Made by a program: the position numbers and the translations under genes. Below, piece after piece: positions 1 through 64,000 of a stretch of DNA of 64,000 nucleotides. Position 1 is the stretch's first letter, and every line of letters begins with the position of its first letter. This DNA is from Streptomyces sp. NBC_01268 (GTDB lineage: Bacteria > Actinomycetota > Actinomycetes > Streptomycetales > Streptomycetaceae), in NCBI RefSeq assembly GCF_036240795.1, contig NZ_CP108454.1:1364001-1428000 (forward strand), written 5' to 3'. A model generated the notes under the pieces. The model did no database searches. It had not been told where the DNA came from and was given only the letters and a program-made list of their open reading frames with translations.

Positions 1-756
1 GCCGCCGTCCTCGTCGCTGCTCGCCTCGACGAGCCGGCTCAGCAGGTCGTCCCCCGCGCCGTCGGTGCCGGCCGCCCGCCGTTCGGCGATGATCCGGTCG
101 CAGACGGCGTACAGCTCCTCGTGGGCGGTGGCCGCGCGCCGGTTGCCGGGCGTGGGCCAGGAGCGCGGCAGCTTGCGGGGCGAGTAGCCGCGCTGCGAGA
201 CGTACGCCCCGAGCACGGGGAAGCAGCGCTCGACGATGCCGACGGCGGCCTCGACGTCGGTGCCGAACAGGATGCGGGCCACCGCCCGCAGGGCGAGCCC
301 GGTCATCTCGTGGACGACGTCCACGGAGTCGTGGCCCTGGGCGCGCCAGCCCTCGGTGAGCCGGGTGACCTCGGTGGCGACGGCGGAGGCGTAGCCGTCG
401 ACGCTGCGCCGGGTGAAGAGCGGCTGGACGAGCCGCCGCTGGCGCAGGTAGTCGGCGTCCTGGCTGGTGAGCAGGCCGTTGCCGAAGGACTCGCGTATCT
501 CCTGGTAGAAGGCGTTGTCCTTGCGGTAGTTGGCGGCGTCGGTGGCGAGGACGCGCTGGGCGCCCTCGGCGGAGAAGACGCAGTGGACGGTGGCCCGGGC
601 GCCGGGTGGTCCCGCCGTGATCCGGACGACGTCGCCGTGGTCGCGGCGGGCCTTGAGGAAGGTGCCGAGCGAGTCGTTCTTGAGGTCGAGCAGTGAGCCG
701 AGCAGCGGGACTCCCGTGAGCTCGGGAATCTCCTGTGCCGTGGTGGTCGTCGCCAT
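1..756 (-). CDS. Cytochrome P450, N-terminal part (runs off window)
   Basis: Haem monooxygenase of the bacterial P450 superfamily, cytosolic, substrate unknown. About 252 residues are visible, from MATTTTAQEIPEL to the window edge. The proline-rich entry (VPLLGSLLDL), the helix C stretch with QRRLVQPLFTRR near residues 112-123, and the following helices match the family's N-terminal half. The usual helix C Trp is Tyr here (DADYLRQRR). The I-helix, ExxR and haem-Cys motifs would lie outside the window, so a functional enzyme cannot be confirmed. The ATG at 754-756 is the first good start, and no gene sits between it and the VOC gene. Confidence 0.85.
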   Translation of the reverse strand, partial: MATTTTAQEIPELTGVPLLGSLLDLKNDSLGTFLKARRDHGDVVRITAGPPGARATVHCVFSAEGAQRVLATDAANYRKDNAFYQEIRESFGNGLLTSQDADYLRQRRLVQPLFTRRSVDGYASAVATEVTRLTEGWRAQGHDSVDVVHEMTGLALRAVARILFGTDVEAAVGIVERCFPVLGAYVSQRGYSPRKLPRSWPTPGNRRAATAHEELYAVCDRIIAERRAAGTDGAGDDLLSRLVEASSDEDGG

Positions 757-890
757 CGTGCGTCCCCCCGTGTGACGTTCTGTCTGACGTCCCGTGCTGT
801 TCGCCGGTTCGTTCGATTCTGCCGTACGGGAGGGGTGTCCGGCAGGCTCTGCGGGGGGCCGCTGTCAGTGGCGTCTGGGACGCTTCCGGC

Positions 891-1358
891 ATGGATGCGA
901 CCGAGATGACCCTCCAGCTCACGATCGACTGCGCCGACCCCCGGCGGCTCGTGGTCTTCTGGGCGGAGGCCCTGCGCTACGTGCCGGAGCCGCCGCCGGA
1001 GGGCCACCCGAGCTGGCAGGCGTACTGGCGGGCGATCGGCGTCCCGGAGGAGGAGCTGGCGGACGGCGCGGGCGAGCTGCCCGAGTCGATCGTGGACCCG
1101 AAGGGCATCGGCCCGCGCGTCTGGTTCCAGGCCGTCCCGGAGCCGAAGACCACCAAGAACCGCCTCCACCTGGACCTGAAGGTCGGCGGGGGTCGCACGG
1201 TCCCGCTCCCCCGGCGCCGCGAGCGCGTGGACTCCGAGGTGACCCGGCTGACCGCCCTGGGGGCCTCGGTCCTGTACACGATGGACGAGCCGGACGGCAT
1301 GGAGTACTACGCGGTGGTGCTCCGGGACCCGGAGGGGAACGAGTTCTGCGTGGTGTGA
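891..1358 (+). CDS. VOC family (glyoxalase-like) protein
   Basis: A 155-residue protein of the vicinal-oxygen-chelate superfamily, probably cytosolic. Two features are typical of Streptomyces Glyoxalase_6 proteins: the opening MDATEMTLQLTIDCADP with FWAEALRY, and the ending LRDPEGNEFCVV. The central VWFQAVPEPKTTKNRLHLDLKV is also characteristic. No enzymatic role can be assigned. A similar shorter protein lies at 24,899. There is no clear Shine-Dalgarno before the ATG at 891, and a second in-frame ATG at 906 (MTLQLT) is possible. It converges with the acyl-CoA dehydrogenase gene. Confidence 0.8.
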   Translation: MDATEMTLQLTIDCADPRRLVVFWAEALRYVPEPPPEGHPSWQAYWRAIGVPEEELADGAGELPESIVDPKGIGPRVWFQAVPEPKTTKNRLHLDLKVGGGRTVPLPRRRERVDSEVTRLTALGASVLYTMDEPDGMEYYAVVLRDPEGNEFCVV

Positions 1359-1380
1359 CGCCGGACGGTGCCTTCCGGCG
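1359..1380. terminator. Possible bidirectional terminator hairpin
   Basis: CGCCGGA (1359-1365) and TCCGGCG (1374-1380) form a perfect 7-bp stem with an 8-nt loop. It directly follows the stop of the VOC gene and lies between two convergent genes. There is no U-tract, as is usual in Streptomyces. Confidence 0.5.
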
Positions 1381-1409
1381 CCCCGCCCCCCTCCGGGCCC
1401 GGTACGGGG

Positions 1410-2639
1410 TCAGCGGATGGGCATCCCCGACAGGGTGCGGGCGATGACCAGGCGCTGGATCTCGCTCGTGCCCTCGAAGATCGTGTAGATGGCCGCGTCG
1501 CGGTGCATCCGCTCGACCGGGTACTCGCGGGTGTAGCCGTTGCCGCCGAGGATCTGGATGGCCTGGGCGGTGACTTTCTTGGCGACCTCGCTCGCGTACA
1601 GCTTGGACATCGAGCCCTCGGCGGAGGTGAAGGGCTTGCCCGTGGTCGCCATCCAGGAGGCGCGCCAGACGAGCAGGCGGGCCGCGTCGATCTGGGTGCG
1701 CATGTCGGCGAGCTGGAAGGCGACACCCTGGTTGTCGATGATCGGGCGGCCGAACTGCTCGCGGGTCTTGGCGTAGTCGAGGGCGACCTCGTACGCGGCG
1801 CGGGCGGTGCCGACGGCCATCGCGCCGACGGCGGGGCGGGAGGCCTCGAAGGTGGCCATCGCGGCGTTCTTCACGCGCTCGCCGCCCCCCGACTTCGCCT
1901 TCTCCCGGGCGCGGGCGAGGCGCTCGTCCAGCTTCTCCTTGCCGCCGAGCAGGCAGCTGCCGGGGACGCGGACGTCCTCCAGGACGACCTCGGCGGTGTG
2001 CGAGGCGCGGATGCCGTGCTTCTGGAACTTCTGCCCCTGGGAGAGGCCGGGGGTGTTCGGGGGCACGATGAACGAGGCGTGGCCCTTGGAGCCGAGCTCG
2101 GGGTCGACCGCGGCGACGACGACGTGGACGTTGGCGATGCCGCCGTTGGTCGCCCAGGTCTTCGTGCCGTTGATCACCCACTCGTCCTTGGCCTCGTCGT
2201 AGACGGCGCGGGTGCGCAGGGAGGCCACGTCGGAGCCGGCGTCGGGCTCGGAGGAGCAGAAGGCGGCGACCTTCACGTCGGCGGCGTCGCCGTACATCTG
2301 CGGGATCCACGTGCCGATCTGCTCTTCGGTACCGTTGGCCAGGACCCCGACGGCGGCGAGGCCGGTGCCGACGATGGAGAGCGCGATGCCGGCGTCACCC
2401 CAGAAGAGCTCCTCCATGGCCATCGGGATGCCGAGGCCGGTGGGGTCGAAGAACTGCTGGGCGTAGAAGTCGAGCGAATAGATGCCGATCTTGGCCGCTT
2501 CCTGGATGATCGGCCAGGGCGTCTCCTCACGCTCGTCCCATTCGGCGGCCGCCGGACGCATCACATCGGCGGCGAAGCCGTGCAGCCAGTCGCGCACCTG
2601 CTTCTGGTCGTCGTTGAGATCGAGCGTGAACTCGGCCAT
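1410..2639 (-). CDS. Acyl-CoA dehydrogenase
   Basis: FAD-dependent acyl-CoA dehydrogenase, 409 residues, which introduces a 2,3-double bond in acyl-CoA and passes electrons to ETF. All three domains are visible: an N-terminal helical domain, the middle beta domain with [13 protein letters not shown] and [12 protein letters not shown], and the C-terminal helical domain with [14 protein letters not shown]. The near-terminal [11 protein letters not shown] supplies the catalytic-base Glu position of the family. Length is normal. The start is [12 protein letters not shown]. It is divergent from a TetR regulator across 163 bp that carry TGTTAC/GTAACA repeats overlapping the likely promoter, so repression by that TetR is inferred. 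Exact chain-length specificity cannot be told. Confidence 0.93.
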
Positions 2640-2656
2640 GGTCCCTCCCAGCGGTA

Positions 2657-2686
2657 TGTTACTTGCGGTAACAGCAGTCTGTTACC
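2657..2686. promoter_or_regulatory. Inverted-repeat operator between acyl-CoA dehydrogenase and TetR
   Basis: Three half-sites occur in a row: TGTTAC (2657-2662), GTAACA (2668-2673) and TGTTAC (2680-2685). GGTAACA and TGTTACC give 7-bp arms with a 6-bp spacer (2667-2686). A fourth isolated TGTTAC is at 2753-2758. The position, 18-47 bp upstream of the dehydrogenase start, fits a TetR operator. Confidence 0.7.
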
Positions 2687-2802
2687 GACGGGTAGAGGCT
2701 GTCAACCAGCAACAAAGCGATTCCGCCCGATCGGCACCGAGTGCCGTCCGGGTGTTACGTTGCGACAGCCTCAGGAATTCGCACGGGCGGGGAGACACGC
2801 TT

Positions 2803-3453
2803 ATGGACACCACACACCGGACCACCACCGACCAGCAGAAGCCGGCCGACCAACGGCGGCGCGAACTGCTGGAGGCGGCGGACCGCGTGGTGCTCCGGGA
2901 CGGCCCCAAGGCCTCCATGAACGCCATCGCCGCCGAGGCCGGGATCACCAAGCCGATCCTCTACCGCCACTTCGGCGACAAGGGCGGCCTCTACCGGGCC
3001 CTCGCCACCCGGCACACCGACGCCCTGCTGTCGGCGCTCCGCGCCGCGCTGGACGCGCCCGCCGACCGGCGCCGCCGCGTCGAGTCCACCCTGGACACGT
3101 ACCTCGCCTCCATCGAGGCGATGCCCCAGGTCTACCGCTTCCTCATGCACCCCGCCGAGGAGTCCCACCAGGCCGAGCAGGGCTTCGACGTGGGCCGGCA
3201 CTCGGCGCCGCTGCTGCGGCGCATGGGCGAGGAGCTGGGCCAGGTCATCGCCGAGCGGGTCGACCTCGGCCCCGGCAGCGAGGCCCAGGCCCGCATCTGG
3301 GGCCACGGCATCGTCGGCATGATGCACGCCGCGGGCGACTGGTGGCTCGGAGAACGCCCCTGCTCCCGGGACGAGTTGGTGCGCAGCCTGGCCGACCTCC
3401 TGTGGGGCCGGCTGGCCGCGGCCGGCGACCGCCCGGACGGGCCGGGGTTCTGA
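2803..3453 (+). CDS. TetR/AcrR family transcriptional regulator
   Basis: A 216-residue one-component repressor. The N-terminal helix-turn-helix spans about residues 20-66, with the hallmark GPKASMNAIAAEAGITKPILYRHFGDKGGLYRAL. The C-terminal two thirds are an all-helical ligand domain (QVYRFLMHP, IWGHGIVGMMHAAGDWWL). The start at ATG 2803 is preceded by GGGGAGA at good spacing. It is divergent from the acyl-CoA dehydrogenase, and the repeats at 2657-2686 are the probable operator. The ligand could be an acyl-CoA, which is inference from the neighbour only. Confidence 0.93.
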   Translation: MDTTHRTTTDQQKPADQRRRELLEAADRVVLRDGPKASMNAIAAEAGITKPILYRHFGDKGGLYRALATRHTDALLSALRAALDAPADRRRRVESTLDTYLASIEAMPQVYRFLMHPAEESHQAEQGFDVGRHSAPLLRRMGEELGQVIAERVDLGPGSEAQARIWGHGIVGMMHAAGDWWLGERPCSRDELVRSLADLLWGRLAAAGDRPDGPGF

Positions 3454-3465
3454 GTCCCCGCACCC

Positions 3466-3498
3466 CGAGGACTCCGGCACCGAGGGCTCGTGTCCTCG
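3466..3498. terminator. Possible terminator between convergent tetR and def
   Basis: CGAGGAC (3466-3472) pairs perfectly with GTCCTCG (3492-3498) across a 19-nt loop, between the convergent TetR and peptide deformylase genes. The long loop makes the call weak. Confidence 0.35.
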
Positions 3499-3527
3499 CC
3501 CCCCGGCCGCACCCGGACCCGCGGCGG

Positions 3528-4082
3528 CTACAGCGCCGCCGCCCCGGCGCCCCACGACTCCTTCCGGATCCGGCGGAGCAGCCGGCCCCGCCGCCACCCG
3601 GTCACGTGGTCCGCGTACACGCCGCCCTCCAGGTGGTCGGCCTCGTGCTGGAGGCAGCGGGCGAAGAAACCCGTACCCTCGACCCGGACCGGGGTGCCGT
3701 CCACCCGGACGCCCTCGACCACGGCGCGGTCGAAGCGGGGCGTCGGCGCCTCCAGGCCCGGCAGGGACAGACAGCCCTCGGGGCCGCGGATCACGTCGCC
3801 GTCGGCCTCGACCAGGCGCGGGTTGACCAGATGGCCCAGGTGCCGGACGTCCTCGTCGTCCGGGCAGTCGTAGACGAAGACCCGCAGCCCCACGCCGACC
3901 TGGTTGGCGGCGAGGCCCACGCCGTTCGCCGCGTACATGGTCGCGAACATGTCCTCGACGAGCCGGGAGAGCTCCGGGCCGAAGTCGGTGACGGGTTCGC
4001 AGGGCGCGTGCAGCACCGGGTCGCCGAGCAGGGTCATGGCTCGGACGTGGCCGGAACTGCCGGGGATCAAGCGGTTTCGCAT
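3528..4082 (-). CDS. def: Peptide deformylase
   Basis: Metal-dependent hydrolase that removes the formyl group from the N-terminal Met of nascent proteins. All three catalytic motifs are intact: GVGLAANQVG (motif 1), EGCLSLPG with the metal-binding Cys (motif 2), and QHEADHLEG, the HExxH metal site (motif 3). I place the start at the ATG at 4080-4082 (MRNRLIPGSSG), giving 184 residues; the reading frame stays open 36 codons further upstream, but that part would run into the murT promoter and is unlike the family. It is divergent from murT. Streptomyces genomes usually carry several def paralogues, so this need not be the essential one. Confidence 0.93.
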   Translation of the reverse strand: MRNRLIPGSSGHVRAMTLLGDPVLHAPCEPVTDFGPELSRLVEDMFATMYAANGVGLAANQVGVGLRVFVYDCPDDEDVRHLGHLVNPRLVEADGDVIRGPEGCLSLPGLEAPTPRFDRAVVEGVRVDGTPVRVEGTGFFARCLQHEADHLEGGVYADHVTGWRRGRLLRRIRKESWGAGAAAL

Positions 4083-4195
4083 GGGCGCAAGGGTACGTTC
4101 AGGGGGCAGCCACCCGCGCCACGGAGCCGCGGTTCGGGCTGCTGGCCGGATCTCGATAGGCTGAGGCCGGACCGACGCAAGGAGGAACAAGGACG

Positions 4196-5437
4196 ATGTC
4201 AGGCAGCAACTCGGAGCCGCTGTCGCCGCGCGCGAAGCTGGCCGTGACGGCGGGCAAGGCCGCCGCCGCGGTGTCGCGGGCAGCGGGACGCGGCAGCGGA
4301 TCGGTGATCGGCGGCCGGGTCGCGCTCAAGCTGGACCCGGATCTGCTGGGGCGGCTCGCGCAGCACCTGGACGTCGTCCTCGTGTCGGCGACCAACGGAA
4401 AGACCACCACGACGCGACTGATCGCCGAGGCGCTGCGCGCCAGCGGTCCGGTCGTCTCGAACGCCCTGGGCGCCAACATGCCCGCGGGCATCACCTCGGC
4501 CCTGGCCGGCGGCTCGGACGCCAAGTACGGCGTGATCGAGGTCGACGAGAAGTACCTGGCGGGCGTCGCCCGGGACACCACCCCGAAGGCGATCGCCCTG
4601 CTGAACCTCTCCCGCGACCAGCTCGACCGCGCCGCGGAGACCCGCATGCTGGCCGAGAAGTGGCGCGAGGGCCTCAACGGCACCAAGGCCGTCGTCATCG
4701 CCAACGCCGACGACCCGCTGATCGTCTGGGCCGCCTCCTCCTCCCCCAACGTGGTCTGGGTGGCGGCGGGCCAGGAGTGGAAGGACGACGCCTGGTCCTG
4801 CCCCGCCTGCGGCGGTGTGATGCAGCGCCCCGGCGACGACTGGTTCTGCGGCGAGTGCGGCTTCCGCCGTCCGGCGCCGAGCTGGGCGCTCAGCGGCGAC
4901 CACGTGCTCGACCCGCACGGTTCGGCCTGGCCGATCCACCTGCAGCTGCCCGGCCGCGCCAACAAGGCCAACGCCGCCACCTCCGCCGCGGTCGCCGCGG
5001 TCTTCGGGGTGCCGCCGCAGGTCGCCCTGGAGCGCATGTACCAGGTGCAGGCCGTCGCCGGCCGCTACGACGTGGTGTCCTTCCAGGGCCGCGAGCTGCG
5101 CCTCCTGCTGGCCAAGAACCCGGCCGGCTGGCTCGAAACGTTTTCCCTGATCGACCCGCCGCCGACCCCGGTCATCCTCGCCGTCAACGCCCGCGGCGCC
5201 GACGGCACGGACACCTCGTGGCTGTGGGACGTGGACTACGGCCGCCTGGCCGGCCACCCGATCATGGTGATCGGCGACCGCAAGCTGGACCTCGCGGTCC
5301 GCCTGGAGGTCGCGGGCGTGGACTTCCGCGTGTGCGAGACGATCGACGAGGCCGTGACGGTGGCACCGCCCGGCCAGATCGAGCTGATCGGCAACTACAC
5401 CGCGTTCCAGGACGTCCGCCGCCGCGTCGGCAACTGA
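4196..5437 (+). CDS. murT: Lipid II isoglutaminyl synthase, MurT subunit
   Basis: Mur-ligase-like subunit, 413 residues, that with GatD amidates the alpha-carboxyl of the second-position D-Glu of lipid II on the cytosolic face of the membrane. It shows the Mur ligase ATP-binding loop VSATNGKTTTTRLIAEAL (about residues 63-80). A central Cys4 ribbon (CPACGG and CGECGF, about residues 201-222) is inserted in the domain, as in other MurT proteins. A C-terminal DUF1727 domain with the catalytic Asp region (NARGADGTDTSWLWDVDY) follows. SD AAGGAGGAA lies before the ATG. gatD follows after 31 bp, so the two form an operon. Confidence 0.95.
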   Translation: MSGSNSEPLSPRAKLAVTAGKAAAAVSRAAGRGSGSVIGGRVALKLDPDLLGRLAQHLDVVLVSATNGKTTTTRLIAEALRASGPVVSNALGANMPAGITSALAGGSDAKYGVIEVDEKYLAGVARDTTPKAIALLNLSRDQLDRAAETRMLAEKWREGLNGTKAVVIANADDPLIVWAASSSPNVVWVAAGQEWKDDAWSCPACGGVMQRPGDDWFCGECGFRRPAPSWALSGDHVLDPHGSAWPIHLQLPGRANKANAATSAAVAAVFGVPPQVALERMYQVQAVAGRYDVVSFQGRELRLLLAKNPAGWLETFSLIDPPPTPVILAVNARGADGTDTSWLWDVDYGRLAGHPIMVIGDRKLDLAVRLEVAGVDFRVCETIDEAVTVAPPGQIELIGNYTAFQDVRRRVGN

Positions 5438-5468
5438 CCCGACACGACCCCGCAGAAGGACATGCAGC

Positions 5469-6197
5469 ATGACTGACAGCAGCCTGCGTCTGGTCTGGGT
5501 CTACCCGGACCTGCTCAGCACCTACGGCGACCAGGGCAACGTCCTCGTCGTCGAGCGCCGCGCCCGCCAGCGCGGCCTCAGCGTCGAGCGCGTCGACGTG
5601 CGCAGCGACCAGCCGGTCCCGACCTCCGGCGACATCTACCTCATCGGCGGCGGCGAGGACCGGCCGCAGCGGCTCGCGGCCGAGCGGCTGCTCCGCGACG
5701 GCGGTCTGAGCCGGGCGGCGGCCAACGGCGCGATCATCTTCTCGGTCTGCGCCGGCTACCAGATCCTGGGCCACGAGTTCGTCAACGACGTCGGCGAGCG
5801 CCAGGCCGGCCTCGGCCTGCTCGACGTGACGACGGTCCGCGGCGAGGGCGCCCGGTGCGTCGGCGACGTGCTCGGGGACATCGACCCGCAGCTGGGCCTG
5901 CCCCAGCTCACCGGGTTCGAGAACCACCAGGGCGTCACCCACCTCGGCCCGACCGCCCGCCCGTTCGCCCGGACCGTGTTCGGCAACGGGAACGGCACCG
6001 GCGACGGCACCGAGGGCGCGTACAGCGACACCGTCTTCGGCACGTACATGCACGGCCCCGTCATGGCGCGGAACCCGCAGATCGCGGACCTGCTCCTGAA
6101 GCTGGCGCTGGACGTGAACGCGCTGCCGCCGACGGACGACCGCTGGTACGAGGCGCTGCGCGCCGAGCGCATCGCGGCGGCCACCCAGCCCGCCTGA
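5469..6197 (+). CDS. gatD: Lipid II isoglutaminyl synthase, GatD glutamine amidotransferase subunit
   Basis: Class I (CobB/CobQ-like) glutaminase subunit, 242 residues, that provides ammonia to MurT. The nucleophile is Cys94 in IIFSVCAGYQILG and the catalytic His is His195 in GTYMHGPVM. There is no acidic third residue next to the His, as in known GatD proteins. The N-terminal VYPDLLSTYGDQGNVLVVERRA is family-typical. It sits directly downstream of murT with its own SD (AGAAGGA). A short variable stretch GNGNGTGDGTEG lies near residues 172-183, before the His motif. Confidence 0.95.
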   Translation: MTDSSLRLVWVYPDLLSTYGDQGNVLVVERRARQRGLSVERVDVRSDQPVPTSGDIYLIGGGEDRPQRLAAERLLRDGGLSRAAANGAIIFSVCAGYQILGHEFVNDVGERQAGLGLLDVTTVRGEGARCVGDVLGDIDPQLGLPQLTGFENHQGVTHLGPTARPFARTVFGNGNGTGDGTEGAYSDTVFGTYMHGPVMARNPQIADLLLKLALDVNALPPTDDRWYEALRAERIAAATQPA

Positions 6198-6270
6198 CGG
6201 TCCGTATCGCCCCGGTCCGTACGGCTCTCGTACGAAAGTACGTTGTCCACTGTGCGGACATCCGGTTCGG

Positions 6271-6302
6271 CCCCGCCACCCTGCACCGATAGGGTGGCGG
6301 GG
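6271..6302. terminator. Perfect 12-bp hairpin between gatD and pfkA
   Basis: CCCCGCCACCCT (6271-6282), 8-nt loop, AGGGTGGCGGGG (6291-6302). It lies 73 bp past the gatD stop and 56 bp before pfkA. It most likely terminates murT-gatD, but it could also sit in the pfkA leader. Confidence 0.55.
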
Positions 6303-6358
6303 ATCCAGCCGGACGACGTGGTCCGGGAGTCTGCCCACGTTGCAAAGGTTTTTGGGCT

Positions 6359-7384
6359 ATGCGCATTGGTGTGCTCACCTCCGGCGGAGACTGCCCCGGT
6401 CTGAACGCCGTCATCCGGTCCGTCGTGCACCGCGCCGTCGTCGACCACGGTGACGAGGTCATCGGCTTCCACGACGGGTGGAAGGGCCTCCTGGAGTGCG
6501 ACTACCGCAAGCTGGACCTCGACTCGGTGGCGGGCATACTCGCCCGCGGCGGCACCATGCTGGGTTCCTCGCGGGTGCAGCCCGCGCACCTGGTCGGCGG
6601 CGTCGAACGGGCCAGGGGCCATGTCGCGGACCTCGGCATCGACGCGATCATCCCGATCGGCGGCGAAGGCACGCTGAAGGCCGCGAACCTGCTCTCCGAG
6701 GCCGGGCTGCCGATCGTCGGCGTGCCCAAGACCATCGACAACGACATCGCCTCGACCGATGTCACCTTCGGCTTCGACACCGCCGTCACCGTGGCGACCG
6801 AGGCCCTGGACCGGCTCAAGACCACCGCCGAGTCGCACCAGCGGGTGCTGATCGTCGAGGTCATGGGCCGCCACACCGGCTGGATCGCCCTGCACTCCGG
6901 CATGGCGGCCGGCGCGCACGCGATCGTCGTGCCCGAGCGTCCCTTCGACATCGACGAGCTGACCGCACGGGTCGGCGCCCGTTTCGAGGACGGCAAGCGC
7001 TTCGCGATCGTCGTGGTCGCCGAGGGCGCCAAGCCCCGCGAGGGCTCGATGGACTTCAAGACCGCCGGCACCGACATCTACGGCCACGAGCGCTTCACGG
7101 GCGTGGCCAACCAGCTCTCCGCCGAGCTGGAGCGGCGCCTCGGCAAGGAGGCCCGCCCCGTCATCCTCGGCCACGTCCAGCGCGGCGGCACCCCGACCGC
7201 GTACGACCGCGTCCTCGCGACCCGCTTCGGCTGGCACGCGGTGGAGGCGGCGCACCGCGGCGACTTCGGCATGCTGACGGCGCTGCGCGGCACGGACATC
7301 GAGCTGGTGCCGCTCGCGCAGGCGGTGGAGACCCTGAAGACGGTCCCGGCGGACCGCTACGCCGAGGCCGAGTGCGTGCTCTGA
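6359..7384 (+). CDS. pfkA: 6-phosphofructokinase
   Basis: Glycolytic enzyme, 341 residues, that phosphorylates fructose 6-phosphate to the 1,6-bisphosphate in the cytosol. Seen: TSGGDCPGLNAVIR (nucleotide loop), GGEGT at 101-105 and PKTIDNDI at 123-130 with the catalytic Asp. Gly104 predicts ATP use, whereas pyrophosphate enzymes carry Asp there. Lys124 is the residue found in pyrophosphate-type enzymes, and this Gly/Lys mix is known for actinomycete ATP-PFKs. The C-terminal GHVQRGGTPTAYDR contacts the sugar. The Shine-Dalgarno is weak (only GGG at close spacing). Streptomyces typically have several pfkA copies. Confidence 0.94.
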   Translation: MRIGVLTSGGDCPGLNAVIRSVVHRAVVDHGDEVIGFHDGWKGLLECDYRKLDLDSVAGILARGGTMLGSSRVQPAHLVGGVERARGHVADLGIDAIIPIGGEGTLKAANLLSEAGLPIVGVPKTIDNDIASTDVTFGFDTAVTVATEALDRLKTTAESHQRVLIVEVMGRHTGWIALHSGMAAGAHAIVVPERPFDIDELTARVGARFEDGKRFAIVVVAEGAKPREGSMDFKTAGTDIYGHERFTGVANQLSAELERRLGKEARPVILGHVQRGGTPTAYDRVLATRFGWHAVEAAHRGDFGMLTALRGTDIELVPLAQAVETLKTVPADRYAEAECVL

Positions 7385-7424
7385 CCGTCCCCGACGGTCC
7401 CTGACGATCAACGGACACTCCCTG

Positions 7425-7462
7425 GAACCGCCCCCGGTCGCAGTCGCGGCCGGGGGCGGTTC
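7425..7462. terminator. Terminator hairpin after pfkA
   Basis: GAACCGCCCCCGG (7425-7437) pairs with CCGGGGGCGGTTC (7450-7462), a perfect 13-bp stem with a 12-nt loop, 41 bp after the pfkA stop. There is no strong U-run (TCTAGTCT follows). Confidence 0.75.
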
Positions 7463-7510
7463 TAGTCTGGTGCGGACAACAAGCGCGAATCGGGCTCCAG
7501 GAGTAGACAC

Positions 7511-8464
7511 ATGGATCACAGCGGGCACGGCATGACCATGGATCTGCCGCCGTTCACGCTGGGGCGGGCCCTGGAGTTCTCCCCCGACCTGTTCTTCCTG
7601 ATCGGCTGCGTCGCCGGACTCGGTCTGTACGGCTGGGGCGTGGCGCGGCTGCGGAAGCGCGGGGACGCGTGGCCGGTGAGCCGGACGGTCTTCTTCACGG
7701 TGGGTGTGCTGAGCATCGCCCTGGTGATGTGCACCAAGCTGAACGACTACGGCATGGTCATGTTCAGCGTGCACATGGTGCAGCACATGGTGATCTCCAT
7801 GCTGTCGCCGATCCTGCTGCTGCTCGGCGCGCCGGTGACGCTGGCGCTGCGGGCGCTGCCGGTGGCGGGCCGGGGCTCGCTCGGCCCGCGCGAGCTGCTC
7901 CTGAAGCTGCTGCACAGCCGGTACATGCGGATCATCACGCACCCGGCGTTCACGATCTCGATGTTCATCGCGAGCCTGTACGCGCTGTACTTCTCGTCGC
8001 TGTTCGACACGCTCATGAGCTCCAAGGCGGGCCACGTCGGGATGATGGTCCACTTCCTCATGGTGGGCCTGGTGTTCTTCTGGCCGATCATGGGCGTCGA
8101 CCCCGGGCCGCACCGCCCCGGCTACGTGATGCGGATGCTGGAGCTCTTCGCGGGCATGCCGTTCCACGCGTTCTTCGGGATCGCGATGATGATGGCGACC
8201 GAGCCGCTGGTCGAGGTGTACAAGAACCCGCCGGCCTCGCTCGGGATCGACGCGCTGGCCGACCAGAACGCGGCGGGCGGCATCGCCTGGGCGTTCAGTG
8301 AGATCCCGTCTGTGCTGGTGCTGATCGCGCTGGTCTACCAGTGGTACCACTCCGAGCAGCGGCAGGCGGTACGCAAGGACCGGGCCGCGGACCGGGACGG
8401 CGACAAGGAGCTGGAGGCGTACAACGCGTACCTGGCCTCGCTCCAGGGGCGCGCGTCGCAGTAG
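7511..8464 (+). CDS. CtaG-like cytochrome c oxidase assembly protein
   Basis: Polytopic membrane protein of 317 residues in the caa3-type oxidase assembly (CtaG_Bsu) family, implicated in maturing the copper centre of haem-copper oxidases. The N-terminus is His/Met-rich (MDHSGHGMTMD). Roughly seven hydrophobic segments follow, with the family's HMVQHMVISMLSPILLLLGAP, HVGMMVHFLMVGLVFFWPIMGVDP and MPFHAFFGIAMMM motifs; conserved His and Met residues could bind copper. The tail is hydrophilic (about residues 280-317). SD CCAGGAG precedes the ATG. It is followed by a small membrane protein, probably in one transcript unless the hairpin at 8473 terminates. Confidence 0.9.
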   Translation: MDHSGHGMTMDLPPFTLGRALEFSPDLFFLIGCVAGLGLYGWGVARLRKRGDAWPVSRTVFFTVGVLSIALVMCTKLNDYGMVMFSVHMVQHMVISMLSPILLLLGAPVTLALRALPVAGRGSLGPRELLLKLLHSRYMRIITHPAFTISMFIASLYALYFSSLFDTLMSSKAGHVGMMVHFLMVGLVFFWPIMGVDPGPHRPGYVMRMLELFAGMPFHAFFGIAMMMATEPLVEVYKNPPASLGIDALADQNAAGGIAWAFSEIPSVLVLIALVYQWYHSEQRQAVRKDRAADRDGDKELEAYNAYLASLQGRASQ

Positions 8465-8472
8465 CACGGTTT

Positions 8473-8488
8473 CCCTGCGTTCGCAGGG
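8473..8488 (+). terminator. Short hairpin after the ctaG-like gene
   Basis: CCCTGC, GTTC loop, GCAGGG: a perfect 6-bp stem starting 9 bp after the stop codon. It is weak for a full terminator and may only attenuate transcription into the small downstream gene. Confidence 0.4.
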
Positions 8489-8517
8489 CTGGCGCCCGAC
8501 CCGTCCCAGGAGTCACG

Positions 8518-8544
8518 ATGGCTTCGAGGAGGGCTGAGCGATGA
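8518..8544 (+). CDS. Possible 8-codon leader ORF (MASRRAER)
   Basis: A tiny frame, ATG GCT TCG AGG AGG GCT GAG CGA TGA, has an excellent SD (AGGAG, 5 nt before the ATG). Its stop overlaps the start of the next gene by ATGA. It also contains the AGGAGG that serves as SD for that gene. It could couple translation or be a chance open frame. No homology can be judged at 8 residues. Confidence 0.3.
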   Translation: MASRRAER

Positions 8545-8747
8545 TGTCCGGTCCCACGAAGACGATGGCGGCGGTCACCGCCGCCGCCCTGCTGCTGACC
8601 ACCGCGTACACGGTGGCCCTCGGCAGCAGCGGCTGGCTCTGGTTCGGCTGGGTGATACTCGGCGTGGTCACGATCGGGATGGCCGCCGCGGACAGCGGCG
8701 AGCCACAGGCCGGGGGCCCACGTCCGCGCCCGAAGCCCCAGCCCTGA
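8541..8747 (+). CDS. Small membrane protein, unknown function
   Basis: A 68-residue protein not assigned to a family. Two hydrophobic helices are visible: about residues 8-26 (TMAAVTAAALLLTTAYTVAL) and 31-48 (GWLWFGWVILGVVTIGMA). A Pro/Arg-rich tail (GGPRPRPKPQP) follows. The start ATG ATG is served by AGGAGG at 8527-8532, 8 nt upstream. It is located downstream of the CtaG-like gene, so a role in the same membrane system is possible but unsupported. Confidence 0.65.
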   Translation: MMSGPTKTMAAVTAAALLLTTAYTVALGSSGWLWFGWVILGVVTIGMAAADSGEPQAGGPRPRPKPQP

Positions 8748-8790
8748 CGGGGGCACCGAGGACTTGTCCGACGTCTGACGGGGGTTGCCG

Positions 8791-9501
8791 GTGTTCTACC
8801 ACGTCCTCAAGCACGTGCTCCTCGGTCCCCTTCTGAAGCTGCTGTTCCGTCCCCGTGTGGAGGGGCTGGAACACGTGCCGGAGGAGGGTGCGGCGATCGT
8901 CGCCGGCAATCACCTGTCCTTCTCGGACCATTTCCTGATGCCGGTGGTGCTGGACCGCCGGATCACCTTCCTCGCCAAGCAGGAGTACTTCACCGGCCCC
9001 GGTCTGAAGGGCCGGCTGACGGCGGCGTTCTTCCGCAGCGCGGGGCAGATCCCGGTGGACCGCTCCGGCAGGGAGGCGGGCCGGGCCGCGATCCGGGAGG
9101 GGCTCGGGGTGCTGGGCCGGGGCGAGCTGCTGGGCATCTATCCCGAGGGGACCCGCTCGCACGACGGGCGGCTCTACAAGGGCAAGGTCGGGGTGGCGGT
9201 GATGGCGCTGACCGCCGGGGTGAGGGTGGTGCCCTGCGCGATGGTCGGCACCTTCGAGATCCAGCCGCCCGGGCGGGTCCTGCCGCGGATCCGGCGCGTG
9301 ACCATCCGCTTCGGTGAGCCGCTGGACTTCTCCCGCCACGCGGGGATGGCGGGGCAGCGGGAGGTGGTCCGGGCGGTCACGGACGAGATCATGTACGCGA
9401 TCCTCGCGCTGTCCGGGCAGGAGTACGTGGACGCCTACGCGGCCGACGTGAAGGCGGCGGGCGGCACGCGTGAGGACCCCGGGAAGTTCCCGCCGGCCTG
9501 A
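8791..9501 (+). CDS. 1-acyl-sn-glycerol-3-phosphate acyltransferase family protein
   Basis: Membrane-associated PlsC-type acyltransferase, about 236 residues, presumably acylating lysophosphatidic acid or a related glycerolipid. Motif I is the HxxxxD-type NHLSFSDHF (catalytic His and Asp, about residues 39-45). Motif II/III regions follow with GQIPVDRSG and YPEGTRSHDGRLYKGKVG. I chose the GTG at 8791 because GGGGG at 8780-8784 is correctly spaced and homologues start at MFYHVLKH; a TTG two codons earlier is the alternative. Position after a small membrane protein gives no further hint. Confidence 0.9.
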   Translation: MFYHVLKHVLLGPLLKLLFRPRVEGLEHVPEEGAAIVAGNHLSFSDHFLMPVVLDRRITFLAKQEYFTGPGLKGRLTAAFFRSAGQIPVDRSGREAGRAAIREGLGVLGRGELLGIYPEGTRSHDGRLYKGKVGVAVMALTAGVRVVPCAMVGTFEIQPPGRVLPRIRRVTIRFGEPLDFSRHAGMAGQREVVRAVTDEIMYAILALSGQEYVDAYAADVKAAGGTREDPGKFPPA

Positions 9502-9571
9502 CGCCCAGAGCGGATCCGCGCACGGCGAAAGGGTCTGGGCCGCGCGGCCCGCGGCCCGTAGCGTCCCCCGC

Positions 9572-10606
9572 ATGACCAAGGGAAACGCGTTCGTGCTGGG
9601 AGCGACGGGACAGATCGGGCGGGCGGCCGTGCGGGCGCTCGTCGAGGACGGCTGGAAGGTGACGGCCGGCTCGCGCCGCGGCGGCCGGGACGAGAAGTGG
9701 CCGGCGGAGGTCCGGTCGGCGGTCGTGGACCGCACCGAGGAGGGGGCGCTGGCGGCGGCGCTCGGCGAGGGGACCGACGTCCTGGTGGACGTGGTGGCCT
9801 TCGACGCGGGGCACGGACGGCAGCTGACGGGGCTCGCCGACCGGATCGGTTCGGCGGTGGTGATCTCCAGCGCCGCGGTCTACCAGGACGCGCAGGGCCG
9901 CAACTTCGACACGCAGGACGAGCCGGACGGCTTCCCGGACTATCCGATGCCGGTCCCGGAGACGCTGGGGACGGTCGCGCCGGGCGACAGCTCGTACAGC
10001 ACCCGGAAGGTGGCGCTGGAGCGGGAGCTGCTCGCGGCGGCCGGGTCGCTTCCGACCACCCTGCTGCGGGCGGCGGCCGTGCACGGCCCGTACAGCCCGG
10101 GGCCGCGTGAGCTGTGGTTCGTGAAGCGGGCCCTGGACGGGCGCCCGGTGCGGATCCTCGCGGAGGGCGGACGGTCCGTCTTCCACCCGGTGCACGTGGA
10201 CAACCTGGCGGAGCTGGTCCGGCTGGCCGCCTCGAAGCCGGGGACCCGGGTGCTCAACGGCGCCGACCCCGAGGCGCCGACGGTGGCCGAGATCGGCGCG
10301 GCGGTCGACGCGGCGATGGGCGTGACCAGCGAGACCGTCCTGTTCGAGGGAGCGCCGGGGAAGGACATGGTGGGCTACACCCCGTGGACCACGCCCCGTC
10401 CGATGGTCTGCGACATGACGGCGGCGGCCCGGGAGCTGGGCTACCGGCCGGTGGTGGGGTACGCGGAGTCGCTGCCCGGCACGATCGAGTTCCTGGCCGC
10501 GACGGTGGCGGAGCGGGACTGGCGGGAGGCGTTCCCCGGACTGGTGAAGTACGGGGTGGACTTCTTCGACTACGCGGCGGAGGACGCCTGGCTGGCCGCG
10601 CGCTGA
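9572..10606 (+). CDS. NAD-dependent epimerase/dehydratase family protein
   Basis: Short-chain (extended SDR) type protein of 344 residues. The N-terminal Rossmann glycine motif is VLGATGQIGRAAV (residues 8-20), and there is an SSAAVYQD segment followed by SSYSTRKVALE, the Tyr-x-x-x-Lys-like pair with YSTRK. The substrate is unknown; the reaction is likely on a nucleotide sugar or similar, but this is inference. The ATG at 9572 is the first start after the acyltransferase stop. It converges with the secreted hydrolase gene, separated by a hairpin. Confidence 0.85.
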   Translation: MTKGNAFVLGATGQIGRAAVRALVEDGWKVTAGSRRGGRDEKWPAEVRSAVVDRTEEGALAAALGEGTDVLVDVVAFDAGHGRQLTGLADRIGSAVVISSAAVYQDAQGRNFDTQDEPDGFPDYPMPVPETLGTVAPGDSSYSTRKVALERELLAAAGSLPTTLLRAAAVHGPYSPGPRELWFVKRALDGRPVRILAEGGRSVFHPVHVDNLAELVRLAASKPGTRVLNGADPEAPTVAEIGAAVDAAMGVTSETVLFEGAPGKDMVGYTPWTTPRPMVCDMTAAARELGYRPVVGYAESLPGTIEFLAATVAERDWREAFPGLVKYGVDFFDYAAEDAWLAAR

Positions 10607-10611
10607 CCGCG

Positions 10612-10643
10612 GAGGGGCGGCCGCCGTACGGCGACCGCCCCTC
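10612..10643. terminator. Bidirectional terminator hairpin
   Basis: GAGGGGCGG (10612-10620) pairs with CCGCCCCTC (10635-10643). The intervening bases contain their own CGCCG-TA-CGGCG helix. It lies between two convergent genes. Confidence 0.7.
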
Positions 10644-10659
10644 TTCTGTGGTGCGGGTG

Positions 10660-12237
10660 TTACGGCTGGGGCGTGGCGTGCGGCTCGCACGTCACGTCCT
10701 GGCTGTCCACCTTGCCGGTGAGCAGGTACGTCTCGACCTTCGGGTTGATGCAGGAGTTCACCAGGTTGGTGACGCCGTGCGAGCCGGCGTTCTTCTCGGT
10801 GATCAGACGCGAACCCTTGAACCGCTTGTGCAGCTCGACGGCGCCGACGTACGGCGTCGCGGCGTCACGCTCGGACTGGACGATGAGGACCGGCGGCAGA
10901 CCCTTGCCGGTCTTCACCTCGGTCGCCCGCTCGCGCGGCGCGGACCAGGTGGCGCAGGGCAGGTTCATCCAGGCGTTGGCCCAGGTCATGAAGGGGTACT
11001 GCTCGTGGAGGCGGGAGTTGTCCCGGTCCCACTTCTTCCAGCTGGTCGGCCACGGCGCGTCGGCGCACTCGACGGCCGTGTAGACCGCGTTGCCGTTCTC
11101 CGACGCGATGTTGCCGGCCGTGTCGGTGAGGTCCGCGGCGGCACCGTCGATGAGCGGCTGCGGGTCACCCTGGGCGTAGGCGCTCCAGGCCTCCGCGACG
11201 GGGGCCCACGAGGAGTCGTAGTACGGCGCGCTCTGGAAGAAGTTCACGAGCTCGGCCGGACCGACCTTGCCGCCGAGGGGGTTCTTCTTGGCGGCGGCGC
11301 GCAGGGTCACCCACTGCTGCTGGACCTCGGCGTAGGTCTTGCCGAGGTGGTAGGCGTCGTCGTGCTGGGCGACCCAGGTCATCCAGTCCTTGAGACGCCC
11401 CTCGAAGGCGATGTCCTGTTCCAGGTTGGCCTGGTACCAGATGTTGCTCTTCGCCGGGTTGACCACGCTGTCGACCACCATGCGGCGCACGTGGTCCGGG
11501 TACATCGTGCCGTAGACGGCGCCGAGGTAGGTGCCGTAGGAGACGCCGACGAAGTTGAGCTTCTTCTCGCCGAGCGCGGCCCGGACGACGTCGAGGTCGC
11601 GCACGGTGTTGCGGGTGGTCATGAAGGGCAGCATGTCGCCGCTCTTCTCGGCGCAGCCCTTGGCGTACGCGGCGGCCGCCTTGCGCTGGGCCAGCTTGTC
11701 GGCCTCGCTGTCCGGCACCGGGTCCGGCTTCGGGCCCTTGACGAACTCGGTGGGGTCGACGCAGGAGATCGGCGCCGAGTGGCCGACGCCGCGCGGGTCG
11801 AAGCCCACGAAGTCGTAGGCCTTGGCGGCGTTCGCCCAGATCTTGTTGTTGGTGGTCACGCGGCGCGGGAAGCGCAGGCCGGAGCCGCCGGGGCCGCCCG
11901 GGTTGTAGAGCAGGGCGCCCTGCTTCTCCTGGGGCGTGCCGGTGGCGGCGATGCGGTCCACGGCGATCTTGATCTGCTTGCCGTTGGGGTGCGCGTAGTC
12001 GACCGGAACGGAGACCCAGCCGCACTTGATGGGCTTCTCGAGCCCCCAGTCGGCCGGACAGTCCTGCCATTCGATACCGGCCTTCGCGGCGCGGGCGGCG
12101 GCGATGGTCGCGCCGCGCGCCTCGTCGTCGCGGTCGTGGCGGCTCTGCGCGCCGGCCGTCGGTGCGGCCAGCGCGCTGACTATGAGCGTCGCCGTCATCA
12201 GAGTGCCGGCGGAGCCGAGCACTGCTGTACGTCTCAA
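10660..12237 (-). CDS. Secreted alpha/beta hydrolase, tripeptidyl aminopeptidase type
   Basis: Exported serine hydrolase of 525 residues in the Tap/SlpD family, which releases tripeptides from protein N-termini in Streptomyces culture fluid. The signal peptide (RRTAVLGSAGTLMTATLIVSALAAPTAGAQ) ends near residue 30 at an AxA-type site. The oxyanion loop is YNPGGPGGSG, and the nucleophile elbow is VGVSYGTYLG. The C-terminal Tap-like domain has VQSERDAATPY (Asp) and GSHGVTN (His). I chose the TTG at 12,235-12,237 because GGGGAGGAA precedes it and it starts right at the signal peptide; the upstream open frame is not needed. Subfamily assignment is inference. Confidence 0.9.
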   Translation of the reverse strand: MRRTAVLGSAGTLMTATLIVSALAAPTAGAQSRHDRDDEARGATIAAARAAKAGIEWQDCPADWGLEKPIKCGWVSVPVDYAHPNGKQIKIAVDRIAATGTPQEKQGALLYNPGGPGGSGLRFPRRVTTNNKIWANAAKAYDFVGFDPRGVGHSAPISCVDPTEFVKGPKPDPVPDSEADKLAQRKAAAAYAKGCAEKSGDMLPFMTTRNTVRDLDVVRAALGEKKLNFVGVSYGTYLGAVYGTMYPDHVRRMVVDSVVNPAKSNIWYQANLEQDIAFEGRLKDWMTWVAQHDDAYHLGKTYAEVQQQWVTLRAAAKKNPLGGKVGPAELVNFFQSAPYYDSSWAPVAEAWSAYAQGDPQPLIDGAAADLTDTAGNIASENGNAVYTAVECADAPWPTSWKKWDRDNSRLHEQYPFMTWANAWMNLPCATWSAPRERATEVKTGKGLPPVLIVQSERDAATPYVGAVELHKRFKGSRLITEKNAGSHGVTNLVNSCINPKVETYLLTGKVDSQDVTCEPHATPQP

Positions 12238-12412
12238 GTGGTTCCTCCCCCTCGGTGGGCGCCGCCCCCGTGGCAGCGCCGTGGTGGGCTGTCCGGGGGA
12301 TCCTTTCGTCCTTGGGGCCTCCGGTAAAAGGGCGTACACGTGTTTCTTTGCCGAACCAATAACCGGAGAGCGGTGTACCGCTGAGCGGAACTCACCCGCG
12401 GATCCCGCCGAC

Positions 12413-13170
12413 TCACCGCGGAGCGAGCAGCTCAAGCCCCTCGTCCAGGGCGCGGCGCAGCGCGAGCGCGTCGGGCGCGACGGCGGTCACCAGGGCGGCG
12501 GGACCGGCGAGCGGCACCAGCACGGCGTATTCGCCGAGGAGCCGGGCTTCGGGGGACTTGCCCTGCTTGCCCCCTTCCGTGGCGAAATCCGGGTCGACGA
12601 CGAGGAGTTGCCCGGTGGCGCGGTGTCCGCCGAGGACGGCGGGGCCGTCCCAGCCGCCGGGGGCGCCGGGTCCGTACGCCAGCTCCTGGTCGAGCAGCGG
12701 GCGCCCGGCGCGGCGCACGGTGAGCCGGGTGGTGAGGGTGCCCGGGCGCTCGCCGTGGCGCCCGAGGACCTGCTCCTCCCGGAGCACCAGCCGCGCGTCG
12801 GCGGCGAGTTCGACCGTGGTCCGCATGCGCAGCTCGGAGCCCGCGGCCGAGACCAGCTGCTCGGGCAGCCAGCGCAGCTCCGCGCCGCGGCCGACGGTGA
12901 GCGCGAGATCGTACGTGGCGGGGGCGCCGTCGGCGCCGGGCAGGGCGACGGTCGCCGCGGCGGAGTCGACCAGGAGCCGCGCCCCGTCCCGCACCTCGGC
13001 CTCCAGGAGGAGCCGGTCGCCGCCGAGCGGGGCGCTCATGGCGCCGACGACGGTGACCCGGGTGTACGGTCCGGGGCCGCGGGTGCGGCGCAGGGCGAGC
13101 GGCCCGTCGCTCTCCAGGACGGGGAGCGAGCCGTCCGCCCCGGCGGCGATCCGGGCGGTGGCGCGCAGGC

Positions 13171-13174
<4 letters not shown>
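12413..13174 (-). CDS. ureD: Urease accessory protein UreD
   Basis: Chaperone that scaffolds UreF and UreG on the apo-urease and channels nickel. About 253 residues from [12 protein letters not shown]. It carries the family features [17 protein letters not shown] and [25 protein letters not shown], then a Leu-rich C-terminus. ATGA overlap with the ureG stop at 13,171-13,174 favours this start; an ATG three codons upstream (13,183) is possible. It is the last gene of ureABCFGD. Actinobacterial ureD is poorly conserved, but its position in the operon makes the call firm. Confidence 0.92.
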
Positions 13175-13848
<674 letters not shown>

Positions 13849-13891
13849 GGGGGCTCCAGTGTTCTCGGACTCGGATGCGCGGGGTGGCGGC

Positions 13892-14554
13892 TCAGGAGGC
13901 GAACAGGCGGACCGGCCAGGTCGCGTGCTGTTCGGCGGCGAGGTCGAGCAGCGGGGCCGAGGCGGCGGGCAGGGCGTGGACGTCGCCCTCGCGGGCCGCG
14001 GCGGCGGCGCGGGCGGCGACCTCGTCCAGGTCCGGGGCGAGCCGGGCCAGGACGGCGGTGGCCTGGAAGGGGTCCAGGCCGAGCAGGCGGACGACGGCGG
14101 TGGCGGGCCCGCTGACGGACTCGTAGCCGACGCAGTGGGCCGCGTCCTCGGGGCCGAGTCCGGCGGCGCGCGCCGCCGTGCCGAGGACGACCGGCTGGTG
14201 GGCGCCGCGCGGGAACGCGGCGGCCAGCCGGTCGAGTTCGGGGCTCGGCCAGGCGGCGCGGGCGGCCCGCATCATCTGCCGGCCGAGTCTGCGGGCGGTG
14301 GCGCGCAGGGCGGGCGAGGGGGTGCGGGCGTCGGCGGCGGCGTCGAGTTCGTGCGGGTCGGCGCCGAGGGCCGCCGCGGCCGCGAGCGCGGCCGAGGCGA
14401 GCCCGGTGGTGCGCAGCCGGCCGCGGCAGAACGCCTCCAGGTCGGCGGCGTCCTTGAGGCGGCCGGCCTTGACCGCGGCCTCGGCGCCGCCCGAGTGGGC
14501 GTGCCCGCCGGCGGGGAATCGCCCGTCGGCGAGCACGAGCAGTGCGGATCTCAT
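13892..14554 (-). CDS. ureF: Urease accessory protein UreF
   Basis: All-helical accessory protein, 220 residues, that links UreD to UreG and gates GTP hydrolysis during nickel loading. Seen: the N-terminal [27 protein letters not shown] (conserved FPxGxxxHSxGxE-like stretch), the central [11 protein letters not shown], and the family-like [20 protein letters not shown]. It follows ureC by 16 bp on the minus strand and precedes ureG by 43 bp. Length is usual for actinobacteria. Confidence 0.95.
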
Positions 14555-14570
14555 GCTGGTGCGGGGCCCG

Positions 14571-16292
14571 TCAGAAGAGGAAGTAGCGCTGGGCCATGGG
14601 CAGTTCGGCGGCGGGGGCCGGTACGACCGGTTCGCCGTCGATGGTCACCGTGAAGGTGTCGGCGTCGACCTCGACCCGGGGCAGGGCGTCGTTCTCCCGC
14701 ATGTCGGCCTTGGTGACCCGGCGGGTGGAGCCGATCGCGGTGAACTCCTTGTGCAGGCCGAGCCGCTGCGGCAGGTCGTCCTCGATCGCCGCCTCGGCGA
14801 CGAAGTTGACCGAGCCGGCCGCGGCGGCCCGCCCCAGCGCTCCGAACATCGGCCGGGGCAGCACCGGTTGGGGCGTCGGGATGGAGGCGTTGGCGTCGCC
14901 CATCTGCGCGTGGGCGATCTGGCCGCCCTTGATCACGACGAGCGGCTTGACGCCGAAGAAGGCGGGCTCCCAGAGCACCAGGTCGGCCAGCTTGCCGGGC
15001 TCGACGGAGCCGATGAGGTGCCCCATGCCCTGCGCGACGGCCGGGTTGATCGTGTACTTGGCGACATAGCGCCGGGCCCGGTGGTTGTCGGCGGCCCCGT
15101 CGCCGGGGAGCGCGCCGCGCCGCTTCTTCATCACGTGCGCGGTCTGCCAGGTGCGCATGATCACCTCGCCGATCCGGCCCATGGCCTGCGAGTCGGAGGA
15201 GATGATCGAGATGGCCCCGAGGTCGTGCAGGACGTCCTCGGCCGCGATGGTCGAGGGCCGGATCCGGGACTCGGCGAAGGCGAGGTCCTCGGGGACGGCC
15301 GGGTTGAGGTGGTGGCAGACCATCAGCATGTCGAGGTGTTCCTCGATGGTGTTGACGGTGTGCGGCCGGGTCGGGTTGGTCGAGCTGGGCAGCACGTACG
15401 GCTCGGAGACGACGGTGATGATGTCCGGGGCGTGCCCGCCGCCCGCACCTTCGGTGTGGTACGCGTGGATGGTGCGGCCACCGACGGCGGCGAGGGTGTC
15501 GCCGACGAAACCGGCCTCGTTGAGCGTGTCGGTGTGGATGGCCAGCTGGGCGCCGGTCTCCTCGCAGACGCCCAGACAGGCGTCGATGACGGCCGGGGTG
15601 GCGCCCCAGTCCTCGTGGATCTTGAAGCCGAGGGCGCCGCCGCGCAGCTGGGAGTGCATGGCCTCCCGGGACATGGTGTTGCCCTTGCCGAGCAGACCGA
15701 TGTTGACGGGGAAGGTGTCCAGGGCCTCGAACATCCTGGCCATGTGCCAGGGGCCGGGGGTGATCGTGGTGGCCTTGGTGCCCTCGGCCGGTCCGGTGCC
15801 GCCGCCGACGAGGGTGGTGACGCCGGTGGCGAGGGCCTGTTCGACGACGGTCGGCGAGATGAAGTGGACGTGGGTGTCGACGGCGCCGGCGGTGACGATC
15901 CGCCCGTTGCCGACGATCACCTCGGTCTCGGGGCCGATGACCAGCTCGGGGTGGACCCCGTCCATGGTGTCGGGGTTGCCTGCCTTGCCGAGGGCGGTGA
16001 TCCGGCCGTCGCGGATGCCGATGTCGGCCTTGACGACGCCCCAGTGGTCGATGACGACGGCACCGGTGATCACCGTGTCGGGGGCGCCTTCGGCGCGGGT
16101 GGTCCGGGACTGGCCCATGGACTCGCGGATGACCTTGCCACCGCCGAACACGGCCTCCTCGCCGGCGCGGCCCGGACCGCCGGAGCGGTCCTCCTCGATC
16201 TCGACGAGCAGGTCGGTGTCGGCGAGCCGGATCCGGTCGCCGGTGGTGGGGCCGAACAGGTCGGCGTAGACGGCGCGGTGCAGCTCAGGCAC
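14571..16292 (-). CDS. ureC: Urease subunit alpha
   Basis: Catalytic subunit, 573 residues, of nickel urease, hydrolysing urea to ammonia and carbamate. The metal-binding HVHFISP, the carbamylated-lysine motif GFKIHEDWG, the HTDTLNE and [12 protein letters not shown] histidines, and the mobile flap MVCHHLNP are all intact. PRPMFGALG near the C-terminus is also typical. It overlaps ureB by 8 bp, indicating translational coupling. All active-site residues that can be checked by eye are present. Confidence 0.98.
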
Positions 16293-16623
16293 GGTCGCCT
16301 CCGTTCGGCTCGGCGCCGTCGAGGGATCCGGCGGTCTCGCCGCGCAGTCCGGGGACGATCCGGCGGCCGGCGATCGGCACCAGTTCGACCTCGACGGGGA
16401 TGCCGGGCTCGAAGCGCACGGCGGTGCCGGCGGCGATGTTCAGCCGCAGTCCGCGCGCCGCGGCGCGGTCGAAGTCGAGGCCCGGGTTGGCCTCGGCGAA
16501 GTGGTAGTGGGAGCCGACCTGGACGGGCCGGTCGGCGGCGTTCAGGACGGTGAGACGGCTGACGGGGCTGCCCTCGTTGAGGACCACGGCTCCGTCCGCG
16601 TACAGGATCTCTCCGGGGATCAT
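16285..16623 (-). CDS. ureB: Urease subunit beta
   Basis: Non-catalytic structural subunit, 112 residues, forming the UreABC trimer. The signature [18 protein letters not shown] at the N-terminus, [25 protein letters not shown] in the middle, and GTAVRFEPG are all as expected. A 15-residue variable tail follows, rich in Gly and Asp. It overlaps the ureC start by 8 bp and starts 14 bp after the ureA stop. Confidence 0.97.
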
Positions 16624-16636
16624 CGGCGTTCCCCCG

Positions 16637-16939
16637 TCAGATGATCGGCTCGTGGACGGTCACCAGCTTGGTGCCGTCGGGGAAGGTCGCCTCGACCTGG
16701 ACGTCGTGGATCATCTCGGCGATGCCGTCCATGACCTGTTCGCGGCCGAGCACCTTGCGCCCGGAGGCCATCAGCTCGGCGACGGTGCGCCCGTCCCGGG
16801 CGCCCTCGAGGACGTGGGAGGTGATGAGGGCGACGGCCTCGGGGTGGTTGAGGAGCACTCCGCGCGCCCGGCGCTTCTCGGCCACGTCCGCCGCGACATG
16901 AATGAGCAGTCTTTCCTGCTCATGGGGGCTGAGTTGCAC
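16637..16939 (-). CDS. ureA: Urease subunit gamma
   Basis: Small structural subunit, 100 residues. The sequence [38 protein letters not shown] and [42 protein letters not shown] is diagnostic. The start is the GTG at 16,937-16,939, with AGGTGG upstream; a 10-codon N-terminal extension is open but unlike the family. It is the first gene of the minus-strand operon ureA-B-C-F-G-D, and its promoter must lie in 16,940-17,105. Confidence 0.97.
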
Positions 16940-17063
16940 GCTTCCACCTCGCTGTCGTCCACCGGGCATGACTCCCGGACGCAGGGGACCCTAACGATCC
17001 TCAACACTCTGTTGACGACGTGAGAAGGGCCGCCGCACCAGACATTGCACGTTAGGGCGGAAG

Positions 17064-17081
17064 TTTTTCCTGCTCGTTAAC
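17064..17081 (-). promoter_or_regulatory. Candidate GlnR-type box upstream of ureA
   Basis: Read on the minus strand, TTAAC-GAGCAG-GAAAA resembles the GlnR half pair GTnAC-n6-GAAAC, with one mismatch in each element. It lies about 125 bp upstream of the ureA start. GlnR control of ureA is known in Streptomyces; the match here is only partial. Confidence 0.35.
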
Positions 17082-17105
17082 TCGGGCTTTGCGACGCCAT
17101 GGATT

Positions 17106-17390
17106 TCAGCCGGCGGGAGCGCCGGGGTCACGGTGATGGGCGGCAATGCCGAAGCGGCGCTGTTCACCCGGAGCGGACGCGAGCGAGTTGACGCCGGAGA
17201 CCGAGCTGATCGCCCGCTCCTCGACCGGCTGGTCGATCGCTTCGAGTCGTTCCAGGTCAGCGGCGGACACCAGGGCGACGAGGGGCTTGCCGTGGCGGGT
17301 GACGACCACGCGCTCGTTGCCGTAGACGACGCGGTTGATCAGGTCGGCGAGCTCTGCCCGCGCTTGCGTCACCGGAATCTCATAGGCCAT
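17106..17390 (-). CDS. Orphan Phd/YefM-type antitoxin-like protein
   Basis: About 94 residues. The N-terminal half, [52 protein letters not shown], is a clear Phd/YefM DNA-binding fold, the antidote and autorepressor of type II toxin-antitoxin systems. The C-terminal 40 residues ([26 protein letters not shown]...) are low in structure and would be the toxin-binding part. No toxin gene (Doc, RelE/YoeB, Fic or PIN) is next to it. It is divergent from the ClpP-like gene over 58 bp. The start chosen is the ATG at 17,388-17,390; an ATG three codons upstream is possible. Confidence 0.85.
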
Positions 17391-17406
17391 GCTCCTCATC
17401 TTACGG

Positions 17407-17433
17407 CCTGTACGTCCTGTACATTTTTTACAG
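17407..17433. promoter_or_regulatory. Repeats in the Phd/ClpP-like divergent promoter
   Basis: CCTGTAC occurs at 17,407-17,413 and 17,416-17,422, 9 bp apart. CTGTA (17,417-17,421) also pairs as an inverted repeat with TACAG (17,429-17,433) over 7 nt. Three half-sites in 27 bp fit the operator of the Phd-type autorepressor and would cover both promoters. Confidence 0.5.
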
Positions 17434-17448
17434 ACAGAGGAGTACGCC

Positions 17449-18075
17449 ATGCCCGACGCCCGCTACGTCCTGCCCGAGTTCACCGAGCGCACCGCCTACG
17501 GCAGCCGCACGCTCGACCCCTACTCGAAGCTGCTGGAGGGCCGGATCGTCTTCCTCGGCACGCCGATCGACGAGACCTCGGCCAACGACGCCATCGCCCA
17601 GTTCCTGCACCTCGACTACGCGGCCCCCGGCCGCACGGTCTCCCTCTACATCAACTCCCCCGGCGGCTCGGTCAGCGCCATGACCGCGATCCACGACACG
17701 ATGCGGACGCTCTCCTGCGAGGTGGAGACCACCTGCCTCGGCCAGGCCGTCGGCCCCGCCGCCGTCCTGCTCGCGGCCGGCGCCCCGGGGCGACGGCTGG
17801 CACTGCCGGGGGCCCGGATCGTCCTCCAGCAGCCCGCCATGGACGAACCGTTGCGGGGCCAGCCGAGCGATCTGGACATCCACGCGCGGGAACTGCTGCG
17901 CCAGCGCGACCTGGTCGTCGCCCTCCTCGCCGAGAACACCGGACAGAGCCGCGGGCGGACCGCCGCCGACCTCGACCGGACCACCGTGCTCGACGCGATG
18001 GCCGCCCGCGCGTACGGCCTGGTGGACCACGTGGTCGAGAACCGCGGCCGCGCCGCCGGCGCCGGGGAGCGGTGA
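17449..18075 (+). CDS. ClpP-family protein lacking the catalytic triad
   Basis: 208 residues with the full ClpP fold: [68 protein letters not shown]. Compared with E. coli ClpP, the GQAASMGAF serine site reads GQAVGPAAV (Ser to Gly), the MIHQP histidine reads VLQQP (His to Gln), and the position of the catalytic Asp reads Thr (DRTTVLDA). I checked the first two at codon level (GTC GGC CCC, CTC CAG CAG). It should therefore not cleave peptides, but may assemble as a structural or regulatory ring subunit. The start ATG at 17,449 is preceded by AGAGGAG. It may be the fifth Streptomyces ClpP, which is inference. Confidence 0.9.
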
Positions 18076-18082
18076 GCCCGCC

Positions 18083-18388
18083 ATGGTCCCGGAGCTGCCG
18101 CCGCTCCCGGCCCTGACGCGCGCCGAGGGCGAGCTCGTCGACACGTACCTGGAGGTCGTCGACCTCCTCGGGAGGATCAATCCATCCAGATCCACGCATA
18201 CCTATGGGGCACTTCGCGCGGCTCAGGCGCTGGTGGGACGCGCCACGGCGCTTCGTGACGCCCTGACGCTCATGCATATGCGGGGCGAGAGCGAGGTCCA
18301 CGCCGACACATTGGCGCGCGCGTTAAGGGTGTTGGACGGAGAGCGACGGGCGGGCCGGGTCACCGTGCCCGAGGAGCCCGCGAGTTGA
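18083..18388 (+). CDS. Small helical protein downstream of the ClpP-like gene, unknown
   Basis: 101 residues, not recognised. The start lies 7 bp past the ClpP-like stop, so it is likely co-transcribed. It looks all-helical and hydrophilic (TRAEGELVDTYLEVVDLLGRINP; GALRAAQALVGRATALRDALTLMHMRGESEVHADTLARALRVLDGERR). No membrane segment or signal peptide is present. The central codons are less GC-biased than in the neighbours (for example AAT CCA TCC AGA). It could be a partner of the ClpP-like protein; only the spacing supports this. Confidence 0.6.
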   Translation: MVPELPPLPALTRAEGELVDTYLEVVDLLGRINPSRSTHTYGALRAAQALVGRATALRDALTLMHMRGESEVHADTLARALRVLDGERRAGRVTVPEEPAS

Positions 18389-18713
18389 CACTCCCGCGTG
18401 TCGTGTCGAGGGCCGCACGGGGCACGGAAACCGCAGAAACCCTCCCCCGTTCGGCGTAGTCGACGAATCGACATGAAGCGCAGGCGAGTTGCGCAACAGG
18501 AGTACGCATCTGGCGGAATCGGGCGTTCCGTCGCAGGTGCGGGGCTCATCGGCCAAACCTCCGAAGATCAAGAAACCCGACTGTCCACCCGTATGGATCA
18601 GTCGTGAGGAGCCTCACATATCGCCGTTTCAGCTCGGATTTCGCCCTGGATGTAGGTCAAGATCCTCGACGACGACAAGCCCCCGCCACCCACGGCGGGG
18701 CGGTCCGGGCGGA
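18389..18713. other. Non-coding stretch, lower GC
   Basis: 325 bp between the small gene and the riboswitch. I see no convincing gene and no strong hairpin. Base composition is visibly less GC-rich than in the flanking genes. It should hold the promoter for the riboswitch-NlpC/P60 transcript. Confidence 0.5.
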
Positions 18714-18889
18714 CGCCGAGTCCTGCCGCTGTCCCGGACGTCTGGTCGACAGGAGTGGATCGGCAGGAGTGGAGGACCCGAGCAGTACGGGGCGTTCGCG
18801 CAGTGTGCGGACGTTCCTTGGGGTGAAGCCGCAGCCGCGGCCGGGCATCTTCGCCTGCCCGAACCCGACAGGTCATCCTTCACAGGCGG
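18714..18889 (+). promoter_or_regulatory. ydaO/yuaA-type cyclic-di-AMP riboswitch (probable)
   Basis: Conserved blocks of this class appear in the right order: CGCCGA opening the outer stem (18,714), GGAGGACCC (about 18,772-18,780), TTGGGGTGAAGCC (from about 18,818), GGGCAT, CCCGAACCCGACAGGTCA, and the closing CACAGGCG. These match the family pattern GGGGACCC ... TTGGGGTGAATCC ... CCCGAATCCGTCAGCTAACCTCGTAGGCG with a few substitutions. It lies just upstream of an NlpC/P60 cell-wall hydrolase, the classical actinobacterial target. In that context the c-di-AMP-bound form lowers expression. Confidence 0.8.
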
Positions 18890-18906
18890 CTGACGAAGGG
18901 TTGCGC

Positions 18907-19383
18907 ATGACTGCGCAGATTCATGTCCCGTCCCTGCTGTCCCGGGCCGGAGCCGTCTCGGCTCTCACCCTCGCCGCCGTCGGCGGCACGCTGCTCGCCC
19001 CAGGAGCGGCGCCGGAGGCCCAGGCCGCGACGTCCTACGCCAACAAGGCCTTGAACGTCGCCGCCTCGAAGAAGGGATCGCCCTACAGGTACGGAGCCTC
19101 GGGGCCCGGCCGTTTCGACTGCTCGGGCCTCACGCTCTACTCGTACAAGAAGGCGGGCAAGACGCTGCCCCGCACCGCGCAGCAGCAGTACAACAAGACC
19201 CGGCACATCTCGGCGGCCGGTCGTCAGAAGGGGGACCTGGTCTTCTTCCATTCCGGCGGAAGGGTGTACCACGTCGGAATCTACGCGGGTAACAACAAGA
19301 TCTGGCACTCGCCGAAGACCGGCTCATGGGTGAAGCTGGACAAGATCTGGAGCTCCAAGGTCCTCTACGGCCGCGTCCGCTGA
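18907..19383 (+). CDS. Secreted NlpC/P60 family cell-wall hydrolase
   Basis: 158 residues. The Sec signal peptide spans about residues 1-40 (LLSRAGAVSALTLAAVGGTLLAPGAAPEAQAA). A single NlpC/P60 domain follows, with the catalytic Cys in GRFDCSGLTLYSYKKAG, the His in RVYHVGIYAGN, and the third polar residue expected at IWHSPK. It should cleave D-gamma-glutamyl-diamino acid bonds in peptidoglycan stem peptides outside the cell. It lacks any extra LysM, SH3 or coiled-coil domain. The ATG at 18,907 has GAAGGG 6 nt upstream. Control by the riboswitch upstream is inferred. Confidence 0.93.
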   Translation: MTAQIHVPSLLSRAGAVSALTLAAVGGTLLAPGAAPEAQAATSYANKALNVAASKKGSPYRYGASGPGRFDCSGLTLYSYKKAGKTLPRTAQQQYNKTRHISAAGRQKGDLVFFHSGGRVYHVGIYAGNNKIWHSPKTGSWVKLDKIWSSKVLYGRVR

Positions 19384-19436
19384 CGGGCGGACCCGCCGCA
19401 CCCGCGCATCGGCCTGATCAGCTGATGCGCTGAACC

Positions 19437-19468
19437 CCGTGGGTGCCGTGCGTGCACCGCACCCACGG
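19437..19468 (+). terminator. Terminator hairpin after NlpC/P60 gene
   Basis: CCGTGGGTGC (19,437-19,446) pairs perfectly with GCACCCACGG (19,459-19,468), with a 12-nt loop. A second stem GGGAGGAG/CTCCTCCC (19,489-19,496 and 19,519-19,526) follows before the convergent ATPase gene. Confidence 0.65.
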
Positions 19469-19540
19469 ATCGCGCCGCACGACGGTGCGGGAGGAGCGCC
19501 CGGTGGCGCCGCCGGCCCCTCCTCCCGCCCGGCACTCTCC

Positions 19541-19972
19541 TTACGCGGCGTGCGCCGCGGGCCAGGGCAGCCTGATCCAGACCGTCTTGCCGCCCTCCTC
19601 CGTGGGCGTCACCGTGAGCCGCCCACCCGCCTCCGCGGCCAGATAGCGGATGATCACCATGCCCCGCCCGTTGTCCTGCTGCACCGCGGCGGGCAGCCGC
19701 CGCGGCCAGCGCGGATGGCTGTCGGTCACCCCGATGCGCAACTGCTCGTCGCGCTCCAGGCGGACGTCGACCGTGAAGGTCGGCGACTGGCCGAAGGTGT
19801 GCTGCACGGCGTTGGTCGCCAGCTCCGAGACGATCAGGCGTACCGTGTCCGCGATGTCGTCCGCGTCGTCGAGCCCCCAGGCCCCGAGGACCTCGGCGAC
19901 GTACCGCCGGGCGGCCGGCACCGACGCGGGATCGCTCGGCAGCGTGACGGTTGCTTCCTGGTGATCTGCCAT
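19541..19972 (-). CDS. RsbW-like ATP-binding (anti-sigma/regulatory) protein
   Basis: 143-residue single-domain HATPase_c protein of the large Streptomyces anti-sigma/regulatory kinase family. The N box is IVSELATNAVQHT (about residues 47-59), the G1 box is LRIGVTDSHPRWPRR, and the G2 region is NGRGMVIIRYLAAEAG. Such proteins bind sigma or anti-anti-sigma partners or are stand-alone kinases; no partner is adjacent. The ATG at 19,970-19,972 gives MADHQEATVTLP; the upstream open frame looks non-coding. Confidence 0.9.
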   Translation of the reverse strand: MADHQEATVTLPSDPASVPAARRYVAEVLGAWGLDDADDIADTVRLIVSELATNAVQHTFGQSPTFTVDVRLERDEQLRIGVTDSHPRWPRRLPAAVQQDNGRGMVIIRYLAAEAGGRLTVTPTEEGGKTVWIRLPWPAAHAA

Positions 19973-20139
19973 GGCGACGCTGTCCCTTTCCCACCGGGCC
20001 CGGCCCCGGATTGCGCTGCGCGCCAGACTGCCACCGATCGCGCCGCCCTGGGTGGCGATCGACCAAGATATGCGGATATCTGTCGCCCGATGCGGTGAAC
20101 GGTGCGACGGGCGACCGGACAAGCGTGCGTGACCCGCGG

Positions 20140-21360
20140 TCAGACCGCGTCCCGCCCCGCCTCCACCGCGCCGGCCGGTGCCGTTCGCAGGATCGTCTCG
20201 ACGGCCCGCTCGATCTGCCCGTCCGTGAGGTCCGCGCGCGCGGTCAGCCGCAGGCGCGAGATGCCGTCCGGGACCGACGGCGGCCGGAAGCAGCCGACGC
20301 CGAGACCCAGTTCACGGCAGTCCGCCGCCCACCGCAGCGCCTCCTGCGGCCCGGGGGCGCGCACCGAGACCACGGCCGCGTCCGGGCGGGCGGCGGTCAG
20401 CCCCGCCCCGGTGAGCAGCGCGTGCAGGCGCTCCGCGACGCCGCGGGCCCGGGCGGCGAGCCCCGGCTCGGCGGCGATCAGCCGCAGGCTCGCGAGGGCG
20501 CCGCCCGCGGCGGCCGGGGCGAGCCCCGTGTCGAAGATGAAGGTGCGGGCCGCGTTGACCAGGTGCTCGATGACCCGGGCCGGGCCGAGGACCGCGCCGC
20601 CCTGGCTGCCGAGGGACTTGGAGAGGGTGAGGGTGGCGACGACGTCCGGGTCGCCCGCGAGCCCCGCCCCGTGGAGCGCGCCGCGCCCGCCCTCGCCCAG
20701 GACGCCGAAGCCGTGGGCGTCGTCGACGACCAGGCCCGCGCCGTGCGCCCGGCAGACCGCGGCCAGCTCGGCGAGCGGCGCCCGGTCGCCGTCCACGGAG
20801 AAGACGGAGTCGCTGACGGCCAGCGCCCGGCGGCCCGGGTGGGCGCCCAGGGTCTTGGCGACGGCCTCGGGGTCGGCGTGCGGGACCACGGCCGTCTCGG
20901 CGCGCGCCAGGCGGCAGCCGTCCACGATCGAGGCGTGGTTGGCGGCGTCGGAGACGATCAGCCCGTCGCGGGCGGAGAGCGCGGTCAGCGCGGCCAGGTT
21001 GGCGGTGTAGCCGGAGGAGAAGACCAGCGCGGCCTCGAAGCCGCTGAACTCGGCGAGTTCGCGTTCCAGGCGCGCGTGCAGCCGGGTGGAGCCGGTGACG
21101 AGCCGCGAGCCAGTGGAGCCCGCGCCCCAGCGGCGGGCCGCCTCGGCCGCCGCCTCGGTGATCTCCGGCCGTCGGGTCAGCCCGAGGTAGTCGTTGCCCG
21201 CCAGGTCGAGCAGCTCGGACTCGGCGGCCCGGGGGCGCAGCGTACGCGCCAGACCCGCCTGCTCGCGCTGCCGTGCCGCGGTGTCCGTCCAGTCGAAGGC
21301 GGCCGTGCGCGGGTCCCGCCCGGTGCTCGGGTCCTGCGGGTCCTCGGCGTACGGCGGCAT
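20140..21360 (-). CDS. bioF: 8-amino-7-oxononanoate synthase
   Basis: PLP enzyme, 406 residues, condensing pimeloyl-thioester and alanine, the first committed step of the biotin ring pathway. Seen: [16 protein letters not shown] near residue 51, [54 protein letters not shown] (PLP Asp and His), and [11 protein letters not shown], where the Lys forms the Schiff base. It is divergent from bioB, sharing 142 bp. The N-terminal 25 residues are variable, so the exact start may be later. Confidence 0.95.
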
Positions 21361-21436
21361 GGCGGATCCTTTTGTAGGCAGCGCACAGACCCTAACCGTC
21401 CCGGGCCGAGGTCAGGGTGTGGCCATACACACACCT

Positions 21437-21452
21437 CAAACGGCGTCGTTTG
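21437..21452. promoter_or_regulatory. Palindrome in the bioF/bioB divergent promoter
   Basis: CAAACG-GCGT-CGTTTG, a perfect inverted repeat with 6-bp arms, sits 51 bp before bioB and 77 bp before bioF. It is a candidate operator for a biotin-responsive repressor. No BirA-like or BioQ regulator is encoded in the window. Confidence 0.5.
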
Positions 21453-21502
21453 TTCAGATCCTCCTTGGCCGAGGGGCGTGCGGTACGCCAGGATCAGCGC
21501 TT

Positions 21503-22729
21503 ATGGACCTGCTGAACACGCTGGTGGACAAGGGGCTGCGGCGCGAGTCGCCGAGCCGCGAAGAAGCGCTCGCCGTACTGGCGACCTCCGACGACGACCT
21601 GCTCGATGTGGTGGCCGCTGCCGGCAAGGTGCGCCGTCAGTGGTTCGGGCGGCGGGTGAAGCTCAACTATCTGGTCAATCTGAAGTCCGGCCTGTGCCCC
21701 GAGGACTGCTCGTACTGTTCGCAGCGGCTCGGCTCCACGGCGGGGATCCTCAAGTACACGTGGCTGAAGCCCGACGAGGCCTCCGCGGCGGCCGCCGCGG
21801 GCGTCGCGGGCGGCGCGAAGCGGGTCTGCCTGGTGGCGAGCGGACGCGGCCCGACGGACCGTGACGTCGAGCGGGTCGGAAAGACCATCGAGGCCATCAA
21901 GGAGGGGAACGAGGGCGTGGAGGTCTGCGCCTGCCTCGGTCTGCTCTCGGACGGCCAGGCGGAGCGGCTGCGGGAGGCCGGCGCCGACGCGTACAACCAC
22001 AACCTGAACACGTCCGAGGCGACGTACGGGGAGATCACCTCCACCCACACCTACGCGGACCGGGTGGACACCGTGCAGAAGGCGCACGCGGCGGGCCTGT
22101 CCGCCTGCTCGGGCCTCATCGCGGGCATGGGCGAGAGCGACGAGGACCTGGTCGACGTGGTGTTCGCGCTGCGCGAGCTCGACTCGGACTCGGTGCCGGT
22201 CAACTTCCTCATCCCGTTCGAGGGCACCCCGCTGGCCAAGGAGTGGAACCTCACCCCGCAGCGCTGCCTGCGGATCCTCGCGATGGTCCGGTTCGTCTGC
22301 CCGGACGTCGAGGTGCGGATCGCGGGCGGCCGCGAGGTCCATCTGCGCTCGATGCAGCCGCTGGCGCTGAACATCGCCAACTCGATCTTCCTCGGCGACT
22401 ACCTGACCAGCGAGGGCCAGGCCGGCCAGGCCGACCTCGACATGATCGCGGACGCCGGCTTCGAGGTGGAGGGCGCGGGCACGACCACGCTCCCCGCGCA
22501 CCGCGCGGACGCGGTGGCGGCTGCCGCCGCGGCGGGCGGCGGGTGCGGGTCGCACGCGGAGGCGGCCGGCGGCGGCTGCGGCTCGCACGCCTCGGCCGGT
22601 GGCGGCTGCGGACCGTGCGGCGGCGGCCCGGCGTCCGAGGAGCCCGCTGCGGCCTCGTCCGAGGCCAGGACCGACCTGGTGGCCGTGCGCCGCCGGGGCG
22701 CCGGCACGGACCTCGCGCCGAATGCGTAA
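21503..22729 (+). CDS. bioB: Biotin synthase with Cys/His-rich tail
   Basis: Radical SAM enzyme that inserts sulfur into dethiobiotin, 408 residues. The SAM cluster cysteines are C65, C69 and C72 ([10 protein letters not shown]). The second-cluster region carries [16 protein letters not shown] and YNHNLNTSE, then the Arg-bearing [19 protein letters not shown]-terminal extension of about 60 residues, beyond the usual end, holds [22 protein letters not shown] and [10 protein letters not shown] (four extra Cys, two His). The ATG at 21,503 is preceded by AGGATC, a moderate SD. It overlaps bioA by 8 bp. Confidence 0.96.
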
Positions 22730-24002
22730 CGACGAACTGCTGGCCCTGGACCGGGCGCACGTCTGGCACCCGTACGGCCCCATGCCGGGCCGTGCGGAGC
22801 CGCTGGTCGTCGACTCCGCGTCCGGGGTACGGCTCCGTCTCGCCGAACCGGCCGAGGGGCGGGCCGAGTTGATCGACGGCATGTCCTCCTGGTGGTCGGC
22901 CATCCACGGCTACAACCACCCCGTCCTGAACGAGGCGGTGCGCGGCCAGCTCGACCGGATGAGCCACGTCATGTTCGGCGGGCTCACCCACGAGCCGGCC
23001 GTCCGGCTCGCCGCGCGCCTGGTGGAGATCACGCCCGAGCCGCTGCGGCACGTCTTCCTCAGCGACTCCGGCTCGGTCTCCGTCGAGGTCGCGGTCAAGA
23101 TGTGCCTCCAGTACTGGCGCTCGGTCGGGCGCCCGGGCAAGCAGCGGCTGCTCACCTGGCGCGGCGGCTACCACGGCGACACGTGGCAGCCGATGTCCGT
23201 GTGCGACCCGCAGGGCGGGATGCACGAGCTGTGGTCCGGCGTCCTGCAGCGCCAGGTCTTCGTCGAAGCGCCGCCGGCCGCGTACGAGGAGTCGTACGCG
23301 GACCTCCTGCGCGAGACGATCGGGCGGCACGCGGACGAACTGGCCGCGGTGATCGTGGAGCCGGTGGTGCAGGGCGCGGGTGGCATGCGCTTCCACTCCG
23401 CCGAATACCTGCGGGTGCTGCGCGAGGCCTGCGACGAGCACGGCGTCCTCCTCGTCTTCGACGAGATCGCGACCGGGTTCGGGCGGACGGGGGCGTTGTT
23501 CGCCGCCGACCACGCCGGGGTCTCGCCGGACGTCATGTGCGTCGGCAAGGCGCTGACCGGCGGCTACCTGTCGATGGCCGCGACGCTCTGCACGAGCCGC
23601 GTCGCCGAGGGCATCTCGCGCGGCGAGGTCCCCGTGCTGGCCCACGGCCCCACCTTCATGGGCAACCCGCTGGCCTCGGCCGTCGCCCTCGCCTCGATCG
23701 ACCTGCTGCTCTCCCAGGACTGGCAGGTCGAGGTGAAGCGCATCGAGGCGGGCCTGCGCGAGGGCCTCGCGGAGGCGGCCGGCCTCCCGGGCGTGCGGGA
23801 CGTCCGCGTCCTCGGCGCGATCGGTGTCGTCCAGCTCGACCACGAGGTCGACATGGCGGCGGCGACGCGGGCGGCGGTCCGGGCGGGGGTGTGGCTCCGT
23901 CCCTTCCGGGACCTGATCTACACGATGCCTCCGTTCGTGACGGGCGACGAGGACGTGAGCCGGATCGCGACCGCGGTCCGCGAAGCCGCCCGAGCCGGCT
24001 GA
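22722..24002 (+). CDS. bioA: Adenosylmethionine-8-amino-7-oxononanoate aminotransferase
   Basis: Class III PLP aminotransferase, 426 residues, converting KAPA to DAPA with SAM as amino donor. Family hallmarks: HVWHPYGPM at the start, [51 protein letters not shown], the PLP motif [17 protein letters not shown], and the Lys in [22 protein letters not shown] is also specific to BioA. The start ATG at 22,722 lies inside the end of bioB (8-bp overlap), so the genes are translationally coupled. Confidence 0.96.
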
Positions 24003-24138
24003 GCCGGCGGAGTCCCCGGCCCCTGCGCCACGTCCCTCGCCCCACCCACTGCGGGCCGCCACCGCCGGCCCGGACGGGGGTGCGGGCGGGGGCGGGCGGC
24101 CGCCCCTCCCCATGACCATCCTTGAAAGGAACCCCACC

Positions 24139-24879
24139 GTGACCGTCCTCGTCGTCACCGGCACCGGCACCGAGATCGGCAAGACCGTCGTCACCGCCGC
24201 CCTCGCCGCCGCGGCCGCCTCCGCCGGCCGTTCCGTCGCCATGCTGAAGCCCGCGCAGACGGGCGTCGGAAGGGGCGAGGCGGGGGACGTGGACGAGGTG
24301 GGGCGACTGGCGGGGGGCGTCGTGGGGGCTGAGCTCGCGCGGTTCCCGGAGCCGTTGGCGCCGAACACCGCCGCGCGCCGCGCCGGGATGGCTCCGGTCA
24401 CCCCGGCGGAGGTCGCGGAGGCGGCGCGGAAACTGGCGGAGGAGCACGACCTGGTCCTGGTGGAGGGCGCCGGCGGCCTCCTCGTCCGCTTCGACGAGGA
24501 GGGCGGGACGCTCGCCGACGCGGCCCGCCTGCTCGGCGCGCCGGTGCTCGTGGTCGCCCCGGCGGGACTCGGCACGCTCAACTCCGTGGCGCTGACCGGG
24601 GAGGCGCTCCGGGCGCGCGGGATCGAGCAGCTGGGTGTGGTGGTCGGCAGCTGGCCCGAGGAGCCGGACCTGGCGGCGCGGTGCAATCTGGCGGACCTGC
24701 CGCTGGTGGCGGAGGCTCCGCTGCTCGGTGCGGTCCCGGCGGGCGCCGGCGCCCTCGACGCGGCGGAGTTCCGGGCGGCGGCGCCCGGTTGGCTGGCCCC
24801 CGCGCTGGGCGGGAGCTGGGACGCGGAGGCGTTCACCGCGCGGTTCGCCGAGCCGTTCACCGCGGCGCCGGAGGCCTGA
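24139..24879 (+). CDS. bioD: Dethiobiotin synthetase
   Basis: ATP-dependent carboxylase, 246 residues, closing the ureido ring of DAPA. P-loop [20 protein letters not shown] is at residues 6-25. KPAQTGV carries the catalytic Lys, and [14 protein letters not shown] is the second signature. I chose the GTG at 24,139 because GAAAGGA lies 8 nt upstream and the P-loop is then at the normal distance; an ATG nine codons earlier is possible. It is separated from bioA by 136 bp with no strong terminator. Confidence 0.95.
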
Positions 24880-24898
24880 GCTCCGTACGCTGGCCCGC

Positions 24899-25243
24899 AT
24901 GCGTGCTCATGTTCAGGAGATCGTGTTCGACTGCGCCGACCCGGCCGCCCTCGCCCGCTTCTGGTCGGCGCTCCTCGGCGGGGCCCCGGTCGACCGGAGC
25001 CCCGACTGGTCGTACGTCGATCCGCCGGGGTTCGTGCGGATCGCGTTCCAGCGGGTGCCGGAGGGCAAGGCGGTGAAGAACCGCCTCCACGTGGACGTGG
25101 AGGTGGCCGACCCGGTGGCGGCGGCCGACGAGGTGCTGCCGTGGGGCGCGCGCCGCTCGGGCGGTCCCGTGACGGACGAGCAGGGCACGTTCCAGGTGAT
25201 GCACGACCCGGAGGGCAACGAGTTCTGCTTCGTGACCGGTTGA
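24899..25243 (+). CDS. VOC family (glyoxalase-like) protein
   Basis: 114-residue single-domain VOC protein, close in pattern to the one at 891 (EIVFDCADPAALARFWSALLGG; RIAFQRVPEGKAVKNRLHVDVEVADP; VMHDPEGNEFCFVTG). No reaction can be assigned. It starts 19 bp after the bioD stop; the SD is not obvious. Metal ligands of true glyoxalase I are only partly recognisable (His in RLHVDVEV, Glu in EGNEFCF). Confidence 0.85.
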   Translation: MRAHVQEIVFDCADPAALARFWSALLGGAPVDRSPDWSYVDPPGFVRIAFQRVPEGKAVKNRLHVDVEVADPVAAADEVLPWGARRSGGPVTDEQGTFQVMHDPEGNEFCFVTG

Positions 25244-25264
25244 GGCCGGGCCCGGCCCGGGAGA

Positions 25265-26251
25265 TCAGGCGTCGGCGCGGAAGGTGCGCCGGTACGCCGC
25301 CGGTGTCGTGCGCAGCGCCTCGTGGAAGCGGCGCCGCAGGTTGACCGCCGAGGAGAGGCCGACCCGGTGGGCGATGGTCTCGACGGGCAGGTCGGTCTCC
25401 TCCAGGAGCGCGCGGGTGGCCGCGAGCCGCCGGTCGAGCAGCCAGCGGGCCGGACTGATGCCCAGTTGCTCGGTGAAGCGCCGGGTCAGCGTGCGGCCGG
25501 AGAGCCGCGCGTACGCGGCCATCTCGGCGACGCTGGTCGGCCGGTCGAGCCGCCCGCCGAGCCATTCGAGGAGCGGGGCCAGCGAGTCGGCGACCGGTCC
25601 GGAGGTGGGGAGTTCGGCGTACTGCAGCTGGCAGCCCTCCCGGTGCGGCGGCATCACCATCTGCCGGGCGATCCGCATGGCGTACGCGGCGCCGTGGTCG
25701 CTGCGCACGAGGTGCAGGCACAGGTCCACACCGGCCGCGGATCCGGCGCTGGTCGCCACGTCGCCGTGGTCGACGTACAGCACCCCGGGGTCGACCCGGA
25801 CCCGGGGGAACCGGGCCGCGAGACCGGCGGCCCGGGCCCAGTGGGTGGCGGCCCGCCGGTCGTCGAGCAGCCCGGCCGCGGCGAGCACGAAGGCGCCCGA
25901 GCAGAGCCCGACGATCCGCGCGCCGCGCCGGTGCGCCCGGCGGACCGCCGCGACCACCTCCGGCGACACCTCGGCGTCGTCCGCGTGCTCCCGGCCGGGC
26001 ACCAGCACGGTGTCCGCGCGTTCCAGCGCCTCCAGGCCCTGGGTGACCAGCAGGTCGTAGCCGCTCTGGGTGGGCAGGGGGCCGGGCCGTTCGGCGCAGA
26101 CCTCGAAGGCGTAGCGGGCGGGGATCGCCGGGCCGTGGTCGGCGAACACCTCGGCGGCGCAGGACAGCGGGAAGGCCGACTGCCGGGGCTGCAGCAGGGC
26201 CACCACCCGGTGCGGCGCGCGGGACCTCGGCAGCGGACGGGACGGCGTCAT
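25265..26251 (-). CDS. GlxA/FtrA-type AraC family regulator with DJ-1/PfpI domain
   Basis: 328-residue regulator. The N-terminal half (about 15-180) is a DJ-1/PfpI-like domain with the pseudo-nucleophile elbow VGLCSGAFVLAAAG. The C-terminal 100 residues are an AraC-type double helix-turn-helix (TSVAEMAAYARLSGRTLTRRFTEQLGISPARWLLDRRL and LPVETIAHRVGLSSAVNLRRRFHEALRTTPAAYRR). Its start, ATG at 26,249-26,251, is 60 bp from the divergent MFS gene, so the exporter is the likely target. The ligand is unknown. Confidence 0.92.
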   Translation of the reverse strand: MTPSRPLPRSRAPHRVVALLQPRQSAFPLSCAAEVFADHGPAIPARYAFEVCAERPGPLPTQSGYDLLVTQGLEALERADTVLVPGREHADDAEVSPEVVAAVRRAHRRGARIVGLCSGAFVLAAAGLLDDRRAATHWARAAGLAARFPRVRVDPGVLYVDHGDVATSAGSAAGVDLCLHLVRSDHGAAYAMRIARQMVMPPHREGCQLQYAELPTSGPVADSLAPLLEWLGGRLDRPTSVAEMAAYARLSGRTLTRRFTEQLGISPARWLLDRRLAATRALLEETDLPVETIAHRVGLSSAVNLRRRFHEALRTTPAAYRRTFRADA

Positions 26252-26311
26252 GGCGCGAAAGTACCCCTTCATGTCGGTCAGGACACTGGGAACGGATAAT
26301 TGGTCCAGACC

Positions 26312-27601
26312 ATGATCCCTGCTGTGACCACCACGCAGACACGGCAGCACCCGTCCCCGCCCCCCGTACCGCCCGTCCGGGTCCCTTTGTGGGACCGGCG
26401 CTTCACCCTCTACTTCGCCGCCCGCACCGTCTCGCTGTTCGGCGACGCGATGATGCCGGTGGCCGCCGCGCTCGCCGTCGGCGCGCTCTACGGGATCACC
26501 GGGGCCGGCGTCGTCCTCGGCACCTGGACCGGCACCTTCGTCGTCCTGGTCCTGTTCGGCGGCGTGTTCGCCGACCGCTTCGGCGCCCGCCGGATGATGA
26601 TCGGGGCGGACCTCGCCCGGGTGCTCACGCAGGGGGTGCTCGCGGTCGCGTTCTTCGCCGGGCGGCCGCCGTTCTGGCTGCTCGTCGCCATGGCGGCGCT
26701 GGCGGGCGCGGCGGTCGCGATGTTCCTGCCGGGGGTGAACGGGATGGTCCCGCTGGTCGCCGCCGAACCGCAGCGGGCCAACGCCACCCTCAAGGTGGCG
26801 GACGCCCTCGCCCACCTGCTCGGCCCGGCCCTCGCGGGGCTGCTGATCACGGTGACCGGCGCCGGGACCGTCTACGCGATCGACGCGGGCACCTTCCTGC
26901 TCAGCGCCCTGTGCCTGGGGCTCGTCCGGTTCGCCCCGGCCGTCCCGGCGCACGAGGAGCCGCCGGCCCCCGCGCGTTCGCTCCGGCGCGATCTGCGGCA
27001 GGGCTGGCACGAGTTCCGCTCCCGCACCTGGATGTGGGCGGTGATCCTGATCTGGGTGGTGTACGGCGTCCTGATCTTCGGCCCGCTGGTGCCGCTGAGT
27101 TCGGCGCTGGTCGGCGCCCGGCTCGGCCCGAACGCGTACGGCCTGGCGGTCTCCTTCCTGGGCGTCGGCACGGTGCTCGGCGGGCTGCTCGCGCTGCGGC
27201 TGCGTCCGGCCCGGCCGCTGGCCGCCGGAGCGGGGGCGATGGTGCTGTACACCGTCCTGCCGCTCTGCGTGGCCCTGGACGCCGGACTGCCGCTGCTGCT
27301 CGGGGGCCACGCGGTCGGCGGGGGCGCCCTGGCATTCTGGTCGGTGATGTGGGCGACCAGCGTGCAGACCCACACCCCGCCCGCCGTGCTCAACCGGGTC
27401 AGCGCGTACGAGCTGGCCGGATCGGTGTCGGGGATCGCGCTCGGCCAGATCCTCGCGGGTCCGGCCACCGCGCTGGCCTCCCCCGGACGGCTGATGCTGG
27501 TCTCGGCGGGCACCTGCCTGGCGGGCTGCGCGGCGCTGCTCGCGATCCCGGCGATCCGCGGCCTGCGCCGCGCCGATCCAGCGCGGGACGTGGCAGGCTG
27601 A
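26312..27601 (+). CDS. MFS transporter
   Basis: Inner-membrane major facilitator protein of about 429 residues with close to 12 hydrophobic segments. The between-helix motif GVFADRFGARRMMIGADLAR is the motif-A-like loop of the MFS_3/enterobactin exporter type, and ANATLKVADALAHLLGPALAGLL is typical of the same group. The substrate is unknown; drug or metabolite export is likely by family. It is divergent from the AraC-type regulator. The ATG at 26,312 is chosen; a TTG four codons upstream is open. Confidence 0.9.
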   Translation: MIPAVTTTQTRQHPSPPPVPPVRVPLWDRRFTLYFAARTVSLFGDAMMPVAAALAVGALYGITGAGVVLGTWTGTFVVLVLFGGVFADRFGARRMMIGADLARVLTQGVLAVAFFAGRPPFWLLVAMAALAGAAVAMFLPGVNGMVPLVAAEPQRANATLKVADALAHLLGPALAGLLITVTGAGTVYAIDAGTFLLSALCLGLVRFAPAVPAHEEPPAPARSLRRDLRQGWHEFRSRTWMWAVILIWVVYGVLIFGPLVPLSSALVGARLGPNAYGLAVSFLGVGTVLGGLLALRLRPARPLAAGAGAMVLYTVLPLCVALDAGLPLLLGGHAVGGGALAFWSVMWATSVQTHTPPAVLNRVSAYELAGSVSGIALGQILAGPATALASPGRLMLVSAGTCLAGCAALLAIPAIRGLRRADPARDVAG

Positions 27602-27646
27602 GGGTTCGTCACCCGTCCGGCCGCTCGTCGACCTGGAGGTACCACC

Positions 27647-28522
27647 GTGGTCTCGCCCTTCCGCTTCGCCGTCAACATGCTCACGCCCGGCACCGGCGCC
27701 GAGTGGCGGGCGCGCTGCCGCCGGGCCGAGGAGCTGGGGTACGACCTGATCCTGGTCGCGGACCACCTCGGCATGCCCGCCCCGTTCCCCTCCCTGGTGG
27801 CGGCCGCCGAGGCGACGACCCGGCCGCGGCTCGGCACCTTCGTGCTCAACACGGGTTTCTGGAACCCGGCATTGCTGGCCCGCGAGGTGGCGACGACGAC
27901 GGCGCTGACCGACGGCCGGCTCGAACTCGGCCTGGGCACGGGCTATGTGCGGGCCGAGCACGAGGAGGCCGGGATCCCGTTCCTGCCGCCGGGCGAGCGG
28001 GTCGGCCATCTCACCCGTACCGTCGAGGAGTTGGCCGGGACACTGAAGGGCGGGGACGGGAACCCGCGCACCCCCCTGCTCATCGGCGGCAACGGGGACC
28101 GGGTGCTGCGGCTCGCCGCCCGGCACGCCGACGTGATGGCCTTCAGCGGGGGCCGCTTCACCGGCGAGGCGGTGACGGTGCTGACCGCCGCGGAGGTCGC
28201 CGCGCGGGTGGAGGCGTACCGGGGCTTCGAGCGGGAGGCCGGCCGCGAGACGCCCGCGGAGCTCAACCTGCTGATCCAGCGGGTGATCGTGACGGAGGAC
28301 CGGCCCGCCGCGGCGGCCGGGTTCCTGCCCCTGGCGCCGTACCTCACCGAGGAGCAGGTCCTGGACCTGCCGATCCTCGCGATCGGCACGGTGCGGGAGA
28401 TCGCCGACCGGGTGCTCGCGCTCCGGGAGCGGTTCGGCTTCTCGTACCTGACGGTGCTCGACGACGCGATGGAGGCGTTCGGCCCGGTGATCGCGCTGCT
28501 GCGGGAGCCTTCCTCCGCGTGA
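27647..28522 (+). CDS. LLM class F420-dependent oxidoreductase
   Basis: Luciferase-like (beta/alpha)8 barrel, 291 residues, resembling the TIGR03621 group of actinobacterial F420 enzymes. Seen: the start FRFAVNMLTPGTGAEWRARCRRAEELGYDLILVADHLG, then LGTFVLNTGFWNPALLAREVATTTALTDGRLELGLGTGY, and LLIGGNGDRVLRLAARHADV. The substrate is unknown and F420 rather than FMN use is inference from the group. The start GTG has a full SD GGAGGT 6 nt upstream. Confidence 0.9.
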   Translation: MVSPFRFAVNMLTPGTGAEWRARCRRAEELGYDLILVADHLGMPAPFPSLVAAAEATTRPRLGTFVLNTGFWNPALLAREVATTTALTDGRLELGLGTGYVRAEHEEAGIPFLPPGERVGHLTRTVEELAGTLKGGDGNPRTPLLIGGNGDRVLRLAARHADVMAFSGGRFTGEAVTVLTAAEVAARVEAYRGFEREAGRETPAELNLLIQRVIVTEDRPAAAAGFLPLAPYLTEEQVLDLPILAIGTVREIADRVLALRERFGFSYLTVLDDAMEAFGPVIALLREPSSA

Positions 28523-28557
28523 CCCCGCCGCCCGAGCGGCCACCGGCCTCGCCCCTG

Positions 28558-28616
28558 CCCTGGCCCGCCCTGGCCCGTCCTGACCGCCCTGCTCCGTCCT
28601 GGCCCGTCCTGACCCG
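28558..28616. repeat. Degenerate 10-bp tandem repeat
   Basis: About six copies of CCCTGGCCCG or close variants (TCCTGGCCCG, CCCTGCTCCG, TCCTGACCCG) lie end to end between the LLM and GNAT genes. The C-rich strand is the plus strand. No gene is present here. Confidence 0.7.
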
Positions 28617-28662
28617 TGAAACGCGGTCGACGGGCGGGCCGGGCCGGTGGTGGGATGCGGGC

Positions 28663-29100
28663 ATGGACGATCTTCGGATACGGGCCGCCGTGGCGGCCGA
28701 CCTCGACGCCGTGCTCGCCTTCTGGAAGACCGCCGCGGAGGGCACGAGCATCAGCGACGACCGCGCGGGCGTGGCGCGGCTCGTCGAGCGGGACCCCGAG
28801 GCGCTGCTGCTCGCCGAGCGGGGCGGGGAGCTGGCGGGGACGGTGATCGCGGGGTTCGACGGCTGGCGGTGTCACCTCTACCGGCTCGCCGTCCACCCGG
28901 ACCACCGCCGCCGGGGCGTGGGCGGCGCGCTGCTCGCCGCGGCCGAGGAGCGTTTCGTACGGCTCGGCGGCCGGCGCGCGGACGCGATGGTGCTGGACCA
29001 GAACGAGCGGGGGCAGGCCGCGTGGCGGGCGGCGGAGTACGGGCCGCAGGAGCAGTGGACCCGCTGGGTGAAGCCGCTCGCGATCACCTCCGGTCGCTGA
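28663..29100 (+). CDS. GNAT family N-acetyltransferase
   Basis: 145 residues. Motif A, which binds acetyl-CoA, is LYRLAVHPDHRRRGVGGALLAAAEE (about residues 70-92), with the R/Q-x-x-G-x-G/A loop intact. The N-terminal helices (AVAADLDAVLAFWKTAAEGTSISDDRAGVARL) and the closing EYGPQEQWTRWVKPL complete a normal single domain. The acceptor is unknown. The SD before the ATG at 28,663 is weak. Confidence 0.9.
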   Translation: MDDLRIRAAVAADLDAVLAFWKTAAEGTSISDDRAGVARLVERDPEALLLAERGGELAGTVIAGFDGWRCHLYRLAVHPDHRRRGVGGALLAAAEERFVRLGGRRADAMVLDQNERGQAAWRAAEYGPQEQWTRWVKPLAITSGR

Positions 29101-29301
29101 TCGCCACGCCCTTTGCCCGTCCTTTACTATGGGTGGTCAGAATTCGGTCATCCGATCAGCCACAGCGCTGCCCCGCACTATCGAAAGGTGTGAGCGTCCG
29201 CCCATGGGCGAGCCTCCCAGTAGCCGTTCCCGAAGCCGACATCGCGCGGTCCTCCCTCCCCTGACTGATCATGGGACTCGTCGAGGGACGGAGGTGAACC
29301 G
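29101..29301 (+). other. Long leader region before the CorC-like pair
   Basis: 201 bp without a gene. It contains TTTACTAT (about 29,121-29,128), a possible -10 region, and several short complementary stretches such as GTCCGCCCATGGGCG. It is of the right size for a structured leader. I compared it by eye to the M-box and yybP-ykoY patterns and did not find their core motifs. Confidence 0.4.
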
Positions 29302-30645
29302 GTGACCGAGGTACTGCTCCTTTTCGTGGCGCTGCTGCTCGCACTCGCCTGTGGCGCCTTCGTCGCGGCGGAGTTCTCGCTGACCACCGTCGAGCGCGGC
29401 GAGCTCGAAGCCGCCGTCGAGCGCGGCGATCGGGGCGCCGCCGGCGCCCTCAAGGCCGTCAAGTCGCTGACCTTCCAGCTCTCCGGCGCGCAGCTCGGCA
29501 TCACCGTGACCAACCTGGTCGTCGGCATGCTCTCCGAGCCGTCGATCGCCAAGCTGCTCCAAGGCCCGGTCGAGGCCCTCGGCCTCTCCCCCGCGGTCGC
29601 CTCCTCGGTGGCCCTGGTCATCGGCACCGCCCTGTCGACCGTCGTCCTGATGGTCGTCGGCGAGCTGGTCCCCAAGAACTGGGCGATCTCCTCGCCGCTC
29701 GCGGTCGCCAAGGTGGTGGCCACCCCGCAGCGGATCTTCACCGCCGCGTTCAAGCCGCTGATCAGCCACCTCAACAACACCGCCAACCGCATCCTGCGCC
29801 GGCTCGGCATGGAGCCGACCGAGGAGCTGGCCTCGGCCCGCTCCCCGAAGGAGCTGGTGGCCCTGGCGCGCCACTCCGCCAAGGAGGGCGCCCTGGAGGC
29901 GGACACCGCGGAGCTGTTCGTCCGCACCCTCAACCTCGCCGAGCTGACCGCGGAGAACGTCATGACCCCGCGCGTCCAGGTCACCGCCCTGGACGTGCAG
30001 GCCACGGCCGAGGACGTCGCCAACGCGACCCGCGCGACCGGTCTCAGCCGCTTCCCCGTGTACCGGGGCAGCCTCGACTCGGTCGTCGGCATCGCCCACA
30101 TCAAGGACGTCCTCGCCATACCCGCCGAAGAGCGCCCGCGCCGCCGCATCGGCGACATGCTGCGGGAGCCGCTCCTGGTGCCCGAGAGCCTGACCGTGGA
30201 CCGGCTGCTCGACCGCCTCTCCGGCAAGCAGACGATGGCCGTCGTCATCGACGAGTACGGCGGCACGGCCGGCGTCGCGACCCTGGAGGACATCGTCGAG
30301 GAGGTCGTCGGCGAGGTGCGGGACGAGCACGACCCGCACGAGACCCCCGACCTGGCACCGGCGGGCGAGGACGCCGACGGCCGCGCGCTGTGGTCGGCCG
30401 ACGGCGCGGCACGCACCGACCAGCTGGAGACCATCGGCCTGAAGGCGCCGCAGGGCCCGTACGAGACCCTGGCCGGCGTCCTGGCCACCGAGCTCGGCCG
30501 GATCCCGGCCGTCGGGGACACCGTGGAGCTCGCCGGCTGGCGGCTCGACGTGGTCGACGCCTCCGGGCGGCGGGCGGCGCGCGTGCTCCTGCACGCCCCG
30601 CTCCCCGGCACCGGTGAGGACACGCACGAGGAGGCGGGCCGATGA
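29302..30645 (+). CDS. CorC/HlyC-like CBS-domain membrane protein (first of pair)
   Basis: 447-residue CNNM/CorC family protein, associated with magnesium or cobalt efflux and metal homeostasis. Seen: an N-terminal DUF21/CNNM membrane domain with about four hydrophobic segments (residues 3-23, 60-82, 100-125 and beyond), including AAEFSLTTVERGELEA and GELVPKNWAI. Two CBS domains follow (ENVMTPRVQVTALDV; MREPLLVPESLTVDRLLDRL with VVIDEYGGTAGVATLEDIVEEVVGEVRDEHD). A C-terminal transporter-associated domain completes it. The GTG start has SD GGAGGTGA. The stop overlaps the next gene by ATGA, so the two are translationally coupled. Confidence 0.94.
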   Translation: MTEVLLLFVALLLALACGAFVAAEFSLTTVERGELEAAVERGDRGAAGALKAVKSLTFQLSGAQLGITVTNLVVGMLSEPSIAKLLQGPVEALGLSPAVASSVALVIGTALSTVVLMVVGELVPKNWAISSPLAVAKVVATPQRIFTAAFKPLISHLNNTANRILRRLGMEPTEELASARSPKELVALARHSAKEGALEADTAELFVRTLNLAELTAENVMTPRVQVTALDVQATAEDVANATRATGLSRFPVYRGSLDSVVGIAHIKDVLAIPAEERPRRRIGDMLREPLLVPESLTVDRLLDRLSGKQTMAVVIDEYGGTAGVATLEDIVEEVVGEVRDEHDPHETPDLAPAGEDADGRALWSADGAARTDQLETIGLKAPQGPYETLAGVLATELGRIPAVGDTVELAGWRLDVVDASGRRAARVLLHAPLPGTGEDTHEEAGR

Positions 30646-31661
30646 TCGCGATCCAGCTGCTGATCGGCTTCGCGACCCTGGTCGTCAACGCCTTCTTCGT
30701 CGGCGCCGAGTTCGCCCTGATCTCCGTGCGCCGCAGTCAGATCGAGCCGCTCGCGGAGGCCGGGGACCGCCGGGCCCGCAGCGTCATCTGGGGCCTGGAG
30801 CACGTCTCCGCGCTGCTCGCGGCGGCCCAGCTCGGCATCACGCTGTGCACCCTGGTCCTCGGCATCGTGGCCGAACCGGCCATCGCGCACCTCCTGGAGC
30901 CGGTCTTCGACGCCGTGGGCGTCCCGCACGGCCTCGTGCACCCGATCTCGTTCGTGATCGCGCTGTCGGTCGCCACCTACCTGCACATGCTGCTGGGCGA
31001 GATGGTCCCGAAGAACATCGCGCTGGCCGAACCGACCCGCTCGGCGCTGGCGCTCGGCCCGCCGCTGGTGGCCGTGGCGCGCGCGCTTCGCCCGGTGATC
31101 TTCGCGATCAACGCGTTCGCCAACGCGATCCTGAAGCTGCTGCGGGTGGAGACGAAGGACGAGGTCTCGGCCACGTTCTCCGACGACGAGCTGGCCCGGA
31201 TGGTCACCGACGCCGGTGACGCCGGCCTGCTCGACGACCGCGCCGCGGAGCGCCTGCACGACGCCCTGGAACTGGGCAGGCGCCCGGTCCAGGACGTCGT
31301 GATGCCGGTGGAGAAGGTCGTGTACGCGCGGGTGGGCACGACCCCGGAGGAGCTGGAGGCGCTGTCGGCGCGGTCCGGGTACTCCCGCTTCCCGGTGGTC
31401 GACTCGGAGCGTCGCATCCTGGGCTACCTGCACGTGAAGGACGCCCTGGACATCACCCCGCGCGACCTGCCCTTCCCGGTGACGGCGCTGCGTCCGATCG
31501 CCCGGGTGCGGGCGGCCACTCCGCTGGACGACGTCCTGACGGCGATGCGGCGCAGCCGGACCCACCTGGCCGCGGTCGTCGACGAGGACGGCCGGCCGGC
31601 CGGTCTGGTGACGATGGAGGACGTGCTGCGCGAACTGGTCGGACGCCCCTCGGGGTCGTGA
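30642..31661 (+). CDS. CorC/HlyC-like CBS-domain membrane protein (second of pair)
   Basis: 339-residue paralogue of the preceding gene with the same DUF21 membrane domain (FVGAEFALISVRRSQIEPLAEAGDRRARS; GEMVPKNIALAEP) and two CBS domains (DVVMPVEKVVYARVGTT; VDEDGRPAGLVTMEDVLRELVGRP). It ends right after the second CBS, lacking the extra C-terminal domain of its partner. The 4-bp overlap with the first gene suggests a heteromer, which is inference. It ends ahead of a very strong hairpin. Confidence 0.94.
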   Translation: MIAIQLLIGFATLVVNAFFVGAEFALISVRRSQIEPLAEAGDRRARSVIWGLEHVSALLAAAQLGITLCTLVLGIVAEPAIAHLLEPVFDAVGVPHGLVHPISFVIALSVATYLHMLLGEMVPKNIALAEPTRSALALGPPLVAVARALRPVIFAINAFANAILKLLRVETKDEVSATFSDDELARMVTDAGDAGLLDDRAAERLHDALELGRRPVQDVVMPVEKVVYARVGTTPEELEALSARSGYSRFPVVDSERRILGYLHVKDALDITPRDLPFPVTALRPIARVRAATPLDDVLTAMRRSRTHLAAVVDEDGRPAGLVTMEDVLRELVGRPSGS

Positions 31662-31680
31662 CGCACCGCCGCGCGGAGGA

Positions 31681-31725
31681 CGCGGGAAGGGCCCGGGACG
31701 CACGCCGTCCCGGGCCCTTCCCGCG
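31681..31725. terminator. Bidirectional terminator, perfect 20-bp stem
   Basis: A 20-bp arm beginning CGCGGGAAGG (31,681-31,700) pairs without mismatch with the arm at 31,706-31,725, with a 5-nt loop CACGC. It lies between the convergent CorC-like and mycothiol-isomerase genes. Confidence 0.85.
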
Positions 31726-31751
31726 TCCGGCCCCGGGGGCGAGGACACCCG

Positions 31752-32744
31752 CTACAGCGCGGTCGCCGTGATCCAGGCGTCGAGGAGCGTGCGGTCGCCG
31801 GAGCGGGTGAAGCGGGTGTCGTCGGCCGCGTGCCGCCCGTGGACGAGCAGCAGGAGGTCGGCGGCGGTGCCCCCGACGCCCGCGGTCGGTTCGCCCTCGG
31901 CGCCGCGCCGCCAGGCGAATCCGCCGCCGCCGAGGACGACCGTCCAGGCGGCGCCGGTGTCGGTCGCGGTCAGCCGGAGGCTCGCGCCGTCCCGGCCGAG
32001 CTGGGCGACGGGTTCGGCGACCCAGGAGAAGTACGGGAGGTTCTCCAGGAACTCCTCGATGCCGTCGACGGCCGTCGCCGGATCGACCGGCGCGGGCTCC
32101 CGGCCGAGGGCCAGCTCGGCGTCGGCGAGGTGGACGACCGCCTCGAAGAGCAGCCGGCGCGGGAAGAACCGTACGTGCGGGTCGCTGCCGTGCGACCACG
32201 TCGGGGTGTCCGGCTCGGCCTCCCGCAGCACCCGCAGGGCGCTCTGCGCGCTCGCGGCGAGCCAGTCCGGGTAGCGGGCCGGGTCCGCCGGAAGGTCGAG
32301 CGGCACGTCCCCGGCCCGGACCCGTTCGGTCGCCCGGGTGCGCACCAGGTGTTCCGTCCAGCGGTGGGTCGTGCCGTGGTGCCGCACGAGATCGGCGAGG
32401 CTCCAGCCGGGGCAGCTCGGCACGGGCGTGGCGGGGTCGGCGTCGCGGACGAGCGTGACGAAGCTCTCGACGTACGAGGCGGTCAGATCGCAGCGGGCGG
32501 CGTGCCCGTCGCCCGGAAGGCCGAGGCCCGCCGGGACCGTCAGCAGCCGCTCGCGGCGGGGGCCGGGCGGCTGCCGCAGGGCGGCGTCGCGGAACAGGCG
32601 GTCGAGGGTCCGCCGGTCGGCGGCGGGAAGCGCGTCCAGGAGCCGCGCGGTGCCCGCGAGCCCCGGCCCGCCCGCGACGGGGTCGTTCGCCGTGGCCAGG
32701 TCGGCCACGGCCTCGGCCAGCGCGCTCAGCAGCGCCTCGCTCAT
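31752..32744 (-). CDS. Maleylpyruvate isomerase family mycothiol-dependent protein
   Basis: 330 residues. The DinB-like MDMPI N-terminal domain starts near residue 85 (RCDLTASYVESFVTLVRDADPATPVPSCPGWSLADLVRHHGTTHRWTEHLV), with the metal-type His in HHGTTH. It continues to a second C-terminal MDMPI_C domain (DADLALG-like segment and AWTVVLGGGGFAW, AADLLLLVHGR). The extra N-terminal 80 residues are helical and not part of the core fold. Mycothiol dependence comes from the family and the reaction is unknown. The ATG at 32,742-32,744 has GGGGAA upstream. Confidence 0.85.
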   Translation of the reverse strand: MSEALLSALAEAVADLATANDPVAGGPGLAGTARLLDALPAADRRTLDRLFRDAALRQPPGPRRERLLTVPAGLGLPGDGHAARCDLTASYVESFVTLVRDADPATPVPSCPGWSLADLVRHHGTTHRWTEHLVRTRATERVRAGDVPLDLPADPARYPDWLAASAQSALRVLREAEPDTPTWSHGSDPHVRFFPRRLLFEAVVHLADAELALGREPAPVDPATAVDGIEEFLENLPYFSWVAEPVAQLGRDGASLRLTATDTGAAWTVVLGGGGFAWRRGAEGEPTAGVGGTAADLLLLVHGRHAADDTRFTRSGDRTLLDAWITATAL

Positions 32745-32810
32745 GGGGGTTCCCCTCCCTGCTCCTCCGGGCCCACCCGCGGCCATACCGCGCGGTACGA
32801 TCGCTGGGCC

Positions 32811-33593
32811 ATGGAGATCAATGCCACGTACACCAGTCTCGTCGCCGTGGGCGACAGCTTCACCGAGGGTATGTCGGACCGGAGGCCCGACGGTTCCTAC
32901 CGCGGCTGGGCCGACGTCCTGGCGGGCCGGCTGGCCGCCCGCACGCCCGGCTTCCGCTACGCGAACCTGGCCGTGCGCGGCAAGCTGATCGGCCAGATCG
33001 TCGACGAGCAGATCGACACGGCGGCCGCGATGAAGGCCGACGTCGTGACGCTCGTCGGCGGGCTCAACGACACCCTGCGGCCCACGTGCGACATGGGCCG
33101 GGTGCGCGGCCTGCTCGGCGAGGCCGTGGAGCGGCTCGCCCCGTCCTGCGGACAGCTGGTCCTGATGCGCAGCCCCGGCCGCAACGGCCCGGTCATGGAG
33201 CGCTTCCGCCCCCGCATGGAGGAGCTCTTCGGGTACGTGGACGAGCTCGCCGCCCGGCACGGCGCCCTGGTGGTCGACCTCTACGGCACCCCGGTGCTGG
33301 GCGACCCCCGGCTGTGGGACGTGGACCGGCTCCACCTCACGGCCGACGGGCACCGCCGGGTCGCGGAGGCGGTCTGGCAGACCCTGGGCCTGGCGCCCGA
33401 GGAGGACTGGCGGACCCCGCTGCCGGCGGCCGTCCCGCCGGGCTGGGCCGCCCGCCGGATCGCCGACGCCCGCTTCGCCAGGCAGCACCTGGCCCCCTGG
33501 ATCGGACGCCGCCTCACCGGCCGCTCCTCCGGCGACGGGCGCGCCCCGAAGCGCCCGGAGCTGCTGCCGTACGACGTGACGCCCGTCTCGTAG
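32811..33593 (+). CDS. SGNH/GDSL hydrolase
   Basis: 260-residue cytosolic SGNH hydrolase. Block I is VAVGDSFTEGMSD with the nucleophile Ser, block II Gly lies in NLAVRGKLI, block III is VTLVGGLNDTLRP (Asn), and block V is DVDRLHLTADGHR (Asp and His). A C-terminal extension of about 60 basic residues follows the fold (AARRIADARFARQHLAPWIGRRL...). There is no signal peptide. The substrate is unknown, probably an ester or acyl group. Confidence 0.92.
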   Translation: MEINATYTSLVAVGDSFTEGMSDRRPDGSYRGWADVLAGRLAARTPGFRYANLAVRGKLIGQIVDEQIDTAAAMKADVVTLVGGLNDTLRPTCDMGRVRGLLGEAVERLAPSCGQLVLMRSPGRNGPVMERFRPRMEELFGYVDELAARHGALVVDLYGTPVLGDPRLWDVDRLHLTADGHRRVAEAVWQTLGLAPEEDWRTPLPAAVPPGWAARRIADARFARQHLAPWIGRRLTGRSSGDGRAPKRPELLPYDVTPVS

Positions 33594-33638
33594 CAAAGTC
33601 CAGTCCGGACCGTGGCGCTGGCCTGCAGAAACCGCCAG

Positions 33639-33644
33639 TAGAAT
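33639..33644 (+). promoter_or_regulatory. Likely -10 element of purB
   Basis: TAGAAT ends 8 bp before the purB GTG at 33,653. This spacing puts the transcription start at or within 2 nt of the start codon, so the mRNA is probably leaderless. No convincing SD is present and no clear -35 was found. Confidence 0.55.
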
Positions 33645-33652
33645 CGGGACAC

Positions 33653-35095
33653 GTGACAGCTGTGACTGCGAAGCCCCGCATCCCCAACGTCCTGGCCGGC
33701 CGCTACGCCTCCGCGGAGCTCGCCGTCCTCTGGTCCCCCGAGCAGAAGGTGAAGCTGGAGCGCCAGCTGTGGCTGGCCGTGCTGCGTGCCCAGAAGGACC
33801 TCGGGATCGAGGTTCCGGACGCGGCGCTCACCGACTACGAGCGCGTCCTCGACCAGGTCGACCTCGCCTCCATCGCGGAGCGCGAGAAGGTCACCCGGCA
33901 CGACGTGAAGGCCCGCATCGAGGAGTTCAACGCCCTCGCCGGCCACGAGCACGTCCACAAGGGCATGACCTCGCGCGACCTCACGGAGAACGTCGAGCAG
34001 CTCCAGATCCGGCTCTCCCTGGAACTGATGCGCGACCGCACCGTGGCCGTCCTCGCCCGGCTCGGCAAGCTGTCCGCGGAGTACGCGGAGCTGGTCATGG
34101 CGGGCCGCTCGCACAACGTCGCCGCCCAGGCCACCACCCTCGGCAAGCGTTTCGCGACCGCCGCGGACGAGCTGCTCGCGGCCTACGCGCGCCTGGAGGA
34201 CCTCCTCGGCCGCTACCCGCTGCGCGGCATCAAGGGCCCGGTCGGCACCGCCCAGGACATGCTCGACCTGCTCGGCGGCGACGCCTCGAAGCTGGCCGAC
34301 CTGGAGCAGCGGATCGCCGGTCACCTCGGCTTCGCGCACGCCTTCACCTCGGTCGGCCAGGTCTACCCGCGCTCGCTCGACTACGACGTGGTCACCACCC
34401 TGGTGCAGCTGGCCGCCGCCCCGTCGTCGATCGCCAAGACGATCCGCCTGATGGCGGGCCACGAGCTCGTGACCGAGGGCTTCAAGCCCGGCCAGGTCGG
34501 CTCGTCGGCGATGCCGCACAAGATGAACACCCGCTCCTGCGAGCGCGTCAACGGCCTGATGGTCATCCTGCGCGGCTACGCGTCGATGACCGGCGAGCTG
34601 GCCGGCGACCAGTGGAACGAGGGCGACGTCTCCTGCTCGGTGGTGCGCCGGGTGGCCCTGCCGGACGCGTTCTTCGCCTTCGACGGTCTGCTGGAGACCT
34701 TCCTCACCGTCCTGGACGAGTTCGGCGCCTTCCCGGCGGTCGTCGCCCGCGAGCTGGACCGCTACCTGCCCTTCCTGGCCACCACCAAGGTCCTCATGGG
34801 CGCCGTGCGCGCCGGTGTGGGCCGCGAGGTGGCCCACGAGGCCATCAAGGAGAACGCCGTCGCCTCCGCCCTCGCCATGCGCGAGCAGGGCGCCGAGCGC
34901 AACGAGCTCCTGGACAAGCTGGCCGCCGACGACCGGATCCCGCTGGACCGGGCGCAGCTGGACGCGCTGATGGCCGACAAGCTGTCCTTCACCGGTGCCG
35001 CCGCCGACCAGGTCGCCGTCGTGGTCTCCCGTATCGAGGAGATCGCCAAGCAGTACCCGGAGGCCGCCGGCTACACCCCCGGGTCGATCCTCTGA
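33653..35095 (+). CDS. purB: Adenylosuccinate lyase
   Basis: 480-residue enzyme of the fumarase/aspartase superfamily that splits SAICAR and adenylosuccinate in purine synthesis. Seen: KVTRHDVKARIEEFNALAG, HVHKGMTSRDLTENVEQLQIR, SHNVAAQATTLGKRFATAADEL, and the superfamily signature GQVGSSAMPHKMNTRSCERV. Length is normal for the actinobacterial type. The GTG at 33,653 is chosen; another GTG three codons later is possible. It is probably expressed from a leaderless transcript. Confidence 0.96.
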   Translation: MTAVTAKPRIPNVLAGRYASAELAVLWSPEQKVKLERQLWLAVLRAQKDLGIEVPDAALTDYERVLDQVDLASIAEREKVTRHDVKARIEEFNALAGHEHVHKGMTSRDLTENVEQLQIRLSLELMRDRTVAVLARLGKLSAEYAELVMAGRSHNVAAQATTLGKRFATAADELLAAYARLEDLLGRYPLRGIKGPVGTAQDMLDLLGGDASKLADLEQRIAGHLGFAHAFTSVGQVYPRSLDYDVVTTLVQLAAAPSSIAKTIRLMAGHELVTEGFKPGQVGSSAMPHKMNTRSCERVNGLMVILRGYASMTGELAGDQWNEGDVSCSVVRRVALPDAFFAFDGLLETFLTVLDEFGAFPAVVARELDRYLPFLATTKVLMGAVRAGVGREVAHEAIKENAVASALAMREQGAERNELLDKLAADDRIPLDRAQLDALMADKLSFTGAAADQVAVVVSRIEEIAKQYPEAAGYTPGSIL

Positions 35096-35664
35096 CCCGA
35101 ACCCCCCGGTTCTCCGCCGAGGAGCTCCAGGCCGCCCGCGACCGCGTCGTCCCCGACGTGGCCGCGGGCGGCCTTTCGGTCCTCCTGTGCGGGATCAACC
35201 CGGGGCTGATGACCGCCGCGACGGGCCACCACTTCGCCCGCCCGGGCAACCGCTTCTGGCCGGTGCTGCATCTGTCCGGTCTCACCCCACGCCTGCTGGC
35301 CCCCGCGGAGCAGGACGAACTCCTCGCGTACGGCCTCGGCATCACCAACGTGGTGGCGCGGGCGACCGCGCGGGCGGACGAGCTGAGCGCCGAGGAGTAC
35401 CGGGAGGGCGGCCGGATCCTGACCGAGAAGGTGGAGCGGCTCGCGCCGCGCTGGCTGGCGGTCGTCGGGGTCACCGCGTACCGCACGGCCTTCGGCGAGA
35501 AGAAGGCGGCGATCGGTCCGCAGGAGCGGACGATCGGCACGACCCGGATCTGGGCGCTGCCCAATCCGAGCGGGCTGAACGCGCATTGGACCGCGCAGTC
35601 GATGGCGGAGGAGTTCGCCCGGCTGCGCGAGGCGGCCGGACTGCCGGACCGGCGCGAGGGCTGA
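35092..35664 (+). CDS. mug: Mug-type G/U mismatch-specific DNA glycosylase
   Basis: Uracil-DNA glycosylase superfamily member of about 190 residues, removing U or T opposite G. Motif 1 is LLCGINPGLMTAATGHHFARPGNRFWPVLHLSG, and motif 3 region is LPNPSGLNAHW, which contacts the DNA. The frame is open from the purB end with a coding-like stretch (FSAEELQAARDRVVPDVAAGG) ahead of motif 1, but no ATG, GTG or TTG lies there. CTG at 35,092 overlaps the purB stop as CTGA, which I use as start. GTG at 35,158 is the conventional alternative and would give about 168 residues. Confidence 0.85.
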   Translation: MTRTPRFSAEELQAARDRVVPDVAAGGLSVLLCGINPGLMTAATGHHFARPGNRFWPVLHLSGLTPRLLAPAEQDELLAYGLGITNVVARATARADELSAEEYREGGRILTEKVERLAPRWLAVVGVTAYRTAFGEKKAAIGPQERTIGTTRIWALPNPSGLNAHWTAQSMAEEFARLREAAGLPDRREG

Positions 35665-35723
35665 CACGGGGGCGGGGGCGCGGGGGCGGCGCTCGTCAGG
35701 GCAGTGCGGCGCGGGCGGCCGGT

Positions 35724-36107
35724 TCACGGCGGGTCGACGTCGGTCACGCACACGAGCAGCCGGTACGCGTCCTCGGCGGCGCCCAGCAGGCCGAGCGCGA
35801 TCCACCGTCCCTCCACCCGCCACAGCTCGACGTCGGGCACGGAGCTGCTCAGCAGGTCCCAGGGCTCCGGTATCCGCTCCCCGCGCTCCGCGCGCAGGAG
35901 CAGCGAGCCGAGGCCGAACCGGTCGGGCGGGCCCCAGCGGGCGGCCAGCAGCCCGGCGAGGGCCGTCCGCTCCGCCTCCGCCCGCTCCGCCGTGGCGGGG
36001 TCCCGGGGGGCGTCGCCGGGGGCTAACTCGGCGACGTGGTGGGCGCGGTCGCCGAAGGGACGGGCGCGCATCAGGTCGAGGGCGGCGAGGTGCCGGTCCA
36101 GGGTCAT
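35724..36107 (-). CDS. Hypothetical protein
   Basis: 127 residues, not recognised. Start MTLDRHLAALDLMRARPFGDRAHHVAELAP. Then a Gly-poor helix-rich middle follows (ERAEAERTALAGLLAARWGPPDRFGLGSLLLRAERG), and finally alternating hydrophobic strands (LSSSVPDVELWRVEGRWIALGLLGAAEDAYRLLVCVTDVDPP). No transmembrane segment. It is divergent from the ROK gene, with 143 bp between starts. Codon use matches neighbours, so it is likely real. Confidence 0.7.
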   Translation of the reverse strand: MTLDRHLAALDLMRARPFGDRAHHVAELAPGDAPRDPATAERAEAERTALAGLLAARWGPPDRFGLGSLLLRAERGERIPEPWDLLSSSVPDVELWRVEGRWIALGLLGAAEDAYRLLVCVTDVDPP

Positions 36108-36250
36108 GGGTCCAGTAAAGCGGCAGCCACCGACAGCTGGTGGTCCGTCAGGCGGCCGCCGGCTCCGGTTCCGCACCGGGCGGCACTCGCCCCACCTGCG
36201 CCCATTGAGTAACATCCGGGCAAAGAGGCGCACGAGCTGGGAGGCACACG

Positions 36251-37408
36251 GTGGGGCGGCTGACCGGCGGGGATCCATCGCTGCTGCGGCGGATCAACTC
36301 CGCGGTGGTACTCCATGCGCTGCGGGGCTCCGACGCGCTCACACTCACGGACCTGACCCGGGTCACGGGCCTGTCCCGGCCGACGGTCGAGGGGGTGACC
36401 GAGGGACTCATCGAGGGCGGTCTCGTCGTCGAGGCGGCGCCCGAGGAGGGCGAGGCCCGGCGTCAGGGGCGGCCGGCCCGGAGGTTCCGCTTCCGGGCGG
36501 AGGCGGGGCACCTGCTCGGCGTCGAGATCGGCCCGCACCGGGTGGCGGCGCTGATCTCCGGTCTGGACGGGCGCATCATCGGCGCGGGTTCCCGCGAGGT
36601 GGCCGAGACGGCCCCCGAGGACGAGCGCCTGGACCGCGTGCGGACGGTGGTGGCCGACGTGCTGCGCAGGACCGGGGTGCCCCGGTCGAACCTGCGGGCG
36701 GTCGGCGTGGGCACGCCGGGGATCGTGGAGGCGGACGGCACGGTCCGCCTCGGCACCGCGCTGCCCGGCTGGACGGGCCTCGCGCTCGGCGAGCGGCTGC
36801 GGCGCTCCTTCCGCTGCCCGGTCATCGTGGAGAACGACGCCAACGCGGCGGCGGTCGCCGAGCACTGGAAGGGTGCCGCGACCGACTCCGACGACATCGT
36901 CTTCGTCCTCGCCGGACTGAGCCCCGGCGCCGGTTCGCTGATCGGCGGCCGGCTGCACCGCGGCTACGGCGGGGCCGCCGGCGAGATCGGGGCCCTACAC
37001 CTGCTCGGCCGGGGCGTCACTCCCGAGCACCTGCTCTCGACCACGGACGAGCCGCTGCACCCGCTGGACGAGCAGGCGGTGGCCGAGGTGTTCGCGCTGG
37101 CCCGCCAGGGCGACGCGCGGGCCGGGGCGGCCGTGGAACGGTTCATCCAGCGGCTGGTGCACGACGTGGCGGCGCTGGTGCTCGCGCTGGACCCGGAGCT
37201 GGTGGTGATCGGCGGCTGGGCGGCCGGTCTGGACGGGGTGCTCCAGCCGCTCCGCGACGAGCTCGCGCGGTTCTGCCTGCGGCCGCCGCGGGTGGTCCTG
37301 TCGCTGCTGGGCGAGGCGGCGGTGGGCACGGGCGCGCTGCGGCTGGCGCTCGACCACGTCGAGGAGCAGTTGTTCGCGGTGGACGGCACGGTGTCGGCCC
37401 GCCGCTGA
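36251..37408 (+). CDS. ROK family transcriptional regulator
   Basis: 385-residue fusion of an N-terminal MarR-like winged helix (about residues 12-70: LRRINSAVVLHALRGSDALTLTDLTRVTGLSRPTVEGVTEGLIEGGLV) to a ROK sugar-kinase fold. The kinase part shows GVEIGPHRVAALISGLDGR and VIVENDANAAAVAEHWKGAA. The expected zinc CxCGxxGCxE loop is not visible, so kinase activity is doubtful and a pure regulator is more likely. The sugar ligand is unknown. The GTG start is preceded by GGGAGGCACAC, an acceptable SD. Confidence 0.92.
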   Translation: MGRLTGGDPSLLRRINSAVVLHALRGSDALTLTDLTRVTGLSRPTVEGVTEGLIEGGLVVEAAPEEGEARRQGRPARRFRFRAEAGHLLGVEIGPHRVAALISGLDGRIIGAGSREVAETAPEDERLDRVRTVVADVLRRTGVPRSNLRAVGVGTPGIVEADGTVRLGTALPGWTGLALGERLRRSFRCPVIVENDANAAAVAEHWKGAATDSDDIVFVLAGLSPGAGSLIGGRLHRGYGGAAGEIGALHLLGRGVTPEHLLSTTDEPLHPLDEQAVAEVFALARQGDARAGAAVERFIQRLVHDVAALVLALDPELVVIGGWAAGLDGVLQPLRDELARFCLRPPRVVLSLLGEAAVGTGALRLALDHVEEQLFAVDGTVSARR

Positions 37409-37409
37409 G

Positions 37410-37433
37410 GCGGACCCCGCGCGCGGGGTCCGC
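37410..37433. terminator. Hairpin after the ROK gene
   Basis: GCGGACCCCGC (37,410-37,420) and GCGGGGTCCGC (37,423-37,433) form an almost uninterrupted 11-bp palindrome, immediately after the ROK stop. Confidence 0.55.
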
Positions 37434-37447
37434 CTGCCGCACAACGG

Positions 37448-37501
37448 ACCGGGCCCGTCGCCCGGACGCCGTACCGACGGCGTCCGGGCGACGGGCCCGG
37501 T
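37448..37501. terminator. Bidirectional terminator, perfect 25-bp stem
   Basis: A 25-bp arm beginning ACCGGGCCCG (37,448-37,472) pairs without mismatch with 37,477-37,501 across a 4-nt loop ACCG. It lies between the convergent ROK and GntR genes. It is the strongest hairpin in the window. Confidence 0.85.
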
Positions 37502-37517
37502 GGTGTGTGCGCGGAGG

Positions 37518-38258
37518 TCAGGAGGCCATGACCAGGTCTCCGGAGTCGCCGAAGGTGAGCTTGCAGGTGTCGGCCCGGTACGTGGCGACCGACACGGCCG
37601 CGGTGCCGCCCTCGGAGAGGTAGCGGGTGGTGACCACGAGGACGGGAGCGCCCGGCAGGCGGTCCAATTCGCGGGCGTCGTCGGCGCGCGCCGAGCCGAG
37701 CTCGACGGAGCGGTCCTGCCCGTCGAGGACGAGGCGCTGGAGCTCGCTCAGCACGGAGCGGGCGCGGTCGACCCCGCCGGGGACGTCGACGGCACCGAGG
37801 CCGGGGACGGATCCGGAGGGCACGTAGAGCAGTTCGGCGGCGACCGGCTGGCCCTCGGTGACGCGCAGGCGGCGCACCACGTGCACGGGCTCGTCGGGGG
37901 TGATCTCCAGGAGGCGCGCGACGGCGGCGGGCGCCGTGCCGGAGGCGGAGTCCACGGACTGCCAGGTGTCCTCGCCGACGCCGGGCCAGGCGTGCTGGGT
38001 GGTGGAGACGTCCACGCCGACCCGGGGCGGGGCGACGGTGGTGCCGACGCCGCGGCGGCGCTGCAGGCGGCCCTCCAGCTCCAGCTGCTCCAGGGCCTGC
38101 CGGAGCGTGGCGCGCGCGACGCCGAAACGGGCGGCCAGTTCACGCTCGTTGGGCAGGATCTCGCCGACCGCGAAGTCCGAGTCGAGGGCTTCGCCGATCA
38201 CGGTCTTGAGGTGCCAGTACTTCGGCTCCGGCACTGATTCCAGCTGCGTGGTCCCCAC
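37518..38258 (-). CDS. GntR/HutC family transcriptional regulator
   Basis: 246-residue regulator. The N-terminal winged helix-turn-helix spans about 20-75 (YWHLKTVIGEALDSDFAVGEILPNERELAARFGVARATLRQALEQLELEGRLQRRRGVGTTV). The C-terminal UTRA effector domain (about 95-240) includes EPVHVVRRLRVTEGQPVAAELLYVPSG and TRYLSEGGTAAVSVATYRADTCKLTFGDSGDLVM. I chose the GTG at 38,256-38,258, since GGAGG is 6 nt upstream; an earlier in-frame GTG at 38,273 lacks an SD. The effector is probably a small metabolite such as an aminosugar derivative by subfamily, not certain. Confidence 0.93.
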   Translation of the reverse strand: MGTTQLESVPEPKYWHLKTVIGEALDSDFAVGEILPNERELAARFGVARATLRQALEQLELEGRLQRRRGVGTTVAPPRVGVDVSTTQHAWPGVGEDTWQSVDSASGTAPAAVARLLEITPDEPVHVVRRLRVTEGQPVAAELLYVPSGSVPGLGAVDVPGGVDRARSVLSELQRLVLDGQDRSVELGSARADDARELDRLPGAPVLVVTTRYLSEGGTAAVSVATYRADTCKLTFGDSGDLVMAS

Positions 38259-38360
38259 CCTGATCCTCCGCACATTCGCCGTGTCCCGCGGCGGTTTTCC
38301 GCGCCCTTGTTTATTAAAGGTTCCTGCACTAACTCTGCGACCATAAGGTGCCGCACACCC

Positions 38361-38374
38361 TTGGTCAAGACCAA
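38361..38374. promoter_or_regulatory. HutC-type operator TTGGTC-AA-GACCAA
   Basis: A perfect palindrome with the TGGTCnnGACCA core seen in DasR-like operators. It is 102 bp upstream of the GntR start, in the only intergenic gap on its 5' side. Autoregulation is the simplest reading. Confidence 0.65.
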
Positions 38375-38460
38375 TCCTCCGCCGAACGCCCCCGAATGTG
38401 ACCCTCTGACCTAGATCGTTCACAGGACGTTCGCGTCGTGGAGAGCCCTGCGCAGCAAAA

Positions 38461-38499
38461 GGCCCCGCCCCGGACCGCGATCGGGTCCTGGGCGGGGCC
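38461..38499 (-). terminator. Terminator of the ECF41 sigma gene
   Basis: On the minus strand, GGCCCCGCCC pairs with GGGCGGGGCC, with inner GGACC/GGTCC pairs and one mismatch. TTTTGCTG follows, which makes it an intrinsic terminator for the sigma factor gene ending at 38,518. Confidence 0.75.
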
Positions 38500-38517
38500 G
38501 GTGGAGCGGGCGGGAGG

Positions 38518-39429
38518 TCAGCCGAAGGTGAGGCCGCGCAGTTTGTCGGGGTTGCGCAGGATGTAGACGCAGGCGATGCGTCCGTCGCGGATGTCGATCT
38601 GGAAGACGGAGTCGACCTTGCCGTCGACCAGGGCGACCAGCGCCGGGCCGCCGTTGACCTCGGCGAAGCGGATCCCGAACGCGTCCCCCGCGCCTTGGGA
38701 GATCGCGACCAGGAATCGCCCGATCTTGTCGGCGGTCTCCATGATCCGCAGCGGGGCCTTGGACTTGCCGCCGCTGTCCCCGACGAGCCTGACGTCGGGG
38801 GCGAGGAGGGCGAGCAGCCCTTCGAGGTCGCCACTCGCGGCGGCGGCGAGGAACCGCTCGGTGAGGTCGCGCCGTTGGGCCGGGTCCACGTCGTAGCGCG
38901 GCCGGCCCTCGTCGACGTGCCGGCGGGCGCGTCCGGCGAGCTGGCGGACGGCGGCCTCACTGCGGTCGAGGGCGGTGGCGATCTCCGCGAAGGGGAAGCC
39001 GAAGGCCTCTCGCAGGACGAAGACGGCGCGTTCGAGCGGGGAGAGCGACTCCAGGACGACCAGGAGCGCGAGGGAGACGGAGTCGGAGAGCAGTGCGCGC
39101 TCGGCGGTGTCGGGCACGGACGGCCCGAAGTCGGTGACGATCGGCTCGGGCAGCCAGGGGCCGACGTAGGACTCGCGGCGGGACTGGACCTGGCGGAGCC
39201 GGTCGATGGCGAGCCGGGTGGTGATGCGGACGAGGAAGGCGCGGGGCTCGCGGACCTCGGAGCGGTCGTCGGCGACCCAGCGCAGCCAGGCCTCCTGCAC
39301 CACGTCCTCGGCGTCGGCGGCGCGGCCGAGCATCCGGTAGGCGACGCCGGTGAGCATCGCGCGGTGCTCTTCGAACAGGTCGGTGGGGTCGGTCAGGGTG
39401 TCGGTCGGCACGGTTCCATCCCAGCTCAC
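38518..39429 (-). CDS. ECF41-type RNA polymerase sigma factor
   Basis: 303 residues. Sigma2 (about 16-85) and sigma4 (about 125-170) regions are present (FEEHRAMLTGVAYRMLGRAADAEDVVQEAWLRW; LVVLESLSPLERAVFVLREAFGFPFAEIATALDRSEAAVRQLAGRAR). The linker WLPEP motif (residues 92-96) is there. The C-terminal 100 residues form a SnoaL-like domain with VGDSGGKSKA, the DGGGK-type motif. These define ECF41, whose SnoaL domain modulates activity. The usual COE partner (carboxymuconolactone decarboxylase, oxidoreductase or epimerase) is not adjacent. The divergent neighbour is an alpha/beta hydrolase. Confidence 0.95.
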   Translation of the reverse strand: MSWDGTVPTDTLTDPTDLFEEHRAMLTGVAYRMLGRAADAEDVVQEAWLRWVADDRSEVREPRAFLVRITTRLAIDRLRQVQSRRESYVGPWLPEPIVTDFGPSVPDTAERALLSDSVSLALLVVLESLSPLERAVFVLREAFGFPFAEIATALDRSEAAVRQLAGRARRHVDEGRPRYDVDPAQRRDLTERFLAAAASGDLEGLLALLAPDVRLVGDSGGKSKAPLRIMETADKIGRFLVAISQGAGDAFGIRFAEVNGGPALVALVDGKVDSVFQIDIRDGRIACVYILRNPDKLRGLTFG

Positions 39430-39536
39430 GCCACGGCCCCTGTCCAGTTTCGGGCCCTGCTCTTGAACTCGACTCTACTCACGGGTAATTGTTGCTGACA
39501 GGGTGTCTCAGGGGTTTTCCACGACAGGAGCAGCCG

Positions 39537-40376
39537 ATGTCCGCACAGATCTCTTTCCCGGTGGAGTCCCCCGGCGGGCCGCACACGGTGACCGTCGCGT
39601 ACGAGCGCAGGGGCCGGGGCGAGCCGCTGCTGCTCCTCCACGGGATCGGCCACCACTGGCAGGCCTGGGAGCCGGTGCTCGACGTCCTCGCGACCGAGCG
39701 GGACGTCATCGCGGTCGACCTGCCCGGCTTCGGCGCCTCCCCCGCCCTGCCCGAGGGGTTCGGGTACGACTTGAGCACCGTGGTGCCGGTGCTCGGCGCC
39801 TTCTGCGCCGCGCTCGGCGTCGAGCGCCCGCACGTGGCGGGCAACTCCCTCGGCGGGCTGCTCGCCCTGGAGCTCGGCCGCGAGAAGCTGGTGCGCTCGG
39901 TGACGGCCCTCTCCCCCGCCGGGTTCTGGTCGGAGGCCGAACGGCGCTACGCGTTCACGACCCTGCGCGCCATGCGGGGCGCCGCGCTCGCGATGCCCGT
40001 CCCGCTGATCGAGCGCCTCTCCCGCAGCGCGGGCGGGCGCACCGTCCTCACCAGCACCATCTACGCGCGCCCCGGACGCCGTTCACCCGAGGCGGCCGTC
40101 GCCGAGACGCTCGCCCTGCGGGCGGCGACCGGCTTCCACCAGACCCTGGCGACCGGCGGGGGCGTCCTCTTCACCGACGACGTCCCCGCCGTGCCCGTCA
40201 CCGTGGCCTGGGGCTCCCGCGACCGGCTCCTCCTGCGCCGCCAGGGCGTGCGGGCCAAGCGGGTCATCCCCGGCGCGCGCCTGGTCCGGCTGCCGGGCTG
40301 CGGCCACGTCCCCATGAACGACGACCCGGCCCTGGTCTCCCGGGTGATCCTCGACGGCAGCCGCACCGGCGCCTGA
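39537..40376 (+). CDS. Alpha/beta hydrolase
   Basis: 279-residue cytosolic hydrolase. Oxyanion loop LLLHGIGHHWQAW, nucleophile elbow AGNSLGGLLALELG (Ser), acid position near VAWGSRDRLLLRR (Asp), and His in LPGCGHVPMNDDP are all there. It resembles haloperoxidase/epoxide-hydrolase-like esterases, substrate unknown. SD AGGAG 7 nt before ATG 39,537. It is divergent from the ECF41 gene, so may be part of its regulon. Its last 294 bp are also read on the opposite strand as the end of the EamA gene. Confidence 0.92.
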   Translation: MSAQISFPVESPGGPHTVTVAYERRGRGEPLLLLHGIGHHWQAWEPVLDVLATERDVIAVDLPGFGASPALPEGFGYDLSTVVPVLGAFCAALGVERPHVAGNSLGGLLALELGREKLVRSVTALSPAGFWSEAERRYAFTTLRAMRGAALAMPVPLIERLSRSAGGRTVLTSTIYARPGRRSPEAAVAETLALRAATGFHQTLATGGGVLFTDDVPAVPVTVAWGSRDRLLLRRQGVRAKRVIPGARLVRLPGCGHVPMNDDPALVSRVILDGSRTGA

Positions 40377-41252
40377 TCCCGTCCGCGAGAACAGGCCCGT
40401 GCCCAGGGCCGCCCCGGCCCCCACGAGGAGGCTCCCGGCAGCCTGCGGCAGGCCGAAGGAGCCGTGCGCGACGGCGGCTGCCGTCACGGCGGCGGCCACC
40501 GGGATGGCACCCGTGCAGAGAGTGGCCCTCTCCATGCCGATGCGCTGGACCCCCATGTAGAAGAGGACGAAACCGACGACCGTCGCCAGCGCCGCCTGCC
40601 ACACCAGGGCGCCGGTCTCGACCGCCGTCGGCAGGCGCAGGGCGGCACGGCCGTCGACGACCAGGCCGATCAGCGCCGACTCCACCGCGGCCACCCCGCA
40701 CACCACCGCCGTCAGCAGCTTCGGCCCCAGCGGGCGCAGCACCGGCACCGCCAGGACCGTGAAGCCGACCTCGCCCGCGAGGGCCGCCACCGACCAGCCC
40801 AGGCCCGCGAGGTCGGTGCGGCCCCAGCCCTGGACGGTGAAGGCGCCCCCGGCTACGAGCAGCGCGCCGAACAGCACCGGCCGGGCGGGCCTGCGGCCCT
40901 CCGTCAGCGGCACCAGGACCGCGACCACGACCGGCGCGCAGCCGACCAGGACGCCGGGCACGGCGGGCTCGGCGGTCCGCTCTGCGGCCAGGACGGCCAG
41001 GTTGAAGCCGACCATGCCGACGGCCGCGACCAGAGCTACCCGCAGCCACTGCCGCGCGGTGAGGGCACGCAGCGGCCCGAGGGCGCCGCGGCCGAGGAGG
41101 GGGAGCAGGAGGAGGCAGGCGGCGGCGTAGCGCAGCGCCTGCCCGCCCGCGTAGGGGTAGGCGCCGAGCAGGCTGTTGGCGGTGAAGGAGGCGCCGACGA
41201 GGGCGTAGGCGACGGTCACCAGGAGGGCGCCGCGCAGGGAGTTCGCAATCAT
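40083..41252 (-). CDS. EamA/DMT family transporter with abnormal C-terminal tail
   Basis: Ten hydrophobic segments from MIANSLRGALLVTVAYALVGASF to LPQAAGSLLVGAGAALGTGLF (residues 1-285) form a typical EamA drug/metabolite transporter (usually about 300 residues). The frame then runs on for about 97 hydrophilic residues, from GSGAGAAAVEDHPGDQG, read antisense to the alpha/beta hydrolase, to a stop at 40,083. Either the gene lost its normal stop or the stop is displaced by a sequencing frameshift. It is divergent from a MocR gene with 47 bp between starts, which probably controls it. Confidence 0.82.
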   Translation of the reverse strand: MIANSLRGALLVTVAYALVGASFTANSLLGAYPYAGGQALRYAAACLLLLPLLGRGALGPLRALTARQWLRVALVAAVGMVGFNLAVLAAERTAEPAVPGVLVGCAPVVVAVLVPLTEGRRPARPVLFGALLVAGGAFTVQGWGRTDLAGLGWSVAALAGEVGFTVLAVPVLRPLGPKLLTAVVCGVAAVESALIGLVVDGRAALRLPTAVETGALVWQAALATVVGFVLFYMGVQRIGMERATLCTGAIPVAAAVTAAAVAHGSFGLPQAAGSLLVGAGAALGTGLFSRTGSGAGAAAVEDHPGDQGRVVVHGDVAAARQPDQARAGDDPLGPHALAAQEEPVAGAPGHGDGHGGDVVGEEDAPAGRQGLVEAGRRPQGERLGDGRLG

Positions 41253-41299
41253 GGTCCCGACGCTAGGAAGCGGCGCTCTCCGCATTAAGGTCCACTTCC

Positions 41300-42766
41300 A
41301 TGACGCCATCGGGGACCACTTGGGGCGCGGACCGGGGGGACGTCATCGGAACCGTCCCCTCCGCCGGTGTCCCGCAGCCTGCCTGGGAGGTGCTCCTCCC
41401 GGCGGCCGGCGCCCCCGCGCGGGGGCGCGGCCGGGCACTCCAGGAGGCGCTGCGGGAGGCGGTGCGCACGGGCCGGCTGGGCCCCGGCACCCGGCTGCCG
41501 TCGAGCCGCGCCCTCGCCGCCGACCTCGGCGTCTCGCGGGGCCTGGTGACCGAGGTGTACGAGCAGCTCACCGCGGAGGGCTACCTCCGCAGCGACCGGG
41601 GCTCGGGCACCTGGGTGGGCGGCGCGGCGCGTTCCGCCGCGCCGGGCGCGCGGGACCTGGCGCCACGCGCGCCGGGCGTGCGGGTGGACTTCCGTTCCGG
41701 CACACCCGACCTGGCGCTCTTCCCGCGCGCCGCGTGGGGCGCCGCCCAGCGGAGGGTCCTCGCCGAACTCGCCCACCGGCAGCTCGGCTACCCCGATCCG
41801 CGCGGGCTGCCGGAACTGCGCGCCGCCCTCGCCGCGCTCCTCGCGCGCAGGCGCGGGGTGGTGGCCGATCCCGAGCGCCTGGTGGTGTGCTCGGGCGTGG
41901 CGCAGGCCGCCACGCTGCTGGGTTTCGTGCTGCGGGCGCGCGGGCTGCGCACGGTGGGGGTCGAGGATCCGGGGAGCCCCGAGCACGCCCGCCTGTTCGC
42001 CTCGACGGGCGTGGACACGGTGTGGCTGCCGGTCGACGAGGAGGGCCTGGAGCCGGGGCCGCTGGCCGCGTCCGGGGTGCGGGCGGTGGTCGTGACGCCC
42101 TCGCACCAGTTCCCCTCCGGGATCGCCTACTCGGCACGACGGCGGGCCGAACTCCTCGACTGGGCGCGGTCGGTGGACGGCTTCGTCCTGGAGGACGACT
42201 ACGACGGCGACTTCCGCTACGACCGGGCCCCGGTGGGCGCGCTCCAAGGACTCGACCCGGAGCGGGTGGCGTACGCGGGCTCGGTGAGCAAGTCGCTCGC
42301 GCCGGGACTCCGCCTGGGCTGGATGCTGGTGCCGGAGGTCCTGCTCGACGAGGTGGTCGAGCGCAAGCGCACCATGGACCTCGGCAATCCGGCCCTCGAC
42401 CAGGCCGTCCTCGCCCGCTTCGTGACCGGCGGCGGCTACGACCGTCAGCTGCGCCGGTGCCAGCGCGCCTACCGCGAGCGCAGGGACGCCCTGGTGGCCG
42501 CCCTGGAGCGGCACTTCCCGGGCAGCAGCGTCAGCGGCATCGCGGCGGGCCTCCACCTCATCGCCCACCTGCCCGCGCGGCACGGCCCGACACCACGCCT
42601 CCTGGACCGCGCCCGGGCGGCGGGCGTGGCCCTGCGCTCCCTGGAGGAGCACGGCACGGCACGCTCCTCGGACGGGACGGTCCGGCTGGTCCTCGGGTAC
42701 GCACATCTGACGCCGGGGGAGATCGCGCTGGGGGTGGGGCTGCTGGCAGGGGGAGGGCAGGGATGA
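41300..42766 (+). CDS. MocR-type (GntR-aminotransferase) regulator
   Basis: 488-residue fusion of an N-terminal GntR winged helix (about 45-110: ALQEALREAVRTGRLGPGTRLPSSRALAADLGVSRGLVTEVYEQLTAEGYLRSDRGSGTWV) to a fold type I PLP aminotransferase-like domain. The Schiff-base Lys lies in YAGSVSKSLAPGLRLGWM, and EDDYDGDFRYDR carries the PLP Asp. MocR proteins such as PdxR or GabR sense PLP or an amino acid adduct. The divergent EamA transporter is the likely target. The N-terminal 30 residues are of low complexity, so the start could be later. Confidence 0.92.
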   Translation: MTPSGTTWGADRGDVIGTVPSAGVPQPAWEVLLPAAGAPARGRGRALQEALREAVRTGRLGPGTRLPSSRALAADLGVSRGLVTEVYEQLTAEGYLRSDRGSGTWVGGAARSAAPGARDLAPRAPGVRVDFRSGTPDLALFPRAAWGAAQRRVLAELAHRQLGYPDPRGLPELRAALAALLARRRGVVADPERLVVCSGVAQAATLLGFVLRARGLRTVGVEDPGSPEHARLFASTGVDTVWLPVDEEGLEPGPLAASGVRAVVVTPSHQFPSGIAYSARRRAELLDWARSVDGFVLEDDYDGDFRYDRAPVGALQGLDPERVAYAGSVSKSLAPGLRLGWMLVPEVLLDEVVERKRTMDLGNPALDQAVLARFVTGGGYDRQLRRCQRAYRERRDALVAALERHFPGSSVSGIAAGLHLIAHLPARHGPTPRLLDRARAAGVALRSLEEHGTARSSDGTVRLVLGYAHLTPGEIALGVGLLAGGGQG

Positions 42767-42774
42767 CGGGCGCG

Positions 42775-42880
42775 GGCGGGCATCGGGGTGGACGGGCGTC
42801 GGGGGGACGGGCGTCGGGGGGACGGGCGTCGGGGGGGGGACGGGCATCGGGGTGGACGGGCGTCGGGCCGGACAGGCGTC
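42775..42880. repeat. G-rich tandem repeat, 15-bp unit
   Basis: Three exact copies of GACGGGCGTCGGGGG at 42,791-42,835 are flanked by degenerate copies (GGGCATCGGGGTG, GACGGGCGTCGGGCC, GACAGGCGTC). All G-runs are on the plus strand. Non-coding, between the MocR gene and the phosphatase gene. Confidence 0.85.
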
Positions 42881-42986
42881 AAGCCGCCCGCCCCGTCCCG
42901 TTGTTCACGTGGGGTTCGACTTCGCGCCTCCCCCGGGCACTAGGCATGGGGGCGGCCCATCCCGCCGAGTCCCCGGAGGCGCTTCG

Positions 42987-44570
42987 ATGTCCCACCGCAC
43001 GCCCGCATCTTCCCCCGCACGCCGTACGGTCCTGCGTGGATCGCTCGCCGCTTCGGCCGCCGCCCTCAGCGTCGGCGGCGGCGCCTTCGCGAGCCCGGCG
43101 CTCGCGCTCTCCGGGCGCCCCTCGGCCGCGTGGGGCGTGCAGGCCGGTGACGTGACCGCGCACACGGGCCTGGTGTGGGTCCGTTCGGACCGGCCGGCCC
43201 GCATGATCGTCGAGACCTCGTCCGGCGAATCGTTCCGCCGCGTCCACCGCCACTACGGGCCGCTCCTTGGCCCCGGCACCGACTTCACTGGCACCACCGC
43301 GCTGCGCGGACTCCCGGCGGGCGAGCAGATCCACTACCGGGTGACCCTGGCTGACCCGGACGACCCGCGCCGTACGGGCGAGGCCGTCACCGGCACCTTC
43401 CGCACGGCGCCCGAACGGCGCCGCGACGGGGTGCGGTTCCTCTGGTCGGGCGACATCGCGGGCCAGGGCTGGGGCATCAACCCGGACATCGGCGGCTTCC
43501 GCGCCTACGAGGAGATGCGCCGGCTGGACCCGGACTTCTTCCTGTGCAGCGGCGACACCATCTACGCGGACGGCGTCATCCAGCCCAGCGTCACGCTGCC
43601 CGACGGACGCGTCTGGCGGAACGTCACCACGCCCGAGAAGTCGAAGGTCGCCGAGACCCTGGACGAGTACCGCGGCAACTTCCGCTACAACCTCCTCGAC
43701 CACAACGTGCGCGCCTTCAACGCGCAGGTGCCGTCCCTCGTGCAGTGGGACGACCACGAGGTCCGCAACAACTGGTACCCCGGGCAGATCCTGGACGACC
43801 CGCGCTACACGGAGAAGGACGTCGACGTCCTCGCGGCCCGCGCCTCGCGGGCGTTCGGCGAGTACTTCCCCGTCTCCACGCTCCACGCGCGCGGCGCCGA
43901 GCGCCGGATGAACCGGGTGGTGCGGTACGGCCCGCTGCTCGACGTGTTCGTGCTCGACATGCGCTCGTACCGCAACGCGAACTCGCCGGGTCGGCAGGCC
44001 GACGACACCACCGGCATCCTCGGCGCGGAGCAACTGGAGTGGCTGAAGCGGGAGCTGAGCCGCTCGCGCGCGGTGTGGAAGGTGCTCGCGGCGGACATGC
44101 CGCTGGGGCTCGTGGTCACGGACGGCGCCACCGACTTCGAGGCGGTCGCGCAGGGCGACCCGGGCGCGCCGCTCGGCCGCGAGCTGCAGATCGCCGAGCT
44201 GCTCCGGTTCATCAAGCACCGGCGGATCACCGGCACGCTGTGGCTCACGGCGGACGTCCACTACACCTCGGCGCAGCACTACGCCCCGGAGCGCGCCGCC
44301 TTCCAGGACTTCGCGCCCTTCTGGGAGTTCGTGTCCGGACCGCTGGCGGCGGGCGGCTTCCCGGCGAACAAGCTGGACGCCACCTTCGGCCCCGACCGGG
44401 TCTTCGTACGGGCGCCGGAGCGGGCCAACCTGTCGCCGATGGAGAGCCCGCAGTACTTCGGCGAGGTCGACATCGACGGCGACAGCGGGGAACTGACGGT
44501 CCGCCTGCGTGCCGAGGGCGGCACGGTGCTGTTCAGCAAGGTGCTCCAGCCGGGCCGCGTCGGGCAGTGA
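42987..44570 (+). CDS. Tat-exported PhoD-like alkaline phosphatase
   Basis: 527-residue secreted phosphatase/phosphodiesterase. The Tat signal (SPARRTVLRGSLAASAAALSVGGGAFASPALAL) has the twin arginine at 12-13 and ends near residue 43. A PhoD N-terminal domain (about 45-140) follows, and then the calcineurin-like metal core with FLWSGDIAGQG, FFLCSGDTIYADG, VQWDDHEVRNNW and the C-terminal LTADVHYTSAQHY. The enzyme binds Fe and Ca in characterised PhoD proteins. Phosphate-limited (PhoP) control is likely by family, but I did not find a clear PHO box. Confidence 0.92.
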   Translation: MSHRTPASSPARRTVLRGSLAASAAALSVGGGAFASPALALSGRPSAAWGVQAGDVTAHTGLVWVRSDRPARMIVETSSGESFRRVHRHYGPLLGPGTDFTGTTALRGLPAGEQIHYRVTLADPDDPRRTGEAVTGTFRTAPERRRDGVRFLWSGDIAGQGWGINPDIGGFRAYEEMRRLDPDFFLCSGDTIYADGVIQPSVTLPDGRVWRNVTTPEKSKVAETLDEYRGNFRYNLLDHNVRAFNAQVPSLVQWDDHEVRNNWYPGQILDDPRYTEKDVDVLAARASRAFGEYFPVSTLHARGAERRMNRVVRYGPLLDVFVLDMRSYRNANSPGRQADDTTGILGAEQLEWLKRELSRSRAVWKVLAADMPLGLVVTDGATDFEAVAQGDPGAPLGRELQIAELLRFIKHRRITGTLWLTADVHYTSAQHYAPERAAFQDFAPFWEFVSGPLAAGGFPANKLDATFGPDRVFVRAPERANLSPMESPQYFGEVDIDGDSGELTVRLRAEGGTVLFSKVLQPGRVGQ

Positions 44571-44709
44571 CACCGCGGCGTACGGCCGGTCGGTCCGGTC
44601 CCTGAGCAGAATGGCGGGACCGCCCCGCAGCGGAGGCCGGACGGCCTCGAAGTGCCTGGTCAAGGGCGGTCGGAGACGATTGTCAGTGGCGGGTCCTACG
44701 GTCGTTCTC

Positions 44710-46128
44710 ATGACGCGATCCGTACAGGCGCTCGCCTACGCACGCCCTTCCGCCCTGGAGTCCCTGGGCTCCGGCCGGCTGCTCGGACTGGAGACCTCGG
44801 GGGGCCTCACGCCGCGCGGCGCCGAGGCCCGTCCCCGGTTCTTCGCGGGCTTCCTCAGCTCGCCGCAGATCGCCGCGCGCGGCCTGCTCGCGGTCGCCGA
44901 CGTGGCCGCGGCCCGCTACTACCAGCGGATACGGCCGGCGTCGCTGGACCCGGTGGTGACCGGCAACGGCGACCGGCTGCGCTTCGAGTCCTTCTCGGGC
45001 TGCGGAGGGGTGTACGCACGCCTGGACGTGCTGAGCGCGGGCCTGGACGGCGCGGAGACCGGCCACGGCACGACGAACGTGGACGTGAACAACCCGCTGC
45101 GCGAGGCCCTTTCCCGGATCACCGGCGACGACCCCCTGCATCTGCGCGTCGGACCGGACGAGTTGACGGTCACCACGCTCGACGGCCCCGTCGTGGAGAA
45201 GAAGGTGCCGCTGCCGGACCGCTGGCTGCGCGGCTTCGCCGAGGCGCAGGTCGCCTCCGCCGGCTTCGACCTGCGCGCGGAGCTGTCGGGCGCCGAGGCG
45301 GTGCGCTTCCTGCGCTCGCTGCCGCGCTCGCAGGCCCGGGGCGGCGCCCCGCTGTGGGTGGTGCAGTCCGGCCGGACGCTGCGGCCCACCACGCGGCCCC
45401 TCCCGGGCGCGGTCTGCCTGGCCGGACCCGACCGGCTCGTCGCCCTGGAGCGGGTGCTGCGGCACGCGACGGCGCTGCGGGTGTACGGGCCGGTGCCGGA
45501 CGGCGCGCCCGCGCCGAGCGCCTGGGAGGTGGAGCTGCCCGGGATGCGGCTCACCCTGACCCTGTCCCCCGACTCGGCGCGCGGCTTCTCGGGCGAGGGC
45601 GGCGTCCTGGAGGCGCTGGCCACGGACGAGGCCGCGGGCGACGCGGAGCTGGTCTCGGTGCTGCTCGCCTGGGAGCCGCGGATCGACCCGGCCGACCTGG
45701 CCGAGCAGGCGGGCCTCTGCGTGGACCGGGTCCGGGCCGCGCTGACCCGGCTCGGCACGGCCGGGCGCGTGGGGTACGACGTGGCCGACGCGGCGTACTT
45801 CCACCGGGAGTTGCCGTACGACGCCGACCGCGCCGAACGGCACAACCCGCGTCTGGTCGACGCACGCGCCCTGCTCGCCCACGGCGCGGTCACCCTCGAC
45901 GGCGAGCTGGCCACGGTGGTCTCGGCGGACCGGCGCTACCAGGTACGGGAGTCGACGGGCGGGCGGCTGAACTGCACCTGCGCATGGTGGGCGGAGTACC
46001 GGGGACGGCGGGGCCCCTGCAAGCACGCGCTCGCCGTGCGGATGGCCCGACGGGGCGGGGGCGTCGGCACGCCGGATCACACCGAGGCCGCCGGTACGGC
46101 GGTCTCCAGCACGGGAGGTGCGCGATGA
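44710..46128 (+). CDS. SWIM zinc-finger family protein
   Basis: 472 residues. The C-terminal SWIM motif CxCx(n)CxH is seen as LNCTCAWWAEYRGRRGPCKHALAVRM (about residues 431-456). The N-terminal three quarters are alpha/beta without a known catalytic signature. The domain includes a segment with a winged-helix look (LVSVLLAWEPRIDPADLAEQAGLCVDRVRAALTRLGTAGRVGYDVADAAYFHRELP). SWIM domains bind nucleic acid or protein. The ATG overlap with the following gene (ATGA) means the two proteins are coupled and likely act together. Confidence 0.9.
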   Translation: MTRSVQALAYARPSALESLGSGRLLGLETSGGLTPRGAEARPRFFAGFLSSPQIAARGLLAVADVAAARYYQRIRPASLDPVVTGNGDRLRFESFSGCGGVYARLDVLSAGLDGAETGHGTTNVDVNNPLREALSRITGDDPLHLRVGPDELTVTTLDGPVVEKKVPLPDRWLRGFAEAQVASAGFDLRAELSGAEAVRFLRSLPRSQARGGAPLWVVQSGRTLRPTTRPLPGAVCLAGPDRLVALERVLRHATALRVYGPVPDGAPAPSAWEVELPGMRLTLTLSPDSARGFSGEGGVLEALATDEAAGDAELVSVLLAWEPRIDPADLAEQAGLCVDRVRAALTRLGTAGRVGYDVADAAYFHRELPYDADRAERHNPRLVDARALLAHGAVTLDGELATVVSADRRYQVRESTGGRLNCTCAWWAEYRGRRGPCKHALAVRMARRGGGVGTPDHTEAAGTAVSSTGGAR

Positions 46129-48836
46129 CGCGGATCGGTACGGACATGCACGCGGGTGCGGACGCGGGCCCGGGCCCGGCGACCGCCACCGCGACGGCGC
46201 CCTCCGCGCAGGTCGAGCAGCTGCTCGACGCGGTGCGCCAGGGGCGGCGTGGCGATGTGCCCGGTCTGCTCAAGGCGCTTGACGCGGCCGGGCACAAGGC
46301 GGCGGTCCCCGAGCTGAAGCGGCTCCGCAAGGAGGTCCGCGGCTGGGACTGGGGGCGGTGGCGGGAGCAGCAGCGGGTGCGGGGCGCGCTGCGGCTCGCG
46401 GGCGCCGGCTGCATCACGGGGGCGGCCGGCGCCGCGGAGTGGATCGGCGGGCGCGACTTCCAGGAGTGGGGGAACGAGGGCGGCGCGGTGCTCGGCGTGC
46501 TCGCGCACCGCGACCACGCGTGGCTCACGGAGGTGGCCCGGAGGCTGGCGGAGCGGCCGACCCTGGCGGAGGAGGAGTACGGTCTGGTGCACGGGCTCGT
46601 CCTGCTGACCGGCTGCCCCGCGCCCGCCACCGACGCCTATGTCCGCGGCTGGACCGCGGACATGAGCCGCCGGAACCTCGTGGCCAGCCTGCGGCAGGAC
46701 CCGCAGACGCCGGTCCTCGTCCCCCGCCTCCTCGACCTGACCGAGACCCCGGACGCGGTCGCCTGGCAGTCCGCCGCCGGTTCCGAGGACCAGCGCTCCC
46801 ACTGGCCCAGCGCGCTCGCCGCCCTCGCGGGCGAGGGGCTGCTCGACCGGGCGGAGCTGGTCGACGCCTGTGTGGCCCGGCTGCTGCGGGGCGGCCGGCC
46901 GCGCGATCTGCGGCTGCCGCTCGCCCTGCTCCAGGTCGTCGGGGCCACGGAGGAGGAGCGACGGGCACGGATCCCGGACTGGCTCGGCATGGTGGCCGAC
47001 GGCCCTTCGCCGGTGGCCGCGCACGCGCAGGAGGTGCTGGCGGGGCTCGCCCTCGACGGTGCCCTGCCGGTGCGGGAGCTGGCGGAGATGTCCGGCTCGG
47101 TGCTGTTCCGCACCGAGAAGAAGCTGGTGCGGGCGCAGTTGACGCTGCTGTCCAAGGTGCTGCGCCAGGCGCCGGGGGCGGCGGCGGAGCTGCTGCCGGT
47201 GGTGATGGACGCGTTCGGGCACGAGGACACGGCGATCCAGGAGCGGGCCCTGAAGCTGGTGGGCCGCCATCTCGCCGGTGTGGACGAGCAGGTCCGCGAG
47301 GAGCTGGCCGGTGCGGCGGTGCTGCTGAGCCCGGTGCACCGGGCGGCGGCGGTCGAGCTGTTCGGAGCGGCGGCGGAGGGCGACGCGCTCCCCTATGAGG
47401 AAGTGCTGCCGCCGGTCCCGGAGCCGCGCACGGTGGCGCCGACGGCCGGGAGCATCGCCGAGCTGATCGAGGATCTGGTCACCGTCGTGCGGCGGCCCGG
47501 CGAGCCGGAGGAGTTCGAGCGCGCCCTGGACGGTCTCGTACGGCACGCGCACGGGGACCGGGCGGCGCTCACGACGGCGGTGCGGGAGACGTTCGGCGAC
47601 GCGCACTGGATGAACGGCGGGGACCACTTCGCGTACGGCCCGCAGGGGATCATGGTGGTGATCGCCGCTCTGACGGGGACGGCGCGCGTGTCGCGGATCG
47701 CGGACGGGCGTCGTCGGGGTACGGCGTCGTGCGGTCACGCGGGGCCCACCGGGGTGGTGGAGGCCCGGCTGTGGGAGGCCGCGTGGCTGGTCGCCTCGTC
47801 GGCGCCGGTGCCGTTCCTGCTGGCGACGCCGACCCTGCACACCGGTGCGATCGACGCCCCGGTGCTGGTCGAGCGGTTGCGGGAGTACCGGGACGCGGGG
47901 GTCGAGCCCGCCCCCGTCGACCTCGCCCAGGCGCTGCTGCGGGTGCGGAGGTCCGGTCCCGGGGTGTCCGCGGCCGCCGAGGGGGCGGCGGCGCTGGGCA
48001 CCCGGGCGGGCGAGCGGCTCGCGGCGTGGCTGACGGCCGACGTCTCGCTCGCGCCCGGGGTGCGCTTCCTGGACCGGGGGCCCGACATCCGCTCCGGGCG
48101 GTGGTGGCTGGCGGACCGGGTCGTGGTGGCGTTCCGGGAGCGGCGGACGATACGGGAGGAGTTCCCGCCGCCGTTCCAGTGGCTGGGCGGCGAGTCCACC
48201 GAGGTCGCCCGCCGGTGCCGCCACTGGTCGGGGCAGCACCCGCACTGGCCGGGCGTGCTGCCCCAGGACCGGGAGACGCTGGCGGTGTGGCTGCTGCCGG
48301 AGGTGGGGAACGGGTCCGAGTGGGACGCCCGGGGCTCGGCCTGGGGGCTGACCCCGCTCGCCGAGGGCGAGGGGCCGGTGGGTCCCGCCGTCCATGTCGC
48401 GCTCGCCGTGGGCCTCGGCGGCCGGCACGCGGAGGACCGGCTGACCGCCGTCGACGCGCTCCTGGTGCTCGCGGCCCGGGGCGGATTGGACGCCGCGGCA
48501 CTGGGCGGTCGGCTCGGGCTGCTGCTGGCCGAGGGGACGGTGAAGCCGAACCGGCTCGCGGACGCGTCCCGCACGGCGGCCGCGACCGGGGCGTACGGGA
48601 CGGTCTGGTCGGTGCTCGGCGTGCTGCTGCCGGGGCTGCTCGCCGCGCCGAAGCCGCCGCGCGGGCTCGGGGAGCTGCTGGCGGTGGCCGCCGAGTGCGT
48701 CGAGCGGTGCGGGGCCGGGGGCACGCTGCCGGGCCTCGCGGAGGCGGCGGCGCGGGCGGGATCCTCGCAGGCGGTGGTGCAGGCACGGCGGCTGCTGAGC
48801 GCACTCGGACAGGGAGCCGATCAGACCGCGTCATAA
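46125..48836 (+). CDS. Large repeat-like protein coupled to the SWIM gene (DUF6493-like)
   Basis: 903 residues, no enzymatic motif seen. Long stretches are helical with Leu/Ala spacing like HEAT or Armadillo repeats (LLDAVRQGRRGDVPGLLKALDAAGHKAAVPELKRLRKEV; LLPVVMDAFGHEDTAIQERALKLVGRHLAGVDEQVREELAGAAVLL). Later parts show globular domains with many Trp. It is probably the DUF6493 type found beside SWIM proteins in Streptomyces; I am fairly sure of the partnership and not of the function. There is no membrane segment or signal peptide. Confidence 0.85.
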   Translation: MTRIGTDMHAGADAGPGPATATATAPSAQVEQLLDAVRQGRRGDVPGLLKALDAAGHKAAVPELKRLRKEVRGWDWGRWREQQRVRGALRLAGAGCITGAAGAAEWIGGRDFQEWGNEGGAVLGVLAHRDHAWLTEVARRLAERPTLAEEEYGLVHGLVLLTGCPAPATDAYVRGWTADMSRRNLVASLRQDPQTPVLVPRLLDLTETPDAVAWQSAAGSEDQRSHWPSALAALAGEGLLDRAELVDACVARLLRGGRPRDLRLPLALLQVVGATEEERRARIPDWLGMVADGPSPVAAHAQEVLAGLALDGALPVRELAEMSGSVLFRTEKKLVRAQLTLLSKVLRQAPGAAAELLPVVMDAFGHEDTAIQERALKLVGRHLAGVDEQVREELAGAAVLLSPVHRAAAVELFGAAAEGDALPYEEVLPPVPEPRTVAPTAGSIAELIEDLVTVVRRPGEPEEFERALDGLVRHAHGDRAALTTAVRETFGDAHWMNGGDHFAYGPQGIMVVIAALTGTARVSRIADGRRRGTASCGHAGPTGVVEARLWEAAWLVASSAPVPFLLATPTLHTGAIDAPVLVERLREYRDAGVEPAPVDLAQALLRVRRSGPGVSAAAEGAAALGTRAGERLAAWLTADVSLAPGVRFLDRGPDIRSGRWWLADRVVVAFRERRTIREEFPPPFQWLGGESTEVARRCRHWSGQHPHWPGVLPQDRETLAVWLLPEVGNGSEWDARGSAWGLTPLAEGEGPVGPAVHVALAVGLGGRHAEDRLTAVDALLVLAARGGLDAAALGGRLGLLLAEGTVKPNRLADASRTAAATGAYGTVWSVLGVLLPGLLAAPKPPRGLGELLAVAAECVERCGAGGTLPGLAEAAARAGSSQAVVQARRLLSALGQGADQTAS

Positions 48837-48883
48837 CCTGTCGAAACCAGCCACAAAGCCAGCAGATCGGCACTTAACCCGTC

Positions 48884-48925
48884 GGTCACAAAGCGTTCGT
48901 GATCACGCAACACCGCTGGGTCACA
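48884..48925. promoter_or_regulatory. Repeats upstream of the ACT-GNAT gene
   Basis: GGTCACA occurs twice (48,884-48,890 and 48,919-48,925, 35 bp apart). A perfect 10-bp palindrome CGTGATCACG lies between (48,898-48,907). Together they may be a regulator site. The stretch also contains the start region of the following gene. Confidence 0.4.
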
Positions 48926-48933
48926 GTGAGGTC

Positions 48934-50340
48934 ATGGACTCCATGAATCCCCGCAAGAACGCCCGCCACACCCACCGCTGGCGACACGACGTGATCGAGC
49001 TGGCCGCGATGTTCACCGCCGTGGTGGTGGCCGATTCGATCGCCAAGACCATCGCCAAGGGACCCGACGGTCCCTACCTGCTGGTCTTCTCGGCGATCGC
49101 GCTGGTCGCCACCGCGGCCTTCCACACCTGGTGGGCACGGCGCCACAGCCATGCGCCGCCCGCCGACGATCCCGGCAGCGGGGAACACCCGCCGCCGTCC
49201 ACCGCCGGGGCCGGTCCCGTGGAGGAGTCCGCGGGCACGGCCCTGTGGCGGATGCGGACCACGGTCCGCGACACCCCGGGCAGCCTCGCCGCGCTGTGCT
49301 CGGTGCTGGCCCGTCACGGTGTCGACATCCTGACCCTGCAGACCCACCCGCTCGCCGACGGGACCGTCGACGAGTTCCTGCTGCGGGCGCCCGCCGGTCT
49401 GGAGACCGCCACCCTCACCCGGGCCGTCGCCGCGGCCGGCGGCAGCGACACCTGGACCGAGCGGGCCGACGCCCACGACCTCGTGGACACCCCGACCCGG
49501 CTGCTCGGCCTCGCCACCCGCACCGCCCTCGACTCGGCCGAACTCCCGCTGGCACTGCGCCAGCTGCTCGGCCGGTGCACCCTCCACTCGGTTCCCGCCG
49601 TCTCCCTCAGCGGCCGCCCCAACGGCGAGATCGCCCCGGTGGAGGGCGTCCTGGAGGAGACCAGCATGCGGCTGCGCGACCCGAACGGCGGCACGCTGGT
49701 CATCGAGCGGCCCTACCTGCCGTTCACCCCGACCGAGTTCGCCCGCGCCCGGGCGCTCGTCGAGCTCGACGCCCGCCTCGGCCCGCGCGTCCCGCGCGGC
49801 CAGGACGTCCTCACCCTGCCCGAGGGCAACGCGATCACGGTCCGGCGCGCCGACCAGCGCGACCTGGCCGCCGCGCGCGCCCTGCACGACCGCTGCTCCG
49901 AGCGGACCCTGCGGCTGCGCTACCACGGTCCCGTCGGCGACGCCGACCGCTACCTCGACCACCTGCTCAGCCCGCGTTTCGGCCGCACCCTCGCGGTGCA
50001 GACGGCCTCCGGCCGGATCGTCGCCCTCGGCCATCTGCTCTGGGACGGCGACGAGACCGAGGTCGCCCTGATGGTCGAGGACGACTGGCAGCGCCGCGGC
50101 ATCGGCGCCGAACTCCTCGGCCGCCTGGTGGCGATGGCCGAGGAGGGCGGCTGCGACAGCGTCTACGCGGTGACCCAGTCCTCCAACACCGGGATGGTCG
50201 CCGCCATGCGCGGCCTGAACCTGCCGCTGGACTACCAGATCGAGGAGGGCACGCTGGTCGTCACCGCCCGGCTGGACGGCCGGTCCGCGGACCGGCGGGA
50301 ACCGGCTCCGCGCCCGGAGCAGCGGCCGGCCGGTCGCTGA
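48934..50340 (+). CDS. Membrane-anchored ACT-GNAT acetyltransferase
   Basis: 468 residues in an unusual order: two hydrophobic segments (residues about 19-40 and 46-68), a Pro-rich linker, an ACT domain (about 108-175: TVRDTPGSLAALCSVLARHGVDILTLQTHPLADGTVDEFLL), a middle segment, and a GNAT domain (about 300-450) with motif A VEDDWQRRGIGAELLGRLV. Actinobacterial ACT-GNAT lysine acetyltransferases regulated by amino acids such as cysteine and arginine are known; this one has an added membrane anchor. It ends 80 bp inside the opposing cystathionine-lyase-type gene. The SD (GAGG) is only 2 nt from the ATG. Confidence 0.9.
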   Translation: MDSMNPRKNARHTHRWRHDVIELAAMFTAVVVADSIAKTIAKGPDGPYLLVFSAIALVATAAFHTWWARRHSHAPPADDPGSGEHPPPSTAGAGPVEESAGTALWRMRTTVRDTPGSLAALCSVLARHGVDILTLQTHPLADGTVDEFLLRAPAGLETATLTRAVAAAGGSDTWTERADAHDLVDTPTRLLGLATRTALDSAELPLALRQLLGRCTLHSVPAVSLSGRPNGEIAPVEGVLEETSMRLRDPNGGTLVIERPYLPFTPTEFARARALVELDARLGPRVPRGQDVLTLPEGNAITVRRADQRDLAAARALHDRCSERTLRLRYHGPVGDADRYLDHLLSPRFGRTLAVQTASGRIVALGHLLWDGDETEVALMVEDDWQRRGIGAELLGRLVAMAEEGGCDSVYAVTQSSNTGMVAAMRGLNLPLDYQIEEGTLVVTARLDGRSADRREPAPRPEQRPAGR

Positions 50341-51502
50341 GCGCCCGGGTCAGGTCCCGCCACAGGTCCTCGACGTCCTCCAGCCCCACCGACATCCGCA
50401 GCAGCCGGTCACCGATCCCGCCGGACCTGCGGTCCGCGGCCCCCACGATGCGGTGGCTGATCGAGGCCGGGTGCTGGATCAGGGTGTCGACGCTGCCCAG
50501 GCTCACCGCCGGCGTGATCAGCCGCACCGAGGCGATCACCTCGTGGGGGTCCCCGTACACCTCGAAGGCGACCATCGCCCCGCCGATCCTCGGATAGTGC
50601 ACCCGCGCGATCCGCGGGTCGGCGGCCAGCCTGCGGACCAGCTCCGCCGCCGTCGAGGAGGCCGCCCGCACCCGCACCGGCAGCGTGGCCAGACCGCGCA
50701 ACAGCAGGTAGCCGGCGAGCGGGTGGAGCACCCCGCCGGTAGCGAACCGCACCTGGCGCAGCCCCCGGGCGAACTCCTCGTCGCAGGCGACGACCCCGCC
50801 CATCACGTCGCCGTGCCCGCCCAGGTACTTGGTGGCGCTGTGCAGCACGACGCGCGCGCCCTGCTCGGCGGGCCGCTGGAGCACCGGGGTGGCGAAGGTG
50901 TTGTCGACGAGCAGCGGCACCGAGCCGCAGGAGTGCGCGAGGGCCCGGACGTCGACCTCGGCCAGGGTCGGATTGGCCGGCGACTCGACCATCACCAGGC
51001 CGGTGTCCGGCCGGATCGCGTCGGCGACGCCCGCCGGGTCGGTCCAGGTCACCTCGGTGCCGAGCAGCCCGGCGCTGAGCAGGTGGTCGCTGCATCCGTA
51101 CAGCGGGCGGACGGCCACGACGTGGCGCAGCCCGAGGCTCGCCCGGCTCAGCAGGACGGCGCTCAGGGCCGCCATGCCGCTGGCGAAGGCGACGGCGGAT
51201 TCGGTGCCCTCCAGTCGGGCCAGCGCGGTCTCGAAACGCGCGGTGGTCGGGTTGTCGAGCCGGGCGTAGACGGGCGGGCCGTCGGGCCGGGCGCCGGTGG
51301 CGGCGAAGGCGTCGATGCGGGCCGCCTCCGCCCGGGTGTCCGCCGAAGGGTAGGTGGTGGACAGGTCGATCGGAGCGGCGTGCAGGCCGAGTCCGGCGAG
51401 GTCGTCGCGTCCGGCGTGCACGGCTTCGGTGGCCAGCGCCCGTGCCGGGTGGGCCGCGCCGCCGGGGGTGACCGGTGCCAGGGGTTCCATGGGGGTGTCC
51501 AT
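50261..51502 (-). CDS. Cystathionine gamma-lyase/synthase family PLP enzyme
   Basis: 413-residue fold type I PLP enzyme of trans-sulfuration. Seen: [61 protein letters not shown] (PLP-stacking Tyr), [42 protein letters not shown], where Lys holds PLP, and [16 protein letters not shown]. Lyase, synthase and methionine lyase cannot be told apart by eye. The GTG/ATG near 51,502 gives [10 protein letters not shown]; a second ATG four codons later is possible. Divergent from the Lrp gene, and its 3' end overlaps the ACT-GNAT gene by 80 bp. Confidence 0.93.
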
Positions 51503-51529
51503 GGGCGGCACTGTGAACGGATACCGGCG

Positions 51530-51554
51530 CGTAGCGGGAAATCGCCGTGCTACG
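51530..51554. promoter_or_regulatory. Inverted repeat in the lyase/Lrp divergent promoter
   Basis: CGTAGC (51,530-51,535) and GCTACG (51,549-51,554) form a 6-bp inverted repeat with a 13-bp spacer, in the 60-bp gap between divergent starts. A plausible Lrp-type site. Confidence 0.45.
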
Positions 51555-51562
51555 TTCGGCCG

Positions 51563-52060
51563 ATGGCCGATTCCGTCGTACTGGACACGGTCGATCTGCA
51601 CATACTTCGCCTGCTGCAGAACGACGCCCGGACCACCTACCGTGAGCTCGCCTCCGAGGTCGGCGTCGCGCCTTCCACATGCCTCGACCGGGTGGCCCGA
51701 CTGCGTCGCTCCGGAGTGATCCTCGGTCACCGCCTACAGCTGAATCCGGCCAAACTCGGCCGGGGTCTCGAAGCGCTGCTCCTGGTCCAGGTCCGCCCGC
51801 ACCGGCGCGAACTCATCGGCCCGTTCGTCGAACGCATCCGCGCGCTGCCGGCGTCGAGGGCCCTGTTCCATCTCACCGGGCCCGACGACTACTTGGTGCA
51901 CGTGGCCGTCGCCGACCCCGCCGACCTGCAGCGTCTCGTCCTGGACGAGTTCACCTCGCGGCGCGAGGTGGCCCGGGTCGAGACCCGGCTGATCTTCCAG
52001 GAGTGGGAGTGCGGCCCCCTGCTGCCCCCGGTCCCGAGCGCTCATTTGTCAGCCGACTGA
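51563..52060 (+). CDS. Lrp/AsnC family transcriptional regulator
   Basis: 165 residues. Helix-turn-helix at about 8-60 (LDTVDLHILRLLQNDARTTYRELASEVGVAPSTCLDRVARLRRSGVILGHRLQL), then an RAM/AsnC ligand domain (ALLLVQVRPHRRELIGPFVERIRALPASRALFHLTGPDDYLVHVAVADPADLQRLVLDEFTSRREVARVETRLIFQEW). The ligand is likely an amino acid, perhaps methionine or cysteine, by its divergent lyase neighbour. This is inference. Confidence 0.93.
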   Translation: MADSVVLDTVDLHILRLLQNDARTTYRELASEVGVAPSTCLDRVARLRRSGVILGHRLQLNPAKLGRGLEALLLVQVRPHRRELIGPFVERIRALPASRALFHLTGPDDYLVHVAVADPADLQRLVLDEFTSRREVARVETRLIFQEWECGPLLPPVPSAHLSAD

Positions 52061-52109
52061 GATCGATTGAGGGTGACGCGGAGAGCTCGCACGGGCGAGG
52101 ATGAGTCCC

Positions 52110-53828
52110 ATGCCAGAGACTTCCAGCATCGTGCTTCCCCGTCAGGTCGCCGACGAATACGTCGACGCACTCATCGAACTCGACCCGATCACCGGTACCT
52201 ACCTGGGAGTCAAGGAGAGTTCGGGTCGCCTCCCCGACTTCTCCCCCGCCGGCCAGGAGGCCATGGCCGACCTCGCCCGTCGCACCCTCGCCCTCCTCGA
52301 CGAGGCCGAGGGCCGGCCCGGTGCCGAGGACGAGGCGGAGCGGCGCTGCGCCCGGCTGCTGCGGGAACGGCTGAACGCCCAGCTCATCGTGCACGAAGGG
52401 GACGAGGGCCTGTGCGCGGTGAGCAACCTCCGCTCGCCCGCGCACAGTGTGCGCCTCTCCTTCACCATGCTGCCCACCGAGACCGAGGAGGACTGGACTG
52501 CGGTCGGCCGGCGGCTGCGCGCGGTCCCCGGGGCCCTGGCGGGCTACCGCGCCTCGCTCGCCCTCGGTCTGGAGCGCGGGATGCTCGGCGGTCCGCGCGC
52601 CACCGCCACCTTCGTCGGACAGCTCACCGAGTGGGCGGGCGCGGGCGGCACCGGCGAGAACGGTGAACCGCGGGGCTGGTTCGAGGGGTTCGCCTCGGCC
52701 GCCGACGAGCCGGTCGGCAAGGAGCTGCGCACCGAGCTGGTGGAGGCGGGCGCGGGCGCCGACCGGGCCGTCGTGGAGCTGCGCGACTGGATGCGCGACG
52801 TGTACACCCCGGCCGTGGCCGGCGCTCCGGACACCGTGGGCCGTGAGCGCTACCGCCGCTGGTCGCGCTTCTTCAACGGCACCGACCTGGACCTCGACCA
52901 GGCCTACGCGTACGGCTGGTCCGAGTACCACCGGCTGCTCGGCGAGATGCGCGGCGAGGCCGAGCGCATCCTGCCCGGCGCGGGCCCCTGGGAGGCGCTC
53001 GCCCACCTCGACGAGCACGGCACCCACATCGAGGGCGTCGACGAGGTGCAGGCCTGGCTGCAGCAGCTCATGGACGAGGCGATCAAGTCCCTGGACGGCA
53101 CCCACTTCGAACTCGCCGAGCGGGTGCGCCGGGTGGAGTCGCGGATCGCCCCGCCCGGCGGTGCCGCCGCCCCGTACTACACCGGCCCGTCCGAGGACTT
53201 CACGCGCCCGGGCCGCACCTGGCTGCCGGTCGACGGGCAGACCCGCTTCCCCGTGTACGACCTGGTGTCGACCTGGTACCACGAGGGCGTCCCCGGGCAC
53301 CACCTGCAGATCGCGCAGTGGGCGCACGTGGCCGACCGGCTCTCCCGCTACCAGGCCACCATCGGCAAGGTGAGTGCCAACACCGAGGGCTGGGCGCTGT
53401 ACGCCGAGCGCCTGATGGACGAGCTCGGCTTCCTCGGCGACGCGGAGCGGCGGCTCGGCTACCTGGACGGCCAGATGATGCGTGCCTGTCGGGTGATCGT
53501 CGACATCGGCATGCACCTGGGGCTGGAGATCCCGGCGGACTCGCCGTTCCACCCGGGCGAGCGCTGGACGCCGGAGCTGGCGCAGGAGTTCTTCCAGCGG
53601 CACAGCAGCCGTCCGCCGGCCTTCGTGGAGAGCGAGATGACCCGCTACCTGTCGATGCCGGGCCAGGCCATCGGCTACAAGCTGGGCGAGCGGGCCTGGC
53701 TGCTGGGCCGGGCCAACGCGCAGGCGGCGCACGGCGACGCCTTCGACGCGAAGGCCTGGCACATGGCCGCCCTGTCGCAGGGACCGCTCGGCCTGGACGA
53801 CCTGGTGGACGAGCTGTCCCGGCTCTGA
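52110..53828 (+). CDS. DUF885 family protein, putative metallopeptidase-like
   Basis: 572 residues. DUF885 core motif WYHEGVPGHHLQIAQW (about residues 388-403) contains the HExxxxHH pattern, suggestive of metal binding; NTEGWALYAERLMDELGFL and MTRYLSMPGQAIGYKLGERAWLLGRANAQ follow, as in the family. Function unknown, with peptidase activity proposed for the family. I prefer ATG 52,110 (MPETSSIVLPRQ), with SD GAGGA 8 nt upstream; an ATG three codons earlier is possible. No signal peptide. It lies between two Lrp regulators. Confidence 0.9.
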   Translation: MPETSSIVLPRQVADEYVDALIELDPITGTYLGVKESSGRLPDFSPAGQEAMADLARRTLALLDEAEGRPGAEDEAERRCARLLRERLNAQLIVHEGDEGLCAVSNLRSPAHSVRLSFTMLPTETEEDWTAVGRRLRAVPGALAGYRASLALGLERGMLGGPRATATFVGQLTEWAGAGGTGENGEPRGWFEGFASAADEPVGKELRTELVEAGAGADRAVVELRDWMRDVYTPAVAGAPDTVGRERYRRWSRFFNGTDLDLDQAYAYGWSEYHRLLGEMRGEAERILPGAGPWEALAHLDEHGTHIEGVDEVQAWLQQLMDEAIKSLDGTHFELAERVRRVESRIAPPGGAAAPYYTGPSEDFTRPGRTWLPVDGQTRFPVYDLVSTWYHEGVPGHHLQIAQWAHVADRLSRYQATIGKVSANTEGWALYAERLMDELGFLGDAERRLGYLDGQMMRACRVIVDIGMHLGLEIPADSPFHPGERWTPELAQEFFQRHSSRPPAFVESEMTRYLSMPGQAIGYKLGERAWLLGRANAQAAHGDAFDAKAWHMAALSQGPLGLDDLVDELSRL

Positions 53829-53860
53829 CCGGCATGCGCCGGCCGGACGGTCCGAAGCAG

Positions 53861-53901
53861 GGGAAGTCCCCGGGGTTCGCTTGCGCTCCCGGGGATTTCC
53901 C
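53861..53901. terminator. Hairpin after the DUF885 gene
   Basis: GGGAAGTCCCCGGG (53,861-53,874) pairs with CCCGGGGATTTCCC (53,888-53,901), 14 bp with one wobble and a 13-nt loop. It ends 16 bp before the Lrp ATG at 53,917, so it may also block or control that gene's start region. Confidence 0.55.
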
Positions 53902-53916
53902 TGCAAGGTCACGCCC

Positions 53917-54366
53917 ATGACCAGCGGATACATCCCGGACGCCACGGACTGGCGGATTCTCGATGCCCTCCAGGAGCAGGGCCGGGCCAGTTTCGCCGAG
54001 CTCGCCCGCGCGGTGTCCATGTCGGCCTCGGCGGTGACCGAGCGGGTGCGCCGCCTGGAGGAGGCCGGAGTGATCGCCGGGTACACGGCGGTCGTCGACC
54101 AGGAACGGCTCGGTCTGCCGATCCTCGCCTTCGTGCGGCTGCGCTACCCGAACGGCAACTACAAGCCCTTCCACGACCTCGTCGCGGCCACGCCCGAGAT
54201 CCTGGAGGCGCACCACGTGACGGGCGACGACTGCTTCGTCCTCAAGGTCGCCGCCCGGTCCATGAAGCACCTGGAGGAGATCTCCGGGAAGGTGGGCACG
54301 CTCGGCTCGGTCACCACCAGCGTGGTGTACTCCTCGCCGCTCCCCCGGCGCGCGATCAGCCGCTGA
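53917..54366 (+). CDS. Lrp/AsnC family transcriptional regulator
   Basis: 149 residues. N-terminal HTH (about 8-58: ATDWRILDALQEQGRASFAELARAVSMSASAVTERVRRLEEAGVIAGYTAVV), then the ligand domain with LRYPNGNYKPFHDLVAATPEILEAHHVTGDDCFVLKVAARSMKHLEEISGKVGTLGSVTTSVVYS. Its start lies just after a long hairpin. Its last 11 bp overlap the end of the convergent sbcC gene. No cognate target is adjacent on the divergent side, so its role is unknown. Confidence 0.93.
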   Translation: MTSGYIPDATDWRILDALQEQGRASFAELARAVSMSASAVTERVRRLEEAGVIAGYTAVVDQERLGLPILAFVRLRYPNGNYKPFHDLVAATPEILEAHHVTGDDCFVLKVAARSMKHLEEISGKVGTLGSVTTSVVYSSPLPRRAISR

Positions 54367-57300
54367 ACGCGTCCCCTCCGGTTCGGAGCCGGACCGCGGA
54401 GCCGTGCCGGTCCTTGACGACCTCCAGCTGGGCCGGGATGCGGCGGCGCAGGTCGCCGACGTGGCTGACGATGCCGACGCTGCGGTCCCGCTCGCGCAGC
54501 GAGTCCAGGACGTCCAGGACCTCGTCGAGGGTCTGGTCGTCGAGGCTGCCGAAGCCCTCGTCGATGAAGAGGGTGTCGAGCCGGATCCCGCCGGCCTCGT
54601 CGGTCACGACGTCGGCGAGGCCGAGGGCGAGCGCGAGGGAGGCGAAGAAGGTCTCGCCGCCGGAGAGGGTTGCGGTGTCGCGCTCGTTGCCGGTCCAGGC
54701 GTCGACGACGTGCAGGCCGAGGCCGGCGCGCCGGCCGCCGCTGCGGGCGTCGGAGTGGACCAGGGTGTAGCGGCCGGAGGACATGCGCTGGAGCCGGGCG
54801 GTGGCCGCGGCGGCGACCTGTTCGAGGCGGGCGGCGAGCACGTACGACTCCAGGCGCATCTTGCGCTCGTTGTCGGCGGAGGTGCCGGCGGTGAGGGCCG
54901 CGAGCCCGGCCACCCGCTCGTACTCCTCGCGGAGTGGACCGAGGCGGCGGGACTCGGTGTCGGCCTGCCGGGACAGCCGGGACAGTTCGGCACCCCGGTC
55001 GCGTACCGCGGCGAGGGCGGCGGCGGCCTCCCGCAGCGCGCGCTCGGCGACGACGTGGACCGTCCCGGCGGCCCGCGGGTCGGCCGGCGGGAGTCCGGCG
55101 GCGGCCGCGGTGGCGGGCTCGGCGAGCCGGTCGGCGACGGCGGCGGCCTCGGCGTCCCAGGCGTCGACCCGCTGCTGGAGCCCGCGGCGGGCGGTCTCGT
55201 CGAGCAGCGCGGCGGCGGCCTCGGCCGGGGTGTCGAAGCCGTTGCGGAAGGCGGCGTCCGCGAGCCGGGCGTCGGCCTGCTTCAGCGCGCTCGCCGACTG
55301 CTCCGCGGCCCGTACGGTCTCGGTGGCCTCGATCAGCAGGGCGATGCGCCGCTCCAGGACCGTGGCGTACGCCGCGACGCTGCCGGACTCGCCCCTGGTG
55401 CGGTCGAGTTCGACCTCCAGGGCGCTGTGCTGCTGCTCCAGCGCCTCGCGCCGCGAGGTGCGCGCGGCGACCCGGCGCTCGGCCTCGCGCTGGGCGACGC
55501 CCCGCTCCTCGTACTCCCGCTCGGCTCGGGCCAGCGCCTCGCGGGCGGCGTGGGTCTGCGCGGCGAGGGCGTGCGCCTCGGCGTGCTCGCGGGTCAGCTG
55601 CTCGACCTGGTGGGCGAGTTCGGCGACGCTCGGCCCGGCCGCGGGGTCGGCCGAGGGACCGGTGTCCGGACCGGTGTCCGGGGCGAGGGCCTCCCGGGCG
55701 GCCGCCTCCCGGGCCTCGGCGGTGGCGGCGACCGCGGTCTCGGCCGTGGTGCGCGCCTCGTCGGCGCGGGTGTAGGCGGCGTACGCGGCGTCCTCGGCGG
55801 CGCGGTCCACGTGGTCGGCGGTGGTGCGGGCCGGGTCCGGGTGGGCGGCGGAGCCGCAGACCTGGCAGGGGGCGCCGGGTTCGAGGGCGGCGGCCAGCTC
55901 GGCCGCGATGCCGCGCAGACGCCGGGACTTGACGTCCAGCCAGCTCTCGTGGGCCTCGTTGCGCCGCTCGCGGGCGGTGGTGAGCCGGTCGCGGGCGGCG
56001 GCCAGCTCACGGGTCAGGTCGTCGCGGCGGCGGGCCGCGGCGAGCCGGCGGCGGGCGGGGTCGAGGCGGCCCGCGAGGTGCTCGGCCCGGGCCGTGGCGT
56101 CCTGGGCGTCCTCCACGCGCCGCTGGAGCCCGGCGCGGTGCGGCTCCCAGCCGGCCTGCCAGTCGGCGGCGTCCTGGAGGAGCTCCTCGTCGGCGCGTGC
56201 CTCCCGCTCCAGGGTGGCGCGCTCGGCGGCGAGCTCGGCGCTGCGGAGCTCGGCCCGGCGGGCGGACTCCAGGCCGCCGCGCTCCTCGCGCAGACGCCGC
56301 TCCCGGGCGGAGAGCTCTTCGGCACCGGCCTCGGCGAGCTCCGCGGGCAGGCCGGACCGGACGCGGCCGAGGGCGGCGGCCGCCGCGCGGTGCGCCCGCT
56401 CGGCGTCCTCGCGCAGCTCGAGCGCGGGGGCGACCCGGTCGGCCTTGAGGGAACGGTCCAGGGCCTCCTGCCACGCGTCGCGCCGGGGGCGCCGCTCGGC
56501 CAGCTCCTCGCGGCGGCGGACCGCGTCGGCGTGCCGGGTCTGGCGGTCGGCGAGCTCCCGGGCCGCGTCGAGCGCCGCGCGGGCGCCGGCCTCGCGCCGC
56601 TCGGCGGCGTCGAGGCGCAGGGCCGCGATGTCGAGGTGCTCGCGGGCCTCGGTGCGGGCGAGGGCGGCCCGGGTCCTGACGGACTCGGCGAGGCCGGGTT
56701 CGCCGGGGCGTTCCGCGACGGCGGCGCCTCCGTCACCGGCGGCCTGGGCCATCCGGTGGGCGAGCGCCAGCAGCCGCTCGTCGCCCTCGCGCACCTCGTG
56801 CTCGGCGGACCGGCGCAGCTCGGCGAGGCGTTCCTCGACGGCGGCGAAGCGGCGGGTGTCGAAGAGGCGCCCGAGGAGCCGGCCACGGGCCTCGGCGTCG
56901 GAGCGCAGGAAGCGGGCGAAGTCGCCCTGGGGCAGCAGGACGACCTGGCAGAACTGTTCGCGGCTCATGCCGAGGAGCTGGGTGATCTCCTCGCCGATCT
57001 CCTGGTGGGACTTGCTGAGGCCGGCCCACTCGCCGGTCTCGGGGTCGTACTGGCGGAGCCGGCTCTGGGCCCTCTCGGTCGTGAAGCCGCCGCCCCGCAT
57101 CTTGGGGCGCTGCTGGGCGGGCCGGCGGGTGATCTCCAGGCGCCGCTCGCCCACGGTGAGTTCGAGGGTGACCTCGGTGGACAGGCCGAGGGGGGCGTGG
57201 TCGCTGCGGAGGCTCGTGCCGGGGGCCTGGCGGGCGCCGGGGACGGCCCCGTACAGGGCGAAGCACACGGCGTCGAGGACGGAGGTCTTGCCCGCGCCGG

Positions 57301-57409
57301 TGGGGCCGTGGAGGAGGAAGAGCCCGGCCGTCGACAGGGCGTCGAAGTCGATCTCCTGGGTGGTGCCGAAGGGCCCGAACGCGGTGATGGCCAGGCGGTG
57401 CAGTCTCAC
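54356..57409 (-). CDS. sbcC: Exonuclease SbcCD subunit C (SMC-like ATPase)
   Basis: 1,017 residues. N-terminal Walker A GPTGAGKTSVLDAVCFALYG (about 34-53), QGDFARFL Q-loop region, then long Leu/Ala/Arg/Glu-rich coiled coils flanking a zinc hook CQVCGSAAHP (about residue 515), ABC signature LSGGETFFASLALALGLADVV, and Walker B LDTLFIDEGFGSLD near the end. With SbcD it cleaves hairpin DNA ends. The GTG start at 57,407-57,409 overlaps the sbcD stop by 4 bp, so the genes are coupled. Confidence 0.96.
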   Translation of the reverse strand: MRLHRLAITAFGPFGTTQEIDFDALSTAGLFLLHGPTGAGKTSVLDAVCFALYGAVPGARQAPGTSLRSDHAPLGLSTEVTLELTVGERRLEITRRPAQQRPKMRGGGFTTERAQSRLRQYDPETGEWAGLSKSHQEIGEEITQLLGMSREQFCQVVLLPQGDFARFLRSDAEARGRLLGRLFDTRRFAAVEERLAELRRSAEHEVREGDERLLALAHRMAQAAGDGGAAVAERPGEPGLAESVRTRAALARTEAREHLDIAALRLDAAERREAGARAALDAARELADRQTRHADAVRRREELAERRPRRDAWQEALDRSLKADRVAPALELREDAERAHRAAAAALGRVRSGLPAELAEAGAEELSARERRLREERGGLESARRAELRSAELAAERATLEREARADEELLQDAADWQAGWEPHRAGLQRRVEDAQDATARAEHLAGRLDPARRRLAAARRRDDLTRELAAARDRLTTARERRNEAHESWLDVKSRRLRGIAAELAAALEPGAPCQVCGSAAHPDPARTTADHVDRAAEDAAYAAYTRADEARTTAETAVAATAEAREAAAREALAPDTGPDTGPSADPAAGPSVAELAHQVEQLTREHAEAHALAAQTHAAREALARAEREYEERGVAQREAERRVAARTSRREALEQQHSALEVELDRTRGESGSVAAYATVLERRIALLIEATETVRAAEQSASALKQADARLADAAFRNGFDTPAEAAAALLDETARRGLQQRVDAWDAEAAAVADRLAEPATAAAAGLPPADPRAAGTVHVVAERALREAAAALAAVRDRGAELSRLSRQADTESRRLGPLREEYERVAGLAALTAGTSADNERKMRLESYVLAARLEQVAAAATARLQRMSSGRYTLVHSDARSGGRRAGLGLHVVDAWTGNERDTATLSGGETFFASLALALGLADVVTDEAGGIRLDTLFIDEGFGSLDDQTLDEVLDVLDSLRERDRSVGIVSHVGDLRRRIPAQLEVVKDRHGSAVRLRTGGDAFSG

Positions 57410-58578
57410 CGGTCGCTCACCTCGCGCTGGGCCGCGTCCACCCGGACGGCGTCGAAGGCGCCGTACAGGACCGTTCGTTCGGCGCCGTCGGGGCCGGTGC
57501 CGCCGCGTACGTGGGCCACGAAGTCCTCCGCGATCTGCCGGTCGTCGCGGCCCCGGAGCCGCCGGGCGTAGGAGACGACGGGGTCGCCTTCGGTGCGCTC
57601 GGGTTCGAAGACCAGGTGGAGGGTGTGCGGGAAGCGCTCGGCGAGCCGGGCCATGGGCTCGGCGGGGCGCACCGGGTCGGTGAGCGTGGCCTCGACCCAG
57701 GACTCCTCGTGACGGGTGAGGCCGGGGTCGGCGAGCAGGTCGTCGAGCCGGCCCCGGATCCGGGCGAGCGGCCGGGGCACGGGGCAGTCGACGCGCTCGG
57801 CGGTCTCGACGGCGCCGTCGGCTCCGAGGTCGATCAGCCACATGGTCTTGCGGTGGTCGGCCTCGGAGAAGGAGTAGGCGAGCGGCGAGCCGGAGTAGCG
57901 GACCCGGGGGGTGAGGGTCTGGCTGCCGTGGAGGTGTCCGAGGGCCACGTAGTCGACGCCGTCGAAGACTCCGGCGGGGACGGAGTCGACCCCGCCGACG
58001 GTGATGTCGCGCTCGCTGTCGCTGGCCTCCCCGCCCGCGACGAAGGCGTGCGCGAGGACGACCGAGCGGGTGCCTTCGGGGCGGCTCGCGAGGTCGGCGC
58101 GGACCCGGTCCATGGCGGCGGAGAGCACGGCCTCGTGACCGGCCTTCTCGGCGCCGAACTGCTCGCGGACCAGGGCCGGTTCGAGATAGGGAAGTCCGTA
58201 GAGGGCGACGTCGCCGTGGGCGTCGGCGAGGACGACGGGGGTGCCGGCACCGGCCGGGTCGGTGCGCAGGTGGATGCCGGCGCGCTCGATGAGTCCGGCG
58301 CCGACGCCGAGGCGGCGGGCCGAGTCGTGGTTGCCGGAGATCATGACGGTGGGCACCCCGGCGTCGGCGAGCCGGTGCAGCGCGGTGTCGAAGAGCTCCA
58401 CGGCGGTCAGTGGGGGCACGGCCCGGTCGTAGACGTCGCCGGCCACCAGGACGGCGTCCACGGCGCGCTCGCGCACCGTCGCCACCAGGTGGTCGAGGAA
58501 CGCGGCCTGGGCGTCGAGCAGGGCGACCCGGTGGAACGACCGTCCCAGGTGCCAGTCCGACGTGTGCAGAAGCCTCAT
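57406..58578 (-). CDS. sbcD: Exonuclease SbcCD subunit D
   Basis: Mre11-like calcineurin-type nuclease, 390 residues. Metal-binding motifs are HTSDWHLGRSFH, VAGDVYDRAVPP, ISGNHDSARRLG, VLAHAFVAGG and DYVALGHLHGSQTL. A C-terminal capping domain (about 290-390) completes the protein. It makes ATP-dependent double-strand exonuclease and single-strand endonuclease cuts with SbcC. ATG at 58,576-58,578; no gene is coded upstream on this strand for 66 bp except the YigZ end. Confidence 0.96.
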   Translation of the reverse strand: MRLLHTSDWHLGRSFHRVALLDAQAAFLDHLVATVRERAVDAVLVAGDVYDRAVPPLTAVELFDTALHRLADAGVPTVMISGNHDSARRLGVGAGLIERAGIHLRTDPAGAGTPVVLADAHGDVALYGLPYLEPALVREQFGAEKAGHEAVLSAAMDRVRADLASRPEGTRSVVLAHAFVAGGEASDSERDITVGGVDSVPAGVFDGVDYVALGHLHGSQTLTPRVRYSGSPLAYSFSEADHRKTMWLIDLGADGAVETAERVDCPVPRPLARIRGRLDDLLADPGLTRHEESWVEATLTDPVRPAEPMARLAERFPHTLHLVFEPERTEGDPVVSYARRLRGRDDRQIAEDFVAHVRGGTGPDGAERTVLYGAFDAVRVDAAQREVSDR

Positions 58579-58644
58579 GACGCCCGAGCGTATCGGTGGG
58601 GTACGACAGCGGCGGCGCGCTCGTGCGGGGCAGGCGGCCGGGGC

Positions 58645-59271
58645 TCACGCATCGCCGTACGCCTCTCCCCCGAGCTCGAACCCGGCGCTGCCCGCCGTCA
58701 CGTCGGCGAGCCAGGCGGTGAACTGCGTCACGTCCGCGTCGGGCAGTCCGATCTCGATGGTGACCTCGGCCCCGTAGCTCACCTCGCGGACGGACCGCCC
58801 GGTGGCGCGCAGGTCGTTCTGCAGCTTGCCCGCGCGCTGGTGGTCGACGGTGACGGTGGCGAGCCGGTAGCGGTGCCGGGTGACGGTTCCGAGCTCGTCC
58901 AGGGCCTCGCCGACGACTCCTCCGTACGCGCGGATGAGGCCGCCCGCGCCCAGCTTCACGCCCCCGTAGTAGCGGGTGACCACGGCGGCGACGTAGCGCA
59001 TCTCACGGCGCAGCAGCATCTGCAGCATGGGCACGCCCGCGGTGCCGCCGGGTTCGCCGTCGTCGGACGCCTTCTGGACGGAGGCGTCGGCGCCGACGAC
59101 GTACGCGAAGCAGTTGTGGGTGGCGGTGGGGTGCTCGCGGCGGATGCGCGCGACGAACTCCTGCGCCTCTTCCTCGGTGGCGACGGGTGCGAGCGCGCAG
59201 AGGAAGCGCGATCGGTTGATCTCGGACTCGTGGACGCCCTCGCCGGCGAGCGTGCGGTACTGCTCCTGCAT
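58645..59271 (-). CDS. YigZ/IMPACT family protein
   Basis: 208 residues of UPF0029. N-terminal IMPACT domain (EINRSRFLCALAPVATEEEAQEFVARIRREHPTATHNCFAYVVG, then SDDGEPGGTAGVPMLQMLLRREMRYVAAVVTRYYGGVKLGAGGLIRAYGG) and a C-terminal DUF1949-like ferredoxin fold. The bacterial function is unknown, with roles suggested in translation or protein regulation. Length is usual. It lies upstream of sbcD on the same strand, so they may share a transcript. Confidence 0.93.
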   Translation of the reverse strand: MQEQYRTLAGEGVHESEINRSRFLCALAPVATEEEAQEFVARIRREHPTATHNCFAYVVGADASVQKASDDGEPGGTAGVPMLQMLLRREMRYVAAVVTRYYGGVKLGAGGLIRAYGGVVGEALDELGTVTRHRYRLATVTVDHQRAGKLQNDLRATGRSVREVSYGAEVTIEIGLPDADVTQFTAWLADVTAGSAGFELGGEAYGDA

Positions 59272-59369
59272 CCCGCCAGCCTAAGCGCCCGGGCCGGGAA
59301 CACCGTCCCGGCCGTCTCGGTTGCAGCCTCTGGAAGACGCAGCAGACCCGATGCGCCAGGAGGCGGAGC

Positions 59370-59777
59370 ATGTACGGCAGCCCGGAGACCATCCGCAGGA
59401 TCCTCACGGAGAGCGGCGACACCTGGGCCGTCGTCGGTCTGTCCAACAACCGGGAGCGGGCCGCCTACGGGGTGGCCCGGACGCTCCAGCGCTTCGGCAA
59501 GCGGGTCGTGCCGGTCCACCCGAAGGCGGAGACGGTCCACGGGGAGCAGGGGTACGCGTCGCTGGCCGACATCCCGTTCCCGGTGGACGTGGTGGACGTC
59601 TTCGTGAACAGCGAGCTGGCGGGCCCGGTGGCGGACCAGGCGGTCGCGGTCGGCGCCAAGGCGGTGTGGTTCCAGCTCGATGTCGTGGACGTCGAGGCGT
59701 ACACCCGGACCCGGGAGGCGGGTCTGGAGATGGTGATGGACCGCTGCCCGGCGATCGAGATCCCGCGCCTCGGCTGA
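59370..59777 (+). CDS. CoA-binding domain protein
   Basis: 135 residues, a single CoA_binding Rossmann domain (SGDTWAVVGLSNNRERAAYGVARTLQRFGKRVVPVHPKAETVHGEQGYASLADIPFPVDVVDVFVNSELAGPVADQAVAVGAKAVWFQLDVVDVEAYTRTREAGLEMVMDRCPAIEIPRL). The closing CPAIEIPR is typical. No catalytic role known. SD GGAGG 6 nt upstream (GGAGGCGGAGCATG). Confidence 0.93.
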   Translation: MYGSPETIRRILTESGDTWAVVGLSNNRERAAYGVARTLQRFGKRVVPVHPKAETVHGEQGYASLADIPFPVDVVDVFVNSELAGPVADQAVAVGAKAVWFQLDVVDVEAYTRTREAGLEMVMDRCPAIEIPRLG

Positions 59778-59800
59778 CCTCCGGGCCTCGTGCCCCGAGG

Positions 59801-59880
59801 CCTGAGGGACCCGGAGCCCGAGGGACCCGGAGCCTGAGGGACCCGGAGCCTGAGGGACCGGGAGCCTGAGGGCCTCAGGC
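59801..59880. repeat. 16-bp tandem repeat with closing hairpin
   Basis: Four and a half copies of CCTGAGGGACCCGGAG (59,801-59,872) with one or two substitutions, followed by a palindrome GCCTGAG-GGC-CTCAGGC (about 59,864-59,880). It lies between the convergent CoA-binding and YbaK-type genes and may terminate both. Confidence 0.85.
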
Positions 59881-60435
59881 CTCCAGGCCGAGCCCCTCCA
59901 GGACGACCGCGCCGGGCAGCTCCGCGAAGGCCTTGCCCGGAACGAGCAGCTTGCCGCGCCGGCGTCCGCTGCCGACCAGGACCCAGGGGAGGTCCACGAC
60001 GGTGGCGTCGACCAGGACCGGCCAGACGGCGGGCAGGCCGATGGGGGTGATTCCGCCGTACTCCATGCCGGTCTCGCCCGTCGCGGTGTCCATCGGCGCG
60101 AAGCTGGCCTTGCGGGAGCCGAGCTGCCGGCGCACGGCGCCGTTGACGTCGACCCGGGTCGCCGAGCGCACCACGCACGCGGCCAGGGTCGTCGTCTCGC
60201 CCCGCTTGCCGGCGACGATCACGCAGTTGGCGGAGGCGTCGAGGAGCTCCGGCCCGTGGTGCTCGACGAAGACGGCGGTGTCGGCGATGGCCGGGTCGGT
60301 GTCGACGTAGAGGATCTCGTCCGCGGGGACGCTGCCCTGCCAGGCGCGCACGGCGGCGGCGACCGGTGCGGTCAGCCGCTCCAGGCACTCGGGGGCGGGC
60401 CGGGCGTCGTCGAAGTCTCCGATGGGTGCGCGCAT
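59875..60435 (-). CDS. YbaK/EbsC-type aminoacyl-tRNA deacylase-like protein
   Basis: 186 residues in the YbaK/ProRS-INS editing fold. Seen: NCVIVAGKRGETTTLAACVVRSATRVDVNGAVRRQLGSRKASFAPMDTATGETGMEYGGITPIGLPAVWPVLVDATVVDLPWVLVGSGRRRGKLLVPGKAFAELP. The Lys of VAGKRG and the G-rich GGITPIG loop belong to the family. It should hydrolyse mischarged tRNA; the specificity is not readable. The 3' end overlaps the repeat tract. Confidence 0.92.
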   Translation of the reverse strand: MRAPIGDFDDARPAPECLERLTAPVAAAVRAWQGSVPADEILYVDTDPAIADTAVFVEHHGPELLDASANCVIVAGKRGETTTLAACVVRSATRVDVNGAVRRQLGSRKASFAPMDTATGETGMEYGGITPIGLPAVWPVLVDATVVDLPWVLVGSGRRRGKLLVPGKAFAELPGAVVLEGLGLEA

Positions 60436-60496
60436 GGCGGCACGCTAACAACTCCGCGCACCCGGAGGGATGTGCGTCTCAGGGTACGAACGGGGC

Positions 60497-61069
60497 TCAG
60501 CGCACGGGCGGGATGGACACCGCCAGGGTCATCTGGACGGTCCGCTCGCCGTCGTTGCGGTAGGCGTGCGGCACGTTGCCCTCGAAGGCGGCGGAGGTGC
60601 CGGCCGGGAGGGCGTGCTCCTCGCCCTCGACGACGAGGGTGAGCGTCCCCTCCGTGACGTGCAGGAGCTCGGTGGTGCCGTCGGGGTGCGGGTCGGATGC
60701 GGTGCCGTCGCCCGGCATCAGGGTGTAGGACCACAGCTCCAGGGGGCCGCGGGCCTCGGTGCCGACCAGGAGCGTGGTCTGGCTGCCGGTGGAGGTCGAC
60801 CACATGCGGACGGCCTGGCCGGGCGGGACGAGACGGACCTGCGGGCCCTGCTCGTAGTCGAGGAGCGTCGTGATGGAGACGCCGAGGGCGTCGGCCAGCT
60901 TCACGGTGGTGCCGACGCTGGGGTTGGTACGGGCCTGCTCGATCTGGATGATCATGCCCCGGCTGACTCCCGCCCGGGCGGCGAGCGCGTCCAGGGTGAA
61001 GCCGCGCTCATTGCGCCAGCGCTTCAGGTTCCGGGCGAGCGACTGCGTGAGCTGGTCGAGGTCCGACAC
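60497..61069 (-). CDS. XRE family regulator with cupin domain
   Basis: 190 residues. HTH_3 at about 9-64 (LARNLKRWRNERGFTLDALAARAGVSRGMIIQIEQARTNPSVGTTVKLADALGVSITTLLD). A C-terminal cupin (about 100-185: LWSYTLMPGDGTASDPHPDGTTELLHVTEGTLTLVVEGEEHALPAGTSAAFEGNVPHAYRN) probably binds a small ligand. Start GTG at 61,067-61,069, with a TTG start eleven codons earlier possible. Divergent from an EamA exporter, with strong repeats between. Confidence 0.92.
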   Translation of the reverse strand: MSDLDQLTQSLARNLKRWRNERGFTLDALAARAGVSRGMIIQIEQARTNPSVGTTVKLADALGVSITTLLDYEQGPQVRLVPPGQAVRMWSTSTGSQTTLLVGTEARGPLELWSYTLMPGDGTASDPHPDGTTELLHVTEGTLTLVVEGEEHALPAGTSAAFEGNVPHAYRNDGERTVQMTLAVSIPPVR

Positions 61070-61084
61070 ATTCCGTCCAATATT

Positions 61085-61145
61085 TTGAATGACAGAGTTC
61101 AATACACTGCACTACCGTGTGATGCACCCGATTGTTCACTGCACT
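61085..61145. promoter_or_regulatory. Repeats between XRE regulator and EamA transporter
   Basis: CACTGCACT is present twice (61,105-61,113 and 61,137-61,145), starting exactly 32 bp apart, about three helical turns. An inverted repeat TTGAA/TTCAA is at 61,085-61,102. Both lie in the 95-bp divergent region and fit operators for the XRE-cupin regulator. Confidence 0.6.
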
Positions 61146-61164
61146 GTACTGCGAGGAACCCCTC

Positions 61165-62043
61165 ATGACCGCCCTGACGGCCGTCTTCGCCCTGGCCACC
61201 AGCCTGCTCTGGGGGCTCGCCGACTTCGGCGGCGGACTGCTCACCCGGCGCTTTCCCGCCCTGACGGTCGTCGTGGTCTCGCAGAGCCTCGCCGTGCTGG
61301 TCCTCGGCTCCGTCGTCCTCGCCACCGGCGCCTGGCACGAGGCCGGGCCCCTGCTCTGGTACGCGGTCGCGGCCGGCGTGGTCGGCCCCGCGGCCATGCT
61401 CGCCTTCTACAAGGCCCTCGCCCTCGGCCCGATGGGCGTGGTCTCCCCGCTCGGTTCGCTCGGCGTCGTGGTCCCGGTCTCCGTCGGGCTGCTCGTCGGC
61501 GACCGGCCGGGGATCGCGCAGTTCGCCGGGATCGCGGTGGCCGTGCTCGGCGTCGTCCTCGCGGGCGGCCCCGAGCTGCGCGGGGCGCCGGTCCAGCGGC
61601 AGGCGGTGCTGCTGACCCTCGTCGCGGCCTTCGGCTTCGGCGCGGTGATGGCCCTCATCGCCGAGGCGTCCACCACCCTGACCGGCCTCTTCCTCGCCCT
61701 CTTCGTCCAGCGCGTCACCAACGTGGCCGTCGGCGGCGGCGCCCTGTGGCTCTCCGTCCGGCGCGGCGGACGGGCGCTGCCCGAGGGCGGCGGCGGCCTG
61801 CGGGCGGTCTGGGCGGTCCTCCCGGCGCTGGCCTTCGTGGGCCTCGCCGACGTCGCCGCCAACGGCACGTACGCGCTGGCCGCGCAGCGCGGTCCGGTCA
61901 CCGTCGCCGCGGTCCTCGCCAGCCTCTACCCGGTGGTGACGGCGCTCGCGGCCCGCGGGGTGCTCAAGGAGCGCCTGCGGGCGGTGCAGGCGGCGGGCGC
62001 GGGCCTCGCCCTGGTCGGCACGGTGCTGCTCGCGACGGGCTAG
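61165..62043 (+). CDS. EamA/DMT family transporter
   Basis: 292-residue inner-membrane protein with ten hydrophobic segments (two EamA repeats: TAVFALATSLLWGLADFGGGLLTRRF ...; ALIAEASTTLTGLFLALFVQR ... LASLYPVVTALAARGVLKERLRAVQAAGAGLALVG). ATG at 61,165 with SD GAGGAA. Likely exports a metabolite or drug, under control of the divergent XRE-cupin regulator. Unlike the other EamA gene of this window, its length is normal. Confidence 0.92.
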   Translation: MTALTAVFALATSLLWGLADFGGGLLTRRFPALTVVVVSQSLAVLVLGSVVLATGAWHEAGPLLWYAVAAGVVGPAAMLAFYKALALGPMGVVSPLGSLGVVVPVSVGLLVGDRPGIAQFAGIAVAVLGVVLAGGPELRGAPVQRQAVLLTLVAAFGFGAVMALIAEASTTLTGLFLALFVQRVTNVAVGGGALWLSVRRGGRALPEGGGGLRAVWAVLPALAFVGLADVAANGTYALAAQRGPVTVAAVLASLYPVVTALAARGVLKERLRAVQAAGAGLALVGTVLLATG

Positions 62044-62049
62044 GACGGC

Positions 62050-62073
62050 GGCGGGGGAGGACAGGTCCCCGCC
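62050..62073. terminator. Hairpin between convergent EamA and acyltransferase genes
   Basis: GGCGGGG (62,050-62,056) pairs with CCCCGCC (62,067-62,073), 7 bp, 10-nt loop, directly after the EamA stop. Confidence 0.5.
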
Positions 62074-62080
62074 CGGGCCC

Positions 62081-62848
62081 TCAGCTCTCCAGGTCGGCCA
62101 GGTCCTTCAGCTCGTCCGGGTCGAGCGCGGCCAGCGCCGCCAGTTGGTCCGCCGTCATGCCGGCCGGGATCGCGCGGGGGGCGGGCGTGCGCAGGGGCGG
62201 CTGCCAGCCCTTCTCCGGGTCGTAGGAGCGGACGACCTTCGCGGGCGCGCCCGCGACCACCGCGTGGTCGGGCACCTCGCCCCGTACGACCGCGCCGGCG
62301 GCCACCACGACGTTGCGGCCGATGCGGGCGCCGGGCAGGATCACCGCGCCCGTGCCCAGCCAGCAGCCGGGCCCTATGACGACCGGCTCGGAGCGGGGCC
62401 ACTGGCGTCCGACGGGCACGTCCGGGTCGTCGTAACTGTGGTTGGTCGAGGTGATGTAGACGTACGGGCCGCAGTAGGTGTCGGAGCCGATGGTGATCGG
62501 CGCGTCGGCGATCACATGGCTGCCGCGGCCGAGGACGACGCCGTCGCCGAGCGTCAGCACGGTGTCCTCGCCGAGGTCCAGGTCCGGCAGCATGCCGGCG
62601 GTCAGCGTGACCTGCTCGGCGATGATGCAGCAGGCCCCGATCTCGATCCAGCGCTCGCCGAAGACCGTGCCCTGGGGGAACGCGAGCCGGGTGCCCTCGC
62701 CGATGCGGCGGAACCGCAGCCGTCCGGGGTGCTCGGCGGTGACGGCGCCCGCCTGCTGGATCCGCCGCCAACCGCCCTGCAGGGCGCGGGCGACGACCCG
62801 GCGCCGCCAGGCGCTGAGCGAGGAGAACGTGTTTCTGTTCCGGGGCAC
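62081..62848 (-). CDS. Hexapeptide-repeat acyltransferase (left-handed beta helix)
   Basis: 255 residues. N-terminal basic helices, then hexapeptide repeats (IGEGTRLAFPQGTVFGERWIEIGACCIIAEQVTLTAG; LGEDTVLTLGDGVVLGRGSHVIADAPITIGSDTYCGPYVYI), a STNHSYDDPDVPVG loop with the catalytic-type His, and VIGPGCWLGTGAVILPGARIGRNVVVAAGAVVRGEVPDHAVVAGAPAKVVRSYDP. An O- or N-acyltransferase of the maltose/xenobiotic acetyltransferase type. Acceptor unknown. The last 55 residues are hydrophilic. Confidence 0.92.
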   Translation of the reverse strand: MPRNRNTFSSLSAWRRRVVARALQGGWRRIQQAGAVTAEHPGRLRFRRIGEGTRLAFPQGTVFGERWIEIGACCIIAEQVTLTAGMLPDLDLGEDTVLTLGDGVVLGRGSHVIADAPITIGSDTYCGPYVYITSTNHSYDDPDVPVGRQWPRSEPVVIGPGCWLGTGAVILPGARIGRNVVVAAGAVVRGEVPDHAVVAGAPAKVVRSYDPEKGWQPPLRTPAPRAIPAGMTADQLAALAALDPDELKDLADLES

Positions 62849-62970
62849 CCGGACACCGTAGTCGGCGGCGTCGTGGCTGATCAGTGCGGTGCGCTGTGAT
62901 GTCCGTCATGGGCCGCGGCTACGCTTCGCCGCAAGGCGCGACCGACGGAGCGAACGAGCAGGAGCGAGTC

Positions 62971-63498
62971 ATGACAGAGGCGTTGATCAGGGCCGTGGGC
63001 GGCAAGGAGCCGAAGGTGGACCCGACGGCGTTCACCGCGCCGACCTCGGTGGTCCTCGGCGAGGTCACCCTCGGGCCCCGGGCCAGCGTCTGGTACCACG
63101 CGGTGCTGCGGGCGGACTGCGGGCCCATCGAGATCGGCGAGGACGCGAACGTGCAGGACAACTGCACGGTCCACGTCGACCCGGGCTACCCGGTGTCGGT
63201 CGGCGCGCGGGTGACGATCGGCCACAACGCGACCGTCCACGGCTGCGTCATCGAGGACGACGTGCTGGTCGGCATGGGTGCCACGATCCTCAACGGGGCG
63301 AGGATCGGCGCCGGTTCGCTGGTCGCCGCGCAGGCGCTGGTCCCGCAGGGCATGGAGGTGCCGCCCGGCTCGCTCGTGGCGGGCGTGCCGGCGAAGGTGC
63401 GGCGTGCGCTGACCGAGGAGGAGCTGGCGGGCATCCGGCTGAACGCCGAGATGTACCTGCACCTGGCCAAGGGCCACGCCGAGGCCTTCGAGGACTGA
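62971..63498 (+). CDS. Gamma carbonic anhydrase-like protein
   Basis: 175 residues, trimeric left-handed beta-helix. Hexapeptide repeats include LGEVTLGPRASVWYHAVLRADCGPIEIGEDANVQDNCTVHVDPGYPVSVGARVTIGHNATVHGCVIEDDVLVGMGATILNGARIGAGSLVAAQALVPQG. His residues of the zinc site (CTVHVD, TIGHNATVHGC) are conserved. Catalysis is not shown for most of this family. ATG 62,971 with SD AGGAG 6 nt upstream (CAGGAGCGAGTC). Confidence 0.93.
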   Translation: MTEALIRAVGGKEPKVDPTAFTAPTSVVLGEVTLGPRASVWYHAVLRADCGPIEIGEDANVQDNCTVHVDPGYPVSVGARVTIGHNATVHGCVIEDDVLVGMGATILNGARIGAGSLVAAQALVPQGMEVPPGSLVAGVPAKVRRALTEEELAGIRLNAEMYLHLAKGHAEAFED

Positions 63499-63512
63499 GG
63501 ACCGCGGTGAGC

Positions 63513-63533
63513 GGCGGGGGCGCGGCCCCCGCC
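63513..63533. terminator. Hairpin between convergent genes near the right edge
   Basis: GGCGGGGGC (63,513-63,521), loop GCG, GCCCCCGCC (63,525-63,533): a perfect 9-bp stem between the gamma-CA gene and the partial gene. Confidence 0.65.
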
Positions 63534-63537
63534 CCCC

Positions 63538-64000
63538 TCACACCCGCCCGGGGCGCTTCTTCCGGTCGGCCCGGCCCGCGACGAGGGCCTGGCGGATGTC
63601 GGCGGCGGTCCGCCGCGCGTACTCGCTGGTGGCGGTCGTCTCGGCGGTACCAGGGACGAAGCGGTGCTCCGGCGGCTTGCAGTACGCGCAGGGCCCGCCG
63701 TCGTGGATGAGCCGCCCGTCCTCGCAGGCCGGGTTCTGACAGGGGCCGCGGCCGACGAGGAACTCGGCGATCTCCTGCGGGGCCCAGCGGCGCCGGTTGT
63801 CCTCGTCGCGCTCGTGGATGGCGTGCGACCAGCGGGTGTGCCAGCGGCGTTCGACCCGGTCGAGGAGCTGGGCGGGGGTCCGGTGGGAGAGCTCGTCGGC
63901 CAGGATGTCGGGCAGGTTCCGCGGGAGGCGGTGGCCGAGCGCCTGGAGCAGCGGCTGGGGAAAGCCCTGCATGACGAAGCCGATGGGGTCGGTGCCCGGG
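63538..64000 (-). CDS. Unidentified protein, C-terminal part (runs off window)
   Basis: At least 144 residues are visible, MQGFPQPLLQALGHRLPRNLPDILADELSHRTPAQLLDRVERRWHTRWSHAIHERDEDNRRRWAPQEIAEFLVGRGPCQNPACEDGRLIHDGGPCAYCKPPEHRF, and the frame stays open to the edge (PGTDPIGFV before). A Cys4-type zinc ribbon-like stretch (CQNPACEDG...CAYC) and a basic tail with KKRPGRV are present. No function recognised. Possibly DNA binding because of the basic tail and Cys pairs. The true start lies outside or at the ATG 63,970-63,972. Confidence 0.7.
   Translation of the reverse strand, partial: PGTDPIGFVMQGFPQPLLQALGHRLPRNLPDILADELSHRTPAQLLDRVERRWHTRWSHAIHERDEDNRRRWAPQEIAEFLVGRGPCQNPACEDGRLIHDGGPCAYCKPPEHRFVPGTAETTATSEYARRTAADIRQALVAGRADRKKRPGRV

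Follow-up and report, generated by a model that had tools for sequence, protein, structure and literature searches.

What might a ClpP-family gene contribute to its host when the protein it encodes retains the fold and has lost all three catalytic residues? The question is raised by the window studied here (the whole stretch of DNA that was analysed, 64,000 nucleotides of Streptomyces sp. NBC_01268, contig NZ_CP108454.1), which comes from a Streptomyces-type genome of ~8.5 Mb with three ClpP-family genes, namely a clpP1-clpP2 pair and a single open reading frame at 17449-18075. An initial annotation had described the product of this frame as a pseudoprotease that could still form mixed rings with active ClpP or bind Clp ATPases, with a 101-residue gene just downstream as its candidate partner. 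We compared the locus with its counterparts in 199 sampled Streptomyces genomes, and its features (window coordinates) are as follows.

16637-16969: ureA-like gene, beyond phd and 137 bp from it
17106..17390, minus strand: phd, an orphan Phd/YefM-type antitoxin-family gene of 94 aa, divergent from clpP5 (PF02604, phd_fam)
17409..17434, plus strand: operator-like element TGTACGTCCTGTACATTTTTTACAGA, inverted repeat TGTAC-N5-GTACA, recognised by its conservation in orthologue loci
17449..18075, plus strand: clpP5, a ClpP2-type ClpP paralogue of 208 aa without catalytic triad (PF00574, alignment, tree)
17752..17754, plus strand: catalytic Ser position, codon GGC, Gly102 (alignment, codons)
17827..17829, plus strand: catalytic His position, codon CAG, Gln127 (alignment, codons)
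17980..17982, plus strand: catalytic Asp position, codon ACC, Thr178, with the adjoining Arg177 kept (alignment, codons)
18083..18388, plus strand: small gene of 101 aa, predicted three-helix protein without known family, 7 bp 3' of the clpP5 stop on the same strand

An alternative in-frame ATG for clpP5 lies upstream at 17389; the start is likely 17449, because GGAG precedes it and because a start at 17389 would put the conserved operator inside the coding sequence. We take the genes on the far side of phd to be urease-like and the gene downstream of the small gene to be NlpC/P60-like. A promoter and terminator scan returned 0 promoters and 0 terminators.

A ClpP2-type protein without its catalytic triad

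The ClpP domain (Pfam PF00574, E 2.2e-56) spans residues 18-198 of the product, and residues 2-203 align without gaps to Mycobacterium tuberculosis ClpP2 (5dzk, E 4e-59). Where ClpP1 and ClpP2 of the same genome carry Ser-His-Asp, this protein has Gly102-Gln127-Thr178; it is thus a member of the ClpP family that lacks the triad of an active ClpP peptidase, and the replacement of all three residues that the initial annotation had read from the letters is borne out. A triad at shifted positions was considered and is ruled out by the gapless ClpP2 alignment together with the lack of any further Ser, Thr, or Cys among the residues surrounding the catalytic Ser position. Nor is the loss due to chance, since in the listed homologues, the best 120 of 7992, the triad is nowhere intact and 31 proteins likewise keep none of its residues. 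The residue next to the lost Asp, Arg177, is conserved in 147 of 148 orthologues (delimited below); the equivalent Arg of other ClpPs connects ring assembly with the active site. An AlphaFold2 model of the protein was too poor for use (pLDDT 62).

To which of the Streptomyces ClpPs does this protein correspond? Each of six five-ClpP genomes examined has a clpP1-clpP2 pair, another pair, which is of the P3/P4 kind in five genomes and of a different kind in G162, and a single gene, which is the one that matches the window's frame. A quick-method tree of 74 ClpPs, including 46 of the 148 orthologous rows, unites the orthologues as a single clade (SH-aLRT 94), whose neighbours are ClpP2 and four ClpPs linked to polyketide synthase (PKS) genes, with ClpP1 distant; the tree does not settle the order among ClpP2, PKS-linked ClpP, and ClpP5, and its P3/P4 groups drew a long-branch warning from the program. 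As a single gene outside the P1P2 and P3P4 pairs, with a clade of its own on the ClpP2 side, the 208-aa frame is, by elimination in the six genomes examined, the ClpP5 of the literature and, from its placement, a ClpP2-type paralogue. The 'monocistronic clpP5' of S. lividans is likewise a fifth, singly encoded gene outside clpP1clpP2 and clpP3clpP4 (PMC9765437, PMC12607617, both as excerpts), while stepwise triad loss, a small gene, Phd, and a conserved site are not mentioned in those excerpts. The literature searched, to which the S. lividans clpP papers of Viala and colleagues did not belong, contained no description of the triad state of ClpP5, of the small gene beside it, or of any link to Phd, and the excerpts available from it state no role for Streptomyces ClpP5. 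Separately, G162 possesses an additional ClpP1-like/ClpP2-like pair outside the usual loci (contig C23, 279243-280485; L268, L288), and the ClpP2-like member of this pair (L240) has Gln in place of the catalytic His and Ala in place of the Asp.

A ClpP2-type ancestry matters for what triad loss would mean. In S. hawaiiensis, according to the available excerpt of PMC9765437, catalysis comes from ClpP1 and ATPase docking proceeds via ClpP2, and a core with ClpP2 S131A is fully active while ClpP1 S113A abolishes activity. For a ClpP2 paralogue, then, loss of the triad need not mean loss of a role in the ring. The reading we prefer, tentatively and with somewhat less than even confidence, is that ClpP5 is a non-catalytic ring subunit paired with ClpP1, under Phd control and with the small protein as its partner. 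As a ring or ring-blocking subunit it would pair with ClpP1 and replace or compete with ClpP2, and its triad would have been free to erode, many times over, because a ClpP2-type active site is dispensable where ClpP1 does the cutting. Mixed rings with active ClpP, as first suggested for this protein, are plausible. ClpR of cyanobacteria and plastids likewise comprises non-catalytic ClpP-family subunits of mixed rings (PMC6508832, as an excerpt), with the difference that the ClpP5 residues were lost within Streptomyces, where intact orthologues persist.

Docking onto Clp ATPases is a different matter. Housekeeping Streptomyces ClpP2, the closest paralogue group in the tree, has the triad and all three docking-pocket residues (Ser94, Tyr96, and Tyr116 in the S. 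hawaiiensis reference) and sits in the clpP1clpP2 pair, whereas the window's ClpP5 keeps two of the three, Ser65 and Tyr67, and has Thr87 as the third. Across the 148 orthologues, Tyr67 is kept in every one, whatever the triad class, and Ser65 in 110; the third residue is an aromatic one (F or Y) in 127, among them 29 of the 40 orthologues that have zero or one catalytic residue. It is non-aromatic in all of the 120 nearest homologues listed (the best 120 of 7992), and because the window's protein, too, has Thr there, ATPase docking may have been lost in this clade. The proposed binding of Clp ATPases is to that extent weakened, and in its ordinary form appears doubtful here.

The lost third residue favours, for this clade, either an altered docking mode or a poisoning of the ring. 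Poisoning, which we consider unlikely but worth weighing, would mean that ClpP5 of this clade enters assemblies with ClpP1 or ClpP2 that are then inactive or incomplete; the effect, comparable to that of ClpP-ADEP on ClpP1, would be to lower Clp proteolysis or to shield the cell against antibiotics that activate ClpP. It would account for a protein in which the triad and one docking aromatic are gone while Tyr67, Arg177, and the whole domain are still constrained, and it would suit the presence of a paralogous phd-clpP-small cassette ahead of a PKS gene in at least 4 of 199 genomes. ClpP-ADEP of S. hawaiiensis is comparable as an accessory ClpP, encoded near a biosynthetic cluster, that remodels the housekeeping core and prevents ClpP1 tetradecamers; however, it is closest to ClpP1, is proteolytically active with ClpP2, and is known from an ADEP producer and not as a genus-wide locus (PMC12607617, as an excerpt), whereas ClpP5 falls on the ClpP2 side. 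Further, the four PKS-linked copies have intact triads, unlike a simple poison.

Triad loss across the genus and selection on clpP5

Orthologues were delimited by a cut-off of E < 1e-63, which gave a match in 148 of the 199 genomes (one genome per species, one orthologue per genome); this 148/51 division is one of score, because the remaining 51 include at least one divergent in-place copy (L116, 55% identity) and several remnants. Three triad residues are kept in 57 of the 148, two in 51, one in 34, and none in 6, and by single residue Ser is kept in 114, His in 67, and Asp in 126. Among the 80 loci nearest the window's clade (the best 80 of 533), three, two, one, and none are kept in 1, 40, 36, and 3, respectively; because the 148-genome and 80-locus sets share some genomes, the loci counted below in totals of 223, 208, 179, or 228 do not each stand for an independent genome. 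The pseudoprotease description thus holds for the window's protein and its close relatives but not uniformly for the family: intact orthologues do exist, as would be expected had this one copy alone been mutated, but the window's protein is far from alone in its losses. Since 57 orthologues keep the triad, catalysis may matter in their lineages.

These losses have been frequent. On one tree of 155 rows, from which the three catalytic columns were removed and in which branch support was ignored, a losses-only count gives ~20 losses of Ser, 12 of His (one of them covering a clade of 49 rows), and 10 of Asp, and a fewest-changes count gives 19, 11, and 10. The triad is intact in 42 of 70 five-ClpP genomes vs 12 of 73 three-ClpP genomes (Fisher p 6.6e-8, with 5 four-ClpP genomes left out), a link to ClpP3P4 that is inseparable from descent because just 5 independent pairs lie on supported branches. 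The resulting series of orthologues at one syntenic locus, from intact to triad-less, makes the need for catalysis in a ClpP2-type ring directly testable.

Codon-model omega, from 14 random sequences per triad class, is 0.068 with the triad intact, 0.084 with two residues kept, and 0.096 with zero or one kept, and the corresponding NG86 pairwise medians (pairs drawn from the 228 loci, dS 0.15-1.0) are 0.310, 0.358, and 0.422. These values indicate that clpP5 is under purifying selection, slightly relaxed with triad loss, and that the degenerate gene is maintained. In several lineages it is nonetheless dispensable, because at L114, L115, L117, L118, L119, L120, and L121 the small gene, and usually phd as well, stay in place, whereas of clpP5 there is a remnant, a truncated or frame-broken copy, or nothing. 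Such in-place remnants or deletions amid persisting neighbours, the stepwise loss of the triad in many lineages, and the somewhat higher omega once triad residues are gone are what one would expect if ClpP5 were a redundant protein under relaxed selection and the window's clade a late stage of its decay. We nevertheless judge that quite improbable, as selection and synteny disfavour it: omega is near 0.1 even where zero or one catalytic residue is kept, the conserved site and the small gene are retained, and the fully degenerate state is common to 31 of the 120 best homologues listed.

The Phd-type gene, the operator-like site, and the small helical protein

The 94-aa phd gene carries the antitoxin domain of type II toxin-antitoxin systems (PF02604, E 6.8e-13 in Pfam; phd_fam, E 2.1e-15 in NCBIfam), and its N-terminal half is at least 97% conserved at most positions, including R11 and R32 (208 orthologue loci). 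It is flanked by the ureA-like gene and clpP5, with no toxin gene between it and the former; type II YefM/Phd loci differ in this respect, the gene here being an orphan conserved opposite a clpP gene. At E < 1e-25, phd is present in 148 of 148 genomes with a clpP5 orthologue vs 8 of the 51 without. It stands divergent to clpP5 at less than 200 bp in 113 of the 148 and at 200-1500 bp in 17; in the other 18 it is farther away, its best match lying 1.3 to 347 kb off or on another contig.

A site common to 179 of 228 phd/clpP5 intergenic regions (the 179 aligned being those under 160 bp) has the consensus tGTACgTCCTGTACATTTTTTACaG, in which capitals mark at least 85% conservation. When up to 3 mismatches are allowed, the 8.5-Mb genome has a single copy of its 20-base core (0 of a control pattern), and 143 of 148 loci have the site in the 300 bp upstream of clpP5; the reversed pattern has 0 matches in the 1,334,409 bases of loci scanned. 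The site goes with clpP5, because 17 of the 18 genomes with a far phd retain it at clpP5 whereas none of the 16 far phd copies examined (16 of the 18 genomes, within 2 kb of each) carries it; autoregulation of phd by this site is therefore not general. The far copies (L293-L308) share other upstream sequence, AGGTCAGAGG or AGGTCAGGGG within 90 bp in 12 of 16, which suggests a regulatory site of their own.

Operators of YefM have TGTACA cores 12 bp apart (PMC3303803; PMC4803016, as an excerpt). The clpP5 locus resembles YefM/Phd systems in the antitoxin domain and in its TGTACA-type site, which holds TGTACG and TGTACA, although its half-site centres are, by eye, 9 bp apart and not 12 bp. From these likenesses we infer that the Phd-type protein probably binds the TGTAC-N5-GTACA site and probably represses the clpP5-small operon through it. 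The supply of ClpP5 could, further, be coupled to Clp activity through degradation of Phd, a possibility raised by phage P1 Phd, which is degraded by E. coli ClpXP (by a title cited in the excerpt of PMC4803016).

The small gene that had been proposed as a partner has proved to be a real, operon-like neighbour: in 147 of 148 genomes it is encoded 3' of clpP5 in the same direction, the gap having a median of 7 bp and measuring 0-30 bp in 211 of 223 loci, and it is missing from 4 of the 80 nearest-clade loci (L051, L054, L062, and L099). Of the 51 genomes without an orthologue-level clpP5, 9 encode its protein at E < 1e-30 and 5 give a weaker match, the one in G016 being a PKS-linked copy; across the order, 186 of 245 genomes have it, and these belong to 2 of the 8 genera. 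Residues of the small protein that are conserved include TY..LRAAQAL. Neither Pfam nor NCBIfam contains a family that matches it. The AlphaFold2 model comprises three helices (mean pLDDT 75), a fold search against the PDB gave 0 matches at E <= 0.001, and a profile search of PDB sequences reached at best E 0.041, with designed miniproteins. In the preferred reading, this helical protein would probably be a partner or adaptor of the ClpP5 complex. The conserved site and the small gene offer handles on when ClpP5 is expressed and with what it associates.

That the small protein might instead be a toxin, Phd its antitoxin, and ClpP5 the factor releasing it is very improbable: the Phd-family domain, the YefM-like site, and the near-constant company of the three genes would fit, but phd is divergent from the small gene and not co-operonic with it, is far off in 18 of 148 genomes, and lacks a strong match in G170 and G172 where the small gene persists, and the small protein itself has neither a Pfam or NCBIfam family match nor a PDB fold match at E <= 0.001.

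The window's small gene has a TTA leucine codon, rare in Streptomyces, at 18323-18325 (residue 81). Conserved control by bldA was considered and rejected, as any TTA occurs in 7 of 223 loci and one at the place of residue 81 in 3; bldA dependence of this gene would be at most strain-specific.

Sister cassettes ahead of polyketide synthase genes

The PKS-linked cassettes occur in at least 4 of 199 genomes, G058 (locus L256), G151 (L257), G016 (L258), and G064 (L259), where a paralogous phd, a thioesterase gene, a clpP, and a small gene precede a synthase gene of ~2,100 aa. Their ClpPs are ClpP2-like, with the triad intact and Tyr as the third pocket residue, and their small protein is 51-57% identical to the clpP5-linked one. 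All four loci also have a weaker match to the operator-like site, with 1-3 mismatches, next to phd on the side of the thioesterase gene. Domains were profiled for the synthase of L257 and the thioesterase of L256, and relatives of these in the other three loci are 68-75% (synthase) and 73-77% (thioesterase) identical; a second synthase-like stretch follows the ~2,100-aa synthase gene in all four loci. That phd, clpP, and a small gene keep company in both settings speaks for a functional unit. Neither these cassettes nor the divergent phd gene and the operator-like site had featured in the initial annotation.

Where a ClpP gene adjoins a biosynthetic cluster, it is a recognised candidate for self-resistance (PMC13386464, PMC12607617, both as excerpts). 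By that analogy the PKS-linked ClpP is a self-resistance candidate, L256-L259 are candidates for a cluster that makes a ClpP-directed metabolite, and a clpP copy ahead of a PKS gene flags candidate clusters for ClpP-directed natural products more generally. A wider picture, which we offer as speculation and regard as doubtful in its entirety, would be that of a genus-wide, partly mobile module, made up of the orphan Phd-family repressor, its own operator, a ClpP2-type ring subunit that can do without catalysis, and the small helical protein, which monitors Clp activity and gives the ClpP1 protease a non-cutting ring in exchange for its usual one, with the intact-triad sister copy serving to protect polyketide producers from a ClpP-directed product of their own cluster.

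In one of these genomes, the PKS-linked cluster is adjoined by genes for an FAD-dependent (NAD_binding_9) enzyme and a Lyase_1/ADSL_C protein (L256:1759-5459), a pair that we presume to resemble the CreE/CreD nitrous-acid pathway.
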